Shown: positions 1 through 64,000 of the stretch, piece by piece
How positions within the stretch are numbered: the first letter of the stretch is position 1
Layout of the letters: the number at the start of each line of letters is the position of its first letter
Assembly: GCA_019510125.1 (NCBI GenBank)
Contig: JAEKKX010000022.1
Span: 1 to 64,000, forward strand
Reading direction: 5' to 3'
DNA length: 64,000 nt
From: Lysobacterales bacterium
GTDB taxonomy: Bacteria; Pseudomonadota; Gammaproteobacteria; Xanthomonadales; Xanthomonadaceae
Made by a program: the position numbers and the translations under genes
The notes under the pieces: generated by a model
The model's database searches: none
What the model was told of the DNA's origin: nothing
Seen by the model: the letters and a program-made list of their open reading frames with translations, nothing else

Positions 1-2342
1 CGAGCTTGTCCGAGTATTCGGCCACGCACGCATCGAGGATCGGATCGAGTTTGTCCCGGTCTGCGCCGCTCACGTACAGCGCCACCAAGTCTTCCACCTG
101 CTGCCAGCTGTACACCTGCTGCCCATCGAGTTCGGCCTTCAGGTCGTGCAGTTTGTTGGCGTCGGTTTCGCCAGTCTGGATGGTCGCGCGGTAGTAATCC
201 TGGAACGCCGCCTTCACCGCTTCGGAGTTGTCGGCGAAGTCGAGCACAAAGGTGTCGTGCTTCTGTGGATGCGCCCGGTTCAGGCGTGACAGGGTCTGCA
301 CCGCCAGCACGCCCGCCAGCGGCTTGTCCACGTACATCGTGTGCAGCAAGGGTTCGTCAAAGCCGGTGACGAACTTGTTGGCGACGATCAGGAATCGATA
401 CGGGTCTTGCTTGAGATTGGCCGGAATGTCCTTGCTCGGAAACCCGTTGAGATCGGCCTCGGTCTTCTTCTGCCCGCCAATCTCGAAGTCGCCCGAATAC
501 GCCACGATGGCCTTGTACGGGCTCTTGATCTGCATGAGGTAGTCCGACACCTCGCGCCAGTAGTCAATGGCCCGCGCGATGCCGTTGCACACGATCATCG
601 CCCGCGCCTTGCCACCGATCTTCTGTTTGCCCGCCACCTGCGCGATGAAGTGGTCGACCATGATCTCGGCCTTGCGGCGGATGGCCTTGTCGTGCGATTC
701 GACGTAGTGACGAATCTTCTTCAGCGCCTTCACCTTGTCGAATTCCGGGTCGTCCGCCACCGTCTTGGCCACTTGGTAGAAGCTGTCGTAGGTGGTGTAG
801 TTCTCCACTACGTCGAGGATGAACTTCTCCTGGATGGCCTGCTTGGTGGTGTAGGTCAGTTCTTCGGGCGAGCGGAACTGCACCTTGTCGCCGACGAGAG
901 TCTTCTCGCCGAACAACTCCAGCGTCTTGTTCTTGGGTGTGGCCGTGAATGCAAAGTAGCTGGCGTTGACCAGCAGCTTGCGCGATGCGATGCGCTTCTC
1001 GATTTCGGCATTGACCGCATCCTGCGTGCTGTCCTCCTCGAACTCCTCCTCGGCCGCCTTGCCGCCGAGGGCTTCGTGCATCCGCGCCGTGGTCTTGCCG
1101 CCTTGGCTGGAATGCGCTTCGTCGATCAACAGCGCGAAGCTCTTGCCGGAGAGGTCGCCCAGCTCATCGAGGATGAACGGGAACTTCTGCACCGTGGTGA
1201 CGATGATCTTCTTGCCACGGCGCAGGTACTCGCGCAGCTCCTGCGCGTTGTCGGAGTGGCCGAAGATCGCCGCTACGTGGTCGTAGCCCTTGATGGTGCG
1301 GGCAATCTGGCAGCTCCACCAATTGGTGCGCCAGCCAGGCAATGGTGTTGCTCTTGCCGCTGCCCGCCGAATGCTGGATCAGATAGCGCTTTCCCACTCC
1401 GTCGGTATGGGCGCGGCGCAGCAGGGCACGCACCGCGCGCAACTGATGGAAGCGCGGGAAGATCTGCTTGCGCTTCTTGCGTTTCTTGCCACTGGCATCC
1501 GCTTCTTCCTCTTCTACCACCTGCGCGTAACTCTCGATGATGTTGGCCAGCGACTCGCGGGTCAGCACCTGCTTCCACAGGTAATCGGTCTTCAGACCAT
1601 CCGGGTTGGGCGGGTTGCCCGCGCCGCTGTTCCAGCCCTGGTTGAACGGCAGGAACCAAGAGGCTTTGCCCTTCAACTCAGTGCAGAACGCGGCCTCCGC
1701 GTCATCGACCGCGATGTGCGCCACGCAACGGCCCAACTGGAACAGCAGTTCCTGCGGGCTGCGCGTGGTCTGGTACTGGACAATGGCGTCGGCCAGGGTC
1801 TGCTTGGTCAGCGAGTTTTTCAACTCAAAGGTCAGCACCGGCAGGCCGTTGATGAAAATCGCCAAGTCCAGTTCATTGCCGGAATCGTTGCTGTAGCGCA
1901 GCTGCCGGGTGACGCTGAAGATGTTCTTGCCGAAGGCATCCGCTGCGACGGCGTTGCCCGGCGTGGGCAGCAGCTTGTACAGATCGACGTGCACCGGCCC
2001 ATGACTCACACCCTTGCGCAGTACATCGACCACGCCGCGCTTGGTGATCTCGCCTTGCAGGCGGTGCAGAAACTGGGTGCGCTTGATGCCGTCCACCGCC
2101 AGCTCCAGTGTTTCCACCGCCTTGGGCTGGGTGGTCTGCAGGAAAGCCAGCAACTGCGCCACATCCAGCGCCACATCGCGGTTGTAGTCCGTGGGCTTGC
2201 CCTGCACGTAGCCGTTGTGCGTGGCAGCAAAGTCCGTGGGAGCCAACTCATGGCTGTACTCGGGCTGCGGCACGCCGGTCAGGCCACGCACCACACGCGC
2301 CTCGAACCAGCGCTCGCTGGTGTCAGTCTTCGCCATCGCCAT
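1..2342 (-). pseudogene. hsdR: Type I restriction enzyme HsdR, frame-disrupted and cut by the window edge
   Basis: HsdR is the motor and nuclease subunit of a type I restriction enzyme. The frame from 2342 carries the N-terminal nuclease domain with the PD-(D/E)xK signature (ELDLAIFINGLPVLTFELKN) and runs to Walker A (SAGSGKSNTIAWLAHQLV). At about 1306-1316 this frame stops making sense. Homologous sequence resumes in another frame as QIARTIKGYDHVAAIFG and stays open to position 1, with the DEAH box (LLIDEAHSSQGGK) and motif III (FTATP) visible. The stretch normally found between 'AHQLV' and 'RQIxxTIK', including the 'TDRRVLDRQ' motif, is missing, so about 25 codons appear lost together with the frame. 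Its start overlaps the end of the NADAR-HsdS gene by 20 bp. Either the subunit is dead or this is an assembly error; the rest of the gene is not eroded, so the damage would be recent. Confidence 0.85.
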
Positions 2343-4419
2343 CCTCCTCTACGGTCACATCATCTGGGTCATCGCCGAGCGCGGCCAGCGCCGCGTCGTC
2401 CACCACGTCCTCCGGGCCGGGTTGCCAGCCGCGCACGTCCACTTGACCGGTGACCACATCGGCAATCTGACGGTCGCGGTATTCGCGGATCAGCTTGATT
2501 TCCTCTTCGGTGCGGGCAATCGCGTCATCCAGCGGCTTGCATTCGTCGGTGATCCAGCGGCAGATGGCTTTTTGCTCTTCGACGGGTGGTAACGCGATGA
2601 CTGCGTTCTTCACATCGTGCTTACCGAGTGCAAAGCGCGTGACGCCGGTGGCGAGAACATGGAACTGCTGCGCCGTGCGCGCCGAGCCGATGGCGCGAAA
2701 CAGGAACTCTCCCAACACGCGATCCGGTACGGGGCGCAGCAGACCAAGGTGATACGCGCAAACCACGCCGGGCAAATCCTCCGGTACCCACGCGGGTACA
2801 CCGATGTCGTCCGGCGTTTCGGAATCTTTCGTCAGAATGACATCGCCCGCTTTCAGCGTCAGGCGGGCGATCTCCGCCGCCGTCGCTGTGGCGCGCATCA
2901 AGTCCATATCGTCGGTGATGCGGTCATTCTTGTAGACGTCGGTGTAATTGCACAGGCGCACCGGTGTTTCGTGGTCGTGTGAATGTTTGTCCACACCGCT
3001 GAAGCGCACGTCCGCGACGTGCTTAATGAGGGCTACTTCCCAATGCTCCGGCACCTCACCCAGCCATTCGATGCCGGACGGCTTCAGCGCCACCGATGCG
3101 TCGAGGCCACGTGTTACGGCGTGGTCGATGATGCGCAGCTTTTGTTCGGTGAGCAGCTTGATCAGATCCCGTTTGGCCTGGATGAAGCGGGCGATGTGCG
3201 CGTCCTGCGCTCGGAGGTAGGCGACGATCTGGTCTTGCTCGGGGCGCGGGGGCACGAGCGAGGGCATCTGCTTAAAGGACTCCCAATACAGCCGGTTGCG
3301 ATCCGCCACGATGCCGCGTGAGAACTTGTTGACCTCCTGCATGTACGCCGCCGTGCGGAACAGGTAGCTGTAGTAGCTGCTGTTGGCCTCGTCGTAGGGT
3401 TTCACCACGACATAGGCCGGGCTGACCAGCCCGTCAACTGGCGCGGGTCCGACCGCGCCTTGCCACATCCGCATCATGTTGTAGGCGATGTCGCCTTTGG
3501 CTGCGCGTTTGTACTTCTCCTTCTGGCTCATCACCTGCTTGCGCTTCAGGTTTTCCATGTCACGCACACGCACGCCGGTGCGCAGCGACACTTCCAGAAT
3601 GGGTAGATCGGGGAAGCCCATTTCGACGCGATGACCGAATAGGCGGCCATTGCGCAGCACTTGCCAGCTTTCAGGTATGTGCGGTACCCAAGGAAGCCCC
3701 GATGCGCGAAAGGTTTGATTTACCGTCTTGGCTGGAACAACCGGTGCCGGATCAGCTACAGCCTCGACTGCGATGGCTGTGTCCGCACCGAATAGGGAGC
3801 CCTGCTCCTGTACTTCGGCGGCCTGCGGCGTTGGCAGTCCCACTGCCACTTCAATCGCCTGCCCGAACAGCAGGAACTGTGGAATGTCCGGCGGTGCGAT
3901 GTCCAGGGCTGCGTCGCGCCCTTGCTGCTTCACCTGCTCGCGCAACTCCATCAGTAGCCTGCCCAAAACGTTCATGCCGACCAGCGTGTCGCCGTCGTCA
4001 ACGACCTTGGCTCCCCAAAAATCGTCCTTGCGCGATTCCTCGACGATGGGTCGCTCGCCAGTCTTCAGCAGCAACGTACTGAAGGCGTTCCAGTTGTTGG
4101 CCAGCTTCATGCGCAGGCTCCAGCGCATGATGCGCACGCGCACCTGATCCCAATCCGGGCGCGAATCCTTACGGTAGGGCTTGCTCCGCATTTTGGCCGT
4201 CATAGGGCTGATCTGGCCGATGATCAGCTTCTGCACGTCGGGAAGATGCGGAAAGCGGCAGGCCTGATACAGCGCCTCGGAGGTTAGTATCCGTACCCCA
4301 TTAACATGGATCGGGTAGCCCCCCGCCATGTTGGATAGGCCACCAAACGGTTCGTCGGTCTTGAGGAAGACGACGCTGTCCTTGCGGCTGTAAGTGCGAC
4401 TCTGATCTCTTCCGCTCAT
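2323..4419 (-). CDS. hsdS: NADAR domain fused to type I specificity subunit HsdS
   Basis: This 698-residue protein joins two functions. Residues about 14-165 are a complete NADAR (YbiA-like) domain, with GGLSNMAGGYPI near 26, the SEALYQACRFP motif near 48, RPDWDQVR near 87, FWGAK near 134 and VGMNVLGRLLMELRE near 147. NADAR proteins handle ADP-ribose-type compounds, and some remove ADP-ribose from guanine in DNA. After a low-complexity linker (about 166-237) comes a full HsdS: target recognition domain 1 (about 240-390), a conserved helix (about 390-440), domain 2 starting at GIEWLGEVPEHW (about 449-610), a second conserved helix, and an acidic tail. An open frame reaches up to 4872, but that extension is composition-driven nonsense overlapping the previous gene. 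The ATG at 4419 sits in a TGATG stop-start overlap, implying translational coupling. That the specificity subunit carries the NADAR domain to chosen DNA sites is my inference. Confidence 0.88.
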   Translation of the reverse strand: MSGRDQSRTYSRKDSVVFLKTDEPFGGLSNMAGGYPIHVNGVRILTSEALYQACRFPHLPDVQKLIIGQISPMTAKMRSKPYRKDSRPDWDQVRVRIMRWSLRMKLANNWNAFSTLLLKTGERPIVEESRKDDFWGAKVVDDGDTLVGMNVLGRLLMELREQVKQQGRDAALDIAPPDIPQFLLFGQAIEVAVGLPTPQAAEVQEQGSLFGADTAIAVEAVADPAPVVPAKTVNQTFRASGLPWVPHIPESWQVLRNGRLFGHRVEMGFPDLPILEVSLRTGVRVRDMENLKRKQVMSQKEKYKRAAKGDIAYNMMRMWQGAVGPAPVDGLVSPAYVVVKPYDEANSSYYSYLFRTAAYMQEVNKFSRGIVADRNRLYWESFKQMPSLVPPRPEQDQIVAYLRAQDAHIARFIQAKRDLIKLLTEQKLRIIDHAVTRGLDASVALKPSGIEWLGEVPEHWEVALIKHVADVRFSGVDKHSHDHETPVRLCNYTDVYKNDRITDDMDLMRATATAAEIARLTLKAGDVILTKDSETPDDIGVPAWVPEDLPGVVCAYHLGLLRPVPDRVLGEFLFRAIGSARTAQQFHVLATGVTRFALGKHDVKNAVIALPPVEEQKAICRWITDECKPLDDAIARTEEEIKLIREYRDRQIADVVTGQVDVRGWQPGPEDVVDDAALAALGDDPDDVTVEEDGDGED

Positions 4420-5453
4420 CAGAGGTCGCCTCCGGTCAGATCGGCAAACATCCTTCTCATCGCCGTCTGCGTGTTCGTGGTTCGCGGGAAAAGCGGATAC
4501 CACGGCGCATCCACCCAGAACGCCAGCGGCGCGTTGTTGGGGCAATTGCGGTAGGTGACGATGAGCGAGCCGAAGCCCAGCGTTTCCAGCGTCATGTGCC
4601 CCAGGGGGCGCTGGACGGCACTGAGGTTGGGGCAAATCTGCCGAATGTGGACACCGGCTTTCAGGAACTCCTGTTCCAGCAGAATTTTGGCCGCGTCGCT
4701 GGAGAACAGACCCGCAGCGCCGGGGTTGCCAGCGGCTCTGAGCGTGGGCGGGTACCGCATGGCAGCCACATGGGCTTGCACCGCAGGATCGTTCGGGATC
4801 GCCGTCGGGCGCAGCACGTCTGACGTTGCGCTGTAGGTCTTTCTGTCCTCCAGCTCGATGGCGTGCCACCACGTGATATCGATATTCTTTCCCGAACCTC
4901 GGATGACTTCTTGAATCTTGGTGTTCGCGTAATACCGTCCGCCACTGTGCTCTGCGATGCAGATCACATGCACCTTAGCCTGCGCGGGCGCGTTGCCACC
5001 AATCCATCCTTCCAGATCACGTCGCACGCGGTTGCCGGTGAAAATGCCGTCATCCAAATAGATGAAGACTTCGTCACCTTGCCCGCAGTCGTCGATGCCG
5101 AATCCGTGCTCATCTTCCAGTTGCTCGGAGAACAGGGCGAGCATGTCGGTTTGGCTGCTGCCGCCGCCCTGAATATCGAGGAAGCTGGCGGATCGCCAGA
5201 ACTTGTCGGGTCTGTCGCCGGTGAGCTTCTGAGTGCGCATCGCGCCACGGAGGAACTTGGCCACGTCCTCTTTCGAGAAATAGATTTTCTTGAGTACGTG
5301 GTCGATCTCTTGGAGGATGGGCAGCTGCACAGCAGCGTCGAATTGCTGCACCCAATGCTCGATGTGGTCGGGGATGGGCCGCGGGAGCGACCCGCCCCGA
5401 TAGTCCTGAATCGTGTTGGCGATGGACGCCAAAAGGTCGATACGTTGGCTCAT
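4419..5453 (-). CDS. Phosphoribosyltransferase-like protein (PRTase-CE type) in an R-M operon
   Basis: The protein has 344 residues. Residues 131-143 read IYLDDGIFTGNRV, the acidic-acidic-x(3)-T-G loop that binds PRPP in type I phosphoribosyltransferases. A second conserved-looking stretch is FLDIQGGGSSQTDML at 91-105. This pattern matches the PRTase-CE family predicted from comparative genomics to belong to biological conflict systems. No signal peptide or membrane segment is seen. The gene overlaps hsdM by 4 bp (ATGA) and the NADAR-HsdS gene by a TGATG junction, so it is embedded in the R-M operon and probably made in step with it. No experimental function is known to me for this family. 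It could act on a nucleotide or a base, or as an effector. The family call is fairly sure, the role is unknown. Confidence 0.75.
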   Translation of the reverse strand: MSQRIDLLASIANTIQDYRGGSLPRPIPDHIEHWVQQFDAAVQLPILQEIDHVLKKIYFSKEDVAKFLRGAMRTQKLTGDRPDKFWRSASFLDIQGGGSSQTDMLALFSEQLEDEHGFGIDDCGQGDEVFIYLDDGIFTGNRVRRDLEGWIGGNAPAQAKVHVICIAEHSGGRYYANTKIQEVIRGSGKNIDITWWHAIELEDRKTYSATSDVLRPTAIPNDPAVQAHVAAMRYPPTLRAAGNPGAAGLFSSDAAKILLEQEFLKAGVHIRQICPNLSAVQRPLGHMTLETLGFGSLIVTYRNCPNNAPLAFWVDAPWYPLFPRTTNTQTAMRRMFADLTGGDL

Positions 5454-7840
5454 GCGGGCACGCCTCCCACGATCTTGTCTAGCAAGCCTTCAGTCTGCTG
5501 CTCCAGCTTGACGATGTCGGCGCGGATTTCTGCCAGCGTGCGCAGGGGCGTGGGCTTGTAGAAATAGCGGGCGAAAGAAATCTCGTAGCCGATCAGGGTC
5601 TTGTCCGTGGCGATCCATGCGTCCGGTGCGTGTGGCAGCACCTCGCGGGCGAAGAAGGCGTCAATACCGCCCGGCTCCTTCAACGGCACCTGCTCGGTGT
5701 CGCGCAGCTCGCTGTCGGGCTCGTACTCGACCATGAAGCGATCCTTGCCCACGGTTTCCAGGTACGCGCCGTCGAAGCCGGGCTCGAAGTGTTCCCCTGC
5801 CTTGAGCTTGCTGCGCTTGGCGATAACCGGCGGCGCGGTTTCGTCGCGCCAGCTCACCGCCTTGTAGATGGCCTTTTTCTCCGGCGCGCCGAGCTTGTCG
5901 CCCTGCGCCTTCAGGGCAGCATCGAAGCGGGTGCGGAACTCATTGTGGTCGTCGAACACAGCACTGCCCAGGGCCTGCTGCGCCCGTTGCGCTACCTCCA
6001 TTAGCCCCTTGTCGCGCTGCCACGTCGATACGTCGAGCAGCTTCTTGCGGCGCTTGGCAGGCACGGCCTTGCGTGCGGCGGGTGCTTCACTTTCATCGCC
6101 GCTGTCGCCGTCTTCGCTGTCGTCGTCTTCGTTCTCGTCCTCACCCTTCAGCCACGCCTCGATGGCCGGTTTGCGCTTGGCGAACTCGGTATAAAGCGCC
6201 TCGCCGTGGGTGGCGTAGATCTCGGCGCGCAGCGCCTCATCGCCGGTGGCAAAACGCAGGGGCTCGATGCGTTCGTCGGAGAGTTGGCTTTTCAGTCGCA
6301 GCGGACGCTCGACGGTAATCTTCCAGTAGCCGAAGTCCTGGGTGTCGAACCATTTGGACTGGGCGGTTTCCTGCGCCTCGCCGAGGTAGAGGTCGAGGAT
6401 TCGCTGGATGTCTCCGTCCGAGAGTTCGCAGTTCTTCTTGCCGAGGTTGCGGCGCAGCGGCTGGAACCACTGCGATGCATCGATCAACTGCACTTTGCCA
6501 CGCCGCGCTTCGGCCTTCTTGTTGGCCAGCACCCAGATGTAGGTGGCGATGCCCGTGTTGTAGAAGATGTTGAGCGGCAGGGCGATGATGGATTCGAGCC
6601 AGTCGTTCTCCAGCACCCAGCGGCGGATGTTGCTCTCGCCCTGGCCTGCGTCCCCGGTGAACAGCGCTGAGCCGTTATGCACCAGCGCGATGCGGCTGCC
6701 CAGCGGCGTGTTGTGCTTCATCTTTTGCAGCTTGTTCACCTGGAACATGAGCTGCCCGTCGCTGGAGCGGGTGATGAGCTTGAATTCGGCGTTGCCCGCG
6801 TGGCTGACGATGAAGCGCGGGTCATTGAATTCCTTCTTGCCGCCCATGCGGTCCAGATCGGTCTTCCAACTCTTGCCGTAGGGTGGGTTGGAGATCATGA
6901 AATCGAATTCGCGGCTGCGGAACTGGTCGGCGGACAGGGTGGATTTGTCCGCGCCGCCGACGATGTTCTCGGCCTCCGCTCCTTCGCCCTTCAAGAGCAG
7001 GTCGGCCTTGCAGATGGCGTAAGTTTCGTCGCTGATTTCTTGGCCGAACAGGTGGATGGATACTTCCTTGCCGTGCTGGTCGGCCAGTTCGTGTAGCGCT
7101 TCCTCGGCCACGGTGAGCATGCCGCCGGTGCCGCAGGAGCCGTCGTAGAGCGAATAGGTGCTGGACTCGATCCGGTCGGCCACCGGCAGGAACAGCAGTT
7201 TGGCCATGAGCTGCACCACGTCGCGCGGCGTGAAGTGCTCGCCTGCCTCTTCGTTGTTGTCTTCGTTGAAGCGGCGGATCAGCTCCTCAAACACCGTGCC
7301 CATGCCGTGGTTGTCCAGCGCGGGTAGCTTGATGCGGCCGTCGGCATCCTTCACGGGTAGCGGCGCGAGATTGACCTCGGGGTCGAGGAAGTCGTCGATC
7401 AGGTAGCCGAGGACGTGGGAATCCACCAGCTTCTGGATCTGGTTGCGGAAGTTGAACTTGGTGAGGATTTCCTGCACGTTGGGCGAGAAGCCGTCCAGGT
7501 ACGCAATGAAGTCATCGCGCAGCCGCTGCCCCGCCGCGCTGGCCTTGAGCTTGGCCAGCGTGAACTCCGAGACGTTGTAGAACGCCTGGCCTGCCGCCAT
7601 GCGCAGCGCGCCGTCCTGCTCGGCCACCTTGTGGGTGTCGAGAAACCTCTTGCGCTCGAGCACCGCGTCCTTGGTGGCTTCGAGTACGGCGTCGAGCCGT
7701 CGCAGCACGGTGAAGGGCAGGATCACGTCGCGGTACTTGCCACGTACGTAGACGTCGCGCAGGCGGTCGTCAGCGATGTTCCAGATGAAGTCGGAAATCC
7801 ACTTGATCTGGCTTTGGTCTTGTTGTTGGTTCTTCTGCAT
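5450..7840 (-). CDS. hsdM: Type I modification methyltransferase HsdM
   Basis: HsdM transfers a methyl group from S-adenosylmethionine to adenine N6 at the site chosen by HsdS. The 796-residue product starts MQKNQQQDQSQIKW with the usual N-terminal HsdM helical domain (RLRDVYVRGKYRDVILPFTV). The SAM-binding motif DGSCGTGGM lies at 233-241 and the catalytic NPPY at 318-321. An acidic low-complexity stretch (about 570-600) interrupts the C-terminal half, and the protein is longer than many HsdM proteins. I chose ATG 7840 over the upstream ATG at 7951 because the extra residues do not resemble HsdM and would overlap the preceding gene. It lies 11 bp after the DUF262 gene and overlaps the PRTase-like gene by 4 bp. 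With NADAR-HsdS intact, a working modification enzyme without restriction is plausible. Confidence 0.93.
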   Translation of the reverse strand: MQKNQQQDQSQIKWISDFIWNIADDRLRDVYVRGKYRDVILPFTVLRRLDAVLEATKDAVLERKRFLDTHKVAEQDGALRMAAGQAFYNVSEFTLAKLKASAAGQRLRDDFIAYLDGFSPNVQEILTKFNFRNQIQKLVDSHVLGYLIDDFLDPEVNLAPLPVKDADGRIKLPALDNHGMGTVFEELIRRFNEDNNEEAGEHFTPRDVVQLMAKLLFLPVADRIESSTYSLYDGSCGTGGMLTVAEEALHELADQHGKEVSIHLFGQEISDETYAICKADLLLKGEGAEAENIVGGADKSTLSADQFRSREFDFMISNPPYGKSWKTDLDRMGGKKEFNDPRFIVSHAGNAEFKLITRSSDGQLMFQVNKLQKMKHNTPLGSRIALVHNGSALFTGDAGQGESNIRRWVLENDWLESIIALPLNIFYNTGIATYIWVLANKKAEARRGKVQLIDASQWFQPLRRNLGKKNCELSDGDIQRILDLYLGEAQETAQSKWFDTQDFGYWKITVERPLRLKSQLSDERIEPLRFATGDEALRAEIYATHGEALYTEFAKRKPAIEAWLKGEDENEDDDSEDGDSGDESEAPAARKAVPAKRRKKLLDVSTWQRDKGLMEVAQRAQQALGSAVFDDHNEFRTRFDAALKAQGDKLGAPEKKAIYKAVSWRDETAPPVIAKRSKLKAGEHFEPGFDGAYLETVGKDRFMVEYEPDSELRDTEQVPLKEPGGIDAFFAREVLPHAPDAWIATDKTLIGYEISFARYFYKPTPLRTLAEIRADIVKLEQQTEGLLDKIVGGVPA

Positions 7841-7851
7841 CGATACGTTCC

Positions 7852-9489
7852 TCAACTCGCCGCCGTGCCTGTGGAGACGGCGAGATTCCAATGGTCTTTG
7901 AGGACGCCCACAAGGCGTTTCTGGCGTTCGGCCAGAAGCGTGGGCGTCCACTCGTTTTCTGCTCTGACTTCCTGCGTCAACACGAAGGGCGACGCCTTGC
8001 CTTTGCCCTTGAAGTAGGCGTCCTTCTTCTTGGCAAAGTCATAGTTGCTGGCAGACGAGTTCTTGTTCCTATCCAGCGGAACCAGATTGGCCAGACGGTG
8101 CGTCCAGCCGTCGCGCTCGTCTTCATCCGGGAACCACTTGATCCAGTCCGAACCGTCTGGCGGGGTTTGCGGCAGAACGTGCTCCAGAGACACGGCATCT
8201 TGAAGCTGCACGCCGGGGGCGCGCACCAAGGACTCAAGGCGCAAGACCAGCGCCATCCGTGCCTTGGGCAGATCGTCGTAAACGTCTCCATCGAGTGCCG
8301 CGACGAACTTGCGCTTTTGCGCGTCTGTCAGTGTCAGCGTGGTGAGCGCAGCCAGATCCCCCTTGAAGGCCTCCGGTTCAATTTCCTTGGTGAGCGCGGC
8401 GTAGGTTTCGATGCGCTCGTTGATGCCCACCTTGGTGACCAACAGGAAATAGGTCAGGCGTTCCAGTGACTGGAAGAACTCTGCGAGCAGTTTGGGTTGC
8501 TGCCGGAAGCGCTTGAAGTAGACCAGTGCCGGGGGCACCCAGTCCTTGAAGTCCACGCGGTTGAGCCAAGACAGGTGTTCGTTGATCGTCTCGGCGTGTT
8601 CGGTGGCCTCGAAGTCTGCATCGCGCACGAAGTCCCACACTTCGGCATAGGGTTTGATGACCTTGTCGACGAGGTCGATGGGGGTCTTGTACTCGGTGAC
8701 GTGCTCCTGGAACTCCTTGACCAGGATGTACTTCTGCTTCTTCTTGGCGTAGATGCTGCGAATGTGGCCAAACAGGTCACCGAAGGCGTCGCGGCCCAGC
8801 GAACTTTCGATCCGGCTCCACTCTTTGGCGTAGGCGCGGCTCTTGACGTCGCCTGCCGTGGTGCGGATCAGGCCAAGGACCTGCGCCTTGATGATGTCGA
8901 TAGGCGCGAGGTCGAGTCCCCGGTTGTTGAGTACGGAGAAGATGCGGTATGCGGCTTCGAGGTCGGGCGTGGAGATGACAACCAGCGAGCAGTCGTTGGC
9001 GAGGAACTGCCACAGCGCAATGAGGTCGGCAGGCGGAAGCGCCTTGGCCTTTTCGAGCAGCAGCGTGGCGTTTTCACGGTAACGCAGACGGCTGTCTTTC
9101 AGCTTGTCCGTACTGGCGACCAACTGTGCGATGCCACCCGGCTCCTGAATATTGGAGCGGAAGAAGTCGGCATCTTCCTCGCGGGCAGTCAGGCGGTACT
9201 CGTTTTTCTCGCCAAGACTGACCTTGCCCTTTTTGTAGAGGAAATCAGTGATGTCGTCTGCCGCGTCCGGCATCACGGTGCGCAACACGGCGAACAGCAT
9301 TGTGAGCGTAGACAGGCGTTGCTGGCCGTCGACCACCGATGACTTCGGGTCCCGGTCGTTCTTGATCAGAACAATGCTGCCGAGGAAGTATTGGCTGCTG
9401 GCCCGCTGGTAGTCCGGAATCTCGAACTGGTAGCTGCCTTCGAAGATCTCCCGGATCAGTTTGTCGTGGGCTTCAAGTGTCTTGGCCAT
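7852..9489 (-). CDS. DUF262/DUF1524 (GmrSD-like) protein with an internal deletion
   Basis: The 545-residue protein has an N-terminal DUF262 domain (FEIPDYQR, then VVDGQQRLSTLTMLF) and a C-terminal DUF1524 HNH-like domain (SLEHVLPQTP, then RLANLVPLDRNKNSSASNYDF). This is the layout of GmrSD, the type IV enzyme that cuts glucosylated hydroxymethylcytosine DNA, where DUF262 uses NTP. In the family, 20-30 residues containing a conserved YxW motif lie between 'IPDYQR' and 'YFLGSIVL'. Here the two motifs are joined as PDYQRASSQYFLGSIVLI, so that segment is missing in frame. The gene follows the WYL regulator by 15 bp and precedes hsdM by 11 bp. It is likely an accessory restriction or effector protein of the operon, possibly impaired by the deletion. 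Confidence 0.82.
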   Translation of the reverse strand: MAKTLEAHDKLIREIFEGSYQFEIPDYQRASSQYFLGSIVLIKNDRDPKSSVVDGQQRLSTLTMLFAVLRTVMPDAADDITDFLYKKGKVSLGEKNEYRLTAREEDADFFRSNIQEPGGIAQLVASTDKLKDSRLRYRENATLLLEKAKALPPADLIALWQFLANDCSLVVISTPDLEAAYRIFSVLNNRGLDLAPIDIIKAQVLGLIRTTAGDVKSRAYAKEWSRIESSLGRDAFGDLFGHIRSIYAKKKQKYILVKEFQEHVTEYKTPIDLVDKVIKPYAEVWDFVRDADFEATEHAETINEHLSWLNRVDFKDWVPPALVYFKRFRQQPKLLAEFFQSLERLTYFLLVTKVGINERIETYAALTKEIEPEAFKGDLAALTTLTLTDAQKRKFVAALDGDVYDDLPKARMALVLRLESLVRAPGVQLQDAVSLEHVLPQTPPDGSDWIKWFPDEDERDGWTHRLANLVPLDRNKNSSASNYDFAKKKDAYFKGKGKASPFVLTQEVRAENEWTPTLLAERQKRLVGVLKDHWNLAVSTGTAAS

Positions 9490-9504
9490 TGGTCTTCTTC
9501 TTTC

Positions 9505-10425
9505 CTATCGTTTCTTTGGGCTGATTGGGGCTTGGTAGCCCGGAGCCAGCTTGGCGTTCTCGACGCCGTACAGCGCCAGCGGATCGCTGAGCCACAGGCG
9601 GTACTGTTCTTCCTTGAGCCGATGGTCGGGCGAGCAGTCCACGCTCCAGCGCAGCAGCATGTAGCCCGCGACGGCGGCGCGAACACGCATCCGGATCGAG
9701 CCGTCGGTCATCCCGTAGTCCATCTTGATGATCTCGGGGCGCTCAAGGCGCGGGTGCGGCACGAAGTCCAGCTCGACGATGCGCGTCCACTGGATGTCGT
9801 TGTCCGGACGCTCGTTCGCCTGCGGCTCCTCATCAAGAAGGGTCGGCGCTTCGATGCGCGTGACGACAAAGTCCCGAAACTCCCCGCTCTTGCGATCAAA
9901 GGCCCGGACGTGCCAACGCAGACCGGTGTCCACCAGGGCAAAGGGCACGATGACCCGCTCGGACTCTCCGCTGCTCATCGAGTGGTAGCGGATGGCGACG
10001 GGTCGCTTGGCGTGGATCGCCCGGCAGACCGGGGCCAACACATCCATCCTGGGGTTGCTCAGAGCGGTAGGCGACTCGCACGGCAGCAGCGGCTGCGTTG
10101 CGCCGGTCACGCCATCGCCGAAGCCCAGAGCCAGCGCCGACAGCACGCGCTGCGATGCGTGGTCGAACAGCGGGGAGAACGCCTGCCCGATGCGGTAGAT
10201 CTTGTTGCTGCCGTCGAAGGTGATGTTCTGCGGCGCGATTTCCCGGTACAGCGCCAAATCGCGTGTCGCCCCTGCCGGAGCAACGCCAAAACGGTCGATC
10301 AGGTCGGGGCGGCCAATCTCACCGAAGAAGTAGAGCCGGAAGTCGATGTAGGCCAGCCGCTCGCGCTGGGCGTGGCTCAAGCTCTCAACGCGCTGGGGAT
10401 GCATGGTCAGGTGATCCTCACCCAC
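9505..10425 (-). CDS. WYL-domain transcriptional regulator (BrxR/CapW-like)
   Basis: The 306-residue protein begins with a winged-helix region (AYIDFRLYFFGEIGRPDLIDRF at about 25-46). A WYL domain follows (RPVAIRYHSMSSGE, FALVDTGLRWHVRAFDRKSGEFRDF) and then a C-terminal WCX-like region. This is the arrangement of BrxR and CapW, homodimeric repressors found at the head of BREX, CBASS and R-M operons and thought to relieve repression when they sense a nucleic-acid or nucleotide signal. It is the first gene of the operon, 15 bp before the DUF262 gene. A 15-bp palindrome lies 60 bp upstream and is a reasonable operator. Autoregulation of the whole operon is my inference. Confidence 0.85.
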   Translation of the reverse strand: MGEDHLTMHPQRVESLSHAQRERLAYIDFRLYFFGEIGRPDLIDRFGVAPAGATRDLALYREIAPQNITFDGSNKIYRIGQAFSPLFDHASQRVLSALALGFGDGVTGATQPLLPCESPTALSNPRMDVLAPVCRAIHAKRPVAIRYHSMSSGESERVIVPFALVDTGLRWHVRAFDRKSGEFRDFVVTRIEAPTLLDEEPQANERPDNDIQWTRIVELDFVPHPRLERPEIIKMDYGMTDGSIRMRVRAAVAGYMLLRWSVDCSPDHRLKEEQYRLWLSDPLALYGVENAKLAPGYQAPISPKKR

Positions 10426-10484
10426 GGAAGATGACGGTTAGACCGAAATTGGTTGTTCGATTGCTCATTTCTAGGCAGTTTACA

Positions 10485-10499
10485 TCATCAAATTGATGA
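10485..10499. promoter_or_regulatory. Candidate WYL operator palindrome
   Basis: The sequence TCATCAAATTGATGA has two perfect 7-bp arms around one base. It lies in the AT-richest part of this intergenic region, about 60 bp before the WYL start, where a repressor would block RNA polymerase. No second copy was seen nearby. Confidence 0.45.
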
Positions 10500-10612
10500 C
10501 ATAATACTCTGCGACGGAAGCTGGGGCAATGAGGTATGGCGAGTGAATGCCGGGGTAGTGTGAAGTTGATCGGTTTGCGCTCCTCGCCGTCCAGGATTTC
10601 GCTTGTCGTAAG

Positions 10613-11017
10613 GTGAAGCGTGGAATCGAGATCACTGCCATTCCCTACATCTGCCCCGCAGGCTTCTGGACGATTGGTTACGGCCACTTCTGCGATCCGA
10701 AGCATCCGCCGATCACGGAGGCAGAAGCCGAGGCCTATCTGGCGCGAGATCTGCAGACGGCTCTGGCGGCGACGCTGCGCTACTGCCCTGTGCTGGCCAC
10801 CGAGCCCGAGAGCCGGATCGCGACCATCGTGGACTTCACGTTCAACCTCGGGGCGGGGCGGCTGCAGACCTCGACGCTGCGACGGCGGATCAACCAACGA
10901 GACTGGAGTGCAGCCGCAACAGAGCTGCGTCGATGGGTCTATGGTGGCGGCAAAGTGCTGCCGGGACTCTTCGCGCGACGAGAGGCTGAAATTTCCTTAC
11001 TGGACACCAAAGTGTAG
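10613..11017 (+). CDS. Phage-type lysozyme (GH24), short or N-terminally degraded
   Basis: The 134-residue product contains PYICPAGFWTIGYGH, the signature of phage endolysins of the GH24/RrrD type, followed by the usual helical part (FTFNLGAGRLQTSTLRRRIN, then LPGLFARREAEISLL). The GTG start gives an N-terminus without the signal-anchor of most endolysins. The Glu that should precede the Tyr by about seven residues sits one residue closer (RGIEITAIPY), so the active-site region looks altered. No holin or spanin is adjacent. It lies alone between the R-M operon and the stress-tolerance block and is the only phage-derived gene seen here, probably a remnant. Confidence 0.7.
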   Translation: MKRGIEITAIPYICPAGFWTIGYGHFCDPKHPPITEAEAEAYLARDLQTALAATLRYCPVLATEPESRIATIVDFTFNLGAGRLQTSTLRRRINQRDWSAAATELRRWVYGGGKVLPGLFARREAEISLLDTKV

Positions 11018-11098
11018 GGCATCGAGTTTCTGCGGCGCGAATACTTCATGCATCCCATCGTTATTCTTTGCCGATCCCCAGAAGTCATCAACTCCAGA

Positions 11099-12253
11099 TC
11101 AGGCGCCAGGTTGCAACTCCACGCGCACTTCCCGTGGCTTACCGGCCCGCTCGACTGACAAGACCACAACATCTCCTACCTTTTGGTCGTCAAGCCGTGC
11201 GAGCAGTTTGGCGACATCGTCGACGGGAGCGCCGTCTATGCCTGTGATACGGTCTCCCGGCACGATGCCTTCGGGGCCAACGGTGATACCGCTCAGCCCC
11301 GCCTTTTGCGCCGCTGAGCCAGGGGCGACACGGAGCACAAACACGCCTTGGGTACTGGTCAGTGCCTGCAATCGGCGGTTGAGCTGCTCGTCTACCTCGA
11401 TCCCAAGCGCCGGACGGATGTATTTGCCGGTCTTGATAAGTTGTGGCACCACACGCATGACCGTGTCCACCGGTACGGCGAAGCCAATCCCAGCCGATGC
11501 ACCGGAAGGGCTGTAGATCGCTGTGTTGATGCCGATCAGACGGCCGGCGGAATCGAGCAACGGCCCACCCGAGTTGCCGGGGTTGATAGCGGCATCGGTT
11601 TGAATCAGGTGTTCGATGGTCACTCCGCCAGATTCTCCGGGCAGCGATCGATCTAGCGCGGACACGATGCCGTTGGTGAGTGTCCAATCCAGGCCGAAGG
11701 GGTTGCCGATGGCGAACACCTTTTGTCCCACCTTGAGGTCTGCGCTGGTGCCGACCGGAACGGCGGGCGGGCGCTGGAAGCCGACGCCGATTTTGAGCAC
11801 CGCGATATCGTGTGCCGGACTCACTCCGACCAGCGCGGCTTGGTAATCGCGGCCGTCGGCCAGTTTGACCGTGGCCTCCGACGCCCCCTGAATCACATGA
11901 AAGTTGGTAACGACATGACCGGCGTCATCCCAGATGAAACCCGAACCCGTCCCGCGCGGCACGGAAAAGACGTTGCGCGTCCAGACATCTCGTACCAGTT
12001 GGGACGTCGTGATGTAGACCACCGATCCCCGGGATTTCTCGAACAGTTCGATGGTGGCCTGTTCGTCAGCGGCCAGATCGCCACGCGGCGTGACGGTGCG
12101 CTCAGCGGCTTGGCGCGGGCTGAACCAGGCCTCGATGGCGGGCAGGAACTGCCAGAACAGCATGAGTGCGGCAACGCACGCAGTGATGAAGAGCCACCGC
12201 CGGACGAAATGATCCGGAGCTGGGCGTTGTGGGTAAGGATCGTGGTAAGCCAT
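11099..12253 (-). CDS. Membrane-anchored trypsin-like protease of the DegQ/DegS family (TLST type)
   Basis: This 384-residue protease has one N-terminal membrane segment (about residues 19-40, FITACVAALMLFWQFLP). Its trypsin-like domain has His in TNFHVIQG, Asp in HDIAVLKI and Ser in GNSGGPLL, and a single PDZ domain lies at the C-terminus. The layout fits periplasmic quality-control proteases that cut misfolded envelope proteins. A purine-rich stretch (AAAGGAAC) precedes ATG 12253, and the longer frame upstream to 12484 is an overlap artefact within htpX. It is the last gene of the stress-tolerance block, 23 bp after the M48 protease gene. A deg gene also closes the published TLST/LHR islands. 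Confidence 0.87.
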   Translation of the reverse strand: MAYHDPYPQRPAPDHFVRRWLFITACVAALMLFWQFLPAIEAWFSPRQAAERTVTPRGDLAADEQATIELFEKSRGSVVYITTSQLVRDVWTRNVFSVPRGTGSGFIWDDAGHVVTNFHVIQGASEATVKLADGRDYQAALVGVSPAHDIAVLKIGVGFQRPPAVPVGTSADLKVGQKVFAIGNPFGLDWTLTNGIVSALDRSLPGESGGVTIEHLIQTDAAINPGNSGGPLLDSAGRLIGINTAIYSPSGASAGIGFAVPVDTVMRVVPQLIKTGKYIRPALGIEVDEQLNRRLQALTSTQGVFVLRVAPGSAAQKAGLSGITVGPEGIVPGDRITGIDGAPVDDVAKLLARLDDQKVGDVVVLSVERAGKPREVRVELQPGA

Positions 12254-12276
12254 GGCGGGGGTTCCTTTCGAGTGAT

Positions 12277-13242
12277 TTAGCGCCAAAGGCCGCTCAGGCC
12301 CCGGCGTGGCGGGCGCATCGGGGCGAACGACCTTGGCGCGAGATATTCCGTTTGGTACGGCAGGGCCTGCGATGGCTGAGGCGCCAACGCCATCAGGCGC
12401 GCGATACGATCCTCTGTCGCCGGATGCGTGCGCAACCAGGACGGTTCGGGATTCCCCCAGCCGGGCAACAACCAGGCTCGCCACGAGCGGCTCACCCGCT
12501 CGATCTTCGCCAGCGCCGAGGCGAGCCCGTGCGGATCTCCCGTCAGCTCTACTGCCATCCGGTCGGCATCGAACTCTCGCACACGTGACAGACCCAACTG
12601 TGCGAGCAGTGCAAGTTGCGGCGAAGCGGCCAACAACAGTAAGCCAATCCAGTTAATTTCTGCTGCACCGACCAGCAAGGCTGGCATGCTGATCAGGAGC
12701 GCGACCTGACCCAACAACGCCAGCAGGTTCGTGAGCCGGCTGATCGAATCGGCCAAGCCCATGACACGAAGATCTTCTTGAGCGATGTGCGCGACTTCAT
12801 GCGCCAGCACGGCTTGCAGTTCGCGCATACTCAGGCTGCGGAGCAGGCCATCGGTGAGGGCAATGGAGGCAAGGCGCCTGGAGCCGGTGGCAAAGGCATT
12901 GACGATGTCGCTGGGCACATAGTACGGAACCGGCGTGTTCGGCAATCCTGCGCGAGCTGCGAGCGCTCGCAGCAACGACCAGATTGCGGGGGCTTCATCA
13001 GGGCGCAAGGGACGGGCGCCATACAGACGCAAGGTCATCGCGGAGGCGGCGACAGGTTCGATCAGCAGGGTCAATGCGCATGTTGCCAGTGCCAGCCAAA
13101 GGCCAATCTCGCCGAACAGCAGACTGCCAGCGGCAGCTGCGATCCCCACCAGGGTCAAAACCAGCAGCGCGGTTTGAAAGCGATTGAGCCAGCGGTGCCT
13201 CGACCTGGCATCGTGTCGGCCGACTAGACCATAGGGGGTCAT
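12277..13242 (-). CDS. HtpX-like M48 membrane metalloprotease
   Basis: The 321-residue protein is a zinc metalloprotease of family M48. It has HEVAH (in AVLAHEVAHIAQED) plus a downstream Glu-containing helix (REFDADRMAVEL), and at least four hydrophobic segments: two near the N-terminus and two between the HEVAH helix and the REFDAD segment. HtpX-type proteases degrade damaged membrane proteins together with FtsH, which is encoded in the same operon. I chose ATG 13242, 8 bp after psiE. In-frame ATGs at 13278 and 13269 would overlap psiE and cannot be excluded. The C-terminal tail after residue 285 is rich in Pro and Arg. Confidence 0.87.
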   Translation of the reverse strand: MTPYGLVGRHDARSRHRWLNRFQTALLVLTLVGIAAAAGSLLFGEIGLWLALATCALTLLIEPVAASAMTLRLYGARPLRPDEAPAIWSLLRALAARAGLPNTPVPYYVPSDIVNAFATGSRRLASIALTDGLLRSLSMRELQAVLAHEVAHIAQEDLRVMGLADSISRLTNLLALLGQVALLISMPALLVGAAEINWIGLLLLAASPQLALLAQLGLSRVREFDADRMAVELTGDPHGLASALAKIERVSRSWRAWLLPGWGNPEPSWLRTHPATEDRIARLMALAPQPSQALPYQTEYLAPRSFAPMRPPRRGLSGLWR

Positions 13243-13249
13243 GCCTCCA

Positions 13250-13720
13250 TTACTCGCTCTTGCGGTCATCGCGTTCACGCATGAGCCAATAGGTCAGACC
13301 CAAGGCCAGTACCGTCCCCGCCAGCGCGGCCACTTTGGCAGGATCAACGTCGGGTTCTAGGATGATGAACTTGCGGGCCAGTGCCAGGATCGCGATCAGA
13401 ATGACGGTCTTGACCTGGATGATGCTTTCCTTGCGCAGAGCCACTTTGACGATCGAATGCTTGAATTCCATGGCGATCAGCAGCGTCATGGTGGCACCGA
13501 ACACCAGCTGGAAAACCTTATGATCCAGTGGATTCAGCGCATCCATGACGAGCAGTGTGAACACCAGCCGAATCAACTGAATCAGCGAAATCACAATTAC
13601 CAACGCGATGACGCCCGAAAGCGTGATGGCAACGAACTGCTCGAAGCGCTCGTAAACCGTCATCAACCGCCACTGGGAGCGTATCTCGTCAAGGGCCGTG
13701 TGGCCAGATTCTTTATTCAT
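13250..13720 (-). CDS. psiE: PsiE family membrane protein
   Basis: This 156-residue protein has four predicted membrane helices (about 28-60, 72-85, 104-117 and 125-148) and the PsiE pattern of short basic loops (MEFKHSIVKVALRKESIIQVKTVI). PsiE is induced by phosphate starvation in Escherichia coli, but its molecular role is unknown. Its place here between thioredoxin and protease genes is typical of the TLST stress island. A 75-bp gap separates it from the thioredoxin gene. It is followed closely by the M48 protease gene. Confidence 0.87.
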   Translation of the reverse strand: MNKESGHTALDEIRSQWRLMTVYERFEQFVAITLSGVIALVIVISLIQLIRLVFTLLVMDALNPLDHKVFQLVFGATMTLLIAMEFKHSIVKVALRKESIIQVKTVILIAILALARKFIILEPDVDPAKVAALAGTVLALGLTYWLMRERDDRKSE

Positions 13721-13795
13721 AAGCGTTGCGCTCTCTCTTTCAATGAAACGTTAATGGAACGGAGAGTCCGAGAAGACGACTCGATCACACCTGAA

Positions 13796-14236
13796 TCACC
13801 GGGGCAATTGCGAAGCCACCCAGCGCATAATGTCCTGCGCGCCCATGGCGCCCGCCTGACGTGCAACCTCATGTCCCCCCCGGAACAAAATCAGGGTTGG
13901 AATGCTGCGAATACCGAACTGGGCGGCCAGGTGAGGCTCGGCCTCGGTATTTACCTTGGCCAACCTCACCTTGGGTTCAAGCAGGGAGGCTGCCTGCTCG
14001 AACTGCGGCGCCATCATCTTGCACGGTCCACACCACGGCGCCCAAAAGTCAACCAGCAGCGGCAGGTCACTGCGCTCCAGATGACGGGCGAAGGTCGCTG
14101 TGGTCAGATCAATGGGTTCTCCGGTGAACAGCGGGTGCTGGCACCGCCCGCAATTGGGCTTCTCTGCCAACTTGTTGGCTGGCACGCGATTGATGGATTG
14201 GCAGTGTGGGCAGACGATATGAATGCTGTCACTCAT
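13796..14236 (-). CDS. Thioredoxin 2-type protein with N-terminal zinc ribbon
   Basis: The 146-residue protein begins with a zinc ribbon (CPHC at 9-12, CGRC at 29-32) and then a thioredoxin fold with the active site WCGPC at 68-72 and the cis-proline segment RSIPTLILF. This is the TrxC architecture, which resists oxidative stress by reducing cytosolic disulfides. ATG 14236 overlaps the ftsH stop by 4 bp (ATGA), so the longer frame beginning at 14296 is not used. In the TLST islands this gene is the trxGI member. Confidence 0.92.
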
Positions 14237-16116
14237 GAGGGGGCTCCTTGGGACACAGAGGAAGTAATGGCTCCGGCAGTTGGGCCGCTGTGACATGGGG
14301 ATTCGAGCTGTAGCCCTTGCGTCAGTTGCCGGATGCTGTATTCATCCAGCGTTTCCCGTGCGAGCAGTTCGCGCGCGCACCGCTCCAGCACTTCTCGGTT
14401 AATTTCGAGAATTCGGTATGCACGATCAAACACACCCATCACGATGTCACGGATGGCTTGGTCGATGCGTGTCTGAGTCGATTCGGCTACCCGGCAGCCA
14501 CCCTGTACCAGTTCAGGCGCATCAAGAAAACGCGGCCTCTGTGCCTCAAAAGCAACGTACCCCAAGCCCTCATCCATGCCGAAGCGCGTAATCATATCGC
14601 GGGCGATGTCGGTGGCCCGCGCGAGATCGTCTGAAGCCCCTGTGGACAGCTCGCCAAACACGAGCTTCTCAGCCGCGCGCCCTCCCAGGAGCACGGCGAT
14701 CTTGTGCTCCAGGTCGGCACGTGTCATCAGAAATCGGTCTTCGGTGGGCCGCTGCAGGGTGTAGCCGAGTGCACCGATGCCACGCGGAACGATTGAAATC
14801 TTGTGTACCGGATCGGTGCCGGGCAGCGCCAGCGCCACCAGCGCATGCCCCATCTCGTGATAGGCCACGGTTTCCCGCTCCTTGGGATTGAGCACTCGGT
14901 TCTTCTTCTCCAGGCCCGCCACGATGCGCTCGATGGCGGCGGTGAAATCCTGCAACTCCACGGCGGACGCTTTGCGCCGGGTCGCGGCCAGCGCGGCCTC
15001 GTTGACCAGGTTCGCGAGGTCTGCACCCGAAAAGCCCGTGGTCAGCGCAGCCACCTGTTCGAGATCGATATCCTGAGCCAGCGTCACCTTCTTGACGTGG
15101 ACTTTCAGGATGTCCAGCCGTCCCTTCTTGTCGGGCCGGTCCACCAGCACCTGACGGTCGAAGCGACCGGCGCGCAGCAGCGCCTGGTCGAGGATTTCGG
15201 GGCGGTTGGTGGCGGCGAGGATGATCAGCCCGACCGAGCTGTCGAAGCCGTCCATCTCCGTGAGCAGCTGGTTGAGGGTCTGCTCGCGCTCGTCGTGGCC
15301 GCCGATGGGGCCGCCGACGCCGCGCGCGCGGCCCAGCGCATCGAGCTCGTCGATGAAGATGATGGCCGGCGCCTGCCCGCGGGCCTGCTCGAACAGGTCG
15401 CGCACGCGCGCTGCACCCACGCCGACGAACATCTCGACGAACTCCGAGCCTGAGATGGAAAAGAACGGTACCCCGGCCTCGCCCGCCACGGCCTTGGTCA
15501 GCAGGGTCTTGCCCGTGCCGGGCGGGCCAACCAGCAACACACCTTTCGGGATGCGCGCCCCGAGCCGTCCATACTCCTGCGGATTCTTGAGGAAATCGAC
15601 GATCTCAACCAACTCCGCCTTGGCCTCATCGACACCAGCGACATCGGCAAAGGTCACGCCAGTGTTCTTCTCCATGAATACCTTGGCACGGCTCTTGCCG
15701 ATGCTCAGGAAGCCGCCCATGCCCTGCTTCTCGGCGAAGCGGCGGAACAGGAAGAACCAGACGCCGAAGAAGGCCACCGCCGGCAGAATCCAGGAGAGCA
15801 CATCACGTAGCCAGGTGCTTTCCACCACCCGCGCGTAAGGCACGTCGTACTTGGACAGCCGCTCGGCCAGGTCGGGTTCGACGCGAGTGGCCACGATGGT
15901 GGTCTTGCCCCGGCTGTCCGGCGATTTCAGGCGCCCGGTGACCGTGCGGTCCGACACCAGCACTTCGGCGACGCGCCCCTCGGCCAGCGCCTTCTCGAAT
16001 TCGCTGTAGGGCACGGGCTCGACGGTCTTGGCCGCCTGCCAGTAGTTCTGCAGCGTCAGCAGCAACAGGCCGGCGACGATCCAGTAGCCAATGTTCCATT
16101 GATCTTTCTTTTCCAT
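14233..16116 (-). CDS. ftsH: FtsH-type AAA+ membrane zinc protease (island copy)
   Basis: This 627-residue protein has membrane segments at about 12-25 and 105-125 around a periplasmic domain. Its AAA+ domain has Walker A GPPGTGKT at 197-204, Walker [11 protein letters not shown] near 252 and the second region of homology ([21 protein letters not shown]). The zinc site is HEMGH at 420-424. FtsH extracts and degrades membrane and misfolded proteins. It differs from housekeeping FtsH in context: it is flanked by cls and trx instead of rlmE. The ATG at 16116 is preferred to 16134 because the MEKKDQW start matches the usual length. This corresponds to ftsHGI of the TLST. The housekeeping gene should lie elsewhere. 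Confidence 0.93.
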
Positions 16117-16143
16117 GGGCAATGTTCCTCGCAAGTCGTGCCG

Positions 16144-17595
16144 CTAGAGAATGGGGGTGAACAGACGGGCCACCCCGTCGCGCAAGCGGATGGCCAGCGG
16201 GCGGGCGCGCAACGCCATGGCCGATATCTCGTTCGATGCATCACGGGCGGCATCAAAAAGGGATGACAGCCGCCTAGACAGCGCGGTGTCGTACACCTCC
16301 ACATTGAACTCGAAGTTGAGGCGCAGGCTGCGCGCATCCCAATTGGCCGAACCCAGGCAGCACCACTGGCCGTCTATCAGCATCAGCTTGCTGTGGTCGA
16401 ACGGGCCAGGCCGTTCGAAGATGCGTACACCGTGCTCCAGCACCTGCCAGTAGTGGGCGCGCGCGGCCCATTGCACCGTGGGATGGTCGCCGTTTGCGGG
16501 CGTCAGCACCTCGACGCGCACGCCGCGCAACGCGGCCGTGCTCAGCGCCGCGATCATCGGCTGATCGGGCACGAAGTAAGGTGTCCAGATGCGCACCGAA
16601 TGCTTCGCCGCGCTCAAAGCGCCCATGAAGGTCCAGCGCATCCTGTCCAGGGCCTCATCGGGACCGGCCTCGATGCCGCGCGCCCAAGAGGTTCCTTGCT
16701 CATCAGCCGTTGCGGGCGGTTCGCCCCAGAAACCCTTGCTGAGCCGCTCGCCCGTGGTATCGCACCAATCATCGGTGAAGCACCGCATCAGATGCGCAAC
16801 CACCGGCCCGCGCAGACGAAAGTGCAAATCGTGACAGGCCTGCTCCGGCGCATCGGGCCGCCAATACGGGCTGCAGATGTTCATGCCACCGGTGAAACCT
16901 GTCTCGCCATCGATCACCAGCAGCTTGCGGTGATTGCGCAGATGCGCGGCATGCAGGCGCGCGGGAATCAACGTCGGGTTGAACGTAGCTGCCGGAACGC
17001 CGGCGCGTTGCAAGGCGCGGTAGGCGCTGCGGGGCGACCAGCGGGCATAGACGTCGTCGATCAGCACCCGCACTTGCACGCCGCGCTCATGAGCCCGGCG
17101 CAGCGCATCGACGAACTGCGCCCCGATGCCTTGGCTGTCGAAGATGTACGAAGCCAGCGCGACGCTGTGCCGCGCCGACTCGATGGCAGCGAGCATGGCC
17201 GGGTAGGCCTGCTCGCCATCGACGAGCGGCTCGATGCGGTTGCCGCTGGTCAGCGACTGGCCGGTGGCACGTCCCACCAGGTGCGCCAGGCCGGCAAACG
17301 GCGCCGATACGGCCTGGGGCATCGTAGGCACGAGGTCCTGCCGAACAGCAGGATCTGCCCCCGGAAACAGCCGCCGCGCCCGCCGCTGGTAACGGTTGAT
17401 GCCGAACAGCCCATACAGCAGCGAACCGGCAAGCGGCAACAAGGCGATCAGCAGTACCCACAGCGTGGCCGATCGCGGGTCACGCTTGTAGATGATCGCG
17501 TGCCCCGCTGTGGGGATAGCGACCGCCAGCGACACGAGGGTGGCTGCCCATGTCAGCCCGTTGGGGTCGGACACGACAGCCTCCCCATGACTCAA
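16144..17595 (-). CDS. cls: Cardiolipin synthase, phospholipase D family
   Basis: The 483-residue protein starts with two hydrophobic helices (about 14-30 and 42-66). It then has two HKD motifs: HRKLLVIDGETGFTGGMN and HSKLMLIDGQWCCLGSANWD. The family joins phosphatidylglycerol units into cardiolipin at the inner membrane. Its start overlaps the end of the clpG fragment by 4 bp, so it belongs to the same transcript. Membrane-lipid adjustment fits the heat and envelope stress theme of the block. The stop lies 27 bp before ftsH. Confidence 0.9.
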   Translation of the reverse strand: MSHGEAVVSDPNGLTWAATLVSLAVAIPTAGHAIIYKRDPRSATLWVLLIALLPLAGSLLYGLFGINRYQRRARRLFPGADPAVRQDLVPTMPQAVSAPFAGLAHLVGRATGQSLTSGNRIEPLVDGEQAYPAMLAAIESARHSVALASYIFDSQGIGAQFVDALRRAHERGVQVRVLIDDVYARWSPRSAYRALQRAGVPAATFNPTLIPARLHAAHLRNHRKLLVIDGETGFTGGMNICSPYWRPDAPEQACHDLHFRLRGPVVAHLMRCFTDDWCDTTGERLSKGFWGEPPATADEQGTSWARGIEAGPDEALDRMRWTFMGALSAAKHSVRIWTPYFVPDQPMIAALSTAALRGVRVEVLTPANGDHPTVQWAARAHYWQVLEHGVRIFERPGPFDHSKLMLIDGQWCCLGSANWDARSLRLNFEFNVEVYDTALSRRLSSLFDAARDASNEISAMALRARPLAIRLRDGVARLFTPIL

Positions 17596-18896
17596 GATTC
17601 GCCGCCCGCTGACTTCTTCTTGCGCGCAGGCTTGCTCGCGTCGCTCGGCGGCGTCTCGGCCACGTTCGCGGCATCGGGCTTCTCAGGCTCGGCCGGCTTC
17701 GCGGGTGGCTCCTGGCGCTCGAAGACCACCCGTTCGGCCTTGTCGTCCCAGCGGGCGCTGGCGTGATCGGCCTTGCCGATACCGCCACCCAGCATCTCGC
17801 GCGCCAGAGCAGTTTCCAGCTCGCTGCGGATCAGCCGCTTGAGCTCACGCGCGCCGAACTCGGGCTTGTAGCCTTCCTCCGCGAAGTGATCGATCAAGGT
17901 CTGATCGAAGGCGAGCGTCACGCCCTGGCTGGCGGCGTTGCGGGCCACACGATCGAGCTGCAGGCCGACGATATGGCGGATCTCCTCCTTGCCCAGCGCA
18001 TGGAAGACGATGATCTCGTCGATGCGGTTGAGGAACTCGGGGCGGAAGTGTCCGCGCAGCACGTCCATCACCTCGCCCTTGGTCTTCTCGTATTCCTCGC
18101 CGGCGGCGCCACGGGCCTTCAGCCGACGCTGGATGATGTCCGAGCCCAAGTTCGAGGTGGCGATGATGATGGTATTGGTGAAATCCACCACCCGGCCCTT
18201 GCCGTCGGTGAGCCGCCCGTCGTCGAACACCTGCAGCAGGATGTTGTAGACGTCGGGGTGAGCCTTCTCGATCTCGTCCAGCAGCAACACGCTGTAGGGT
18301 TTGCGCCGCACCTTCTCGGTGAGCTGGCCACCCTCGTCGTAGCCGACGTAACCCGGAGGCGCCCCCACCAGGCGTGCCACGGTATGGCGTTCACCGTACT
18401 CGGACATGTCGATGCGCAGCAGAGCACCTTCATCGCCATAGATGGACTCGGCCAGCGCCTTGGCGAGCTCGGTCTTGCCCACGCCGGTCGGCCCGAGGAA
18501 CAGAAAAGTCGCCACCGGCTTGCTGCCTTCGCGCAGGCCCGCGCGCGACAACCGCACGGCATCGGCCACCGCGCGCACTGCTTCGTCCTGGCCCACCAGG
18601 CGCTCGTGCAGCCGCTGCTCCAGATGCAGCAGCTTCTCGCGTTCTTCCACCGTCAGCTCGTTGACCGGAATGCCGGTCAGGCGCGAGACGATCTGCGCGA
18701 CATGCTCGGCCTTGACTTCGGCGCTGCCCGAGGCGCGCTCGCGTTCCCATTCCTCGACAAGCTTCTTGAGTTCGGCCTCTTTGGCCTCGATGTGCTTGCC
18801 CAGCTCGGCGGCCTTGTCGTACTGCTTGCGCGAGGCCACATAGTCCTGCTCACGCCGCAGCTGGTGCAGTTCGGACTCCAGCTCTTGCACCACCAA
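17592..18896 (-). pseudogene. C-terminal half of a ClpG/ClpK-type disaggregase
   Basis: About 434 residues remain. They begin inside the middle coiled-coil (LRREQDYVASRKQYDKAAEL) and contain the whole second AAA+ module, with Walker A GPTGVGKT at 135-142, Walker B VLLLDEIEKAHPD, pore-loop region GAPPGYVGYDEGG, sensor segment IIIATSNLGSD and the ClpB-like C-terminal domain. A Pro/Lys/Ala-rich tail follows (residues about 400-434). The N-terminal domain and first AAA+ module are missing. A full ClpG has roughly 950 residues. The only start is a TTG at 18896 a few bases from the subtilase hairpin. ClpG is a stand-alone disaggregase giving extreme heat tolerance. This fragment should not function as one. 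It is probably expressed, if at all, by read-through from the subtilase gene. Confidence 0.85.
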
Positions 18897-18900
18897 ACGG

Positions 18901-18930
18901 AAAGCCCCGGGCGCAGGCCCGGGGCTTTTT
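18901..18930. terminator. Hairpin terminator at the island junction
   Basis: A 12-bp perfect stem (AAAGCCCCGGGC and its complement) around a GCAG loop, flanked by A and T runs, lies 43 bp after the subtilase stop. The clpG fragment begins right beside it, so it marks the boundary between chromosomal and accessory DNA. Confidence 0.75.
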
Positions 18931-18972
18931 CGTTGTGCGCGCCGCGGGACGCCGGCGCGCGGCGTCGCCCGC

Positions 18973-21354
18973 TCACTGCGCCCGGTGGTAGGCCGGATCG
19001 GCCAGCAGTTCGCGGGTGGGCTGCTGCATCGGCACGTGGCGCAGCGCGGGGCTGTGGCTCGCGGTGAAGCCGCTGCCGCGGTCGGGGACGTACTCGGCCG
19101 AGACCCGGCTGTCGCCGACCCGGCGCAGCGGCGCCTGCCATTGCGCGCGACCCGCGGCGTCCAGCCGCACCGGATCGCCGGCGGGCTTGCCGTCGACCAG
19201 GAACCGCACGCTGCCGCGCGGCACCCCGCGCTGGGCGACGCGCGGCGTCACCTGCGCCAGGAACACGGCGGTGTCGTCGGGCTTGCCGGACACGGTCTCG
19301 AGCAGGCCGGTCATGGTCGCGGCGCGGCGCAGCCGGTCACCGGTCACCGCCGCGCGCGCGAACACCACGTCGCCGGTGGCGGTCACGTCGAACAGGCAGC
19401 CTTTGCGCGCACGCGCATCGGCCACGGGCGCGCAGGCCTTGCGCGCGAGCGCGGCGAAGCGCCGGTTCTCGGGCGGGATTCGCTCCGCCGGGAACGGATC
19501 GACCTTGAAGTCGCCCGGCGATCCGCCTTCGCGATAGTCGAACAGCGTCGTCTCGCGGGTGACGCGCCAGGTGTCGGCGAAGTCCGGACGCGTCCACGCC
19601 TCGCGGTCGAGCATGCCCATCAGGCCTTCGGTCGCCGGCGTGTGGTAGACGTGAACGTCGATGTACCACTGCTTCTGCGCGGCCCACCAGTTCGAGGTCG
19701 CGATCAGCGTGCTGCCGTCGGGGAAGTCGACCGTGAGCACGTTGTTCGGCGTGCGCTGCACGCGGCCGCCGCCGGACAGGTCGAGGCCACCCGCCGGCAC
19801 CGTCACCTCGCCGCCGTCGATGCGCACCTGCAGGCCCGCCGGATCGGGCACGCCGTCCAGGCGCGGCTGCCAGGTCACGCGGTGCTTGCCGACGCGCGAC
19901 GCCAACGCGGTGTTGACGCTGACCCACGGCGCCGAGGGCACCGGCGTCTGCCGGGTCTGGATTTCCAGTCCGCCGGGCTCACGCAGCGCGACGAATTCGC
20001 CGCCGACCTGGAAGTCGTAGTGCACGCCGTCGACGGTGGTGATGTGCGGATCGCCGTCGTTGATGCCGTCGTTGAGCGAACCGTAGTGCAGCAGTTCGTT
20101 CGGCGAGCCGGCGCCGGGACTGCCGACGCCGCCCCAGCCCGGAGTGACGGAAAACACGTTGTCCGCGGCATGGATCGCCGCCAGCACCATGGCCGGCGTC
20201 GCCATCGGATGGGTCTGCAGGTAGCGCGCCGCGACCCCGGCCACGTGCGGCGCCGCCATCGAGGTGCCCGACTTGGTCGCCGTGGCGCTGTCGCTGGCGA
20301 TGCCCGCGGACAGCGTGTTCACGCCCGGCGCGAACAGATCGAGGCAGGTGCCGAAGTTCGAGAAGCCGGCGCGCGCGTCGTTGTTCGGGTCGACGGCGCC
20401 CACGGTGATCGCGGCGGGAACGCGGGCGGGCGACCAGTTGCAGGCACTGTTGCTGTCGTTGCCGGCGGCGACGACGTAGACGAAGCCGGCGTTGACCGAG
20501 TTGTTCACCGCGAGATCGAACGTCGGGCTCGCCGGCACCCGGGAACTGATGTTGACGACCGCCGGCCGCACGCCGTTCGCCGTCACCCAGTCCACGCCCG
20601 CGATCAGCGGCGCGAGATAGGTATCGACGCAGTCGCCGGCGCGGACCGGATGCAACGCCACCTGCTTGGCGATGCCGAACGTCGCCCCGCCGATGGTGCC
20701 GGCGACGTGGGTGCCGTGGCTCTGGCAGTCGCCGGTGCCGGCGCCGCCGCTCATGGTGTTGGTGCCGCCCGACACGCGCCCGCCGAACTCGTTGTGGGTC
20801 GCGCGGATGCCGGTGTCGATCACGTAAGCATGCACGCCGGCGCCGGTTTCGCTGTAGGTGTAGCGGTTGTCCAACGGCAGCAGGCGCTCGCTGGTGCGAT
20901 CCAGGCCCGCGGGCGGGCCGACCTGCACCGTGTCGAGCAGGGCGACCTGGTCCGCTTCGATGTAGGCCACGTCCGGCGATGCGCGCAGCGCCTTGAGCGC
21001 GCTGTCCGGCAGCGTCGCACTGAAACCGCGCACCACCGAGGAATAGACGTAGCCGACCTTGCCGCCGAGCGCCGCGACGCGCTCGCGCATGGCGCCCGGC
21101 TGCGCGGCGGCCGTCGTGCCCGGCTTCAGCACGACGATGTACTGCCCGGGGATGCGCCGGGGCGCGTCGGCGTTGATCAGCGGCGCCTGGTCGGGCGGAT
21201 CGGCCGGCGGATTGGCGGGCTGCGCGCCGGCCGGCGCCGTCGGCGCGACGGCGGCGAGTGCGAGCGCGAGGGAAAGGCCCGCGCGTCGCGCGTGGCGGAT
21301 GTCGCGCGCGTCGCCCGACGCGCGCCGTTCGTTGCTGTCCATGAGGCTCTCCAT
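18973..21354 (-). CDS. Secreted S8 subtilase with von Willebrand D-like C-terminal domain
   Basis: The 793-residue protein begins with a signal peptide ([21 protein letters not shown]). An I9-type inhibitor propeptide follows ([12 protein letters not shown] to about 140), then a proteinase K-like catalytic domain with Asp180 (VIDTG), His213 (HGTHVAG) and Ser365 (GTSMAAPH). Residues from about 433 ([12 protein letters not shown]) look like a von Willebrand factor type D domain, and the last 110 residues resemble an Ig-like repeat ([14 protein letters not shown]). The start is ATG 21354 or 21342. An open frame continues to 23067 but only as antisense of the next genes. Extracellular proteases of this sort are common in predatory or saprophytic Xanthomonadaceae. 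The D-like domain after the catalytic domain is the unusual part. Confidence 0.9.
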
Positions 21355-21579
21355 GTGCTGTCGCTGGGATTCCGCGGTCGTTGAATGTCCCCGGCGCGTC
21401 TGTCCGCGGATCGCGGGCGCCGGCGGATCGGGCGGCGAAACCGGCGCACCCGGATCCGGTGCGTGCGCGGCCTCCCGCCTGCGTCCAAGCCAACGCCCAA
21501 GCCCGCACGGAACGGACACGGCGCGCGGACGCGGGGAAACGCTGGGGAAATCGCGAGCGAAACGCGGGCGCTCTCGGGC

Positions 21580-21585
21580 TAGACT
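21580..21585 (+). promoter_or_regulatory. Possible -10 element (TAGACT) before the ADP-ribosylglycohydrolase gene
   Basis: GGGCTAGACT lies about 50 bp before the GTG start in a 282-bp divergent region shared with the subtilase. No clear -35 box is seen. A similar CTAGACT lies before the gene at 43609. Confidence 0.3.
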
Positions 21586-21636
21586 CCGCGACGAACGGTC
21601 CCGCATCGGAGGCCGCCGCCGCATCCGGAGTGCGTT

Positions 21637-22590
21637 GTGCCGCCGACCATCGATGTCGTCGATCGCCTTTCCCGCCGCAGCGACCGCATCGCCGCCGGCC
21701 TCGTCGGCCTGCTCGTCGGCGACGCGCTCGGCGTGCCCTACGAATTCAATCCGCCGGAGCGGATTCCACCGGCATCGCAGATCGAATACGCGCCGCCGCC
21801 GGGTTTCGATCGCTCGCACAAGGGCGTGCCGCCGGGCACGTGGTCGGACGACGGCGCACAGGCGCTTTGCCTGCTGGCGTCGTTGCTCGAATGCGATCGA
21901 CTCGACCTCGCCGACTTCGCACGGCGCCTCGTGCGCTGGTACGACGACGGCTATCTCGCCGTCGACGGCCACGTGTTCGACATCGGCATCACCACCGCGC
22001 AGGCGATCCGCGCGGTGAAGGGCGGCGAAGCGCCGGAACGCGCCGGTCCCGACGGCGTCAACAGCAACGGCAACGGCTCGCTGATGCGCGTGCTGCCGCT
22101 GGCGCTGTGGCATCGCGGCGACGACGCGGCGCTCGTGCGCGACGCCCGCGCGCAATCGCTGGTCACCCACGGCCACCTGCGCGCGCAACTGTGCTGCGCG
22201 CTCTACTGCCTGTGGGCGCGCCGGCTGCTCGACGACGTGGACGCGCCCTGGGACGACGCCGTGCGCACGCTGCGCGCGCTGATCGCCGACGAACCGGCCG
22301 CGATCGAGGAACTGGAATGGTCGATCCGCCCCGACGACCCGCCGATCGGCGAAGGCAGCGGCTACGTCGTCGACTCCCTGCGCTCGGCCCGCTGGGCCGT
22401 CGAAGCCCCCGATTTCGAGAGCGCCGTGCGCCGCGCCATCCGCCTCGGCCACGACACCGACACCACCGCCTGCATCGCCGGCGGGATCGCGGGGCTGATG
22501 CACGGGACGGACGGGATTCCGGCGCGGTGGCGGGAGGGGTTGCGGGGCCGGGACCTGTACCGGCCGCTGCTCGCCGGACTGGCCGGATGA
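21637..22590 (+). CDS. ADP-ribosylglycohydrolase (ARH/DraG family)
   Basis: The 317-residue protein belongs to the all-helical, dinuclear Mg2+ family that removes ADP-ribose from proteins or related compounds. Visible motifs are GLLVGDALGVPYEF near 23, the metal-binding GTWSDDGAQALCL near 67, the GSLMRVLPLAL segment near 147 and the C-terminal GHDTDTTACIAGGIAGLMHG with its Asp-x-Asp pair. No signal peptide is seen. GTG 21637 is the best start. It is divergent from the subtilase and stands alone. A known partner transferase (such as DraT) is not nearby, so the substrate is unclear. Confidence 0.88.
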   Translation: MPPTIDVVDRLSRRSDRIAAGLVGLLVGDALGVPYEFNPPERIPPASQIEYAPPPGFDRSHKGVPPGTWSDDGAQALCLLASLLECDRLDLADFARRLVRWYDDGYLAVDGHVFDIGITTAQAIRAVKGGEAPERAGPDGVNSNGNGSLMRVLPLALWHRGDDAALVRDARAQSLVTHGHLRAQLCCALYCLWARRLLDDVDAPWDDAVRTLRALIADEPAAIEELEWSIRPDDPPIGEGSGYVVDSLRSARWAVEAPDFESAVRRAIRLGHDTDTTACIAGGIAGLMHGTDGIPARWREGLRGRDLYRPLLAGLAG

Positions 22591-22592
22591 CG

Positions 22593-22635
22593 CCGGCGGC
22601 GGCCGGCCGTCCACCCGCGGCCGGCCCGCCGCCGG
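22593..22635. terminator. Strong GC hairpin after the ADP-ribosylglycohydrolase gene
   Basis: Two 17-18 bp arms of CCGGCGGCGG(G)CCGGCCG pair with one bulge just after the stop codon. There is no T run, so it may act as an RNA-stabilising or weak termination structure. Confidence 0.5.
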
Positions 22636-22759
22636 CCGGCTTCCGAAAAAAATCGTGGTCGATTGTCGAAAGGGCGCCCCCGGGCGTGTCATCCCATCAG
22701 GAAAGGCCGAAATGCACGGGCATGCCGCCCGGCCGGCGTTCCGACAGGAGACCTGATCC

Positions 22760-23218
22760 ATGACCGTTTCGACCTTCGCGACGCCCGCGACGCCCCGGCC
22801 CGCCCGCAGCCGCCTGCCGCTTGCGGCCGGCCTGCTGGGCGTCGCCTGGAACCTCTTCGGCGTGGTCCAGTGGGCGTTGTCGCTGGGCGCCACCCCGGAA
22901 TCGCTGATGGGCGGCGGCCTGACCCGCGCCCAGGCCGATCTGTATCTTTCGCTGCCGCCGTGGATGACGCTGGCGTTCGCCGTCGGCGTGTTCGGCGGAC
23001 TGCTCGGCAGCGTCGCGCTGCTGCTGCGCAGGCGCTCGGCGGCGCCGATCCTCGGCCTCTCGCTCACGGCCTATGGCGTGCTGTTCGCCGGCGACGCGGC
23101 GCTGGGCCTGTTCGCCGCCATCCCGCACCAGCTCGCGATCCTGTCGATCGTGGTCGCGATCGCGATCGCGCTCTACGCGATCGCCCGGCGCACCCGCGCC
23201 GAAGGCGGCCTGCGCTGA
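22760..23218 (+). CDS. Small integral membrane protein of unknown function
   Basis: I do not recognise a defined family with certainty. The 152-residue product has four hydrophobic segments (about 20-42, 67-87, 95-112 and 118-142) and a short basic C-terminus, giving a four-helix membrane protein. The second loop (GLTRAQADLYLSLPPW) resembles small membrane proteins often found in Xanthomonadaceae. It precedes the YCII/sigma factor pair by 87 bp in the same direction and might share regulation with it. Confidence 0.65.
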   Translation: MTVSTFATPATPRPARSRLPLAAGLLGVAWNLFGVVQWALSLGATPESLMGGGLTRAQADLYLSLPPWMTLAFAVGVFGGLLGSVALLLRRRSAAPILGLSLTAYGVLFAGDAALGLFAAIPHQLAILSIVVAIAIALYAIARRTRAEGGLR

Positions 23219-23305
23219 TCCTGCCGTTCCACGATCGCAGCTTCGATCCCGCGTCATCCACACGTCGTACCGCTCGCCCTTGCCGACACCCAACGAGGAG
23301 GCTCC

Positions 23306-23671
23306 ATGCAATTCATGCTGATGTTCAACGAACCCGCGGACGGCTTCGACCGCCGCCAGGACCACGCCGACACCGCCGCCTACTGGGGCGCGTGGAACGC
23401 CTTCATCGGCGCCATGTCCGAGGCCGGCATCATCGTCCGCGGCGACGCCCTGCTGCCGCCGCACACCGCCTCGACCGTGCGCGTCCGCGACGGCCGGCGA
23501 TCGGTGCAGGACGGTCCGTTCGCCGACGCCAAGGAACAGCTCGGCGGCTACTTCGTGATCGAGGTGCCGGACCTCGACACCGCCCTCGACTGGGCCGCGC
23601 GTTCGCCTTCGGCGCTCGAGGCCGCCGTCGAAGTGCGTCCGGTGCTGCAGATGGCCCCGCCGGCGCCATGA
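23306..23671 (+). CDS. YCII-related (DGPF domain) protein
   Basis: This 121-residue protein starts MQFMLMFNEP and contains the name-giving DGPFADAKEQLGGYFVIE segment, the hallmark of DGPF/YCII proteins, which have a ferredoxin-like fold. Such genes are regularly paired with ECF42 sigma factors, and here the stop overlaps the sigma factor start by 4 bp (ATGA). A GAGGAG ribosome-binding site lies before the ATG. The biochemical function is not established. By context it is likely a target or partner of the sigma factor. Confidence 0.88.
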   Translation: MQFMLMFNEPADGFDRRQDHADTAAYWGAWNAFIGAMSEAGIIVRGDALLPPHTASTVRVRDGRRSVQDGPFADAKEQLGGYFVIEVPDLDTALDWAARSPSALEAAVEVRPVLQMAPPAP

Positions 23672-24879
23672 GCGAAACGGCCACCCGCGCGGCCGAACGC
23701 GCCGCGCGGGTCTCCTACGGTCGCATCCTCGCGATCCTGGCGTCGCGCACGCGCGACATCGCCGCGGCCGAAGACGCGCTGGCCGAGGCCTTCCTCGCCG
23801 CGCTGCGGAGCTGGCCCGTCCACGGCACGCCCGACCATCCCGACGCGTGGCTGCTGACCGTGGCCCGCAACCACATGCGCAACGTCCACCGCCATCGGGC
23901 CGTGGCCGAAGCAGCCGTCGCCGACCTGCTGCAGTCGACCGACGAAGCCGCGCCCGAGACGGACACGCTGCCCGACGAGCGCCTGAAACTGCTGTTCGTC
24001 TGCGCGCATCCCGCGATCGACCCGGCGATCCGCACCCCGCTGATGCTGCAGGTCGTGCTCGGGCTGGACGCCGCGCAGGTCGGCCGCGCCTTCCTGGTCG
24101 CACCGACGACGATGGGCCAGCGCCTGGTGCGCGCCAAGGCCAAGATCCGCGACGCGGGCCTGCGCTTCGAGGTCCCCTCGACCGACGACATGCCGGACCG
24201 CCTGGCCGACGTGATGGAAGCGGTCTACGCGGCGTACGGCGCCGCCTGGGACGGCATCGCCGGCGCGGACGAGGCCGCGCCCGAACTGGGTGAAGAAGCC
24301 CTCTTCCTCGGCCGCCTGCTGGTCGGGCTGCTGCCGGACGAACCCGAGCCCAAAGGCCTGCTGGCCCTGATGCTGTACTGCGAATCCCGCCGCGCCGCCC
24401 GGCGCGACGCCGACGGCCGCTTCGTGCCGCTGGCGGCGCAGGATCCCCGCCGCTGGAACGCCGGCATGATCGTGGAGGCCGAAGGCCTGCTCACCGCGGC
24501 CGCCCGCAACGCCCGCTTCGGCCGCTTCCAGTGCGAAGCGGCGATCCAGTCCGTCCACGCCCAGGCGGCGATCACCGGTCGGGTCGAACACGCCGCGCTG
24601 GCGACGCTCTACGGCCTGCTCGCCGCCCGCTGTCCCAGCATCGGCGCCAGCGTCGGCCGGGCCGCCGCGCAGTGCGAGGCCGGCCAGCCCGACACGGCCA
24701 GGGCGACGCTCGACGCCCTGCCCGAACGCGATGTCGCCGGCTACCAGCCGTACTGGGTCACCCGCGCCCGCGTGCTCCGCGCGCTGGGCGACGACGCCGC
24801 CGCTGAGCACGCCCTGCGCACCGCGATCGGCCTGACCTCGGACCCGGCCGTGCGCGCGTTCCTGACGGCACGGTCGTAG
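23668..24879 (+). CDS. ECF42-type sigma factor with C-terminal TPR-like extension
   Basis: The 403-residue protein has a sigma-2 region (YGRILAILASRTRDIAAAEDALAEAF), the RNHMRNVHRHRA stretch, and a sigma-4 region (TPLMLQVVLGLDAAQVGRAFLV, then TMGQRLVRAKAKI). About 220 additional residues form a helical DUF6596/TPR-like domain (LLALMLYCESRRAARRD). This long C-terminus and the coupled DGPF gene identify group ECF42, which lacks a classical anti-sigma factor and is thought to be controlled by its own extension. No anti-sigma gene follows, in agreement with this. Confidence 0.9.
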   Translation: MSETATRAAERAARVSYGRILAILASRTRDIAAAEDALAEAFLAALRSWPVHGTPDHPDAWLLTVARNHMRNVHRHRAVAEAAVADLLQSTDEAAPETDTLPDERLKLLFVCAHPAIDPAIRTPLMLQVVLGLDAAQVGRAFLVAPTTMGQRLVRAKAKIRDAGLRFEVPSTDDMPDRLADVMEAVYAAYGAAWDGIAGADEAAPELGEEALFLGRLLVGLLPDEPEPKGLLALMLYCESRRAARRDADGRFVPLAAQDPRRWNAGMIVEAEGLLTAAARNARFGRFQCEAAIQSVHAQAAITGRVEHAALATLYGLLAARCPSIGASVGRAAAQCEAGQPDTARATLDALPERDVAGYQPYWVTRARVLRALGDDAAAEHALRTAIGLTSDPAVRAFLTARS

Positions 24880-24949
24880 GCCGGAACATCGATCGGGCGT
24901 CCTTTCGCGAACCATGCGCAGGGCGCAGGGCCTCCGGCCCGCGCGAGGC

Positions 24950-25816
24950 TCATCCCGAAACCGGAGGGGCTTCGCAGGCCACCAGATGCCCCCACACCCC
25001 GGCCAGCGAGACGAGGTCCTGGCGGTTGTGGTCGACGACGCGGCGGAGGTCGCGGGCGGAGCCGCCGCGGAGGTAGCGCAGCCAGGCGGCAGGCGCCTCG
25101 CTGCCGGGCAGATCGTCCTCGCGGACGATGCCGAGGACGCGGCGTTCGATCGTCGCGAGGCGGCAGTTCTCCCAGCGGCCGCGGTAGCGGCGGCGGACCG
25201 GATGCAGCAGATCGACGTGGTCGCAGGCGGGCAGCGGGTTGGCCATGCGCGCCAGGCGGTAGCGGGCGGCCAGCAGCGGCGCGTCGTAGCTGCGGCCGTT
25301 GTAGCTGGCGAGCACGGTGCCGGACGACAGCGTCTCGGCGAAGGCGGCCAGCAGGTCGCGCTCGGCGGCCATCGCGGTGAGGTACCACTGGCGCACGCAC
25401 AGGCCGGCGTCGGTCCAGCGCGCGGCGCCGATCATGAAGGCGCGGGTGCCGGTGCCGCCGGCGAGGCCGGTGGTCTCGGTGTCGAAGAACAGCACGTCGG
25501 CGGTGGCGATGTCGTCGTCGCGCCGGGCGAACCCCAGCGGCATGCGTGCGGGCAGCGGATCCCAGGGCTGCAGCGATTCGATCAGGCGCAGTCCCGGCGC
25601 GATCTCCTCGCCCGTGAGCGCGCGATCGTGCGCGTCGGGCACGGGTCGGGTGAGCGCAGGCGCGCGCACGCGCAGCAGCCGGCGCAGATCGTCGATGGTC
25701 TGCGCGGGCGTCGCGCGCGGCGCGGCCACGGTCACCGCCGCGCGCGGGGCAGAAGCCTCCTGCCCCGCCTGCCGGCGCAGCGTGCGCAGGCGATCAAGCG
25801 TGGCGGCCTGCGTCAT
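24950..25816 (-). CDS. RNase H-like exonuclease, MrfB/YprB-like
   Basis: The 288-residue protein has a DEDD-type exonuclease fold: VLFFDTETTGLAGG gives the first Asp-Glu pair, LASYNGRSYDAPLL the second motif, and VVDHNRQDLVSL the last Asp. YprB/MrfB of Bacillus subtilis is this type of nuclease and works with helicase MrfA (YprA) in removing mitomycin C adducts independently of UvrABC. The matching helicase gene lies upstream on the same strand. ATG 25816 is the start; the frame upstream to 26359 runs only through repeat DNA. A 439-bp repeat block separates it from the helicase, which is odd for an otherwise operonic pair. Confidence 0.83.
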   Translation of the reverse strand: MTQAATLDRLRTLRRQAGQEASAPRAAVTVAAPRATPAQTIDDLRRLLRVRAPALTRPVPDAHDRALTGEEIAPGLRLIESLQPWDPLPARMPLGFARRDDDIATADVLFFDTETTGLAGGTGTRAFMIGAARWTDAGLCVRQWYLTAMAAERDLLAAFAETLSSGTVLASYNGRSYDAPLLAARYRLARMANPLPACDHVDLLHPVRRRYRGRWENCRLATIERRVLGIVREDDLPGSEAPAAWLRYLRGGSARDLRRVVDHNRQDLVSLAGVWGHLVACEAPPVSG

Positions 25817-25829
25817 CCTCGCCCCCTCT

Positions 25830-26198
25830 CCCCAACCCCTCTCCCACGAGGGGAGAGGCACGCAAAGCAAACGCCGCCGCAGACCCCGCGCCTTCCTTCT
25901 CCCCGCAAGCGGGGAGAAGGTGCCCGAAGGGCGGATGAGGGGCGAAGCGCGGCAAGCGCAGGCGCAACCGCCTCCCTCTCCCCAACCCCTCTCCCGCGAG
26001 GGGAGAGGGGCTCGGCACCGGCTCCGGCCACCGCCCTCTCCCCGACCCCTCTCCCGCGAGGGGAGAGGGGCTCGACACCGGCTCCGGCCACGACCCCGCG
26101 CTTTCCTTCTCCCCGCAAGCGGGGAGAAGGTGCCCGAAGGGCGGATGAGGGGCGAAGCGCGGCAAGCGCAGGCGCAACCGCCGTCCTCTCCCCAACCC
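25830..26198. repeat. Repeat block between the MrfA- and MrfB-like genes
   Basis: An 89-bp unit occurs at 25882-25970 and again at 26092-26180 with one mismatch. Between them a 60-bp unit is repeated in tandem (about 25972-26031 and 26032-26091) with few differences. Each 60-bp unit holds the hairpin CCTCTCCCGCGAGGGGAGAGG, and each 89-bp unit holds CTTCTCCCCGCAAGCGGGGAGAAG. All frames through it are open because of composition, not coding. It fills most of the 439-bp gap between the two genes. Confidence 0.85.
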
Positions 26199-26255
26199 CT
26201 GAGCGCGGCTTGAAGTCCGCCTCGTGCCGGACCCTGCGCCTTCCTGCCATGCGAC

Positions 26256-28733
26256 TCATCCCGGCCCATCGACCGCCGACAGCGCGGCGAGCACGCGTCG
26301 CGCGTGGGCCTTCGGCGTGGCGTCGCGCGCGGCTTCGTCCGACGGCAGCACCGGGCCAACGCAGGCCGGGCAGCCGGCGATGCAGTCGCAGCCGTCGATC
26401 AGGTCGATCGCGCGGCGCAGCAGTTCCGCCTGCCGCGTCCACAGCGGCTCGGACAGGCCAACGCCGCCGGGGTAGTTGTCGTAGAGATGGAGCGTCGGCG
26501 TGAACGCGCCCTGCCCGTCGTCGGGCATGGCTTCGTCGCCGACCATGCGCATCTGCCCGCGACCGCGCGCGTCGGCGGCGACGAACCAGGCGCCGTCGCC
26601 GCTGCCCACCGCCTTCTGCAGGTCGGCGGCGTCGGCCATCACCGCGATGCGGGCGACGGTGTGCACCGCGTGCGCCGCGCCGAGGAAACCATCGAGCGCG
26701 TCCTGCCGCGAGACGAACAGGCCGTCGAGCACAGGCTGCGGCAACTGCCACCACACCGCGGTGGTGTGCATCTCGGCATCGGGCAGGTTCACTGGCCCGT
26801 AGCCGATGTTCTCGTGGGTGTAGTAACGGATCTTCTTGTAGCCGGACACCCGGCGCACCACGTGGACCTCGCCGTGGTGGCAGCCGCCGGCGCCGGCGAC
26901 CACGCCGTCGAACGATTCCAGCACCTTCAACTTGGTGTAGTCGATGGCGTCGGTGTAGTAATCGACATGGGTACGCGTGACGTAGGCCTTGCGGCCTTCC
27001 CAGTCGAGGCGTTCGACCTGGTACGGCGTCGACTGCACCATGTGGATCGCGCCTTCGTACAGCAGCAGCGGCGCGGAGCTGAAATCGACCTCGGCGATGA
27101 TGACCTGGCGGCCGTCGCTGCGGTCGACCACCACGAAATTGCCGTCCGCGACCGAGCGCAGGCTCACCGCGTTCGCCGGATAGCTGTCGGCGATCCATTC
27201 CCACGCGCCGCCTTCGGCGTGCAGCACGCCGTCCTCGGCCAGCAGTTCGAGGTAGACCTGCGGCTCGACCGGGCCGAACGCGTCGCCGTCGCGGAACGGC
27301 AGCTCGAACGCGGCGCAGCGGATGTGGTCGAGCAGGATCACCGGCTGGTCCGGCGCGATGCGCGCGTGCTCGGGCGGCGCCGACGAGAAGAATTCCGGAT
27401 GGCGGACGATGTACTGGTCCAGCGGATCGGAACTGGCGACCAGCACGCCCAGCGACGGCTGCCGCCGGCGACCGGCGCGACCGATGCGCTGCCACGTCGC
27501 GGCGATGCCGCCGGGGTAACCGTTGAGCACGACCACGTCGAGGCTGCCGATGTCCACGCCCAGCTCCAGCGCGGAGGTGGCGACGATGCCGTCGACGCGG
27601 CCGGCGCGCATCGCGCGTTCGGCCTCGCGGCGCTCGGTCGGCAGGTAGCCGCCGCGATAGGCGCGGATGCGCGCGGGCTTGCGCGGATCGTGGTCGAACA
27701 CGTCCTTGAGGTACTTGGTCAACACTTCGACCATCGTCCGCGACTGCGCGAAGACCAGCGTCTTCAGCCCGGCCTTGATCGCCATGCGCGCGATGCGCGT
27801 GCTCTGCGACCGCGCGGACGCGCGCAGGCCGAGGTCGGGATTGGTCACCGGCGGGTTCCACAGCAGCACGTGCCTGTCGCCGGTCGGCGCGCCGGACTCG
27901 GTGATCGCGGTGACGCGGCGGCCGATCAGCGCCTCGGCGTGCGCCCGCGGGTTGCCGATCGTCGCCGAGCACAGGATGAACTGCGGGCGGGCGCCGTAGA
28001 ACGCGCAGATGCGTTCGAGCCGGCGCAGCACGTTCGCCAGGTGCGAGCCGAACACGCCGCGGTAGGTGTGGATCTCGTCGATGACGACGTAGCGCAGGCG
28101 CTCGAACAACTGCGCCCACTTCGTATGGTGCGGCAGGATGCCCTGGTGCAGCATGTCCGGGTTGGTGACGACGATGTCGCCGTTGAGCCGGATCGCCTGG
28201 CGCTGGTCGCCGGGGGTGTCGCCGTCGAAGGTGGCGGCGCGCACGCCGAGGTCGCCGGCCTTGGTCAGTTCCAGCAGCTCGGCGACCTGGTCCTGCGCCA
28301 GCGCCTTGGTCGGGAACAGGTAGAGCGCTTTCGAGGCCTGCGCCTGGCCGCCATCGCGCAGCGCCGAAGCGACGACCGGCAGCGTGTAGCACAGGGTCTT
28401 GCCCGACGCGGTGGGCGTGACCACGACCACGTCCTCGCCGCGCTGCGTCGCCGCCCACGCCTCGGCCTGATGACTGTACAGCCGGTCCAGGCCGCGGGCG
28501 CGCAGCGCGTCGGCGAGCCGCGGCGGCAGGTCGTCGGGAAACTCGGCGTAGTGGCCCTCGCGGCCGGGCACGCGGATCGCGCCGGTCACCCGGTCGGGGT
28601 ACTTGCCGGACAGGCGCACGGCCAGCGACGCGCCGCTGGCGGGCGTGGGCGGCCGCGCGGGCCCGGGCAGGAAATCGGCGGGCAGTTGCGGCAATGCGGA
28701 CGCTGGTTGGGGTACGGCGGACATCGGCGGCAC
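26256..28733 (-). CDS. DEAD/DEAH helicase with DUF1998, MrfA/YprA-like
   Basis: The 825-residue superfamily 2 helicase has a Q-motif-like LYSHQAEAW, Walker A TPTASGKT, VIDEIHTY (DEIH box), LCSATIGNP, and motif VI QRIGRAGRR. The C-terminal DUF1998 region ends with a four-cysteine site CDCIAGCPAC. This is the architecture of MrfA, a 3'-5' DNA helicase for repair of mitomycin-type lesions. The start is ATG 28733 or the nearby 28724. The exonuclease gene downstream is the likely partner. The final 40 residues after the Cys cluster are poorly conserved. Confidence 0.9.
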   Translation of the reverse strand: MPPMSAVPQPASALPQLPADFLPGPARPPTPASGASLAVRLSGKYPDRVTGAIRVPGREGHYAEFPDDLPPRLADALRARGLDRLYSHQAEAWAATQRGEDVVVVTPTASGKTLCYTLPVVASALRDGGQAQASKALYLFPTKALAQDQVAELLELTKAGDLGVRAATFDGDTPGDQRQAIRLNGDIVVTNPDMLHQGILPHHTKWAQLFERLRYVVIDEIHTYRGVFGSHLANVLRRLERICAFYGARPQFILCSATIGNPRAHAEALIGRRVTAITESGAPTGDRHVLLWNPPVTNPDLGLRASARSQSTRIARMAIKAGLKTLVFAQSRTMVEVLTKYLKDVFDHDPRKPARIRAYRGGYLPTERREAERAMRAGRVDGIVATSALELGVDIGSLDVVVLNGYPGGIAATWQRIGRAGRRRQPSLGVLVASSDPLDQYIVRHPEFFSSAPPEHARIAPDQPVILLDHIRCAAFELPFRDGDAFGPVEPQVYLELLAEDGVLHAEGGAWEWIADSYPANAVSLRSVADGNFVVVDRSDGRQVIIAEVDFSSAPLLLYEGAIHMVQSTPYQVERLDWEGRKAYVTRTHVDYYTDAIDYTKLKVLESFDGVVAGAGGCHHGEVHVVRRVSGYKKIRYYTHENIGYGPVNLPDAEMHTTAVWWQLPQPVLDGLFVSRQDALDGFLGAAHAVHTVARIAVMADAADLQKAVGSGDGAWFVAADARGRGQMRMVGDEAMPDDGQGAFTPTLHLYDNYPGGVGLSEPLWTRQAELLRRAIDLIDGCDCIAGCPACVGPVLPSDEAARDATPKAHARRVLAALSAVDGPG

Positions 28734-28824
28734 CGGGACGACGGGCCGGCAGGTGTACGCCGGGGATGTCTCACGAGGTGAGATCGTCGGTTTTCGAGGA
28801 TACGGGGACGCGGGCCCTCCATCG

Positions 28825-28961
28825 CCGTCACCCCGGCGAAAGCCGGGGCCCCGCTTTTGGGTACATCGAACGATGCAGTGCTTCCGAATGACCAGGCAGA
28901 GCGAAAGGCTGGGCCCCGGCTTTCGCCGGGGTGACGGAGGATTTCGGTGACGGAGGATTTC
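28825..28961. repeat. Inverted repeat pair plus 16-bp tandem repeat
   Basis: CCGTCACCCCGGCGAAAGCC at 28825 returns inverted as GGCTTTCGCCGGGGTGACGG ending at 28937, separated by about 60 bp. GGTGACGGAGGATTTC is then repeated directly at 28930-28945 and 28946-28961. It lies in the 318-bp divergent region between the helicase and MFS genes and looks like a REP-type element. Nothing coding is seen there. Confidence 0.75.
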
Positions 28962-29019
28962 GGTGGCGGTCGATGCGGGGAGGCGGTTCGTCCAGGTGAC
29001 GCATCGTCGACGGCACGCT

Positions 29020-29025
29020 TACGAT
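29020..29025 (+). promoter_or_regulatory. Possible -10 element (TACGAT) of the MFS gene
   Basis: GCTTACGATGG lies 27 bp before the ATG of the transporter. The spacing suits a short leader, but no convincing -35 box is visible. Confidence 0.3.
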
Positions 29026-29051
29026 GGCGCTTCGCTTCCCCTCCCGCGCCC

Positions 29052-30263
29052 ATGACCGACCTGTCCCGAAAATCGCTGCCGAAGATGCCGGCCGGCGTCT
29101 GGATGCTGGGCTTCGTCAGCCTGCTGATGGACGTCTCCTCGGAGATGATCCACAGCCTGCTGCCGCTGTTCATGGTCGGCACGCTGGGGGCGAGCGTGTT
29201 CGCGGTCGGGCTGATCGAAGGCGTGGCCGAATCGACCGCGCTGATCGCCAAGATCTTCTCCGGCGCGGTCAGCGACTGGCTGGGCCGGCGCAAGGGGCTG
29301 GCGGTGTTCGGCTACGCGCTGGGCGCGTTCACCAAGCCGCTGTTCGCGTTCGCGCCGAGCCTGGGCTGGGTGGTCACCGGTCGCTTCGTCGATCGCATCG
29401 GCAAGGGCATCCGCGGCGCGCCGCGCGACGCGCTGGTCGCGGACATCGCGCCGTCGGAGATCCGCGGCGCCGCGTTCGGGCTGCGCCAGTCGCTGGACAC
29501 CGTGGGCGCGTTCGTCGGCCCGCTGATCGCCACCGGGCTGATGCTGTTGTGGGCCAGCGACGTGCGCGCGGTGTTCAAGGTCGCGATCGTCCCCGGCCTG
29601 CTGGCGGTGGCGCTGCTGGTGTTCGGCGTGCGCGAACCGGCGACGCACGCGCCCGCGACCCGCCGCGGCAATCCGCTCGCGCGCGCGCAGCTCGCGCGAC
29701 TGGGCCCGGCGTACTGGCAGGTCGTCGCGATCGGCGCGGCCTTCACCCTCGCCCGCTTCAGCGAGGCCTTCCTCGTGCTGCGCGCGACCGACTGCGGGGT
29801 GGCGGCGGCGTTCGTGCCGCTGGTGATGGTGGCGATGAACGCGATCTACGCCGGCGTCGCCTACCCGGCCGGCGTGCTCGCCGACCGGATGTCGCACCGT
29901 CGGCTGCTGGCGATCGGCCTGGGGGTGCTGATCGTCGCGGACGCGGTGCTCGCCGGCGCGCGCGACTGGCCGGTGCTGATCGCCGGCGTCGCGCTGTGGG
30001 GCATCCACATGGGCCTGACCCAGGGCCTGCTCGCGGCGATGGTCGCCGACACCGCGCCGGCCGACCTGCGCGGCACCGCGTTCGGCATGTTCAACCTGGC
30101 CTCGGGGGTCGCGATGCTGGTGGCGAGCGCACTGGCCGGGCTGCTGTGGGACCGGTTCGGCGCGGCGACCACCTTCCTCGCCGGCGCGAGCTTCTGCGTG
30201 CTGACCCTGCTCGGGCTGGCGCTGCTGCGCGCGCGCCCGGCCGGAACGACGACGGCGCCCTGA
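29052..30263 (+). CDS. Major facilitator superfamily transporter
   Basis: The 403-residue protein has about 12 hydrophobic segments. The family signature between helices 2 and 3 reads SDWLGRRKGLAVFGYALGAF, with a related motif after helix 8 (ADRMSHRRLL). The start FVSLLMDVSSEMIHSLLPLF and the segment RFVDRIGKGIRGAPRDALVAD are typical of a subfamily found widely in proteobacteria without an assigned substrate. ATG 29052 begins the conserved part; the open frame back to 28947 runs through repeat DNA. It is transcribed alone, divergent from the helicase. Confidence 0.87.
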   Translation: MTDLSRKSLPKMPAGVWMLGFVSLLMDVSSEMIHSLLPLFMVGTLGASVFAVGLIEGVAESTALIAKIFSGAVSDWLGRRKGLAVFGYALGAFTKPLFAFAPSLGWVVTGRFVDRIGKGIRGAPRDALVADIAPSEIRGAAFGLRQSLDTVGAFVGPLIATGLMLLWASDVRAVFKVAIVPGLLAVALLVFGVREPATHAPATRRGNPLARAQLARLGPAYWQVVAIGAAFTLARFSEAFLVLRATDCGVAAAFVPLVMVAMNAIYAGVAYPAGVLADRMSHRRLLAIGLGVLIVADAVLAGARDWPVLIAGVALWGIHMGLTQGLLAAMVADTAPADLRGTAFGMFNLASGVAMLVASALAGLLWDRFGAATTFLAGASFCVLTLLGLALLRARPAGTTTAP

Positions 30264-30329
30264 GGCGCCGTCGGGACACGCCGCGAGGCGCGTCGGGGGA
30301 TGCCGCGGATCTCGAGCCGGGGGTCTCGA

Positions 30330-31019
30330 TCAGCCGCCGGCCTGGTTGGTCAGCGGCACCACGCGGATCTCGACGCGGCGGTTCTGGGCGCGGCCGGCGT
30401 CGGTGTCGTTGCTGGCGATCGGATAGCGCTCGCCCATGCCGACCACCTCGAAGCGCTGCCGCATCAGGCCCTTGCCGACGAGGTAGTTGCTGACCGACGC
30501 GGCGCGCTGCTCGGACAGCTTCTGGTTGTAGTCGTCGCTGCCGACGCTGTCGGTGTGGCCGCTGATCTCGACCACGGTCTGGTTGTAGTCGGCCATGGTG
30601 CCGGCGACCTGGTCGAGCGCGGGATAGAACTGCGGCTTCAGCGCGGCGCTGTTGAAGTCGAAGGTGACGGCATCGGGCAGGTTGAGCTTGATGACGTCGC
30701 CGTCGCGGGTGACCTCGATGCCGGTGCCGGCGGTGCGGCGGCGCAGTTCGGCTTCCTGGCGGTCCTGGTAGGCGCCGACGGCGCCGCCGGCGATGGCGCC
30801 GACGCCCGCGCCGACCAGCGCGCGCTGGCGGCGCTCGAGCGCGTCGTCGCCGCTGAGGATGCCGGCGACCGCGCCGATGGCCGCGCCGATCAGGGCGCCG
30901 TTGCGGGTGCGGTTGGGATCGTTGGGATCGCTGGTCTGGCCGGTGTAGGTGGCGCAGCCGCCGATCAGCAGGCTGGTGGCGAGCGCGGCGGCGACGGGGA
31001 GACGGATGGGCATGCGCAT
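30330..31019 (-). CDS. OmpA-family outer-membrane lipoprotein with glycine zipper (YiaD-like)
   Basis: The 229-residue precursor has a signal peptide ending in the lipobox LIGGC. A glycine-zipper segment follows (GALIGAAIGAVAGILSG and VGAGVGAIAGGAVGAY), then an OmpA C-terminal peptidoglycan-binding domain (VEISGHTDSVGSDDYNQKLSEQRA, NRRVEIRV). It would tie the outer membrane to peptidoglycan. The start is ATG 31019 or 31013. It faces the MFS gene tail to tail. A REP-like repeat lies about 160 bp upstream of its start. Confidence 0.92.
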   Translation of the reverse strand: MRMPIRLPVAAALATSLLIGGCATYTGQTSDPNDPNRTRNGALIGAAIGAVAGILSGDDALERRQRALVGAGVGAIAGGAVGAYQDRQEAELRRRTAGTGIEVTRDGDVIKLNLPDAVTFDFNSAALKPQFYPALDQVAGTMADYNQTVVEISGHTDSVGSDDYNQKLSEQRAASVSNYLVGKGLMRQRFEVVGMGERYPIASNDTDAGRAQNRRVEIRVVPLTNQAGG

Positions 31020-31178
31020 GGGGAGTTCCTCGGAAGGCGGCCTCGGGGCCGTTTGGCGAGGGTCACCCTAGTCGCCGGAACCTGAACGGTTCGCTGCCCG
31101 GGCGGAATGCCGGGCGGGCGTGCGCGATGCAGGGGGGCCTGCCCGCTGTCGCAGGCGCTCCGATCCTCGGTCCTTGAT

Positions 31179-31257
31179 CTTTTCGTAGGAGCGACGTCAG
31201 TCGCGACCTCAGATCGCATCCCGCACGGGTCGCGACTGACGTCGCTCCTGCGAAAAG
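31179..31257. repeat. REP-like long inverted repeat, Xanthomonadaceae type
   Basis: Two 30-bp arms (31179-31208 and 31228-31257), built around GTAGGAGCGACGTCAGTCGC, pair with one mismatch across a 19-bp loop. It lies just after the stop of the acyltransferase gene and may also act as its terminator. The 251-bp gap to the OmpA lipoprotein gene holds nothing else clear. Confidence 0.85.
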
Positions 31258-31270
31258 AAGATGGGCGGCG

Positions 31271-32746
31271 TCAGGTCATCAGGGCTTCGGCCGCCACCGA
31301 GTCCAGCGGCTGCTGCCAGTCGCCCATCAGCGCGAGATACAGCAGCTTGTCGAACTCGGCGCCGAAGCGCTGGATCACCGCGCGCGGGTCGGGCACGAGC
31401 TTGGCGTCGGCGATCAGGCCGAAGTGCACCCGGCCGTTGTAGCTGAGGATCGACAGGCCGATGCCGATCGAACCGGTCTGCGGCACCCAGAACATCATTT
31501 CGCGGATGCGGCTGCCGGCCAGGTACAGCGGCTGCTGCGGGCCGGGGACGTTGGTGGCGACCGCGGTCGCCTTGCGGCTGAACATGTCCAGCGCGATCTC
31601 CTGCACCGCCGACGGCGCCATGCCCAGCGCCGCCAGCAGGCCGTAGGCGACGATGGCCTGGCGCGAGCCCTTCAACTGGCGCATGCACTCGGCGACGTGC
31701 TCCAGCCGGCGGATCGGATTGCCGATGCCCACCGGCAGGTCGAGGAAGACCAGGCCGAAATGGTTGCCCAGCTTGCGCGCGTGCTCCAGCGGACGCAGGT
31801 TGACCGGCACCGTCGCGCGCAGGCTGAGGCCCTCGACCTGCTCGCCGCGCTCGATCATGTAGTCGCGCAGCGCGCCGGTGGCGCAGGCCATCAGCACGTC
31901 GTTGACGGTGCAGTCGCAGGCGCGGCCGACGGCCTTCACCTCTTCGAGATCCAGCGGCGGCGCCCAGGCCACACGCTTGCTGACGCCCAGCCGGCCGCGC
32001 AGCAGCGACGGCGGGTCGTCGGGCAGCGCCAGCGCCTGGACCAGTTCGCGGGCGATCTCCCCGCCCTCCTTCGCCAGCACGCCGGCGAGGGTCGGATCGC
32101 GGTACATGTCCATGCCCTTGCCGAACGCCTTGGCGCCGAGCTTGGCGTAGCGCTCCATCGCGCCGACGCGGTCGGCGACCTTGGCGCCGTCCTCCTTCAG
32201 CCAGGCCTTGGACAGCGGCGTGCCCTTCTCCGGATGCGCGGTGGTGTCGGTCAGCGACAGCAGCACCTGCACCAGCGCGATGCCGTCGGCGTAGCTGTGG
32301 TGGATGCGCGCGATCAGCGCCGAACCGCCGTGGTATTTCTCGACCAGGTGGAACTGCCACAGCGGCTTGGTCTTGTCGAGCGGGCTGGACGCGAGGTTGC
32401 CGGCGAAGCGCTCCAGCGCCTTCTGGTCGGCGCGCCCGGGCAGCGCGGACAGGCGCACGTGCCAGTCGAGGTCGAAATCCTCGTCGTCCTGCCAGGCCAT
32501 GCCGCCGGGAATCTCCACCGGCTTCATGCGGAAGCGGGTGTAGGCGAGGAAGCGCTTCTCGACCACCTTGCGCAGCTTGGCGAGCGTGATCGGCTCGTCG
32601 AACATCAGCACGCCGGTGATCATCATCGGGTTGGTCGGCCGCTCCATCCGCAGCCAGGCGGTGTCGACCCGGGACATCGATTCCCGGCGCCTGCGCGACG
32701 ACGCGGACGGCTGCGCGGACGCACCCGCGGACTGCTGTTCGGCCAT
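31271..32746 (-). CDS. Wax ester synthase/diacylglycerol acyltransferase (WS/DGAT)
   Basis: The 491-residue protein carries the acyltransferase active-site motif HHxxxDG (IHHSYADGIALV) near residue 155. It also has the family's N-terminal MSRVDTAWLRMERPTNPMMI and C-terminal NVPGPQQPLYLAGSRI blocks. Such enzymes join acyl-CoA to fatty alcohols or diacylglycerol for storage lipid. A GGGAGG ribosome-binding site precedes ATG 32746, and the Arg-rich upstream frame is discarded. It lies 46 bp after the photolyase gene, so it may be the last gene of that run. Substrate preference cannot be read from sequence. Confidence 0.9.
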   Translation of the reverse strand: MAEQQSAGASAQPSASSRRRRESMSRVDTAWLRMERPTNPMMITGVLMFDEPITLAKLRKVVEKRFLAYTRFRMKPVEIPGGMAWQDDEDFDLDWHVRLSALPGRADQKALERFAGNLASSPLDKTKPLWQFHLVEKYHGGSALIARIHHSYADGIALVQVLLSLTDTTAHPEKGTPLSKAWLKEDGAKVADRVGAMERYAKLGAKAFGKGMDMYRDPTLAGVLAKEGGEIARELVQALALPDDPPSLLRGRLGVSKRVAWAPPLDLEEVKAVGRACDCTVNDVLMACATGALRDYMIERGEQVEGLSLRATVPVNLRPLEHARKLGNHFGLVFLDLPVGIGNPIRRLEHVAECMRQLKGSRQAIVAYGLLAALGMAPSAVQEIALDMFSRKATAVATNVPGPQQPLYLAGSRIREMMFWVPQTGSIGIGLSILSYNGRVHFGLIADAKLVPDPRAVIQRFGAEFDKLLYLALMGDWQQPLDSVAAEALMT

Positions 32747-32792
32747 GGTTTCCTCCCTCTTGCGCCGAGTGAACCATGGCCCCGTGCGCGGG

Positions 32793-34232
32793 TCAACGCG
32801 GCTCGGCGGCGCCCTCCCCGGCGATGCCGCGGTAGGCGGCGAGGGCCTGCTCGCGGCCTTCGGCAAGATCGACGATCGGCCGCCGCGGGTAGTCCGGCGC
32901 CAGCCGCGCGAGCGTGCGCGGCTCGGTCCACGGCGCGAAGCGCTGCGCCTTCGGCAGGCCCGCCAGCTCCGGCACCCAGCGGGTGATGTAGGCGGCGTCG
33001 GGGTCGAACTTCTCGGCCTGCGTCACCGGGTTGAAGATGCGGAAGTACGGCGCGGCGTCGGCGCCGGTGCCGCCGATCCACTGCCAGCCCAGGGTGTTGT
33101 TGGCGAGGTCGGCGTCGACCAGCGTGTCCCAGAACCAGCGCGCGCCTTCGCGCCAGTGGTAGCGCAGGTGCTTGCACAGGTAACTGCCGACGATCATGCG
33201 CACGCGGTTGTGCATCCAGCCGGTGGACCACAGCTCACGCATGCCGGCGTCGACGATCGGCACCCCGGTGCGGCCGTGGCGCCAGGCGTCGCGCAGGCCG
33301 GGATGGACCCGCGCCCAGGCGAAGTCGGCGAACCGCGGATTGAGGTTCTGCTCGGGGGTCTGCGGGAAGTGGTGCAGCAGGTGGTAGGCGAACTCGCGCC
33401 AGCCGAGCTGGCGGACGAAGCCCTCGGTCGCGGTGTCGCCGCCCGGGCGCGCCTCGCGCAGCGCGTGCACGATCCGCCACGGCGCGATCTCGCCGTGGTG
33501 CAGGTGCGGCGAGAGCCGCGAGGTGCCGGCGTGGTCGGGCCGGTCGCGCTCGCCGAGGTAGTCCGCCGCGGCGCCGTCGATGAAGGCCTCGAGCGCCGCG
33601 TGCGCGCCGGCCTCGCCCGGGGCGAAGCGCGACCAGAACCCGGCGTCCCAGTCGGGACGGGGGGTGAGCCCGAGCGCGTCGATCGACAGCCCGTGCGGGC
33701 CGTCGCCGGCCCTGGGCAGGGACGCCGGCGCCTCGCGCAGCGGCGGCAGCGACAGTCCCGCCGCGCCGGCGCGCCAGAACGGCGTGAACACCTTGTACGG
33801 CCCGCCCTGCTTGTTGAGCAGCTTCCAGGGTTCGATCAGCAGCGCGCCGTTGAAGCTCTCCGCGCGCAGGCCCTGGCGGCGGAGCATGGCCTTGATCGCG
33901 GCGTCGCGCTTCTCGATCGCCGGCTCGTAGCGGCGGTTCCAGAACACCGCCTCGGCGTCGCAGGCCGCGGCCAGCGTCTGCAGGGTCTGCAGGGTCGGGG
34001 CGTGGAAGATCCGCAGCCGCGACCCGCGCTTGCGCAGGTCGGCGTCGAGCGCGGCCAGCGACTTGCGCCGCCACGCCAGCACCGCGGCGCCCGGGGCCCA
34101 GTCGCCCTCCTCTTCCGGCGCGTGGATGTAGACCGGGATCGGCGCATAGCCGCCGTCGAGCGCGGCCTGCAGCGCCGGATGATCGGCCAGGCGCAGATCG
34201 TTGCGGAACCAGACGATGGCGTTGGGCATCAA
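32793..34232 (-). CDS. phrB: Deoxyribodipyrimidine (CPD) photolyase
   Basis: The 479-residue flavoprotein repairs cyclobutane pyrimidine dimers with light. The N-terminal antenna domain starts IVWFRNDLRLADHPAL. The FAD and DNA-binding C-terminal half includes TSRLSPHLHHGEIAPW, FVRQLGWREFAYHLL, MHNRVRMIVGSYLCKHL and the DADLANNTLGWQWIGGTGADAAPYFRIFNP block cut into conserved pieces. Its start overlaps the SDR gene by 4 bp (ATGA), so the two are translationally coupled. It is the second photolyase-like gene of the run. Confidence 0.94.
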   Translation of the reverse strand: MMPNAIVWFRNDLRLADHPALQAALDGGYAPIPVYIHAPEEEGDWAPGAAVLAWRRKSLAALDADLRKRGSRLRIFHAPTLQTLQTLAAACDAEAVFWNRRYEPAIEKRDAAIKAMLRRQGLRAESFNGALLIEPWKLLNKQGGPYKVFTPFWRAGAAGLSLPPLREAPASLPRAGDGPHGLSIDALGLTPRPDWDAGFWSRFAPGEAGAHAALEAFIDGAAADYLGERDRPDHAGTSRLSPHLHHGEIAPWRIVHALREARPGGDTATEGFVRQLGWREFAYHLLHHFPQTPEQNLNPRFADFAWARVHPGLRDAWRHGRTGVPIVDAGMRELWSTGWMHNRVRMIVGSYLCKHLRYHWREGARWFWDTLVDADLANNTLGWQWIGGTGADAAPYFRIFNPVTQAEKFDPDAAYITRWVPELAGLPKAQRFAPWTEPRTLARLAPDYPRRPIVDLAEGREQALAAYRGIAGEGAAEPR

Positions 34233-34981
34233 CTCACCTTGACCGCGGGCCTCACGCCCAGGAAGCCGCCGTCGACCGCGATCACCTGGCCGCTGATCCA
34301 GCCGGCGTCGGCCGAGACGAGGAACGCCGCCAGCGCCGCCGCATCGTCCGCGGCGCCGTGCCGGCCCAGCGGATACTGGGCCGAAACCGCCCTGCGCGCC
34401 AGATCGCCGGAGACGAACTTCGCCGTGGCCGGCGTCTCCAGCAGCCCCGGCGCGATCGCGTTGACCCGCAGCCCGAGCGCGGCGGCGTCCGCGGCCAGCG
34501 ACCGGGTCAGCGCCTCCACCCCGCCCTTGGCCGCGGCGATCGCCGGGTGGTTGCCCACGCCGACCCCGGCCGCGACCGAGCTGAAGAACACCAGCGCCCC
34601 GCCGCGGCGCGCGGCCTGCAGCGACGCCACGTAGGCCCGCGCGACGAAGAAGGCGGTGTCGAGGTTGGCCGACAGGCAGTCGCGGTACTGGCGTTCGCTG
34701 GTGCGGCCGATCGGCGCGATCAGCACCGCGCCGGCGCAGTTGACCACCGCATCCGGCGGCGCGCCGAACGCCGCCGTGGCCGCGGCGAGCGCGTCGGCGG
34801 CGCCGGCTTCGGTGGAGACGTCGGCCATGATCGCGAGATCGTCCGCGGCGGGCGCGAGGCGGGCGCGGTCGCGGCCGACGAGGGCCAGGCGCCAGCCCTG
34901 CGCGCGCAGGCGGATGGCGAGGGCGGTGGCGACGCCGCCGGAGGCGCCGGTGATCAGGCAGGTCGGGGGAGAGGCGTTCAT
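34229..34981 (-). CDS. Short-chain dehydrogenase/reductase-like protein lacking the catalytic Tyr
   Basis: The 250-residue Rossmann protein has the nucleotide-binding glycine motif (TGASGGVA at 11-18), VNCAGAVL in place of NAG, the SSVAAG serine segment, and the C-terminal APGLLETPAT and SGQVIAVDGGF motifs. The classical YxxxK catalytic pair is not present: the Lys is in AIAAAKGGVEAL, but the position four before it is Ile. It may therefore be a non-enzymatic or atypical SDR. It lies between two photolyase genes, 8 bp after one and overlapping the other, which suggests a shared light or DNA-damage response. Substrate unknown. Confidence 0.85.
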   Translation of the reverse strand: MNASPPTCLITGASGGVATALAIRLRAQGWRLALVGRDRARLAPAADDLAIMADVSTEAGAADALAAATAAFGAPPDAVVNCAGAVLIAPIGRTSERQYRDCLSANLDTAFFVARAYVASLQAARRGGALVFFSSVAAGVGVGNHPAIAAAKGGVEALTRSLAADAAALGLRVNAIAPGLLETPATAKFVSGDLARRAVSAQYPLGRHGAADDAAALAAFLVSADAGWISGQVIAVDGGFLGVRPAVKVS

Positions 34982-34989
34982 GCCCGACC

Positions 34990-36612
34990 CTACGGATCGG
35001 ACGGCGACCCGGATGCAGTGTCGGCCAGCGCCCTGCGCAGCGCCGCCGCGCGCGCGCGGATCGCGGCCAGGCGCTCCGGCGGCAGCCGGTCGAGGTTGCG
35101 CCATTGCATGGCGGCGCGCGGGTGGTCGCGGAAGCGGTCGGCGTGGCGGGCCAGGAAATCCCAGTACAGGGTGGTGAACGGACAGGCCTTCGGGCCCAGC
35201 GCCTCGGCCGGGTCGAACGCGCAGCCGGCGCAGTGGTTCGACATGCGCTGGATGTACTTGCCCGACGCCGCGTACGGCTTCGAGACCATCCTGCCGCCGT
35301 CGGCGTACTGGCTCATGCCCAGCACGTTCGGCAGTTCCACCCACTCCACCGCATCGACGTAGACCGCGAGGTACCAGGCGTGGATCTCGCGAGGCCGCAC
35401 GCCTGCCAGCAGCGCGAACAGCCCGGTCACCATCAGCCGCTGGATGTGGTGGGCGTAGCCGAGGTCCAGGGTCTGCCGCAGCGCGTCGCGCAGGCAGGCC
35501 ATGCGGGTGTCGCCGGTCCAGTAGAAACCGGGCAGCGGCTGGTCGGCGCCCAGCGCGTTGTCGTCGAGGAAGCCCGGCATCCGCAGCCAGTAGACGCCGC
35601 GCACGTACTCGCGCCAGCCGAGGATCTGGCGGACGAAGCCCTCCACCGCCTCCAGCGGCGCGTCGCCGGCGCGCCACGCCGCGACCGCGGCGTCGATCGC
35701 CCGCCGCGGCGACAGCAGCTTGAGGTTCATCGCCGCCGACAGCCGCGAGTGGTAGAGCCACGGCTCGCCCGACCACATCGCGTCCTGGTAGCGGCCGAAC
35801 GCCGGCAGCCGGTGTTCGATGAAATCGGCGAGCGCGGCCTCCGCATCCTCGGGCGTGAGCGGCCAGTCGAACGCGGCCAGCGCGCCCGGATGCGACCCGA
35901 ACCGCGCCTCGACCAGCGCGATCACCTCGCGCGTCACCGCGTCCGGCGGGAACGCCCGCGGCGCCGGCAGCAGGCCCGGCCCGCGGCGGCCGAAGGATTC
36001 GCGGTTCTCGCTGTCGAAATTCCAGCGCCCGCCGGCCGGCTGGCCGTCGGCCATCAGCACGTCCTCGCGCTTGCGCAGCCAGCGGTAGAAGAACTCCAGC
36101 CGCAGCTCGCGCTTGCCCCTGGCCCAGTCGGCGAAGTCCTCGGTCGCGCACAGGAAATGCAGGTCCGGCCGCTCCGTCCACGGCACGCCGGCGGCGCGGC
36201 AGACCTCGGGCAGCGCCTTTGCCAGCCGCCACTCGCCGGGCTTGACCGCGAGCACGCGCGCCGGCCGCAGCGCGGCGAGATCGGCGGCGAGCGCGTCCTC
36301 CAGCGTCGCATGCGCGTGGGTGTCGAGCGCGCGATACGCGACGCGCCATCCGCGCGCGCGCAGGGCGTCGCGGAAATGGCGCATCGCGGCGAGGAACACC
36401 GCGATCCGCGGCTGCGTGCTCCATACCTGGGTCGCCTCGTGGGCGACCTCCGCCATCCACACCGCGTCGCGGGCGGGATCGAAGTCGTCGAACGCCGCCG
36501 AGCACGCGTCGAGCTGGTCGCCGAGCACGACGACCAGATGGCGCACCGGCGCGGCGTCGCCCGCCGCATCGGTCGCCGCGACGGCCGGCTCAGGCTGCGC
36601 CGGGCGTGCCAC
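34990..36612 (-). CDS. FeS-type bacterial cryptochrome/(6-4) photolyase (PhrB/CryB-like)
   Basis: The 540-residue protein belongs to the FeS-BCP branch of the photolyase superfamily. It starts HLVVVLGDQLD and holds four conserved cysteines, one in RMACLRDAL and three in the NHCAGCAF to ALGPKACPF stretch, that bind a [4Fe-4S] cluster in Agrobacterium PhrB. The DNA/FAD region includes QILGWREYVRGVYW and GYAHHIQRLMV. Relatives repair (6-4) photoproducts. GTG 36612 overlaps alr by 23 bp. A later GTG at 36546 would start right at the conserved part and is possible. With the CPD photolyase nearby, both main UV lesions are covered. Confidence 0.91.
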   Translation of the reverse strand: MARPAQPEPAVAATDAAGDAAPVRHLVVVLGDQLDACSAAFDDFDPARDAVWMAEVAHEATQVWSTQPRIAVFLAAMRHFRDALRARGWRVAYRALDTHAHATLEDALAADLAALRPARVLAVKPGEWRLAKALPEVCRAAGVPWTERPDLHFLCATEDFADWARGKRELRLEFFYRWLRKREDVLMADGQPAGGRWNFDSENRESFGRRGPGLLPAPRAFPPDAVTREVIALVEARFGSHPGALAAFDWPLTPEDAEAALADFIEHRLPAFGRYQDAMWSGEPWLYHSRLSAAMNLKLLSPRRAIDAAVAAWRAGDAPLEAVEGFVRQILGWREYVRGVYWLRMPGFLDDNALGADQPLPGFYWTGDTRMACLRDALRQTLDLGYAHHIQRLMVTGLFALLAGVRPREIHAWYLAVYVDAVEWVELPNVLGMSQYADGGRMVSKPYAASGKYIQRMSNHCAGCAFDPAEALGPKACPFTTLYWDFLARHADRFRDHPRAAMQWRNLDRLPPERLAAIRARAAALRRALADTASGSPSDP

Positions 36613-37765
36613 CGAGGTACTCGCGCGGGATGCGATCGTTGAGACCGGTCAGGATTTCGTACGGGATCGTGCCCGCGGCCTGCGCCACCGCCTCGCAGGC
36701 GATGGCGGCGTCGCCCTGGCGGCCGATCAGCACCACTTCGTCCTCGTTGTAGGCGGTGCCGCCCGGGCCGAGATCGACCATGAACTGGTCCATGCAGACG
36801 CGGCCGACGATGGGATGGCGTTCGCCGCGGATCAGCACCTCGCCGCGCGAGGACAGCGCGCGCGGATAGCCGTCGCCGTAGCCGATCGGCACCGTCACCA
36901 CGCGGGTGTCGACGCCCGGCGCCCAGGTCGCGCCGTAGCTCACCGGGCGGCCGGCGCGCACGACCTTGAAGTAGACGACCTGCGAGACCAGCGACAGCGC
37001 CGGACGCAGGTCGACGGTGGCATGCGACGCGGGATCGGGCATCACCCCGTACAGCGCGATGCCGGGGCGCACCATGTCGAGATGCGTCTCCGGGAAGTGC
37101 AGCACGCCGCCGGAGTTCGCGAGGTGGCGCAGCGGCATCGGCGCGCCAATGCGGGGGAAGTGCGCGCAGGCGTCGAGGAAGCGTTCGAGCTGCAGCGCGG
37201 TCATCGGCGACGCCGGGTCGTCGGCGCAGGCGAGGTGCGAGTAGACGCCCTTCACCGTGCACCAGCGCGACCCGACCGCGGCCTCGATGAACGGCCCGGC
37301 ATTCTCGCTGTGCACGCCGATGCGCTCCATGCCGGTGTCGATCTTCAGGTGGATCACGGCCTTGCGCCCCAGCGCCTCGGCCGCGGCCTCGACCTGGCGC
37401 AGCTTGGCCGGCGAGGACACGGTGATCTCCAGGTCGTGTTCGATGAACCGCGTCACCTGCGGCGCGTGGATGCCGCCGAGCACCAGGATCGGCACGGTCA
37501 CGCCGGCCTCGCGCAGGGCGACGCCCTCCTCCACGAACGCGACGCCGAGCTGGTCCACGCCCTGCGCCTGCAGGTGGCGCGCGACCGGCACCAGTCCGTG
37601 GCCGTAGGCGTTGGCCTTGACGATGCCCATCACCGGCACGCCGGCGTGCGCGCGCAGCGCGTGCAGGTTGTGGGCGAGCGCGTCGAGATCGACGCGGATG
37701 CGCGTCGGCCGGTCGCTGGCCTCGGCGTGGACACGGGACAGGGCGGCAGGCTCGGGATTCGGCAT
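36590..37765 (-). CDS. alr: Alanine racemase
   Basis: The 391-residue PLP enzyme makes D-alanine for peptidoglycan. The PLP lysine is Lys50 in GIVKANAYGHG, the catalytic Tyr region is PVSYGATW, and the tail has VGRVCMDQFMVDL. ATG 37765 is preferred to 37813, since the extra residues come from the upstream repeat. Upstream are five copies of a 14-bp repeat that could affect its promoter or leader. Downstream it overlaps the FeS photolyase gene. Confidence 0.95.
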   Translation of the reverse strand: MPNPEPAALSRVHAEASDRPTRIRVDLDALAHNLHALRAHAGVPVMGIVKANAYGHGLVPVARHLQAQGVDQLGVAFVEEGVALREAGVTVPILVLGGIHAPQVTRFIEHDLEITVSSPAKLRQVEAAAEALGRKAVIHLKIDTGMERIGVHSENAGPFIEAAVGSRWCTVKGVYSHLACADDPASPMTALQLERFLDACAHFPRIGAPMPLRHLANSGGVLHFPETHLDMVRPGIALYGVMPDPASHATVDLRPALSLVSQVVYFKVVRAGRPVSYGATWAPGVDTRVVTVPIGYGDGYPRALSSRGEVLIRGERHPIVGRVCMDQFMVDLGPGGTAYNEDEVVLIGRQGDAAIACEAVAQAAGTIPYEILTGLNDRIPREYLGGTPGAA

Positions 37766-37779
37766 CCGCCCATTGTAGC

Positions 37780-37849
37780 GGGCATGCCGTTGCGGACATG
37801 CCGTTGCTGGCATGCCGTAACGGACATGCCGTTGCCGGGATGCCGTCGC
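37780..37849. repeat. Five tandem 14-bp repeats upstream of alr
   Basis: The unit GGRCATGCCGTTGC occurs five times without gaps (37780, 37794, 37808, 37822 and 37836), with up to three changes per copy. Several copies contain the palindrome GCATGC or ACATGCC. The array ends 15 bp before the alr ATG, thus inside its leader or promoter. There are no spacers, so it is not a CRISPR array. Confidence 0.85.
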
Positions 37850-37901
37850 AGGCCTGTCGCGTGGGCGGTCGCCCTGCTCGACCTCGCAGGCGCGGGCGGC
37901 G

Positions 37902-38693
37902 TCAGCCGGCGACGCAGCCCATGTCGCGGATGCGCGCGTCCGGGCGCGTGCGGGTGAACTCGAAGGTCGTATTGCCGGGGCCGGTGTTGCCGCCGTCGGC
38001 GTCGGCGCTGCCCTGCATGTACAGCGGCGCGCGGCTGCCGATGCGCACCTCGAAGAACGCGGTGCCGCGCCGATCCGGGCGCTGCGAACCGGGCGCGCGC
38101 GCGCAGCGGTCGGCGATGCGCGCGAGCTGCACGTCGGCGCCGAGCTGGGCGCGGATCGCGGCCTCGTAGGCCGTCGACGGCCGCGCCTTGCGGAACGCGA
38201 CCTGCTCGACTGCGTCGCGGCCGGTCAGGGTCACGCCGGCTTCGGTTTCGGGCGGCAGGTTGCCCGGCGGCGGGTCGGTATCGCTCCACCCGATCCGGCC
38301 GCTGCGCGAACGCGCGTCCTCGCCCCCGAGGGCGCCGGGCGCGGGCACCGGCTCGCGATCGAACCAGGTCACGTCGGGCTGGGCCGCGAACACTTCCCAC
38401 GTCGGCGCGTCGCCGGCGAACAGATCGAGCACCCCGCGCACCGCGGACGCCGGCGCATTCGATGCGGTCGGCGCGCCTGGGGCCTCCGCCGGCGCCGGTG
38501 CGGCGACCGGCGCTGCCGCGGCAGGCGCGGCGGCGGCGGGCGGCGATGCCGGGGCAGGCGCCGGCTGGGCCGGTGCGGGCGCGCGTTCGCAGGCCGCGAG
38601 CGCGCAGCACAGCGCCAACGCGCCCAGTGCGGGGGCGATCGCGCGGTGGACGCGCAGGGGGCGCGGGGAGCGGGGCAACATGCCGGGGGTCAT
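37902..38693 (-). CDS. Lipoprotein, candidate immunity protein for the T4SS effector upstream
   Basis: The 263-residue precursor has a signal peptide ending in the lipobox ALAAC, then a long Pro/Ala-rich linker (residues about 36-80) and a folded domain of about 170 residues (TWEVFAAQPDVTWFDREP, CARAPGSQR, FFEVRIGSRAPLYMQGSA, RDMGCVAG). I do not recognise the domain by name. It follows the XVIPCD effector gene by 95 bp on the same strand. In Xanthomonas, the periplasmic lipoproteins encoded beside such effectors block self-intoxication. The immunity role is inferred from that arrangement. The start is ATG 38693 or 38681. Confidence 0.7.
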   Translation of the reverse strand: MTPGMLPRSPRPLRVHRAIAPALGALALCCALAACERAPAPAQPAPAPASPPAAAAPAAAAPVAAPAPAEAPGAPTASNAPASAVRGVLDLFAGDAPTWEVFAAQPDVTWFDREPVPAPGALGGEDARSRSGRIGWSDTDPPPGNLPPETEAGVTLTGRDAVEQVAFRKARPSTAYEAAIRAQLGADVQLARIADRCARAPGSQRPDRRGTAFFEVRIGSRAPLYMQGSADADGGNTGPGNTTFEFTRTRPDARIRDMGCVAG

Positions 38694-38788
38694 CGTGCGT
38701 CCGTCGAAGCCGGGAATCGTGGAACGAGCGACGGACCGACGCCGGCGTGCGCGAACATCGCGCGCACCGGCGCCGGCGGACGGCGGGC

Positions 38789-41152
38789 TCAGCGCGCGTT
38801 CACCGTGAGCCGGTTTTCCGGCTGCGGCGCGTCCGGCTGCGGGGCCGGCTGGGTCCGCGCCGCCTCCGCCATCCGCGAACTCTGGTCGACGGTCTGCACG
38901 GTCGCCTGGTTGTAGTCGATGTAGGAGTTCTTCGACGCCGGGTTGGTCGGGTCGCCCTGCACCGCCACCAGCAGCGGCTGGCCGCCGTTGGCGGCGCTGG
39001 CGTTGGTCTTGGCGATGTGGTCGATCGAGGTCAGCCCGGTCGCCTTCGCATCGGCGGCGACGGCCGCCGCCGCGCGCTCCATCTCCTCGCGCGACTTGAA
39101 GCCGCCGCTCGGACCGAGCTGCTCGAGGTTCGCCAGCGCCTGGCGGTACATCGCGTTGTCCGGATGCTTCGGATCGGCCATCGACGGCTTGTCGGTCTGC
39201 GTCGGCTGCTGCGGCTGGGTCTGGCCGTTGGTCGCCGGCGGCTGTTCGGTCGGCGGCGTCTGCGGATTGGGCGTCTGCGGATTGGCGGGCTGGGCCGGCG
39301 CCTGCTGCTGGCCCGGATGGATCCCTAGCGCTTTCAGCGTGTCCTTGCCGGCCTTGCCGTCCACTTCCAGGCCCTTCTGCTCCTGGAACTTGCGCACCGC
39401 GGCCTCGGTCATGTCGCCGTAGTAGCCGGTCGTCGGCAGCGGCTGGCCCTTGTCGTCGCGGATGCCCGCGGCGTTCAGCGCTTCCTGCAGGCGCTTCACG
39501 CCCTCGCCGCGCTCGCCGTGCTTGAGCAGGGTGTCGTCGAGGCCGCCGCTCTGGCCCTGGGTCTGGCCGCCCTGGTTCTTGCCGAAGTTCTGCGGATCGC
39601 CGCTGAGCGCGCGGTACGCGTCCGCCGGGTTCATGCCGGCGGCGACGTTCTTCTGGTACTGCTCGCGCATCGCGTCGAGCCGGGTGCCGACCTCGTCGGG
39701 GGTGATCGACGCGGCGTTGTTGGCGGTGCCGCCGTAGTGGCTGGCGCCGCCCTTGCGCGGGTCGCCCACGCTCGCCCACTCCAGCGCAGCGGCGTACTGC
39801 GCGCGCTCGCGGCCTTCCGGACCGCTGGTCTGGCCGGTGATGTAGGCCTTGATGTCGGGACGCTTCTCGTCGATCAGGTAGTCCGCGAAGATGCGCTCCT
39901 GCAACTGCGGCGTGAACTTGGCGTTGGGGTCGATGCCCAGCGTGTTGACCGCACCGGTCATGGTGCTCGGGATCACCTGGTACTTGCCGACCGCGAACAG
40001 GCGGTCCGGATCACCGGCGGGCAGGCCCTGGCGCCGCATCACCTCGCCGACGGTCATCTCCGAGAAGTCGATCTTGGCGCCGTTGGCGTCGCCGGCGCGA
40101 CCGCGGTTGTACGAGCCGTAGTCGCCCTCGCCGCGCGAGATCAGGTTGCCCAGCGGATTATCCGAACCGTAGTCGTTCGGGCCGCCCGAGAGCCTGCCCG
40201 GCGTCGGCTGCTGCGGCTGCTGCGGCTGCTGGGGTTGTTGAGGCTGCTGCGGCTGCTGGGGCTGCTGCGGCTGGTTCTGGGTCGGCGCGATCACGCCCAG
40301 CGTGGTCAGCAACTGGCGATCGGCCTCGCCGGTCACCGGCAGGTTGTGCTTCTGCTCGTAGTCGCGCAGCGCCTCGCGGGTGCGATCGCCGAAATCCTGG
40401 TCGGGATTGAGCGCGCGGCCGCGGGCATCGACGGCCCCGGCGGCGTTCAGCGCACGCTGCAGCTTCTCGACCTCCGGGCCTTTCTCGCCGTAGGTCAGCT
40501 TGCCGTCGGCCAGCGGCGGGTCGGCGGGCTTGGGGAAGTTGCCGGAAATCGGCACGAAGGTCGGCGGATCGTTGGTCAGGTTGGCGGTCTGCGCGGGACG
40601 ACGGTCGGTGGTCAGCGCGCCGCTCTCCATGTCCTTGATCCACTTGTCGGCCTGCGCGATGTAGCGCGTGTTGACGTCGAAGTGGACGTGGTCGGGGAAC
40701 GCGTTCGGATTGCCCTTGTTGTAGCCGTGCTGCTGGCCGAGCGGCTGGCCGTATTCCACGGTCTGGCCGGGCTTGAGGTTGGGATCGACCCGCATGTGCC
40801 GGGTCTGGAACATGGTTTCGCCGGTCACCGGGTCGTTGATGGTGACGATGCCGTTGTCGCGGTCGATCCTGCCGATCACGCCCGCCGCCGGCGAGGGCAC
40901 CGGCACGTTGCCGTTGGACAGGCCCGGCGCGGTCAGCACCATGTCCTTGCTGACCATGTACTGGCCGCCGGGGGTCAGCACCGCGGTGCCGGCGTAGTTG
41001 CCGAGGATCTCCTCGTTCTCGCCGTTGACGCGCGCGTAGACGCGGCCGCCTTCCTGCAGGTGCTTGCTGGGATGGTGGTTCTCGAGATCGCGGTAGTTCC
41101 TGACGTGCTCCGAATTGCCGCCGACGCTTTCGTAGATGGTGATCTTGGCCAT
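38789..41152 (-). CDS. XVIPCD-type T4SS effector, multidomain peptidoglycan hydrolase
   Basis: The 787-residue protein reads as a chain of wall-targeting modules: an M23-like region at about 85-160 (FQTRHMRVD, then DHVHFDV), a PG_binding_1 domain at about 220-287, a Gln-Pro linker at 293-318, a lysozyme/transglycosylase-like domain at about 325-520 (NLISRGEGDYGSYNRG, FAVGKYQVIPSTM), a second PG_binding_1 at about 542-611, and a C-terminal XVIPCD at about 661-765 (GLTSIDHIAK, AVQGDPTNP, QTVDQSS). XVIPCD is recognised by VirD4 and marks toxins injected into rival bacteria. There is no signal peptide, as expected. The first zinc ligand of M23 is not evident. An AAGGAC site precedes ATG 41152. 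A lipoprotein gene follows and probably gives immunity. Confidence 0.85.
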   Translation of the reverse strand: MAKITIYESVGGNSEHVRNYRDLENHHPSKHLQEGGRVYARVNGENEEILGNYAGTAVLTPGGQYMVSKDMVLTAPGLSNGNVPVPSPAAGVIGRIDRDNGIVTINDPVTGETMFQTRHMRVDPNLKPGQTVEYGQPLGQQHGYNKGNPNAFPDHVHFDVNTRYIAQADKWIKDMESGALTTDRRPAQTANLTNDPPTFVPISGNFPKPADPPLADGKLTYGEKGPEVEKLQRALNAAGAVDARGRALNPDQDFGDRTREALRDYEQKHNLPVTGEADRQLLTTLGVIAPTQNQPQQPQQPQQPQQPQQPQQPQQPTPGRLSGGPNDYGSDNPLGNLISRGEGDYGSYNRGRAGDANGAKIDFSEMTVGEVMRRQGLPAGDPDRLFAVGKYQVIPSTMTGAVNTLGIDPNAKFTPQLQERIFADYLIDEKRPDIKAYITGQTSGPEGRERAQYAAALEWASVGDPRKGGASHYGGTANNAASITPDEVGTRLDAMREQYQKNVAAGMNPADAYRALSGDPQNFGKNQGGQTQGQSGGLDDTLLKHGERGEGVKRLQEALNAAGIRDDKGQPLPTTGYYGDMTEAAVRKFQEQKGLEVDGKAGKDTLKALGIHPGQQQAPAQPANPQTPNPQTPPTEQPPATNGQTQPQQPTQTDKPSMADPKHPDNAMYRQALANLEQLGPSGGFKSREEMERAAAAVAADAKATGLTSIDHIAKTNASAANGGQPLLVAVQGDPTNPASKNSYIDYNQATVQTVDQSSRMAEAARTQPAPQPDAPQPENRLTVNAR
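40205..40275. repeat. Tandem Gln-Gln-Pro coding repeat inside the effector gene
   Basis: A 9-bp unit encoding Q-Q-P is repeated about eight times and encodes the linker at residues 293-318 of the effector. Such arrays change length by replication slippage in multiples that keep the frame. Confidence 0.8.
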
Positions 41153-41297
41153 GGCGCGTGTGTCCTTTTCGATGGTCTTGGTTCGCGATCCGGCGGAAAA
41201 CGGCAGTGCCGCGGGTCCGTCGGGCAACAGGGAATGCGGGGTGTCGCGGGGTATCAGGCTGCGGCCCGGCCGGCGGCCGGGCGCGCGGGCCGGGGGA

Positions 41298-42218
41298 TCA
41301 GGGGCTCGGCGGCTCGGGGTCCTGGGTCAGGAACCAGCAGCCGTCGGCGCGGCGGAAGGTGTAGGAATTGCCTTCCGACATGCCGTACTGGTAGCGGACC
41401 TGGCGGACGTCGTCGCCCTGCGACTGCACGTCCAGCTTCAGCGGTGACTTGTCCTTCGCGCCTTCGCTGTCGACGTAGTGGAAGGCGTCGCCGGCGTAGA
41501 CCACGTTGAAGCCGTCGTAGCTGCGTCGCGCCTCGTACACCATCACGGTGTCGGTCCCGTCCTCGCCGCCGCCCAGTTCGGCGACCTTCACCACCGGCGC
41601 GGTGAAGGCGCGCTCGGTCTGCTCGTTCGCGGCGAAGGCCTTGAGGAAGGCGTCGAAATCCTGCGACGGGCACGCCGGCGCGGCCTGCGCGTCCAGCGCC
41701 GAGACCTGCCACGACTTCACCGCCAGCGCGGACTCCTGGCCCGGCTCGTTCCAGCGCTCGTACGGGCCGTAGGTGCCGATCTCGATGCGCTTGCCGGCCT
41801 CGGCGTTGGCGAAATACATGTTGCAGTAGCCGTCGCCGCTGCAGCTCTCGACCTCCGGCAGCAGGCCGCAGACGGTGGAGCCGGGGCCGGCGTTCTTCCA
41901 GCACTCCGGGTCGCGCAGCGGCAGCCAGCCGGCGTCGATCAACTGCTTGCGCAGCGTCGCGTAGGGCATGCCCTCCTTGAAGCCGGCGTCGATCGCGACC
42001 GTCGCCGCGGGCGCGGCGGCGGCCGGCGCCGCGGCGGGCGCAGGTGCAGCGGCGGCGACGGGCGCATCGGCGACGGCCGGGGTGGCGGCGTCGCCCGCCT
42101 GCGCGGCGGGCTTGCAGCCGGCGATCGGCGCGATGGCCAGCAGCAGCGCGAGGCAGGTCTTCGACAGGGTCGTGTTCTTGAGAGTCATCGTTCTGGAAGT
42201 CGCGTGGCGGGAGGTCAT
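41298..42218 (-). CDS. Lipoprotein, candidate immunity protein for the smaller T4SS effector
   Basis: The 306-residue precursor has a signal peptide with the lipobox APIAGC and an Ala/Pro-rich spacer. A first domain follows (FKEGMPYATLRKQLIDAGW, with six cysteines between CWKNAG and GYCNMYF), then a second with QDFDAFLKAFAANEQ and a tryptophan-rich end (GCWFLTQDPE). The start is ATG 42218, with AGGAC upstream, or ATG 42188. It follows the effector gene at 42254 by 35 bp and precedes the larger effector by 145 bp. Sequence and place fit the X-Tfi immunity lipoproteins. Which effector it neutralises is inferred from order only. Confidence 0.72.
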   Translation of the reverse strand: MTSRHATSRTMTLKNTTLSKTCLALLLAIAPIAGCKPAAQAGDAATPAVADAPVAAAAPAPAAAPAAAAPAATVAIDAGFKEGMPYATLRKQLIDAGWLPLRDPECWKNAGPGSTVCGLLPEVESCSGDGYCNMYFANAEAGKRIEIGTYGPYERWNEPGQESALAVKSWQVSALDAQAAPACPSQDFDAFLKAFAANEQTERAFTAPVVKVAELGGGEDGTDTVMVYEARRSYDGFNVVYAGDAFHYVDSEGAKDKSPLKLDVQSQGDDVRQVRYQYGMSEGNSYTFRRADGCWFLTQDPEPPSP

Positions 42219-42253
42219 GGGCGATTCGGCGTCCTGCGGGGAAAAGAAGGGGA

Positions 42254-43264
42254 TCAGAGGCCGCGGCCGCGGTCCGGCGACGGTGCGGCCTGGGTCGTCC
42301 CGCCCGGCGCGAGGGCGGCGAACTGGGCGCTGGAGGTGTCCAGCGACTGCGCGGTGAGCTGGGCCAGGTTCAGCGGGACCACGTGCTGCGAGGGCGCCCC
42401 GAGGTCGCCGCGCACCGCGAACACGGTGCCGGGCGGCCCGGCGACGACGTGATCGATCGTTTCCATTCCGCCGGCGCGCGCGGCCACCAGGATCGAACCG
42501 GCGGCGCGGCGGCGGGCCTCGTCGTTGTCCATCCCCGGGACGGCGCCGAGCGCGTCGTAGACGGCGCGGAAGCGGCCGTGGTCGGGATGCGCGGCGTCGG
42601 CGAGCGTGCCGGCGAGCGCGCCGACCGCACCTTCGACGGCCGGGCCGCGCTTGTCCGGCGCCATCAGCCTGTCGAGACCGTCGCCGTTGCGGGTGATGTC
42701 GTGGATGCGGTCGTAGTTGCTGACGCCGTTGGGGTCGCGGTACGCGCGGCCGCCGGTCATCGCCTCGCGGGCGCTGTTGAAACCGACGATGTGCGCCGCC
42801 TTGAGGAAGCCGGCCACGCGCGCGGGCTTCTCGTCGTCGCCGATGAACCCCTGGTCGCGGGCGCGGGCGTAGTCGCGCTCGGCGTTGGTCCGGAACGCGC
42901 GGTCCTGCAGCTCCGGCGAGGCCTTGTAGGCGTCCAGGCTCAGGCCCTGCTTCCAGTTGCCCGGGTCCTGCAGGAATTCGGCCATGCCGCCGGTCCTGGC
43001 CCACGCCCACTCCGACCGCTGGCCGCTCATGGCCCGGTCGAGCTTGTCCTGGTCGAGATAGCCGGCCGCGGCCAGGAAGGCGGCGCCGGCCTTGTAGCGA
43101 CCGACGAATCCCAGCCGGTCGACCACGTCGGGATCGCCGCCGCGGCTTTCGCTGAGCACGGTCGAGGCGATCAGTCTTCGGGTGGTCGCGTCGTCGAGCG
43201 ACGCGATGTTCCCCGCGTTGTACGCATCGGCAGTGGCCACTGCCTTCTGTCGAATATCAGCCAT
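42254..43264 (-). CDS. XVIPCD-type T4SS effector with lysozyme-like N-terminal domain
   Basis: The 336-residue protein has no signal peptide. Residues about 28-175 form a helical lysozyme-like domain (TVLSESRGGDP with a candidate catalytic Glu, GFVGRYKAGAAFLAAAGYLD, GGMAEFLQDPGNW). Residues about 223-318 form a textbook XVIPCD (DAAHPDHGRFRAVYDALG, GGMETIDHVVAG, VFAVRGDL, QSLDTSSAQ). It would be delivered by the Xanthomonadales killing T4SS into the periplasm of a target cell. A GGAG site lies before ATG 43264. The next gene is a lipoprotein that probably protects the producer. No virB/virD4 genes are present in this window. Confidence 0.84.
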   Translation of the reverse strand: MADIRQKAVATADAYNAGNIASLDDATTRRLIASTVLSESRGGDPDVVDRLGFVGRYKAGAAFLAAAGYLDQDKLDRAMSGQRSEWAWARTGGMAEFLQDPGNWKQGLSLDAYKASPELQDRAFRTNAERDYARARDQGFIGDDEKPARVAGFLKAAHIVGFNSAREAMTGGRAYRDPNGVSNYDRIHDITRNGDGLDRLMAPDKRGPAVEGAVGALAGTLADAAHPDHGRFRAVYDALGAVPGMDNDEARRRAAGSILVAARAGGMETIDHVVAGPPGTVFAVRGDLGAPSQHVVPLNLAQLTAQSLDTSSAQFAALAPGGTTQAAPSPDRGRGL

Positions 43265-43608
43265 CCACCGATCTCCAATGGATATTCAACGGTCGAATTT
43301 TTGCGGTCGGCCGAGCCCTGGAACGCGCCCCGGCACCACGCTGCGTTGTCGCCGCCGACGGATCGGACGACGTGGAACCGGACGGACCCTCTCGGATGGT
43401 CGATGCGCCGCGGCGCATGGCGCCTGCGGTCCGGACGCGACCCGCGGCTGCGGAATCGCACGCTGCAGGCTACCAAGTCCGGGCCGGCGAAGGAAGTCCC
43501 GGGGGAACGTGGCCGGGGACGTGGCCGGGGAGTCGACCCGGGCAGCTCCCGGGATCGAGGCCGCGGGAGCGCTTGCTAGACTGCACGCCTTCCCGCCCGG
43601 ACCCGCCC
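43265..43608. other. Intergenic region with short repeats
   Basis: This 344-bp divergent region holds no gene. It contains the tandem 12-bp pair GTGGCCGGGGAC/GTGGCCGGGGAG (43509-43532), the inverted repeat CCCGGGCAGCTCCCGGG (43537-43553), and a possible -10 TAGACT at 43577-43582 in CTTGCTAGACTG, 27 bp before the next ATG. The open frame upstream of 43609 through this region is composition-driven. Confidence 0.6.
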
Positions 43609-44214
43609 ATGAAAAGCGCCGGCATCGCGCTGCTCGCCGCCCTGGCCCTGGTGGGCGGCCTCGTGCTCTGGCAGGCGTTGCGCCCCACGCCGCTGCCGCC
43701 GCCCAGTGCGGCCCATGTCCAGCTCGAGACCGACCGGCTGCACGCCGAAGCCGGACGTTCGCCGCCGTCCCTGCCCAGCCGCGAGGCGATGAACCAGGCC
43801 GCGGTCCGGACCACGAAGGAAGCGATGGCCCGCGGCGACGACGAGACCCGCGCCGGGTACGCCGCGGGCATCTTCTACGGCGCCTACCTCGCGAACACGC
43901 GGGCGCGGCCGGCCTGGTGTCAGCGCCACGGCGTCGACCTGGCGCCGTTCGTGAAGGCGTACGAGGCGACCCACGGAGAGGAACTGGCGCGTGCGCTGGC
44001 GATCTTCGCCAGGGCCGGGCTGACGCCCGAACAGTTCACCCGGGTGGACGCCCAACTGGCGGAACTGGTCGAACAGGACATGCGCGACCTCGTCCGCGAC
44101 ACCCATTTGCAGCCGCGGCAGGCCTGCGCCCTCTACAACGAAAAGGCGTCGGAGTTCGCGCGCGCCATCGCCCTGCCCCCCGAAGTCCACCAGGCGCTGT
44201 TCTCCGCGCACTGA
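43609..44214 (+). CDS. Hypothetical protein with an N-terminal membrane segment
   Basis: I do not recognise this 201-residue protein. It starts with one hydrophobic segment (SAGIALLAALALVGGLVLWQAL cut to about residues 4-24) that could be a signal-anchor. A Pro-rich stretch follows, then a mostly helical domain (AGYAAGIFYGAYLANTRARPAWCQRHGVDLAPFV in parts) with two cysteines that may pair. It would sit on the periplasmic side of the inner membrane. It is a single gene, convergent with the DUF1223 gene 85 bp downstream. Confidence 0.7.
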   Translation: MKSAGIALLAALALVGGLVLWQALRPTPLPPPSAAHVQLETDRLHAEAGRSPPSLPSREAMNQAAVRTTKEAMARGDDETRAGYAAGIFYGAYLANTRARPAWCQRHGVDLAPFVKAYEATHGEELARALAIFARAGLTPEQFTRVDAQLAELVEQDMRDLVRDTHLQPRQACALYNEKASEFARAIALPPEVHQALFSAH

Positions 44215-44299
44215 GCCGGCGGGCGCAGGCACGCACGACCGTCACGACCGCCCCGACCGGCGGCCTGCGCCGCCTCCGGCTTGCGGCACGCTTCCCGCC

Positions 44300-45085
44300 T
44301 CAGCGGCACGCCGCGCCCGCCAGCCGCAGCGACTGCAGGACGCGGCCGTCGTCGGCCTGCACGAACGCGGTGAAATCGCCTTCGGCGCCCGCCGGCAGTG
44401 CAAGCGTCCGCACCACCGGGGCGCCGTCCAGCCGCCACGGCCCCCACAGATCGACGACCACCCGGTCGTGATGCAGGGTGGCGCCGGCGTTTTCGCCGGC
44501 GCGGACGGGGCTCGTCCGTCCGTCCACGCTCCGCGCCAGCCATACCTCCGCCGCGGGCGCGCCCGCCACCGGCGCCGCGCCCAGGCGCAGGACGTCGCCT
44601 CCCTGCGCCCGCAGCAGGCGCAGCGCGAGGCCGGCGCGCGCGGGGCCGCCCGCGGCCTCCAGCGCGCGTCGCAGCATCGGCGCCGCGCGCCAGGTCACCT
44701 GCACGCGGGGGCCGATCATCACCTGCGGGGTGTAGACGGTCGATCCGCCGGCGGCGGCGACCCGTGCGCGCTGGCGCTGGGTGTGGCGCGGCGAAGCGAA
44801 GCGGTCGCGCCAGCCCAGCGCGTCCCAATAGTCGACGTGGAACGCCAGCCAGTTCGCGCCGTCCGCGCCGTCGGCGACACGGGCGGACAGCCAGCGATCG
44901 GCCGGCGGGCAACTGCTGCAGCCTTCCGAGGTGTAGAGCTCGACCAGCGGCACGATGCGATCGGCGCTGCGCACGCCGCAGGCGGGCGTCGCGGCGCGGG
45001 CAGCGGCGGCCATGCCGAAGACGGCGAAGAAAAGGACGGGTCGAGGCACGCTGGACTCCCGGTGTCGGATCGCTGGACGGATCAC
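44300..45085 (-). CDS. DUF1223 thioredoxin-fold protein
   Basis: The 261-residue protein has a signal-like N-terminus (VLFFAVFGMAAAARAA), then VELYTSEGCSSCPPADRWL with a CxxC pair, the usual opening of DUF1223. LAFHVDYWDALGWRDRFASP and YTPQVMIGP follow, both typical of the family. The fold is thioredoxin-like and the protein is probably exported. Its biochemical role is not established. ATG 45085 gives a long n-region. A GTG about 36 bp downstream (VPRPVLFF) would give a more normal signal peptide. Confidence 0.85.
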   Translation of the reverse strand: MIRPAIRHRESSVPRPVLFFAVFGMAAAARAATPACGVRSADRIVPLVELYTSEGCSSCPPADRWLSARVADGADGANWLAFHVDYWDALGWRDRFASPRHTQRQRARVAAAGGSTVYTPQVMIGPRVQVTWRAAPMLRRALEAAGGPARAGLALRLLRAQGGDVLRLGAAPVAGAPAAEVWLARSVDGRTSPVRAGENAGATLHHDRVVVDLWGPWRLDGAPVVRTLALPAGAEGDFTAFVQADDGRVLQSLRLAGAACR

Positions 45086-45184
45086 CGAATGGAGGCCGAC
45101 GGGAGGCCAGCGGTTGCGCGCGATTCACGGCACGGCGCGATTTGCTGCGATCATGCACGCGGTCCTCACGATCCACGCCTTCCG

Positions 45185-46222
45185 ATGCACGTCTTCCTGC
45201 GCCGCTTCCGCCCTGCCCTCGCCGCCTGTTCCCTGGTGCTGCTCGCCGCCTGCGGCGGCCCCACCCGGCCCACGCCGCCCGCGCCGACGGTCGTCTCGCC
45301 GTCGAAGCCGGTGAAGATCCGGATCGGCCTGGCGCTCGGCGGCGGCGCGGCCAAGGGCTTCGCCCACATCGGCGTGATCAAGATGCTGGAGGCCAACGGC
45401 TTCAAACCGGAGGTCGTCTCCGGCACCAGCGCCGGCAGCGTGGTCGGCGCGCTGTACGCCAGCGGCATGAACCCGTTCCAGATGCAGGAGAACGCGGTCG
45501 CGCTCGACCAGGCCGAGATCCGCGACGTCACCCTGTTCAACGGCGGCCTGGTGCGCGGCCAGAAGCTGCAGGACTACGTCAACCGGATGGTCGGCAACCG
45601 CCCGTTCGAGAAGCTCGCGCTGCCGTTCGCCGCGGTGTCGACGAAACTGGAGACCGGCGAGCGCATGGTGTTCGTGCGCGGCAACGTCGGCCAGGCCGTG
45701 CGCGCCTCGTGCAGCATCCCCGGCGTGTTCGAGCCGGTGAAGATCGGCGACCTGCACTACGTCGACGGCGGCGTGGTCAGCCCGGTGCCGGTGGACGCCG
45801 CGCGCCAGCTCGGCGCCGACTTCGTCATCGCCGTGGACATCTCGACCAAGACCACCGGCGAGACGCCGAAGAACATGCTCGGGGTGGTCAACCAGTCGAT
45901 CACGATCATGGGCCAGCGCCTCGGCGCGCAGGAGATGACCCGCGCCGACGTGGTGATCCGGCCGAAGGTCAACGACATCGGCGCCGCCGATTTCGAGCAG
46001 CGCAACCGCGCCATCCTCGAGGGCGAGAAGGCGGCGCTGGCGGCGATCCCGCAGATCCGGGCGAAGCTCGCGCAACTGCGCGAGACCCGCCAGCGCGCCG
46101 AGGCCGAACGCCTCGCCCGCGCCCGCGCCGCGGAAGAGGCGAAGCGGCCGAAGTGCGAAAAGCCGGGGCTGATCGGCGGGCTGTTCGGCAAGGACGAAAC
46201 ATGCGAGGCCCCGAACCGCTGA
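45185..46222 (+). CDS. Patatin-like phospholipase lipoprotein (RssA-like)
   Basis: The 345-residue precursor carries a lipobox (LLAAC) after a short signal peptide. The patatin catalytic pieces follow: GGGAAKGFAHIGV (oxyanion hole), GTSAGS with the nucleophile Ser, and DGGVVSPVP with the catalytic Asp. A charged helical tail of about 70 residues ends with KPGLIGGLFGKDE. It should hydrolyse acyl chains of lipids at the envelope. ATG 45185 begins the signal peptide. The open frame from 44468 is antisense to DUF1223. A strong hairpin terminator follows. Confidence 0.9.
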   Translation: MHVFLRRFRPALAACSLVLLAACGGPTRPTPPAPTVVSPSKPVKIRIGLALGGGAAKGFAHIGVIKMLEANGFKPEVVSGTSAGSVVGALYASGMNPFQMQENAVALDQAEIRDVTLFNGGLVRGQKLQDYVNRMVGNRPFEKLALPFAAVSTKLETGERMVFVRGNVGQAVRASCSIPGVFEPVKIGDLHYVDGGVVSPVPVDAARQLGADFVIAVDISTKTTGETPKNMLGVVNQSITIMGQRLGAQEMTRADVVIRPKVNDIGAADFEQRNRAILEGEKAALAAIPQIRAKLAQLRETRQRAEAERLARARAAEEAKRPKCEKPGLIGGLFGKDETCEAPNR

Positions 46223-46240
46223 GGCGTCACGGACGCCACG

Positions 46241-46269
46241 AAAAAGGGCCGGCGATGCCGGCCCTTTTT
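46241..46269. terminator. Bidirectional rho-independent terminator
   Basis: AAAAAGGGCCGGC, a GAT loop and the perfect complement ending in TTTTT form a strong stem between the convergent patatin and rhlE genes. T runs occur on both strands. Confidence 0.9.
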
Positions 46270-46294
46270 CGTCGTTCGGTGCGGCGACCGCCGC

Positions 46295-47671
<1,377 letters not shown>

Positions 47672-48003
47672 GTGATGGCTCCGGGGCATCCGGGGTGGAT
47701 GCGATGTGTCACTCGGAGCTTTCCGACCGCGCTGCGAGCTGGAAGAAACGGCGCGCCGGCTGGCGGACCGTGTTCGCGCGACGAAAGACGTGCGGAGCGC
47801 GCTGTGCGGCGGACGCCCGGTGGGCGCCGTGGACAGCGGCGGCGAGAGGAAAACGGACCCGCCGTGCGCGAAACGGGGCGGATGCTACGCGAAAACCCGG
47901 ACCTCCGCCAGCGGATTTTCCGGCAAGCGCCTGATTCCACGGGCGTTCGGCCCCGGTGCGGGGCGCGCCGTTCAGGCTTCCGCGGGTCCGGCGCTGCGGT
48001 CGT
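47672..48003. other. Leader or promoter region upstream of rhlE
   Basis: This 332-bp gap between rhlE and the beta-CASP gene has no coding signal that I trust. It presumably holds the rhlE promoter and a long 5' leader, as DEAD-box genes are often controlled through their leaders, but I see no clear box or structured element. Confidence 0.4.
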
Positions 48004-49377
48004 TCAGACGTCCAGGGTCAGTCCCGGATGGGCCAGGGTCGCGGTGACCCCGTACTTTTCGCCGATTTCGCCGGCCAGCGCCTCGCGCGCCTTGTCCTCG
48101 CCGTGGACCAGCGCCAGCGGCGGATGCCCCGCGAACTGGCCGTACCAGTCCATCAGCCCGTGCTGGTCGGTGTGCGCGGACAGGCCGCCGACCGTGTGCA
48201 CGTGCGCGCCGACGCGGACGTCGTGGCCGTGGATGCGGACCCACTTGGCGCCGTCGACGATCCGCCGGCCGGTGGTGCCCTGGGCCTGGTAGCCGACGAA
48301 CATCATGTGGGTCTGGCGGCGATGCAGGCGGTGGCGCATGTGGTGCAGGATGCGGCCCGCATTGGCCATGCCCGAGCCGGCGATCACGATCAGCCCGCGC
48401 TCGATCCGGTTGATCGCCATCGACTCGTCCACGGTCTCGGTGATCCGCAGGTTGGGCATGCGGAACGGGTTCGGACGCTCGCGCCAGACCGCCCGCGCCT
48501 CCTCGTCGAACAGGTCCTGGTGGCGGTCGTAGACCTCGACCACCTTCGCGGCCATCGGGCTGTCGAGGAAGATCTGCCAGCGCGACATCTTCCATTCGTC
48601 CCAGTGCTTGGCGAACCAGTACAGCAGCTCCTGGCTGCGCCCGACCGCGAACGCCGGGATCAGCACGGCGCCGCCGCCGCGCCAGGCGTCGTCGAGGATC
48701 TCGCCGATCTCGCCGACGGTCGCCACGCGCTCGCGGTGCAGGCGATCGCCGTAGGTCGATTCCATCAGCACCAGGTCGGCCCGGGTGATCGCGGCCGGGT
48801 CGCGCAGGATCGGCGTGCCCTTCGGCCCCAGGTCGCCGGAGAAGACGAGCGTGCGCCCGTCGGCGCGCAGCTCGACGCAGCTCGACCCGAGGATGTGCCC
48901 GGCCTCGCGGAACGTCGCCTCGACGGCCGGCAGCACCTCGGTCGGCGCGTCGTAGGGCAGCGGCCGCAGTTGGCGCAGCGCGTCGCGCACATCGTCCTTC
49001 GTGTACAGCGGCACCGCCTCGGGTTCGCCGCGCTGGCGGTGCTTGTTGGCGCGGGCCGCCTCGCTCTCGGCGATGCCGGCGGCGTCCATCAGCATGATCG
49101 GCATCAGGTCGGCGGTCGCCCGCTGCGCGAAGATCGGCCCGTCGAAACCGCGCTTGACCAGCAGCGGAATGCGGCCGATGTGGTCGATGTGGGCATGGCT
49201 GACGATCAGCGCGTCGAGCGACGCCGGCTCGAACGCGAACGCATCGGTGTTGCGGGCCTCGGCCTCGGGGCTGCCCTGGATCATCCCGCAGTCGAGCAGC
49301 AGGCGCTTGCCGGCGGCCTCGACCAGGTGCAGGGAGCCGGTCACCTCGCCGGCGGCGCCGTGGAAGCTGATGCGCAT
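48004..49377 (-). CDS. Beta-CASP metallo-beta-lactamase fold ribonuclease
   Basis: The 457-residue protein has the metal motif SHAHIDHIG (HxHxDH), the second His in REAGHILGSS, Asp in FSGDLG, the beta-CASP insertion starting at PAFAVGRSQELLYW, and the final motifs GTTGRRIVDGA and VGGLSAHTDQ. This matches the bacterial CPSF73-like (YsiP-type) RNA-processing enzymes. ATG 49377 is the family start. It is monocistronic, 627 bp upstream of the rhlE stop-side neighbours in genome order, and both genes serve RNA metabolism, though no direct link is shown. Confidence 0.9.
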   Translation of the reverse strand: MRISFHGAAGEVTGSLHLVEAAGKRLLLDCGMIQGSPEAEARNTDAFAFEPASLDALIVSHAHIDHIGRIPLLVKRGFDGPIFAQRATADLMPIMLMDAAGIAESEAARANKHRQRGEPEAVPLYTKDDVRDALRQLRPLPYDAPTEVLPAVEATFREAGHILGSSCVELRADGRTLVFSGDLGPKGTPILRDPAAITRADLVLMESTYGDRLHRERVATVGEIGEILDDAWRGGGAVLIPAFAVGRSQELLYWFAKHWDEWKMSRWQIFLDSPMAAKVVEVYDRHQDLFDEEARAVWRERPNPFRMPNLRITETVDESMAINRIERGLIVIAGSGMANAGRILHHMRHRLHRRQTHMMFVGYQAQGTTGRRIVDGAKWVRIHGHDVRVGAHVHTVGGLSAHTDQHGLMDWYGQFAGHPPLALVHGEDKAREALAGEIGEKYGVTATLAHPGLTLDV

Positions 49378-49479
49378 GCGTCGTCTCCGTCCAACCGATC
49401 CATTCAACCGGTCGACACCATGGCGCAGATGGCCGGCCCCGACAAGGGCAAGGCCGTGGGCGGATCCGGAAACGACGCA

Positions 49480-49496
49480 GGCCCGCATCGCGGGCC
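49480..49496. terminator. Short GC hairpin in the gap after the secreted-protein gene
   Basis: GGCCCGC-ATC-GCGGGCC forms a perfect 7-bp stem about 117 bp beyond the stop at 49614 (minus strand). No T run is present. The rest of the 236-bp gap shows nothing clear. Confidence 0.4.
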
Positions 49497-49613
49497 CGCG
49501 TCGGCAAGGCCGCCCGGCGCAGACCCGCGCGGCGGGCCTCGCGAACCGGGAAAGCCCGTCCGGCGGCAGGGCGAGGCCGTGCCGCCGGGAAGGATCAGGC
49601 GGGAAGGATCAGA

Positions 49614-50669
49614 TCAGGGACGTCCCGGCGTGCGGCAGCAGCGGCCGTAGGCCACGCCCTGGTTCGCGGCGGTCCCCTGGTTGTTGAAGGCGCAATAGTA
49701 GGCCTCCGCATCGGTGACGATGCGGCTGGTCACCAGCCGGCCGTCGAAGCTCGACATGCTGCAGCCGCCGCCGGTCATCACGTAGCCGCTCGGGCAGGTC
49801 GGCGACAGCACGCTGCCGAACGCGCCGGCGTTGACCACCGTCGGCAGCGAACTGACTTCGGTGCAGTCGAGCGCAGTGGCCTGCGGGTGGATGTAGTAGC
49901 CGACGAGATCGGCGACCACATGGGTCTGGGCATAGGTGTAGAGGCTGAGGTCCTGGCTGGCGTCGTCCTGGTTGAGCTTGACCACCGCGAGGTTGCCGCG
50001 GATGTCGCCGGCGACGTAGTTCACGGTCGCCGCCAGCGGCCTGGCGCCGCCGAAGGGGTACGCGGTGATGTAGCCGGCGGCGGCGGGCGTGACCACGGTG
50101 AAGTTGATCACCGCGGCCGCGAACGGCCCGGCCGCCCCGACGCCGCAATCGCCGGCGTCGCCGCCCTGGGCGGTGAAGCTGGCGGTTTCGGAGACGTCGA
50201 AGCTGCGCTCGCCGTTGGCCGGGATGGTGCCGCCGGCGACGCGGGTGTCGATGATGCGGCAGGGCGTGACCGGGACGAACACCAGGTCGTTGGCGATTTC
50301 GCCCAGCGCCTTGGTCGGGCGACGCAGCGAGCCGTTCGCCATCGCGGCGATCATGTTGCCCGAGGCGGTCCGGCCGCGGCTGTCGGTCAGGAAGGCGTCG
50401 TTCATCGCGCGGAAGGTCGGCGCGTTCGCCGCCACGCTCAGGCTGCCGAGGGTGGCCTTGGCGAAGATCGGCCCCATGTCCCGGGCCCACTCGTGCACGT
50501 CGGCGCCATAGACGCGCTGCACGTGGACGCCCCACTTGAGGACGATGCGATGGACCAGTTCGCCGCGCACGGTGCGCGGCTTGGACGCGGCGTCGGCGAC
50601 GCCGGAAAATGCGGATGCGAAGGAAAGGACGCAGGCCAGGACGGCCGCGACAGGCGGACGGAACTTCAC
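49614..50669 (-). CDS. Secreted Cys-rich protein with VPVTPCR domain, paralogue 1
   Basis: The 351-residue product (GTG start, GGAG site) has a signal peptide (AAVLACVLSFASAFSGVADA). A helical region comes next (LVHRIVLKWGVHVQRVYG). The central domain begins VFVPVTPCRIIDTR and ends YTYAQTHVVADLVGYYIHP, a beta-rich domain seen repeatedly in secreted proteins of Acidobacteria and Xanthomonadales. The C-terminal part carries six or more cysteines and ends GRCCRTPGRP. Function unknown. It is a close paralogue of the gene upstream at 50872, with the same layout. Confidence 0.8.
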   Translation of the reverse strand: MKFRPPVAAVLACVLSFASAFSGVADAASKPRTVRGELVHRIVLKWGVHVQRVYGADVHEWARDMGPIFAKATLGSLSVAANAPTFRAMNDAFLTDSRGRTASGNMIAAMANGSLRRPTKALGEIANDLVFVPVTPCRIIDTRVAGGTIPANGERSFDVSETASFTAQGGDAGDCGVGAAGPFAAAVINFTVVTPAAAGYITAYPFGGARPLAATVNYVAGDIRGNLAVVKLNQDDASQDLSLYTYAQTHVVADLVGYYIHPQATALDCTEVSSLPTVVNAGAFGSVLSPTCPSGYVMTGGGCSMSSFDGRLVTSRIVTDAEAYYCAFNNQGTAANQGVAYGRCCRTPGRP

Positions 50670-50786
50670 GGTGCGGAACTCCTCGAGGGATGGATGGCCG
50701 CCCGGACCCCCCGGGCGGCATGAGGCCGCCTATGGTGCCGCATCCGGATGACGAAAGTGAGATGCCCCCCTTCACCCCCGGTACGC

Positions 50787-50814
50787 GGAAGGGCCCGCTT
50801 GCGCGGGCCCTTCC
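50787..50814. terminator. Hairpin between the two paralogous secreted-protein genes
   Basis: GGAAGGGCCCGC and its perfect complement around a TTGC loop lie 58 bp after the stop of the upstream paralogue (minus strand), followed by CGGAG. It could separate the two transcripts. Confidence 0.6.
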
Positions 50815-50871
50815 GGAGCGCGCGGCCGCCATCGGCGGCCACGACGTCTTGACGCGAGACTCCGGCGCGGA

Positions 50872-51903
50872 TCAGCGACCCGGCACGCGGCAGCAGGTGC
50901 GCGATGCGCGCAACTCGGCCGCGGCCGCACCGTTGTTCTGCGCCGAGCAGGTGCCGCCGTGCTGGAACACGAACGGCATCTGCCAACTGCCCGCCTCGCA
51001 GTTGGTGGCGGTCATCGTGTAGCCGGTCGGGCAGGCCGGCGCGGTGACGTTCGCGGTGTTGCCGGCGGCGACGCTGGTGATGGTGTTCGCGGTGTCCTGG
51101 CACTGCAGCGCGGTGGCCGCCGGGTTGATGTAGTAACCGACGATGTCGGCGACCACGTGGGTCTGCGCGTATGAATAGATGGTCATTTCCGGAGCCGCCG
51201 ACCCCTGGTCGAGCTGGACGATCGCGAAGTTGCCGCGGATGTCGCCGGCGGAGTAGTTCACGGTCGCCGCGAGCGGCCGGGTCGCGCCGTACGGATAAGC
51301 GGTGATGTAGCCCGCGATGGACGGCGTGACCACGGTGAAATTGACCGCGACCGCGGCGAAGGAGCCGGCGGCGCCGGCGCCGCCGCAGTTGCTGGCATCG
51401 CCGCCCTGGAAGCTGTAGTTGCTGACCGCGGTGACGTCGACATCGCGGGTGCCGTTGGCGGGGATGGCGCCGCCGGCGACCCGGGTGTCGAGGATGCGGC
51501 AGGGCGTGACCGGCACGTACACCAGGTCGCTGGCGGCATCGCCGAGCACCTTGGCGATCCTGGTGCCGCTGGCGGCCGAGGCGGCCTGCAGCGAAGGCGA
51601 GCCGGGCTTGCCACCGCTGACCAGCAATTCGTCGTTCATCCGGTCGAACGTCTTGGCGTCGGCGGCGCGGCGCAGCGCTTCGATCGAGGACTTCGCGAAC
51701 ACCGACCCCATGCCGTCCGCCCAGCGGCGGACATCGGCCTTGTAGGCCTCTTGGACGTGACCGCCCCACTTCAGGACGATCCGGCGGACCAGTTCGGCGC
51801 GCTCCGAGTTGGGCTGGCGGCCGGCAGCGAGCGCGTCCTGGCTCATGGCGACGAGGGGGAGCGCGAGCGCGAGGCAGGCGGCAAGCAGATTCGGGCTTTT
51901 CAC
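50872..51903 (-). CDS. Secreted Cys-rich protein with VPVTPCR domain, paralogue 2
   Basis: The 343-residue product has a signal peptide (LLAACLALALPLVAMSQDALA) and the same order as its neighbour: helical part (LVRRIVLKWGGHVQEAYK), central domain from VYVPVTPCRILDTR to YSYAQTHVVADIVGYYINP, and a cysteine-containing C-terminus ending RTCCRVPGR. GTG 51903 has an AAGGTG site six bases upstream and is preferred to the GTG at 51912. The two genes form a tandem duplication with strong conservation of the central domain and divergence at the C-terminus. Function unknown. Confidence 0.8.
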   Translation of the reverse strand: MKSPNLLAACLALALPLVAMSQDALAAGRQPNSERAELVRRIVLKWGGHVQEAYKADVRRWADGMGSVFAKSSIEALRRAADAKTFDRMNDELLVSGGKPGSPSLQAASAASGTRIAKVLGDAASDLVYVPVTPCRILDTRVAGGAIPANGTRDVDVTAVSNYSFQGGDASNCGGAGAAGSFAAVAVNFTVVTPSIAGYITAYPYGATRPLAATVNYSAGDIRGNFAIVQLDQGSAAPEMTIYSYAQTHVVADIVGYYINPAATALQCQDTANTITSVAAGNTANVTAPACPTGYTMTATNCEAGSWQMPFVFQHGGTCSAQNNGAAAAELRASRTCCRVPGR

Positions 51904-52052
51904 TGGTTTCACCTTGTTCGGGAAGGAGGGACGGGACGGCGACCGTCGATCGCGAGCGGTCTGTGCTCTTGAACGCAAACCTGCTGGCCCAGGGGACAGG
52001 CCCGGCCGCGACGCCATGACCTTCGACACCGGACCGCGGCCGCGGCCGGCGC

Positions 52053-52058
52053 TAGAGT
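52053..52058 (+). promoter_or_regulatory. Possible -10 element (TAGAGT) of the M13 peptidase gene
   Basis: GCGCTAGAGTCG lies 58 bp before the GTG start in the 213-bp divergent region. It resembles the CTAGACT sequences before two other plus-strand genes in this window. Confidence 0.3.
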
Positions 52059-52116
52059 CGCGGCACGCCCCGACCGGGGCCTGCCCTCATCCCACGCCCG
52101 CCGGGCCGGAGACTCC

Positions 52117-54228
52117 GTGAACGCTCGTCCTTCCGCTTCCCCCAACCCCCGCCTGCTCCTGCTCTCCGCCGCCGTCGCCGTCGCCGTCGCGGGGGTCGCC
52201 CTGGTGGGCGCCGATGCCGCGTTCGCCGCGAAGCCCGCCCGTGCGGCCGCGCCGACGCTCGACCAGAGCAAGCTGCCGCCGTTCAACCAGTTCAAGGCCA
52301 CCGACATCGACGCCTCGAAGAACGTCTGCAACAACCTCGGGGACTACGTCAACGGCAAGTGGCTGGCCACGAATGCGATCCCCGGCGATCGCACGTCCTG
52401 GGGCGCCTTCGAGATGCTCGCCGAGCGCTCGCTGGCGGTGCAGCACCAGTTGGCCGAACGCGCCGCCGCCGATCCGAAGGCGACCGGCGTCGAGAAGCTG
52501 GTCGGCGATTTCTGGGCCACCGGCATGGACGAGAAGGCGATCGAAGCCCAGGGCATCAAGCCGCTGAACAGCCGCCTGGCCGAGATCGACGGCCTCACCG
52601 ATGGCGCCTCGGTCGCCCAGTACCTGCGCGACACCGCCGCCCGCGGCGAGAACGTCCTGTTCAGCTTCGGCCCGAGCCCGGACTTCAAGGACTCCAACGT
52701 CAACATCGCCTACGCCTTCCAGGGCGGCCTCGGCCTGCCCGACAAGGCCTACTACTTCGACGCCGACAAGAAGGACAAGCTCGAGGCCTACCAGCAGCAC
52801 GTCGCGAAGGTGCTGGCGCTGTCGGGCATCCCGGCCGCCGACGCCGCCAGGCAGGCGAAGGACGTGATCGCGTTCGAGACCCGCCTCGCCGGGGTGTCCA
52901 AGTCCAGCGAGGAGCTCTCGCGCGACATGGCGCTGTCCTACAACCCGGTGACCCCGGCCCAGGCCGACGCGCTCGCGCCGAACTTCCCGTGGACGAAGTT
53001 CTTCGAATCGCAGGACGTCGCGGTGCCGAAGATGTTCTCGCTGGCGATCCCCGCCTTCCACCAGGAAGTCAGCAAGATGCTGGGCGATACCCCGGTCGCG
53101 GCGTGGAAGAGCTACCTGCGCTTCCACACCGTGGACGGCGCCTCGCCGTTCCTCAGCGCGGCCTTCGTCCAGGAGAACTTCGACTTCTACAGCCGTGCCA
53201 TGCGCGGCCAGAAGGAAATGAAGCCGCGCTGGAAGCGCGTGCTCGGCACGATCGAGGGCGAAGCCGGCGAAGCGCTGGGCCAGCTCTACGTGAAGGCGGC
53301 GTTCCCGGCCGAGTCCAAGGTGCGGATGGAGCAGCTCGTGCAGAACCTGCGCGACGCGCTCAAGCTGCGCATCGAGCAGTTGACCTGGATGAGCCCCGAG
53401 ACCAAGCAGAAGGCGCTGCAGAAGTGGGCCGCGTTCACGCCCAAGATCGGCTACCCCGACAAGTGGCGCGACTTCTCCGGGCTCAAGACCTCGCGCAGCA
53501 GCTACGTCGACAACATCCTTGCCGGCAACGCGTTCAACTACCGCTACGAGCTGGCCAAGATCGGCAAGCCGGTCGACAAGACCGAATGGGGCATGAGCCC
53601 GCAGACGGTCAACGCCTACTACAACCCGCAGCAGAACGAGATCGTGTTCCCGGCGGCGATCCTGCAGCCGCCGTTCTTCGACCCGAAGGCCGACGATCCG
53701 GTCAACTACGGCGGCATCGGCACGGTCATCGGCCACGAAATGATCCACGGCTACGACGACCAGGGCAGCCGCTTCGGGCCCACCGGCAACTTCGAGAACT
53801 GGTGGACCGACGCCGACGCCAAGGGTTTCGAGGCGCTCACCGACAAGCTGATCGCGCAGTTCGACGGCTATGAGGCCGCGCCGGGCAAGCACGTCAACGG
53901 CAAGCTGACGCTGGGCGAGAACATCGCCGATCTCGGCGGCATCAACGTCGCCTACGACGCGATGCGCCACGCCACCGCCGGCAAGCCCGACCCGATGATC
54001 GACGGCATGACCCGCGACCAGCGCTTCTTCCTGAACTTCGGCACCATCTGGCGCCGCAACTTCACCCCGAAGGAGCTCGAAGTCCGGCTGGTGACCGACC
54101 CGCACGCCCCGGCCAACTTCCGCGCCATCGGCGCCCCGTCGAACATGCCGGCGTTCGCCAACGCGTTCCAGTGCAAGGCCGGCGACGCCATGGTCCGCGA
54201 CGGCGACAAGCGCATCCAGATCTGGTGA
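52117..54228 (+). CDS. M13 family zinc endopeptidase (neprilysin/PepO-like)
   Basis: The 703-residue precursor has a signal peptide (LLLLSAAVAVAVAGVALVGADAAFA cut near 38). The N-terminal M13 domain follows (CNNLGDYVNGKWLATNAIPGD in parts), then the catalytic domain with NAYYNPQQNEIVFPAAIL and HEMIH at 540-544. The third zinc ligand Glu is in LGENIADLGG, and the end is CKAGDAMVRDGDKRIQIW-like. These enzymes cut short peptides in the periplasm or outside the cell. It starts with GTG, shortly after a possible -10 box. A second M13 gene begins at 63547, so the family is duplicated around the lipid operon. Confidence 0.93.
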   Translation: MNARPSASPNPRLLLLSAAVAVAVAGVALVGADAAFAAKPARAAAPTLDQSKLPPFNQFKATDIDASKNVCNNLGDYVNGKWLATNAIPGDRTSWGAFEMLAERSLAVQHQLAERAAADPKATGVEKLVGDFWATGMDEKAIEAQGIKPLNSRLAEIDGLTDGASVAQYLRDTAARGENVLFSFGPSPDFKDSNVNIAYAFQGGLGLPDKAYYFDADKKDKLEAYQQHVAKVLALSGIPAADAARQAKDVIAFETRLAGVSKSSEELSRDMALSYNPVTPAQADALAPNFPWTKFFESQDVAVPKMFSLAIPAFHQEVSKMLGDTPVAAWKSYLRFHTVDGASPFLSAAFVQENFDFYSRAMRGQKEMKPRWKRVLGTIEGEAGEALGQLYVKAAFPAESKVRMEQLVQNLRDALKLRIEQLTWMSPETKQKALQKWAAFTPKIGYPDKWRDFSGLKTSRSSYVDNILAGNAFNYRYELAKIGKPVDKTEWGMSPQTVNAYYNPQQNEIVFPAAILQPPFFDPKADDPVNYGGIGTVIGHEMIHGYDDQGSRFGPTGNFENWWTDADAKGFEALTDKLIAQFDGYEAAPGKHVNGKLTLGENIADLGGINVAYDAMRHATAGKPDPMIDGMTRDQRFFLNFGTIWRRNFTPKELEVRLVTDPHAPANFRAIGAPSNMPAFANAFQCKAGDAMVRDGDKRIQIW

Positions 54229-54280
54229 GACCACGCGCAGGACGGCGCACCGCGCCGTCCTGCGCCGGGCGAGCTGCACG

Positions 54281-54306
54281 AAGGCCCGGCCCCTGCCGGG
54301 CCTTTC
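54281..54306 (+). terminator. Terminator after the M13 peptidase gene
   Basis: AAGGCCCGGC and GCCGGGCCTT pair around CCCT and are followed by TCG. A second perfect hairpin built on CAGGACGGCG lies just before it at 54238-54262. The rest of the gap up to 54521 contains only a C-rich CCCCCGCCG repeat near 54378. Confidence 0.7.
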
Positions 54307-54521
54307 GTCGTTGCGGATGCATCCGTCGCCGCGCCGGCGCCGTATCCCCCGGCGTGGACATCGTGACGACCGCCCCCTTTCCCCCGCCGCCCCCGCCGCC
54401 CCCGCGGACGCCTGCGCGCCGCGCAGGCGCGGGCGCGCACTCCTCGGCCGCACCGCTTGCGGTCGTGCATCTTGCGATGGGTCCGCGCGAGCCCTTGTCG
54501 CGGCGGACGATGTCGCTGAAC

Positions 54522-55124
54522 ATGACGGCCCCGCCCCCCACCCGGACACCCCGGATGTTCGAGTCCGCACCGCCGCCGCAGGACGCCGATCGCCTCGACG
54601 CACTGCTGCTGTCCGTCGCCGAGGGCGACCGCACGGCGTTCGAGTCGCTCTACCGCGCAGCCTCGTCGCGCCTGTTCGGCATCTGCCTGCGTCTGCTGCA
54701 GGATCGCGCCGAAGCCGAGGACGTGCTCCAGGAGGTCTTCGTCGCGATCTGGAACAAGGCGCACCAGTTCGACCCGGGTCGCGCCGGCGCGGCGGCGTGG
54801 CTGGCGACGATCGCCCGCAATCGCGCGGTGGATCGCCTGCGCGCGCTGCCGGCGCGCGGCGCGCTGGCCCCGATCGACGTCGCCGAGGACGTCGTCGACG
54901 GCGGCGCCTCGCCGCTGCAGACCGCCACCGCGGCCGACGATCGCGCGCGGCTGGAGGCGTGCATGGAGCAGCTCGAACCGCGCCGCCGCAGCCTGATCCG
55001 CGCCGCGTTCTTCGACGGTTCCACCTACGAGGAGCTGGCCGAACGCATCGCTTCGCCGCTGGGCTCGGTCAAGAGCTGGATCCGCCGCGGCCTGCTTCAA
55101 CTGCGCGGGTGCCTGGACGCATGA
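54522..55124 (+). CDS. ECF sigma factor (SigK/RpoE-like)
   Basis: The 200-residue protein has sigma region 2 (FESLYRAASSRLFGICLRLL, DRAEAEDVLQEVFVAIW) and region 4 (FDGSTYEELAERIASPLGSVKSWIRRGL). Its gene overlaps that of a membrane anti-sigma factor by 4 bp. ATG 54522 is one of several candidates (54510 and 54555 also possible); no clear ribosome-binding site decides. It would direct RNA polymerase to stress promoters when the anti-sigma releases it. The lipid-modification operon begins 873 bp downstream of its stop, after the anti-sigma gene, and may be its target. Confidence 0.88.
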   Translation: MTAPPPTRTPRMFESAPPPQDADRLDALLLSVAEGDRTAFESLYRAASSRLFGICLRLLQDRAEAEDVLQEVFVAIWNKAHQFDPGRAGAAAWLATIARNRAVDRLRALPARGALAPIDVAEDVVDGGASPLQTATAADDRARLEACMEQLEPRRRSLIRAAFFDGSTYEELAERIASPLGSVKSWIRRGLLQLRGCLDA

Positions 55125-55918
55125 ACATCCGCGACCTTCACGACCAGGATTTCGAGGGCCGCGACCCGCCCTCCGCCGATCTGCTCGCCGGCGAGTACGT
55201 GCTCGGCGTGCTCGACGCCGACCAGCGCCGCGCGGTCGCCGCGCGCATCGAACGCGACCCCGGCTTCGCCCGGCTGGTCGCCGAGTGGGAACGCCGGCTC
55301 GCGCCGCTGCTGGCGGACTGGCCCGCGGCCGAGGTTCCCGCGCACGTCTGGCCGCGGATCCGCACCCGGCTGGGCTGGGCCGCCGCCGGCGACCCCGCGC
55401 GCACCAAGCCGGGGCTGTGGCAGAACGCGGGCGTCTGGCGCACGGTCGCCGGGTTGGCCGCGGCCGCGGCGATCGCCGCGATCGTGATCGGCCCGCCGGG
55501 GCTGTTCCGACCGACCGACACCGGCCCCGGACCGGGACCGGTCGCGGTCACGCCGCCGCCGGTCGAAGACCCGAACGCACCGAAGCCGGTCACCACCCTC
55601 GCCCACGACGACGGTTCGCCGGGCTGGCTGGCCTCGATCGACACCCGCGCCGGCACCGTGCTGATGGTGCCGGTGCCCGCGGCGGCGGATGCGCAGGGTC
55701 GCGAGCCGGAACTGTGGCTGATCCCGCCGGGCGGCAAGGCCGAATCGCTGGGCATCGTCTCGATCAACCGCTCGCACACGGTCAAGGTGCCCGACGCCCT
55801 GCGCGCCGGCCTGTCGAAGGGCGCGCTGCTCGCGATCACCCTCGAGCCCAAGGGCGGCGCGCCGCACGGCGTCGCCACCGGGCCGATCATCGCCAAGGGC
55901 GAAGTCGTCCTGCTCTGA
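55121..55918 (+). CDS. Anti-sigma factor of the RskA family
   Basis: The 265-residue protein has an N-terminal anti-sigma domain (DLLAGEYVLGVLDADQRRAVAARIERDPGFA in parts). One membrane helix follows (about residues 108-128, VAGLAAAAAIAAIVIG), and a periplasmic RskA-type domain (PELWLIPPGGKAESLGI, KGALLAITLEPKGGAP) ends the protein. It holds the sigma factor at the membrane. RskA domains sit outside the membrane and may respond to envelope or oxidative signals. The ATGA overlap couples it to the sigma gene. A hairpin follows its stop. Confidence 0.88.
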   Translation: MNIRDLHDQDFEGRDPPSADLLAGEYVLGVLDADQRRAVAARIERDPGFARLVAEWERRLAPLLADWPAAEVPAHVWPRIRTRLGWAAAGDPARTKPGLWQNAGVWRTVAGLAAAAAIAAIVIGPPGLFRPTDTGPGPGPVAVTPPPVEDPNAPKPVTTLAHDDGSPGWLASIDTRAGTVLMVPVPAAADAQGREPELWLIPPGGKAESLGIVSINRSHTVKVPDALRAGLSKGALLAITLEPKGGAPHGVATGPIIAKGEVVLL

Positions 55919-55925
55919 CCTCGCG

Positions 55926-55951
55926 CCGGATGCATCGAACGGTGCATCCGG
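55926..55951. terminator. Hairpin between the anti-sigma and desaturase genes
   Basis: CCGGATGCA and TGCATCCGG form a perfect 9-bp stem 8 bp after the anti-sigma stop. No T run follows, so read-through into the lipid operon is possible. The desaturase starts 46 bp later. Confidence 0.55.
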
Positions 55952-55997
55952 ATCGCCGCGGCCCGCGTATCAGGCTGCGGAATCCGAGGAGAGCCCG

Positions 55998-56960
55998 ATG
56001 CCGTCGTCCCCTGCCCCACGTGCGGCCCCATTGCAGACCCGGCTGCGCGCCGCCCTGCGGCGCTGGTTCGACACCGCCGCGGACGTCGCCGACGACGCCG
56101 GTGGCGATCGCGACGGCATCGACTGGCTGCGCGCGGCGCCGTTCCTGGGCCTGCACCTGGCCTGTCTCGGGGTGTTCGCGGTCGGCGTCTCGCCGGTGGC
56201 GATCGCCACCGCGCTGGCGCTGTACGCGATCCGGATGTTCGCGATCACCGGCTTCTACCACCGCTATTTCTCGCACCGCACGTTCCGCACCTCGCGCGCG
56301 GTGCAGTTCGCGTTCGCGCTGATTGGCGCCTCCTGCGTGCAGCGCGGCCCGCTGTGGTGGGCGGCGCACCACCGCAACCACCACCGCCACGCCGACACCG
56401 AGCGCGACGTGCATTCGCCGAAGGTCCACGGTTTCTGGCGCAGCCACGTCGGCTGGTTCCTGACCGGCGAGGGGTTCCGCACCGACTTCGACCGGGTCCG
56501 CGACCTCGCCCGCTACCCCGAACTGCGCTGGCTGGACCGCTTCGACATCCTCGTCCCGGTGCTGCTGGCGGTGGCGCTGTTCGCGACCGGCGCCTGGCTC
56601 GAACGCGCCGCGCCCGAGCTGGGCACCGACGCCTGGCAGATGCTGGTCTGGGGCTTCTTCGTCTCCACCGTGGCGCTGTTCCACGCCACCGTCACCATCA
56701 ATTCGCTGGCCCACCGCTTCGGCCGCCGCCGCTTCCCGACCCGCGACGACAGCCGCAACAACTGGTGGCTGGCGCTGCTGACCTTCGGCGAGGGCTGGCA
56801 CAACAACCACCACTTCTTCCCCGGCTCCGCCCGCCAGGGGTTCCGCTGGTGGGAGATCGACCTGACCTACTACGGCCTGCGCGCGCTGGCGCTGGTCGGG
56901 CTGGTCCGCGACCTGCGGCCGGTGCCGGCCTGGGTGGCGGCGCGCGCGGAGGTCCGCTGA
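55998..56960 (+). CDS. Acyl-CoA/fatty acid desaturase (delta-9 type)
   Basis: The 320-residue membrane enzyme has the three histidine boxes of the stearoyl-CoA desaturase class: HRYFSH, HRNHHR and HNNHH. Four membrane segments lie around them. It inserts a double bond in fatty acyl chains using a di-iron centre, making the substrate that cyclopropane synthases need. It is the first gene of an eight-gene operon. Its stop overlaps the next start (TGATG). Confidence 0.92.
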   Translation: MPSSPAPRAAPLQTRLRAALRRWFDTAADVADDAGGDRDGIDWLRAAPFLGLHLACLGVFAVGVSPVAIATALALYAIRMFAITGFYHRYFSHRTFRTSRAVQFAFALIGASCVQRGPLWWAAHHRNHHRHADTERDVHSPKVHGFWRSHVGWFLTGEGFRTDFDRVRDLARYPELRWLDRFDILVPVLLAVALFATGAWLERAAPELGTDAWQMLVWGFFVSTVALFHATVTINSLAHRFGRRRFPTRDDSRNNWWLALLTFGEGWHNNHHFFPGSARQGFRWWEIDLTYYGLRALALVGLVRDLRPVPAWVAARAEVR

Positions 56961-58252
56961 TGCGCATCGCGATCGTCGGTTCCGGCATCGCCGGCCTCGC
57001 CTCCGCCTGGCTGCTCTCGCGCGGCCACGAGGTGGTGCTGTTCGAGGCGGACGACCGCCTCGGCGGCCACACCCACACCCACGACATCGACCTGCACGGC
57101 CGCCGTTACGCCGTGGACACCGGCTTCATCGTCCACAACCCCGCCCACTACCCGCTGCTGACCGCCCTGTTCGACGAACTCGGCGTCGCCTCGCAGCCGA
57201 CCACGATGAGCTTCTCGGTCCGCAACGAGGCCAGCGGGCTGGAATACAACGCGACCACGCTCGCCACGCTGTTCTGCCAGCGCCGCAACCTGGTCTCGCC
57301 GCGTTTCTGGGGCATGCTCCGCGACCTGACCCGGTTCTATCGCGAGGCCCCGGCGCTGCTGGACGCGCCCGGCCCGGGGCCGACCCTCGGCGAGTACCTC
57401 GACGCCGGCGGCTACGGCGCGGCGTTCCGCGACGACCACCTGGTGCCGATGGCCTCGGCGCTGTGGTCGTCGCCGGCGTCGCGGATCCTCGCCTTTCCCG
57501 CGCAATACCTGGTGCGGTTCATGGCCAACCACCAGATGCTGCAGGTGAACGATCGTCCGCAGTGGCGGGTGGTGCGCGGCGGGTCGCGCACCTACGTGCG
57601 CGCGCTCGAGGCGCGCTGGCGGGTGCAGGCGCGGGTCGCGAGCCGGGTGCGCATGCTGCTGCGCGATGCCGACGGCGTCACCGTGTTCACCGACGACGGC
57701 GCCGAGCGCTTCGACCAGGTCGTCCTCGCCTGCCACAGCGACCAGGCGCTGCGCCTGCTCAGCGACGCCAGCGACACCGAGACCGCGATCCTCGGCGCGA
57801 TCCCCTACCAGGCCAACGACACCGTGCTGCACACCGACGCCCGGCTGCTGCCGCGCCGGCGCAAGGCGTGGGCGGCGTGGAACGCGCTGGTGCCGCGCGA
57901 CCCCACCGACGCCTGCACGGTCAGCTACTGCATGAACCTGCTGCAGGGCCTCGACGCACCGGAGCCGCTGGTGGTCACGCTCAACGGCGCCGACGCGATC
58001 GACCCCGACCGGGTCCTGCGCCGGATGCGCTACCACCATCCGGTCTACAGCCACGCGTCGGTCGCCGCGCAGGCGCGCAAGGCCGAGATCCAGGGCCGCC
58101 GCCGCACCTGGTTCGCCGGCGCGTACTGGGGCTGGGGCTTCCACGAGGACGGCATGCGCAGCGCGGTCGAGGTGGCGACCGCGCTCGGCGTGCGCTGGCC
58201 GGCGGCGCAGGCCGCCGCCGCGACGCCCGAGGCCGCGCCGGTGCCGGCATGA
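56960..58252 (+). CDS. FAD-dependent amine oxidase-like oxidoreductase
   Basis: The 430-residue flavoprotein starts with the dinucleotide motif IVGSGIAGLASAWLL and LFEADDRLGGHTHTHD and ends with WFAGAYWGWGFHEDGMRSAVE, typical of the NAD(P)-binding amine oxidase family linked to cyclopropane fatty acid clusters. It lacks a signal peptide. Relatives encoded beside CFA-type methyltransferases in alphaproteobacteria take part in furan fatty acid formation; a similar role here is inference. It overlaps the genes on both sides. Confidence 0.88.
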   Translation: MRIAIVGSGIAGLASAWLLSRGHEVVLFEADDRLGGHTHTHDIDLHGRRYAVDTGFIVHNPAHYPLLTALFDELGVASQPTTMSFSVRNEASGLEYNATTLATLFCQRRNLVSPRFWGMLRDLTRFYREAPALLDAPGPGPTLGEYLDAGGYGAAFRDDHLVPMASALWSSPASRILAFPAQYLVRFMANHQMLQVNDRPQWRVVRGGSRTYVRALEARWRVQARVASRVRMLLRDADGVTVFTDDGAERFDQVVLACHSDQALRLLSDASDTETAILGAIPYQANDTVLHTDARLLPRRRKAWAAWNALVPRDPTDACTVSYCMNLLQGLDAPEPLVVTLNGADAIDPDRVLRRMRYHHPVYSHASVAAQARKAEIQGRRRTWFAGAYWGWGFHEDGMRSAVEVATALGVRWPAAQAAAATPEAAPVPA

Positions 58253-59034
58253 GCGCCGCGCTCGCCAGCGCGATCTACGAAGGCGGCGTGCGCCATCGCC
58301 GCCATGCGCCGCGCGCGCACGCGTTCCGCTATCGCATGGCCCAGCTCTACCTCGACCTGGACGAACTCGACCGGGTCTTCGACGGCCGGCCGCTGTGGTC
58401 GGTCGATCGCCGCAACCTCGCCGAATTCCGGCGCAGCGACTACCTCGGCGATCCCGATGTGCCGCTGGCCGAGGCGGTGCGCGAACGCGTGGCGACGGCG
58501 CTCGGCCGCAGGCCGCAGGGCCCGATCCGGCTGCTGACCCATCCGCGCTACTTCGGCTACGTGTTCAACCCGGTCAGCTTCTACTACTGCCACGCCGCCG
58601 ACGGCGAACGCCTGGACTGCATCGTCGCCGAGATCACCAACACGCCGTGGAAGGAGCGCCACGCCTACGTGCTGCCGGTCGAGGCCGCGGAGCGGCGCGG
58701 CCGCGCGCTGGGCTGGTCGTTCGCCAAGCGCTTCCACGTGTCGCCGTTCCTGCCGATGGCCCGCGACTACGCGTGGCGCTTCACCGTGCCCGGCGACGAC
58801 CTCCGCGTCCACATGGACGTGCTGCGCGACGGCGACCGCGAATTCGACGCGACCCTGCACCTGCAACGCCGCCCGCTGGACGCCGCGTCGCTGCGCCGCC
58901 TGCTGTGGCGCCATCCGCTGATGACCGCGCAGGTGATCGGCGCCATCCACTGGCAGGCGCTGCGGCTGTGGCTCAAGCGCACGCCGGTCCACGACCATCC
59001 CACCCGCGCCCTGTCCCTCCGAGGTTCCCGATGA
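58249..59034 (+). CDS. DUF1365 family protein
   Basis: The 261-residue protein has the family marks YEGGVRHRRHAPRAHAFRY, LTHPRYFGYVFNPVSFYYC, EITNTPWKERHAYVLP and FHVSPFLPMARDYAWRF. The function is not settled, but it is nearly always coded between an amine oxidase-like flavoprotein and a CFA synthase, as here with 4-bp overlaps on both sides. It thus probably works on modified fatty acyl groups at the membrane. Confidence 0.9.
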   Translation: MSAALASAIYEGGVRHRRHAPRAHAFRYRMAQLYLDLDELDRVFDGRPLWSVDRRNLAEFRRSDYLGDPDVPLAEAVRERVATALGRRPQGPIRLLTHPRYFGYVFNPVSFYYCHAADGERLDCIVAEITNTPWKERHAYVLPVEAAERRGRALGWSFAKRFHVSPFLPMARDYAWRFTVPGDDLRVHMDVLRDGDREFDATLHLQRRPLDAASLRRLLWRHPLMTAQVIGAIHWQALRLWLKRTPVHDHPTRALSLRGSR

Positions 59035-60332
59035 CCGAACTCATCCCCCGCGTCGACACCGCCCGCGCCGCCCGGGCCGCGGACTACGGTGCGCTCGACC
59101 GCTTCCTGCGCGCCCGGCTGATCGCGCAGCTCGCCGGCCTGCGCCACGGCCGCGTGCTGCTGCGCGACGCGTTCGGCACGACGCCGATCGGCGCCGCAGA
59201 CCGCGACGACGACCTCGTGGTGCGGCTGGAAGTGCTCGATCCCGGCTTCTACCGCGCGATCGCCGGCAACGGCAGCGTCGGCGCCGGCGAGGCCTACATC
59301 GACGGCCTCTGGCGCTGCGACGACCTGGTCGGCCTCGTCCGCCTGCTGGTGCGCAACCGCGACCTGCTCGACGGCATGGAAACCGGCCTCGCCCGCCTCG
59401 GCGGCGTCGCGATGCGCGCCTGGCACGCGCTGCGCCGCAACACCCGCGACGGCAGCCGCCGCAACATCGCCGCGCACTACGACCTCGGCAACGACTTCTT
59501 CTCCACGTTCCTGTCGCCGGACCTGATGTATTCGTCGGGCATCTGGGCCGGCGACGGGGACGACCTCGACACCGCCTCGACCCGCAAGCTCGACCGCATC
59601 TGCCGCAAGCTCGACCTCGGGCCCGGCGACCGCGTGGTCGAGATCGGCACCGGCTGGGGCGGCTTCGCCGTGCATGCGGCGACCCACTACGGCTGCCACG
59701 TCACCACCACCACCATCTCGAAGGAACAGCACGCCCTCGCCGCGCAGCGGGTGGCCGACGCCGGCCTGCAGGATCGCGTGACCCTGCTGCTGCAGGACTA
59801 CCGCGACCTGCAGGGCAGCTACGACAAGCTGGTCTCGATCGAGATGATCGAGGCGATCGGCGCCGAGTACATGGAGACCTATTTCGCCAAGCTCTCCGCG
59901 CTGCTGAAGCCCGACGGCCTCGGTCTGGTCCAGGCGATCACGATCGAGGACCACCGTTACGAACAGGCGCTGCGCTCGGTCGACTTCATCAAGCGCCACG
60001 TCTTCCCCGGCAGCTTCATCCCGTCGATCGCGGCGATGCTCGCGGCCAAGACCCGCGCCAGCGATCTCGCGCTGATCCAGCTCGAGGACTTCGGGCTGTC
60101 CTACGCGCGCACGCTGGCGGCCTGGCGCGAACGCTTCATGGCCGCGCTGCCGCAGGTGCGGGCGCTGGGCCACGACGAACGCTTCATCCGCCTGTGGGAG
60201 TTCTACCTCGCCTACTGCGAAGGCGGTTTCCGCGAGCGCTCGATCGGCGTGGCGCAACTGCTGCTGGCCCGGCCCGGCCACCGCGCGCCGGCGCCGATGC
60301 CCGAGCTCCCGCGCGAGGCGCTGCAGGCATGA
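59031..60332 (+). CDS. cfa: Cyclopropane fatty acyl phospholipid synthase family enzyme
   Basis: The 433-residue protein shows IAAHYDLGNDFFSTFLSPDLMYSSG in family-typical pieces, the SAM motif VVEIGTGWGGFA, TISKEQHALA, and the active-site region SIEMIEAIGAEYMETYF. These enzymes add the methyl carbon of S-adenosylmethionine to a double bond in phospholipid acyl chains. Supply of unsaturated chains by the desaturase four genes earlier would fit. It has overlaps of 4 bp at both ends. Confidence 0.93.
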   Translation: MTELIPRVDTARAARAADYGALDRFLRARLIAQLAGLRHGRVLLRDAFGTTPIGAADRDDDLVVRLEVLDPGFYRAIAGNGSVGAGEAYIDGLWRCDDLVGLVRLLVRNRDLLDGMETGLARLGGVAMRAWHALRRNTRDGSRRNIAAHYDLGNDFFSTFLSPDLMYSSGIWAGDGDDLDTASTRKLDRICRKLDLGPGDRVVEIGTGWGGFAVHAATHYGCHVTTTTISKEQHALAAQRVADAGLQDRVTLLLQDYRDLQGSYDKLVSIEMIEAIGAEYMETYFAKLSALLKPDGLGLVQAITIEDHRYEQALRSVDFIKRHVFPGSFIPSIAAMLAAKTRASDLALIQLEDFGLSYARTLAAWRERFMAALPQVRALGHDERFIRLWEFYLAYCEGGFRERSIGVAQLLLARPGHRAPAPMPELPREALQA

Positions 60333-60910
60333 GCCGCCGGACGATCCTGCTCAACGCCGTCGCCTACCAGTCGGTCTGGTTCGCGACCGTGATCGGCGCC
60401 GGCCGCGGTCTGTGGTGGCCCGGCCCGCTCGCCGCGCTGGCGTTCCTGGCGCTGCACCTGGGCGCGATCGTCCGCGACCGCGGCGAGCGGCGGCGCGAAC
60501 TGGCGCTGGTCGCCGCGGCGGTCGCCTGCGGGCTGGTCATCGACGGCGTGCTGTCGGCTTCCGGCGCGATCGTCTTCACCCCCGCCGCGCCCGCGCTGCC
60601 GGCCGGCGGCGCGCCGCTGTGGATGCTGACGCTCTGGGGCGCGTTCGCGTTGACCCTGCGCCATTCGCTGCGCGCGCTGACCGCGCGACCGCTGCTGGCC
60701 GCGCTGGTCGGCGCGATCGGCGGGCCGCTGGCCTACCTCGGCGCCGCCCGCGCAACCGGCGTGCTGGCCTTCCCCGATCCGCGCGCGATGACCCTGGCGA
60801 TGCTCGCCGCGGGCTGGTGCCTCGCGCTGGGGCTGCTGGCGCTGCTGGCCTCGCGCCACGCCGGCGCCTCGCCGCCTGCGCGCGCGACCCTGGCCGGAGG
60901 CGCCGCATGA
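60329..60910 (+). CDS. DUF2878 membrane protein
   Basis: The 193-residue product has five to six hydrophobic segments and the DUF2878 opening NAVAYQSVWFATVIGAGRGLWWPG. Function unknown. This family is regularly found between CFA synthase and DUF1295 genes, and overlaps of 4 bp on both sides place it firmly in the operon. It may hold or present the lipid substrate in the membrane. Confidence 0.87.
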   Translation: MSRRTILLNAVAYQSVWFATVIGAGRGLWWPGPLAALAFLALHLGAIVRDRGERRRELALVAAAVACGLVIDGVLSASGAIVFTPAAPALPAGGAPLWMLTLWGAFALTLRHSLRALTARPLLAALVGAIGGPLAYLGAARATGVLAFPDPRAMTLAMLAAGWCLALGLLALLASRHAGASPPARATLAGGAA

Positions 60911-61716
60911 GCCTCTGGTCCTCGCTCGCCCTGGTCTGGGCCCTCGCCGCGGCGATGATGACGCTCGGCTGGTGGTGGCAGAAGCGCCGCGACAACGCCG
61001 GCATCGTCGACGTGCTGTGGTCGTTCGGCGTCGGCGGCAGCGCGGTGCTGCTGTGCGCGCTGGGCGACGGCGCCGCGCTGCCGCGGCTGGTCGGCGGTGC
61101 GCTCGGCGGCCTCTGGGGCCTGCGCCTGGCGCTGCACCTGTGGCATCGCGTCCGCGCCGAGCCCGAGGACGGCCGCTACCGCCACCTGCGCACCCACTGG
61201 AACGGCAACCAACTGTACTTCTGGCTGTTCTTCCAGTTCCAGGCGCTGCTGATCGTGCTGTTCGCGCTGCCGTTCGCGGCGGTCGCGGCCAACCCGCAGG
61301 CGTCGCCGGCCTGGGCGGCGGTGGCGGTCGCGATCTGGCTGCTCGGCGCCGGCGGCGAGGCGCTGGCCGACGCGCAGTTGGCGCGGCATCGCGCCGACCC
61401 GGCGAACAAGGGCCGGACGATGCGCAGCGGGCTGTGGCGCTACTCGCGGCACCCGAACTACTTCTTCGAGTGGACCCAGTGGTTCGCCTACGTCGCGCTC
61501 GCGGTCGGTTCGCCGCGCTTCGCGCTGGCCTGCGCCGGGCCGGTGGTGATGTTCGCGTTCCTGCGCTGGATCAGCGGCATCCCGTTCACCGAGCAGCAGG
61601 CGCTGCGCAGCCGGGGCGAGGACTACCGCGATTACCAGCGGACCACGCCGATGCTGTTCCCCTGGTTCCCCAAACCCTCCCCTTCCCCCGCCCACTCCGA
61701 AGGAGCCGAGCGATGA
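60907..61716 (+). CDS. DUF1295 membrane protein (steroid 5-alpha-reductase-like)
   Basis: The 269-residue integral membrane protein has about six hydrophobic segments. Its C-terminal signature reads GLWRYSRHPNYFFEWTQWF and LRSRGEDYRDYQRTT, shared with the isoprenylcysteine methyltransferase and steroid reductase superfamily. DUF1295 members reduce or modify lipid substrates with NADPH or SAM, but the exact reaction is unknown. It is coupled to its neighbours by 4-bp overlaps. Confidence 0.88.
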   Translation: MSLWSSLALVWALAAAMMTLGWWWQKRRDNAGIVDVLWSFGVGGSAVLLCALGDGAALPRLVGGALGGLWGLRLALHLWHRVRAEPEDGRYRHLRTHWNGNQLYFWLFFQFQALLIVLFALPFAAVAANPQASPAWAAVAVAIWLLGAGGEALADAQLARHRADPANKGRTMRSGLWRYSRHPNYFFEWTQWFAYVALAVGSPRFALACAGPVVMFAFLRWISGIPFTEQQALRSRGEDYRDYQRTTPMLFPWFPKPSPSPAHSEGAER

Positions 61717-62813
61717 CCTCGACGCCCACGACGCACCCGACCGCCGCCCTGCCCCACGAACTGGCGACCGATCGTCCCGGCCCCGGCCTGATCGGCCTCG
61801 CCGAACGCGGGCTGCTGCCCGACGCGCTGCTGCGCCACGGCATCCGGCGCCAGTGCGCGGATCGCCTGCGCGCCGAATCCGCCGGCGGCCCGGAGGCGCA
61901 GGCCGAGCGTTTCCGCGCCCGCATCGAGGCGCTGCGCGCGAGCCCGCTCGCGATCCACACCGACGCCGCCAACGCCCAGCACTACGAGCTGCCGCCGGCG
62001 TTCTTCCGCGAATGCCTGGGCCCGCGGCTGAAGTATTCCTGCGCCTACTACCCGCGCGGCGACGAGACCCTGGCCCAGGCCGAGGAGGCGATGCTGGCGC
62101 TCTACGGCGAGCGCGCGCAGCTCGCCGACGGCCAGCGCATCCTCGAACTCGGCTGCGGCTGGGGCTCGCTGACGCTGTGGATGGCCGAACACCTTCCCAA
62201 CGCGCGCATCACCGCGGTGTCGAATTCGCGGCCGCAGCGCGAGCACATCCTGGCGCAGTGCCGGGCGCGCGGCTTCGGCAACGTCGAGGTGATCACCTGC
62301 GACGTCAATCGCCTGCAGTTGCCGGCGGCGGCGTTCGACCGCTGCGTGTCGATCGAGATGTTCGAGCACATGCGCAACTACGAGACCCTGCTGGGCAACA
62401 TCGCCGGCTGGCTCGCGCCGGGCGGGCGCCTGTTCGTGCACATCTTCGCCCACCGCACCCTGATGTACCCGTTCGAGACCGAGGGCGAGGACAACTGGAT
62501 GGGCCGGCATTTCTTCACCGGCGGGCTGATGCCGGCCGCGGACACCCTGCCGTGGTTCCAGCGCGACCTGCGGATCGAGCAGCGCTGGCTGGTGGACGGC
62601 ACCCACTACGAGAAGACCGCCAACCACTGGCTGCAGAACCAGGACGCGCGACGCGACGCGGTGATGGCCGTGCTGCGCGAGGCCTACGGCGACCTCGCGC
62701 CGCTGTGGTTCCAGCGCTGGCGGATGTTCTGGATGGCCTGCGCCGAACTCTTCGGCTACGCCGGCGGCCGCGAATGGCTGGTCGCGCACTACCGCTTCGC
62801 CCGCCCCGATTGA
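61713..62813 (+). CDS. Second CFA-type SAM-dependent methyltransferase
   Basis: The 366-residue protein is more distant from classical CFA synthase than its neighbour. It has NAQHYELPPAFFRECLGPRL, LKYSCAYYPRGDETLAQAEE, the SAM motif ILELGCGWGSLTLW, and SIEMFEHMRNYETLLG, with VDGTHYEKTANHWL near the end. It resembles the coclaurine N-methyltransferase-like branch. Two different CFA-family methyltransferases in one operon suggest two successive or alternative methyl transfers to acyl chains. An AAGGAG site lies before ATG 61713. Confidence 0.88.
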   Translation: MTSTPTTHPTAALPHELATDRPGPGLIGLAERGLLPDALLRHGIRRQCADRLRAESAGGPEAQAERFRARIEALRASPLAIHTDAANAQHYELPPAFFRECLGPRLKYSCAYYPRGDETLAQAEEAMLALYGERAQLADGQRILELGCGWGSLTLWMAEHLPNARITAVSNSRPQREHILAQCRARGFGNVEVITCDVNRLQLPAAAFDRCVSIEMFEHMRNYETLLGNIAGWLAPGGRLFVHIFAHRTLMYPFETEGEDNWMGRHFFTGGLMPAADTLPWFQRDLRIEQRWLVDGTHYEKTANHWLQNQDARRDAVMAVLREAYGDLAPLWFQRWRMFWMACAELFGYAGGREWLVAHYRFARPD

Positions 62814-62821
62814 CCCCCGCC

Positions 62822-63379
62822 ATGTCCCGGAGACCGACCATGCTCAAGTTGCTCGCGCTGCTCGTCCTGATGGGAGCGGGCGGCGTCTACGCGCTCGGCC
62901 GCGAGAAACCACCGACGATTCCCACCGCCGCCCCGGTCGACCTGCCGCGCTTCATGGGCGACTGGTACGTGATCGCCAACATCCCGACCTTCATCGAGAA
63001 GGACGCCTACGACGCGGTCGAGTCCTACGCGCTGCGCGACGACGGCAAGGTCCAGACCACCTACCGCCAGCGTCGCGGCGGCTTCGACAAGCCGCTGAAG
63101 ACCATGCACCCGGTCGGCACCGTGCGCCCCGGCACCGGCAATGCGGTGTGGGGGATGCAGTTCGTCTGGCCGATCAAGGCCGAATACGTGATCGCGTACG
63201 TGGACGCCGACTACAGCCGCACGATCGTGGCCCGCAGCGATCGCGACTACGCCTGGATCATGGCGCGCACGCCGACCCTGCCCGACGAGGACTACGCGGC
63301 GCTGGTGGCGCGCCTGGCCGCGCTGGGCTACGACACCTCGAAGCTGCGCAAGGTCCCGCAGCAGGCGACCGCGCCTTGA
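62822..63379 (+). CDS. Blc-type bacterial lipocalin
   Basis: The 185-residue protein has a hydrophobic N-terminal segment (LLALLVLMGAGGVYAL). The lipocalin fold follows, with FMGDWYVIANIPTFIEKDAYDAVE in family-typical pieces, QFVWPIKAEYVIAYVD and RDYAWIMARTPTLPDEDY. Unlike E. coli Blc there is no lipobox Cys, so it may stay membrane-anchored or be cleaved. Lipocalins carry hydrophobic ligands such as fatty acids or lysophospholipids, fitting the operon. The start is ATG 62822 or 62840. Confidence 0.9.
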   Translation: MSRRPTMLKLLALLVLMGAGGVYALGREKPPTIPTAAPVDLPRFMGDWYVIANIPTFIEKDAYDAVESYALRDDGKVQTTYRQRRGGFDKPLKTMHPVGTVRPGTGNAVWGMQFVWPIKAEYVIAYVDADYSRTIVARSDRDYAWIMARTPTLPDEDYAALVARLAALGYDTSKLRKVPQQATAP

Positions 63380-63512
63380 GCGCGGGCGTGATGCCGGGCG
63401 CGATGGCGGGCATGAGCGCGGGGGCGTGAGCGCACGGGCATGATCGCCGAAGCCTGAACGGGGCGGCCGGAAACGTGACGCCCGCGGCGTTCGGCGCGCG
63501 GGACGGGCTTGT

Positions 63513-63518
63513 TACACT
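63513..63518 (+). promoter_or_regulatory. Possible -10 element (TACACT) of the second M13 gene
   Basis: CTTGTTACACTCC lies 29 bp before the ATG in a 167-bp gap. It is the only AT-rich spot there. No clear -35 is visible. Confidence 0.35.
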
Positions 63519-63546
63519 CCCCGGACTCTCCCGGACCGCCCCCGCG

Positions 63547-64000
63547 ATGTCGAACCCGAACGGCTTCTCCCTGCTGCGCCCCACCGCCCTCGCCCTCTGC
63601 CTGACCCTCGCCGTCGCCACGCCGCAGGCCGACGCCGCCAAGAAGCGCAGGCCGGCCGCGACCGGTCCCAAGGCCCCGGCGGCGCCCAGCGCCTGCACCG
63701 ACCTCTACGCGTACGCCAACGCGGACTGGCTGAAGGCCAATCCGGTCCCCGCCGACGGCGCGGTCAGCGCCCTCGGCGCACTGGCCGAGCGCAGCGTGCA
63801 GCAGCAGCGCGACCTGCTCGACGGCGCGATGACCTCGCCCCAGAACGGCGTCCAGAAGCTGCTCGGCGACTTCTGGGCCAGCGGCCTGGACGAAGCGGCG
63901 GTCGAGCGCGACGGCGCCGGCCCGATCGCGCCGCTGCTGGCGCGCATCGGCGCGATCAAGAAGTCGCAGGACGTGGCGCCCGCGATCGCGGCGCTGCACC
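63547..64000 (+). CDS. M13 family peptidase, second copy, cut by the window end
   Basis: The 151 visible residues begin with a signal peptide (LRPTALALCLTLAVATPQADA) and then the M13 N-terminal pattern ACTDLYAYANADWLKANPVPADG, also seen as NLGDYVNGKWLATNAIPGD in the gene at 52117. GVQKLLGDFWASGLDEAAVE matches GVEKLVGDFWATGMDEKAIE of the first copy, so the two are related. The zinc site lies beyond the window. Function as for the other copy, inferred from the family. Confidence 0.88.
   Translation, partial: MSNPNGFSLLRPTALALCLTLAVATPQADAAKKRRPAATGPKAPAAPSACTDLYAYANADWLKANPVPADGAVSALGALAERSVQQQRDLLDGAMTSPQNGVQKLLGDFWASGLDEAAVERDGAGPIAPLLARIGAIKKSQDVAPAIAALH

Follow-up and report, generated by a model that had tools for sequence, protein, structure and literature searches.

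The window, that is, the whole 64,000-nucleotide stretch analysed here, contains a type I restriction-modification operon in which a DS-32 PRTase-CE/NADAR cassette lies between hsdM and hsdS and the NADAR domain forms an in-frame fusion with the N-terminal end of HsdS. The features are as follows:

1..2342, minus strand: hsdR, broken (by comparison with the intact L036 copy)
2323..4419, minus strand: NADAR-HsdS fusion gene, a single open frame of 698 aa
2413..3711, minus strand: two-TRD HsdS specificity subunit, residues 237–669 (PADLOC model, AlphaFold2, Foldseek)
3718..3843, minus strand: linker, residues 193–234, probably disordered (AlphaFold2 pLDDT <50)
3790..3804, minus strand: Q-x-S-L-F island, QGSLF, residues 206–210, a candidate DnaN/beta-clamp binding motif (linker alignment)
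3931..4368, minus strand: NADAR domain, residues 18–163 (Pfam and residue comparison)
4419..5453, minus strand: PRTase-CE phosphoribosyltransferase, DS32_1, 344 aa (Pfam, NCBIfam)
5450..7840, minus strand: HsdM adenine methyltransferase with NPPY, 796 aa (Pfam HsdM_N and N6_Mtase)
7852..9489, minus strand: GmrSD-like (DUF262) gene, upstream of hsdM (Pfam)
9505..10425, minus strand: WYL-domain protein, a possible regulator (Pfam)

The first-pass annotation described a single frame encoding a NADAR domain, a linker and a two-TRD HsdS, and Pfam, NCBIfam, PADLOC, AlphaFold2 and Foldseek agree with that description. Within residues 14–165, where the NADAR part had been placed, Pfam NADAR is found at residues 18–163 (E 4.9e-23; 82.6 bits, cut-off 35.1), and residues 8–189 match the NCBIfam model DS32_2 ("NADAR family anti-phage protein") with 277.3 bits, the cut-off being 240. 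The PADLOC type I specificity model spans residues 237–669 (E 4.1e-104); Pfam Methylase_S recognizes the second target-recognition domain only (residues 521–639), and two such domains are indicated by the PADLOC model, AlphaFold2, and Foldseek. In the AlphaFold2 model (mean pLDDT 81.2, pTM 0.58) the NADAR part is folded, and beyond the low-confidence linker are strands and two long helices (residues 392–437 and 613–656). Foldseek matches this model to HsdS structures 1yf2, 2y7c, and 5ybb and to NADAR structures 2b3w and 8bau. The annotated TGATG overlap between the fusion ATG and the stop of the preceding PRTase gene is present, with GGAGG 9 nt upstream of the ATG. No internal start in residues 150–270 reaches a Shine-Dalgarno match of 5, and the sole 4-nt match is at residue 163, the NADAR end; separate translation of HsdS from this gene was rejected, as the linker has no supported internal start. 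The NADAR dN/dS against nine relatives is 0.05–0.14, indicating purifying selection. The search for other NADAR-HsdS fusions that had been proposed finds them at 43 of the 80 related loci from genomes, and on these two grounds a chance or mis-assembled fusion was also rejected.

The hsdM gene and the start of the PRTase gene share 4 nt, and the adjacent PRTase and fusion genes overlap by 1 nt. Relative to the intact L036 copy, hsdR lacks 74 bp near position 1309, which causes a frameshift, and its 3' end lies beyond the contig edge; long HsdR frames are present in L036 and other relatives, whereas the window copy is not intact. Restriction is therefore probably off in this genome, and the earlier suggestion that the NADAR acts during restriction is doubtful here. 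No tRNA that could serve as an integration mark is found in the 64-kb window. Related operons carry other embedded defense genes, namely SIR2-HerA, Schlafen, and GmrSD; Payne et al. are said to have dealt with embedded defenses in 2024.

The PRTase-CE gene just upstream of the fusion is the key neighbor and was passed over in the first-pass annotation. DS32_1 scores 415.1 bits on its product against a cut-off of 250. A PRPP-type Y-x-DD-...-[TS]G motif occupies residues 132–140, with Y132, D134, D135, and G140 identical in 59/59 rows of alignment A3, which comprises the window protein and 58 of 82 PRTase references, near-copies being mostly omitted. Foldseek returns only weak hits (best E 4.2e-3, none below 0.001), the top ones being uracil and xanthine-guanine PRTases, and a sequence search against the PDB gives chance-level matches only; with hits this weak, the PRTase could make a free nucleotide. 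The C-terminal part, residues 291–329, is weakly similar to the PADLOC model PRTase_III-A (E 2.4e-9). A DarT partner for the NADAR was considered and rejected: the partner is PRTase-CE, and scans of five proteins of the operon against three libraries detect no DarT-like ADP-ribosyltransferase.

Association of the two proteins recurs in other genomes. In the set of 80 loci, six have a DUF1156 methyltransferase as the fusion partner of the NADAR, the one that was typed (L068) being HmaB; 31 have no HsdS or methyltransferase match, about ten of these bearing HhH or wHTH-like tails, and fusion to a helix-hairpin-helix (HHH_3) is seen in at least three loci (L084, L085, L108). Among the loci examined, 49 besides the one in the window share the NADAR-HsdS fusion. 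The PRTase is present in 77/80 NADAR loci. L111 has a PRTase frame of just 70 aa next to the NADAR. DS32_1 and DS32_2 exceed their cut-offs in the same 4 of 369 genomes (this one included), adjacent each time, and no full DS32_2 member lacking a PRTase was seen in the 369. On viral contigs a NADAR match follows the PRTase match by 2–67 nt in 34/34 PRTase loci, whereas 9 of 43 NADAR loci have no PRTase in the examined stretch; one of the nine is cut at the contig start and eight are on phage-like contigs. A PRTase always accompanied by a NADAR that sometimes occurs alone is the pattern expected for a toxin and antitoxin. However, those phage NADARs without a PRTase for which scores were obtained reach 165–231 bits, under the DS32_2 cut-off of 240, so the asymmetry rests on near relatives.

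Of 20 sister loci of the HsdM subfamily, three have both PRTase and NADAR and 17 have neither, three of the 17 being truncated or without a recognized HsdS. A quick HsdM tree has starred branches that force at least nine changes in cassette presence; its fusion loci were chosen via the NADAR, so that PRTase presence is the only independent signal there. A quick NADAR tree needs nine changes of fusion label, with just two forced by starred branches, and is compatible with single or multiple origins of the fusion. Among the 49 other fusions, 27 have, somewhere between the core of the NADAR and the mark for HsdS, a start codon with a match of at least 4 nt, and the positions of these codons are scattered; in L040 and L080 the mark is placed too far down and the searched stretch extends into HsdS. 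A common ATG with AAGG lies some 29 residues ahead of HsdS in one clade (L046, L047, L061, L062, L067, L078), where extra free HsdS is therefore possible.

The linker of the fusions contains a single conserved island, Q-x-S-L-F. In the 42-row alignment A2, L209 is kept in 42 fusions, F210 in 40, Q206 in 36, and S208 in 35; A2 omits five of 46 fusion references, namely L023, L038, L045, and L057 (near-copies) and L077 (an odd linker without the motif), and L020, L123, and L124 are also outside it. The beta-clamp binding consensus is QL[SD]LF; QGSLF is similar to it and is located in the stretch of pLDDT below 50. The motif occurs in 56 of 92 distinct NADAR tails against 3.0 in shuffles. Among PRTase-linked NADARs of viral contigs, 16 of 22 distinct tails have it, with 1.0 in shuffles; kinship among sequences inflates both contrasts, and about seven of the loci behind the second count overlap the first set. 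Its letters vary (QLSLF, QSDMF, QINMF, QPALF, QSLSLF, QTMELF), with QSLSLF and QTMELF at the C-terminus of viral-contig PRTase-linked NADARs and QSLSLF at the end of several stand-alone relatives. By the strict pattern it is not found in 19 of 30 distinct stand-alone tails; it is likewise absent from the methyltransferase fusions (0/7), from the 75-residue tails of wHTH types (0/6), in which the island appears only near the C-terminus (4/6), and from the PRTase-less phage or plasmid tails (0/9 distinct by the strict pattern, with one tail counted twice, as L034 and L186). The island resembles a beta-clamp docking motif and is regarded as a putative one.

The window NADAR keeps E48, K76, W90, R94, E127, D132, and W135, and E48, K76, W90, E127, and W135 are kept in 96/96 family members. 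R55 occupies the position, assigned by spacing, of the Lys that is catalytic in the NADAR of E. coli C7, and Arg is likewise present in 96/96; E127 is Glu, again in 96/96, where DarT1-linked NADARs carry Asp. The count omits L033–L035, where positions 48, 55, and 127 are likewise E, R, and E. The set E88, K95, D171 of E. coli C7 NADAR is thus replaced by E48, R55, E127, and this family has not retained the Tyr that stacks on adenine in the ADP-ribose complex. Among solved structures, YbiA matches the NADAR profile best (E 1.7e-26), and TIGR02464 (YbiA) falls narrowly below its cut-off in the window protein (72.9 against 73.7 bits). By these sequence comparisons the domain resembles YbiA with an invariant Lys-to-Arg change. 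YbiA is an N-glycosidase of riboflavin intermediates, whose substrate is of a ribose-5-phosphate nature.

Both DS-32 models (NF053875 and NF053876) exceed their cut-offs in the window, with the same gene order and near-overlapping genes. However, DS-32 is a stand-alone pair, named in RefSeq as "phosphoribosyltransferase-like anti-phage protein" and "NADAR family anti-phage protein", whereas here the NADAR is fused to HsdS within a type I operon. The earlier remark that no experiment on such a fusion is known agrees with the literature searched, but the un-fused pair is named as an anti-phage system. Among the matches listed, no title or abstract start mentions a NADAR-HsdS fusion or a NADAR with the clamp, and the combination of NADAR, type I restriction, and phosphoribosyl returned no paper; PMC13092281 and PMC12548924 were also drawn on. 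The operon has the HsdM with NPPY, two-domain HsdS, and hsdR in the order of type I systems, to which it adds the PRTase gene and NADAR domain, with its own hsdR broken. The operon resembles DarTG1 in pairing a transferase with a NADAR, which might remove what the transferase adds. It differs in that the transferase is PRTase-CE and not an ART, and in the NADAR substitutions of Glu for Asp and of Arg for the catalytic Lys. YbiA has the same Glu, but the window NADAR differs in its Lys-to-Arg change, a C-terminal extension bearing the motif, and a DNA-targeting partner. In Hma (HmaA, HmaB, HmaC), L068 has the PRTase and NADAR cassette with the NADAR at the HmaB start, the fusion partner there being a methyltransferase subunit rather than a specificity subunit. 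The weak C-terminal similarity of the PRTase is to the PRTase effectors of type III-A retrons, but no reverse transcriptase is found among the operon proteins and the partner is a NADAR.

The reading that we tentatively prefer, while considering it short of probable, is that the PRTase writes a phosphoribosyl adduct that a DNA-tethered NADAR erases from host DNA, the two being effector and immunity part by analogy with DarT1 and its NADAR. The PRTase, using PRPP, would put 5-phosphoribosyl on a DNA nucleobase (or another nucleic-acid amine), where the adduct would harm replication, and the NADAR, as a YbiA-related N-glycosidase, would take the group off. HsdS and the clamp-like linker motif would hold the eraser on the host's replicating DNA, and phage DNA entering the cell and copied without it would stay poisoned. 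Location of the NADAR on a DNA-reading subunit together with a clamp-like tag suggests that it works on DNA. The more specific proposal, in which a clamp-riding NADAR removes a 5-phosphoribosyl base mark made by PRTase-CE and self is distinguished from non-self by which DNA carries the eraser, is doubtful; we know of no enzyme that attaches 5-phosphoribosyl to DNA bases.

The first-pass annotation had the NADAR stripping ADP-ribose from guanine at HsdS sites. That it acts on a DNA adduct from a DNA-addressing subunit remains probable and gains from the DUF1156 and HHH fusions; the proposed substrate does not fare as well, and this reading is improbable. PMC11543638 reports that two different NADAR classes remove ADP-ribose from guanine, and 8bau, an ADP-ribose complex, is among the structural matches, but the partner is a phosphoribosyltransferase and the Arg, the Glu, and the missing Tyr speak against this substrate. 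A Phytophthora NADAR that also has Glu is active on ADP-ribosyl-guanine (PMC11543638), therefore these residue differences shift the odds only, and ADP-ribosyl-guanine is the less likely substrate. A soluble product is also conceivable: from PRPP and a free base the PRTase would make a toxin or signal resembling a nucleotide, which the NADAR would degrade, the DNA-binding fusions serving only to place the sensor. Free bases are the acceptors of classic PRTases, and the best of the weak fold matches are to uracil and xanthine-guanine PRTases. Nucleotide synthesis has been proposed for conflict-system PRTases, and clearing of soluble ADP-ribose derivatives has been argued for phage NADARs (PMC5512222 and PMC9503650, respectively). 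Nevertheless, a soluble product needs neither recurrent DNA-targeting fusions nor a clamp-like motif, and we consider this reading unlikely.

A rather unlikely alternative is that NADAR-HsdS keeps the PRTase inactive on HsdM-HsdS as a guard or backup, and that when the methyltransferase is disabled by an inhibitor from a phage (a DNA mimic, for example) the PRTase is freed to cause death or arrest of the cell. Joining of the NADAR to a DNA-modification subunit in two kinds of host system and the embedding of other defense genes in such operons are consistent with this, but 31 of 80 NADARs lack any HsdS or methyltransferase match, the E. coli-type pair stands alone, L083 and L098 encode the NADAR apart from the methyltransferase, in a neighboring gene, and the conserved active site is left unexplained unless the NADAR erases too. 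The island might dock the PRTase (or HsdM) rather than the clamp, as the PRTase accompanies nearly all loci and the island is absent, by the strict pattern, from the PRTase-less phage or plasmid tails. This is unlikely, since the seven methyltransferase fusions have a PRTase without the island, its letters vary in the manner of clamp motifs, it lies far C-terminal in 4/6 wHTH-tailed members, and similar ends occur in L033 (QLGFF) and L206 (QIDIF), where no PRTase was found. Passive read-through of neighboring genes, with no joint function, would fit the un-fused cassette, the gathering of other defense genes in related operons, and the possible internal HsdS starts in some fusions, but it is improbable given a fusion kept across wide divergence, one sharply kept linker island, and the absence of a PRTase with a separate NADAR among the HsdM-subfamily operons fetched.

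These results provide a lead on mechanism for a named anti-phage pair, a description of whose chemistry was not found in the literature searched, and they indicate type I and Hma operons as carriers of other defense modules. A putative writer–eraser pair with matching chemistry, DNA-addressing partners, and a clamp-like tag point to replication-fork DNA as the site of action. If this is true, phosphoribosyl would join the DNA marks used in immunity, and host DNA would be spared by a defense that does not require sequence-specific methylation.

The first-pass annotation had described a NADAR domain joined to a type I specificity subunit, and this observation is right: a single 698-aa frame encodes a Pfam NADAR domain, a linker, and a two-domain HsdS. 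In the predicted model of the fusion (mean pLDDT 81.2, falling below 50 at linker residues 193–234) both halves match solved structures in Foldseek, of HsdS and of NADAR. What that annotation missed is the gene preceding the fusion, a phosphoribosyltransferase of the PRTase-CE type (E 1.9e-59) that is also the NCBIfam anti-phage protein DS32_1, the NADAR part of the fusion being DS32_2. The operon occupies one strand in the order WYL, GmrSD-like, HsdM, PRTase-CE, NADAR-HsdS, HsdR, and by coordinates successive genes overlap by 4 nt (HsdM/PRTase), 1 nt (PRTase/NADAR) and 20 nt (NADAR-HsdS/HsdR). The features concerned are:

4419–2323, minus strand, NADAR-HsdS fusion, 698 aa, one frame: NADAR (Pfam, residues 18–163), linker, two-domain HsdS
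1–2342, minus strand, hsdR, cut by the contig edge, where the window begins
L068:4364–15896, PRTase-NADAR cassette within an Hma system in a related locus

Near position 1309 hsdR lacks 74 bp relative to the long copy of Brachymonas chironomi (L036), whose NADAR segment is 100% identical to that of the window; the frame is shifted, through either a real loss or an assembly error. A phage-type lysozyme-like frame was seen by eye just outside the island (10613–11017, plus strand).

The DS names presumably come from PMC13092281. Passages of that paper refer to NADAR domains, and a legend to one of its figures places PRTase among validated systems; DS-32 is not named in these passages. With the stand-alone pair of L183 as query among complete E. 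coli genomes, 19 of 5,426 contain at least 80% of the pair and 62 have any match, and RefSeq carries both anti-phage names for at least one of ten listed E. coli genomes.

In a set of 369 genomes from the class, the window's own among them, DS32_1 and DS32_2 score above cut-off in the same 4, adjoining each other, and 24 further genomes have weaker NADAR matches only. Of the 279 relatives that the NADAR profile detects, the best 80 genome loci were examined; 77 of these loci have a PRTase match, including short frames in L111 (70 aa) and L101 (247 aa), and in the other three the NADAR gene lies at or near a contig end. All three PRTase matches on plasmids are beside NADAR, and all 34 PRTase loci on viral contigs are followed within 2–67 nt by a NADAR match. 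Searched with NADAR instead, viral contigs give 43 loci: these 34, one cut at the contig start, and eight on phage-like contigs (seven >100 kb) with no PRTase in the stretch examined. Annotated phages give no match to the PRTase profile and a NADAR match in 42 records, of which three cover at least 80%. The PRTase-less phage NADARs and one from Vibrio score 165–231 bits (eight scored) against the DS32_2 cut-off of 240, and by score are near relatives and not full members; the phage proteins are candidate counter-defence enzymes. NADAR relatives on phage or phage-like contigs with no PRTase found nearby occur in L034, L035, L186, L199, L202, L204, L205 and L206. In the Vibrio parahaemolyticus 882-kb record (L033) the NADAR ends in QLGFF and directly follows a Dam-family methyltransferase gene, with pncB and nrdA in the neighbourhood and no PRTase match in 16.6 kb around it.

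Searching the same 369 genomes with HsdM gave 20 places at E <1e-200 among 37 listed, so that the window was compared with 19 others. Three (window, L123, L124) have both PRTase and NADAR-HsdS and 17 have neither; of the 17, L116 ends inside HsdS, L133 has HsdM only and L122 has no recognised HsdS. DS32_1 is nowhere in 15 of those 17 genomes and is at another place in two, G430 and G313. In L117, identity to the window is 86% for HsdM and 67% for HsdS, which starts at about the end of the window's linker. In a quick tree built from 62 HsdM rows, 45 from loci having both genes and 17 from loci having neither, the starred branches require at least nine presence/absence changes. Presence shows no more clustering on this tree than shuffled labels do (15 changes vs 15.2). 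PRTase and NADAR are thus gained and lost as one cassette; most of the 45 rows were picked through NADAR, so that only PRTase presence is independent there. In G313 a stand-alone pair (L135:3744–6149) precedes a frame of 160 aa that is weakly similar to HsdM, and a plain type I operon of the window's HsdM family lies elsewhere (L129).

The domain fused to NADAR varies: by BLAST it is HsdS in 43 of the 80 genome loci, a DUF1156 methyltransferase in six, and neither in 31. The 31 include helix-hairpin-helix proteins (L084, L085, L108 by Pfam; L101 by eye). Six cyanobacterial members of the 31 have a tail that looks winged-helix-like by eye, unconfirmed by Pfam in the three scanned (L082, L086, L089). 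In L068 the NADAR, above the DS32_2 cut-off, is fused to HmaB, with hmaA upstream and hmaC downstream, and in L083 and L098 a separate NADAR gene precedes a methyltransferase gene. The related type I operon of genome G091 is a stack of several defence modules, with a SIR2-HerA pair between hsdM and PRTase (L020:3008–6540) and, ahead of hsdR, a Schlafen AlbA_2 protein (L020:9806–11272). A 598-aa GmrSD_N protein lies between hsdM and PRTase in L046 (6114–7910; Pfam run on this locus only), and at the same position in L047, L054, L078 and L093.

Within the linker (columns 193–233, 42 aligned fusions) most columns have a top letter present in under 50% of the sequences, whereas an island stands out at Q206 (36), S208 (35), L209 (42) and F210 (40); the next best columns are P213 (27), A194 (22) and Q212 (21). 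We take this island to resemble the bacterial clamp-binding consensus. The pattern Q-x-[SDAGTN]-[LM]-[FLMI] occurs in 56 of 92 distinct tails vs 3.0 expected from shuffles, and Q-x-S-L-F in 37 vs 0.09. By class the motif is found in 39/45 HsdS, 11/30 stand-alone, 4/6 winged-helix, 2/4 helix-hairpin-helix and 0/7 methyltransferase members; in 75-residue tails with the hexapeptide allowed the counts are 39/45, 11/27, 0/6, 1/4 and 0/7, because some members carry the motif near the C-terminus only. Stand-alone members such as L183, itself above the DS32_2 cut-off, end in GQSLSLF, and many misses are near-variants (QPELF, QSELF, QRDFF). Controls give 0/9 for YbiA-like NADARs, 0/61 for HsdM and 2/14 for plain HsdS, inside the protein. 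On viral contigs 16 of 22 distinct PRTase-linked tails match vs 1.0 in shuffles, about seven of the 22 repeating loci of the first set; none of six PRTase-less phage tails matches, although L206 has QIDIF. PRTases themselves match in 27 of 93, 24 of these at a single position around residue 100, where a helix is predicted. The main rival to clamp binding is that the island docks the PRTase; the methyltransferase fusions, with a PRTase and no island, argue against this.

NADAR key positions were mapped onto the family by alignment from the structure paper (PMC11543638). Residues contacting ribose and phosphate are conserved: E48, K76, W90, E127 and W135 in 96/96 rows, R94 in 95 and D132 in 94, while the K80 position is Lys in 92 and Arg in four. 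The catalytic-Lys position is Arg in 96/96 family members and Lys in 9/9 YbiA-like controls. The family has lost the Tyr that stacks on adenine, but these controls are also without it. In the PRTase, Y132, D134, D135 and G140 are kept in all 59 aligned rows; its predicted model is confident (pLDDT 92.7), and its PDB matches are weak (none at E <0.001), led by uracil and xanthine-guanine PRTases.

The first-pass idea of site-directed removal is partly right, with ADP-ribose the weaker guess at the substrate. A PRTase effector paired with a DNA-tethered NADAR eraser is our tentative model, somewhat short of an even chance; our confidence is slightly reduced because the orphan phage NADARs fall below the DS32_2 cut-off. 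A guard model and a small-molecule model are serious rivals, and since PRTase docking and guarding can hold alongside parts of the effector-eraser model, the confidences of these readings overlap. YbiA's own substrate bears ribose 5-phosphate. A PRTase that may make phosphoribosyl N-glycosides would form, with the YbiA-related N-glycosidase beside it, a coherent writer and eraser.
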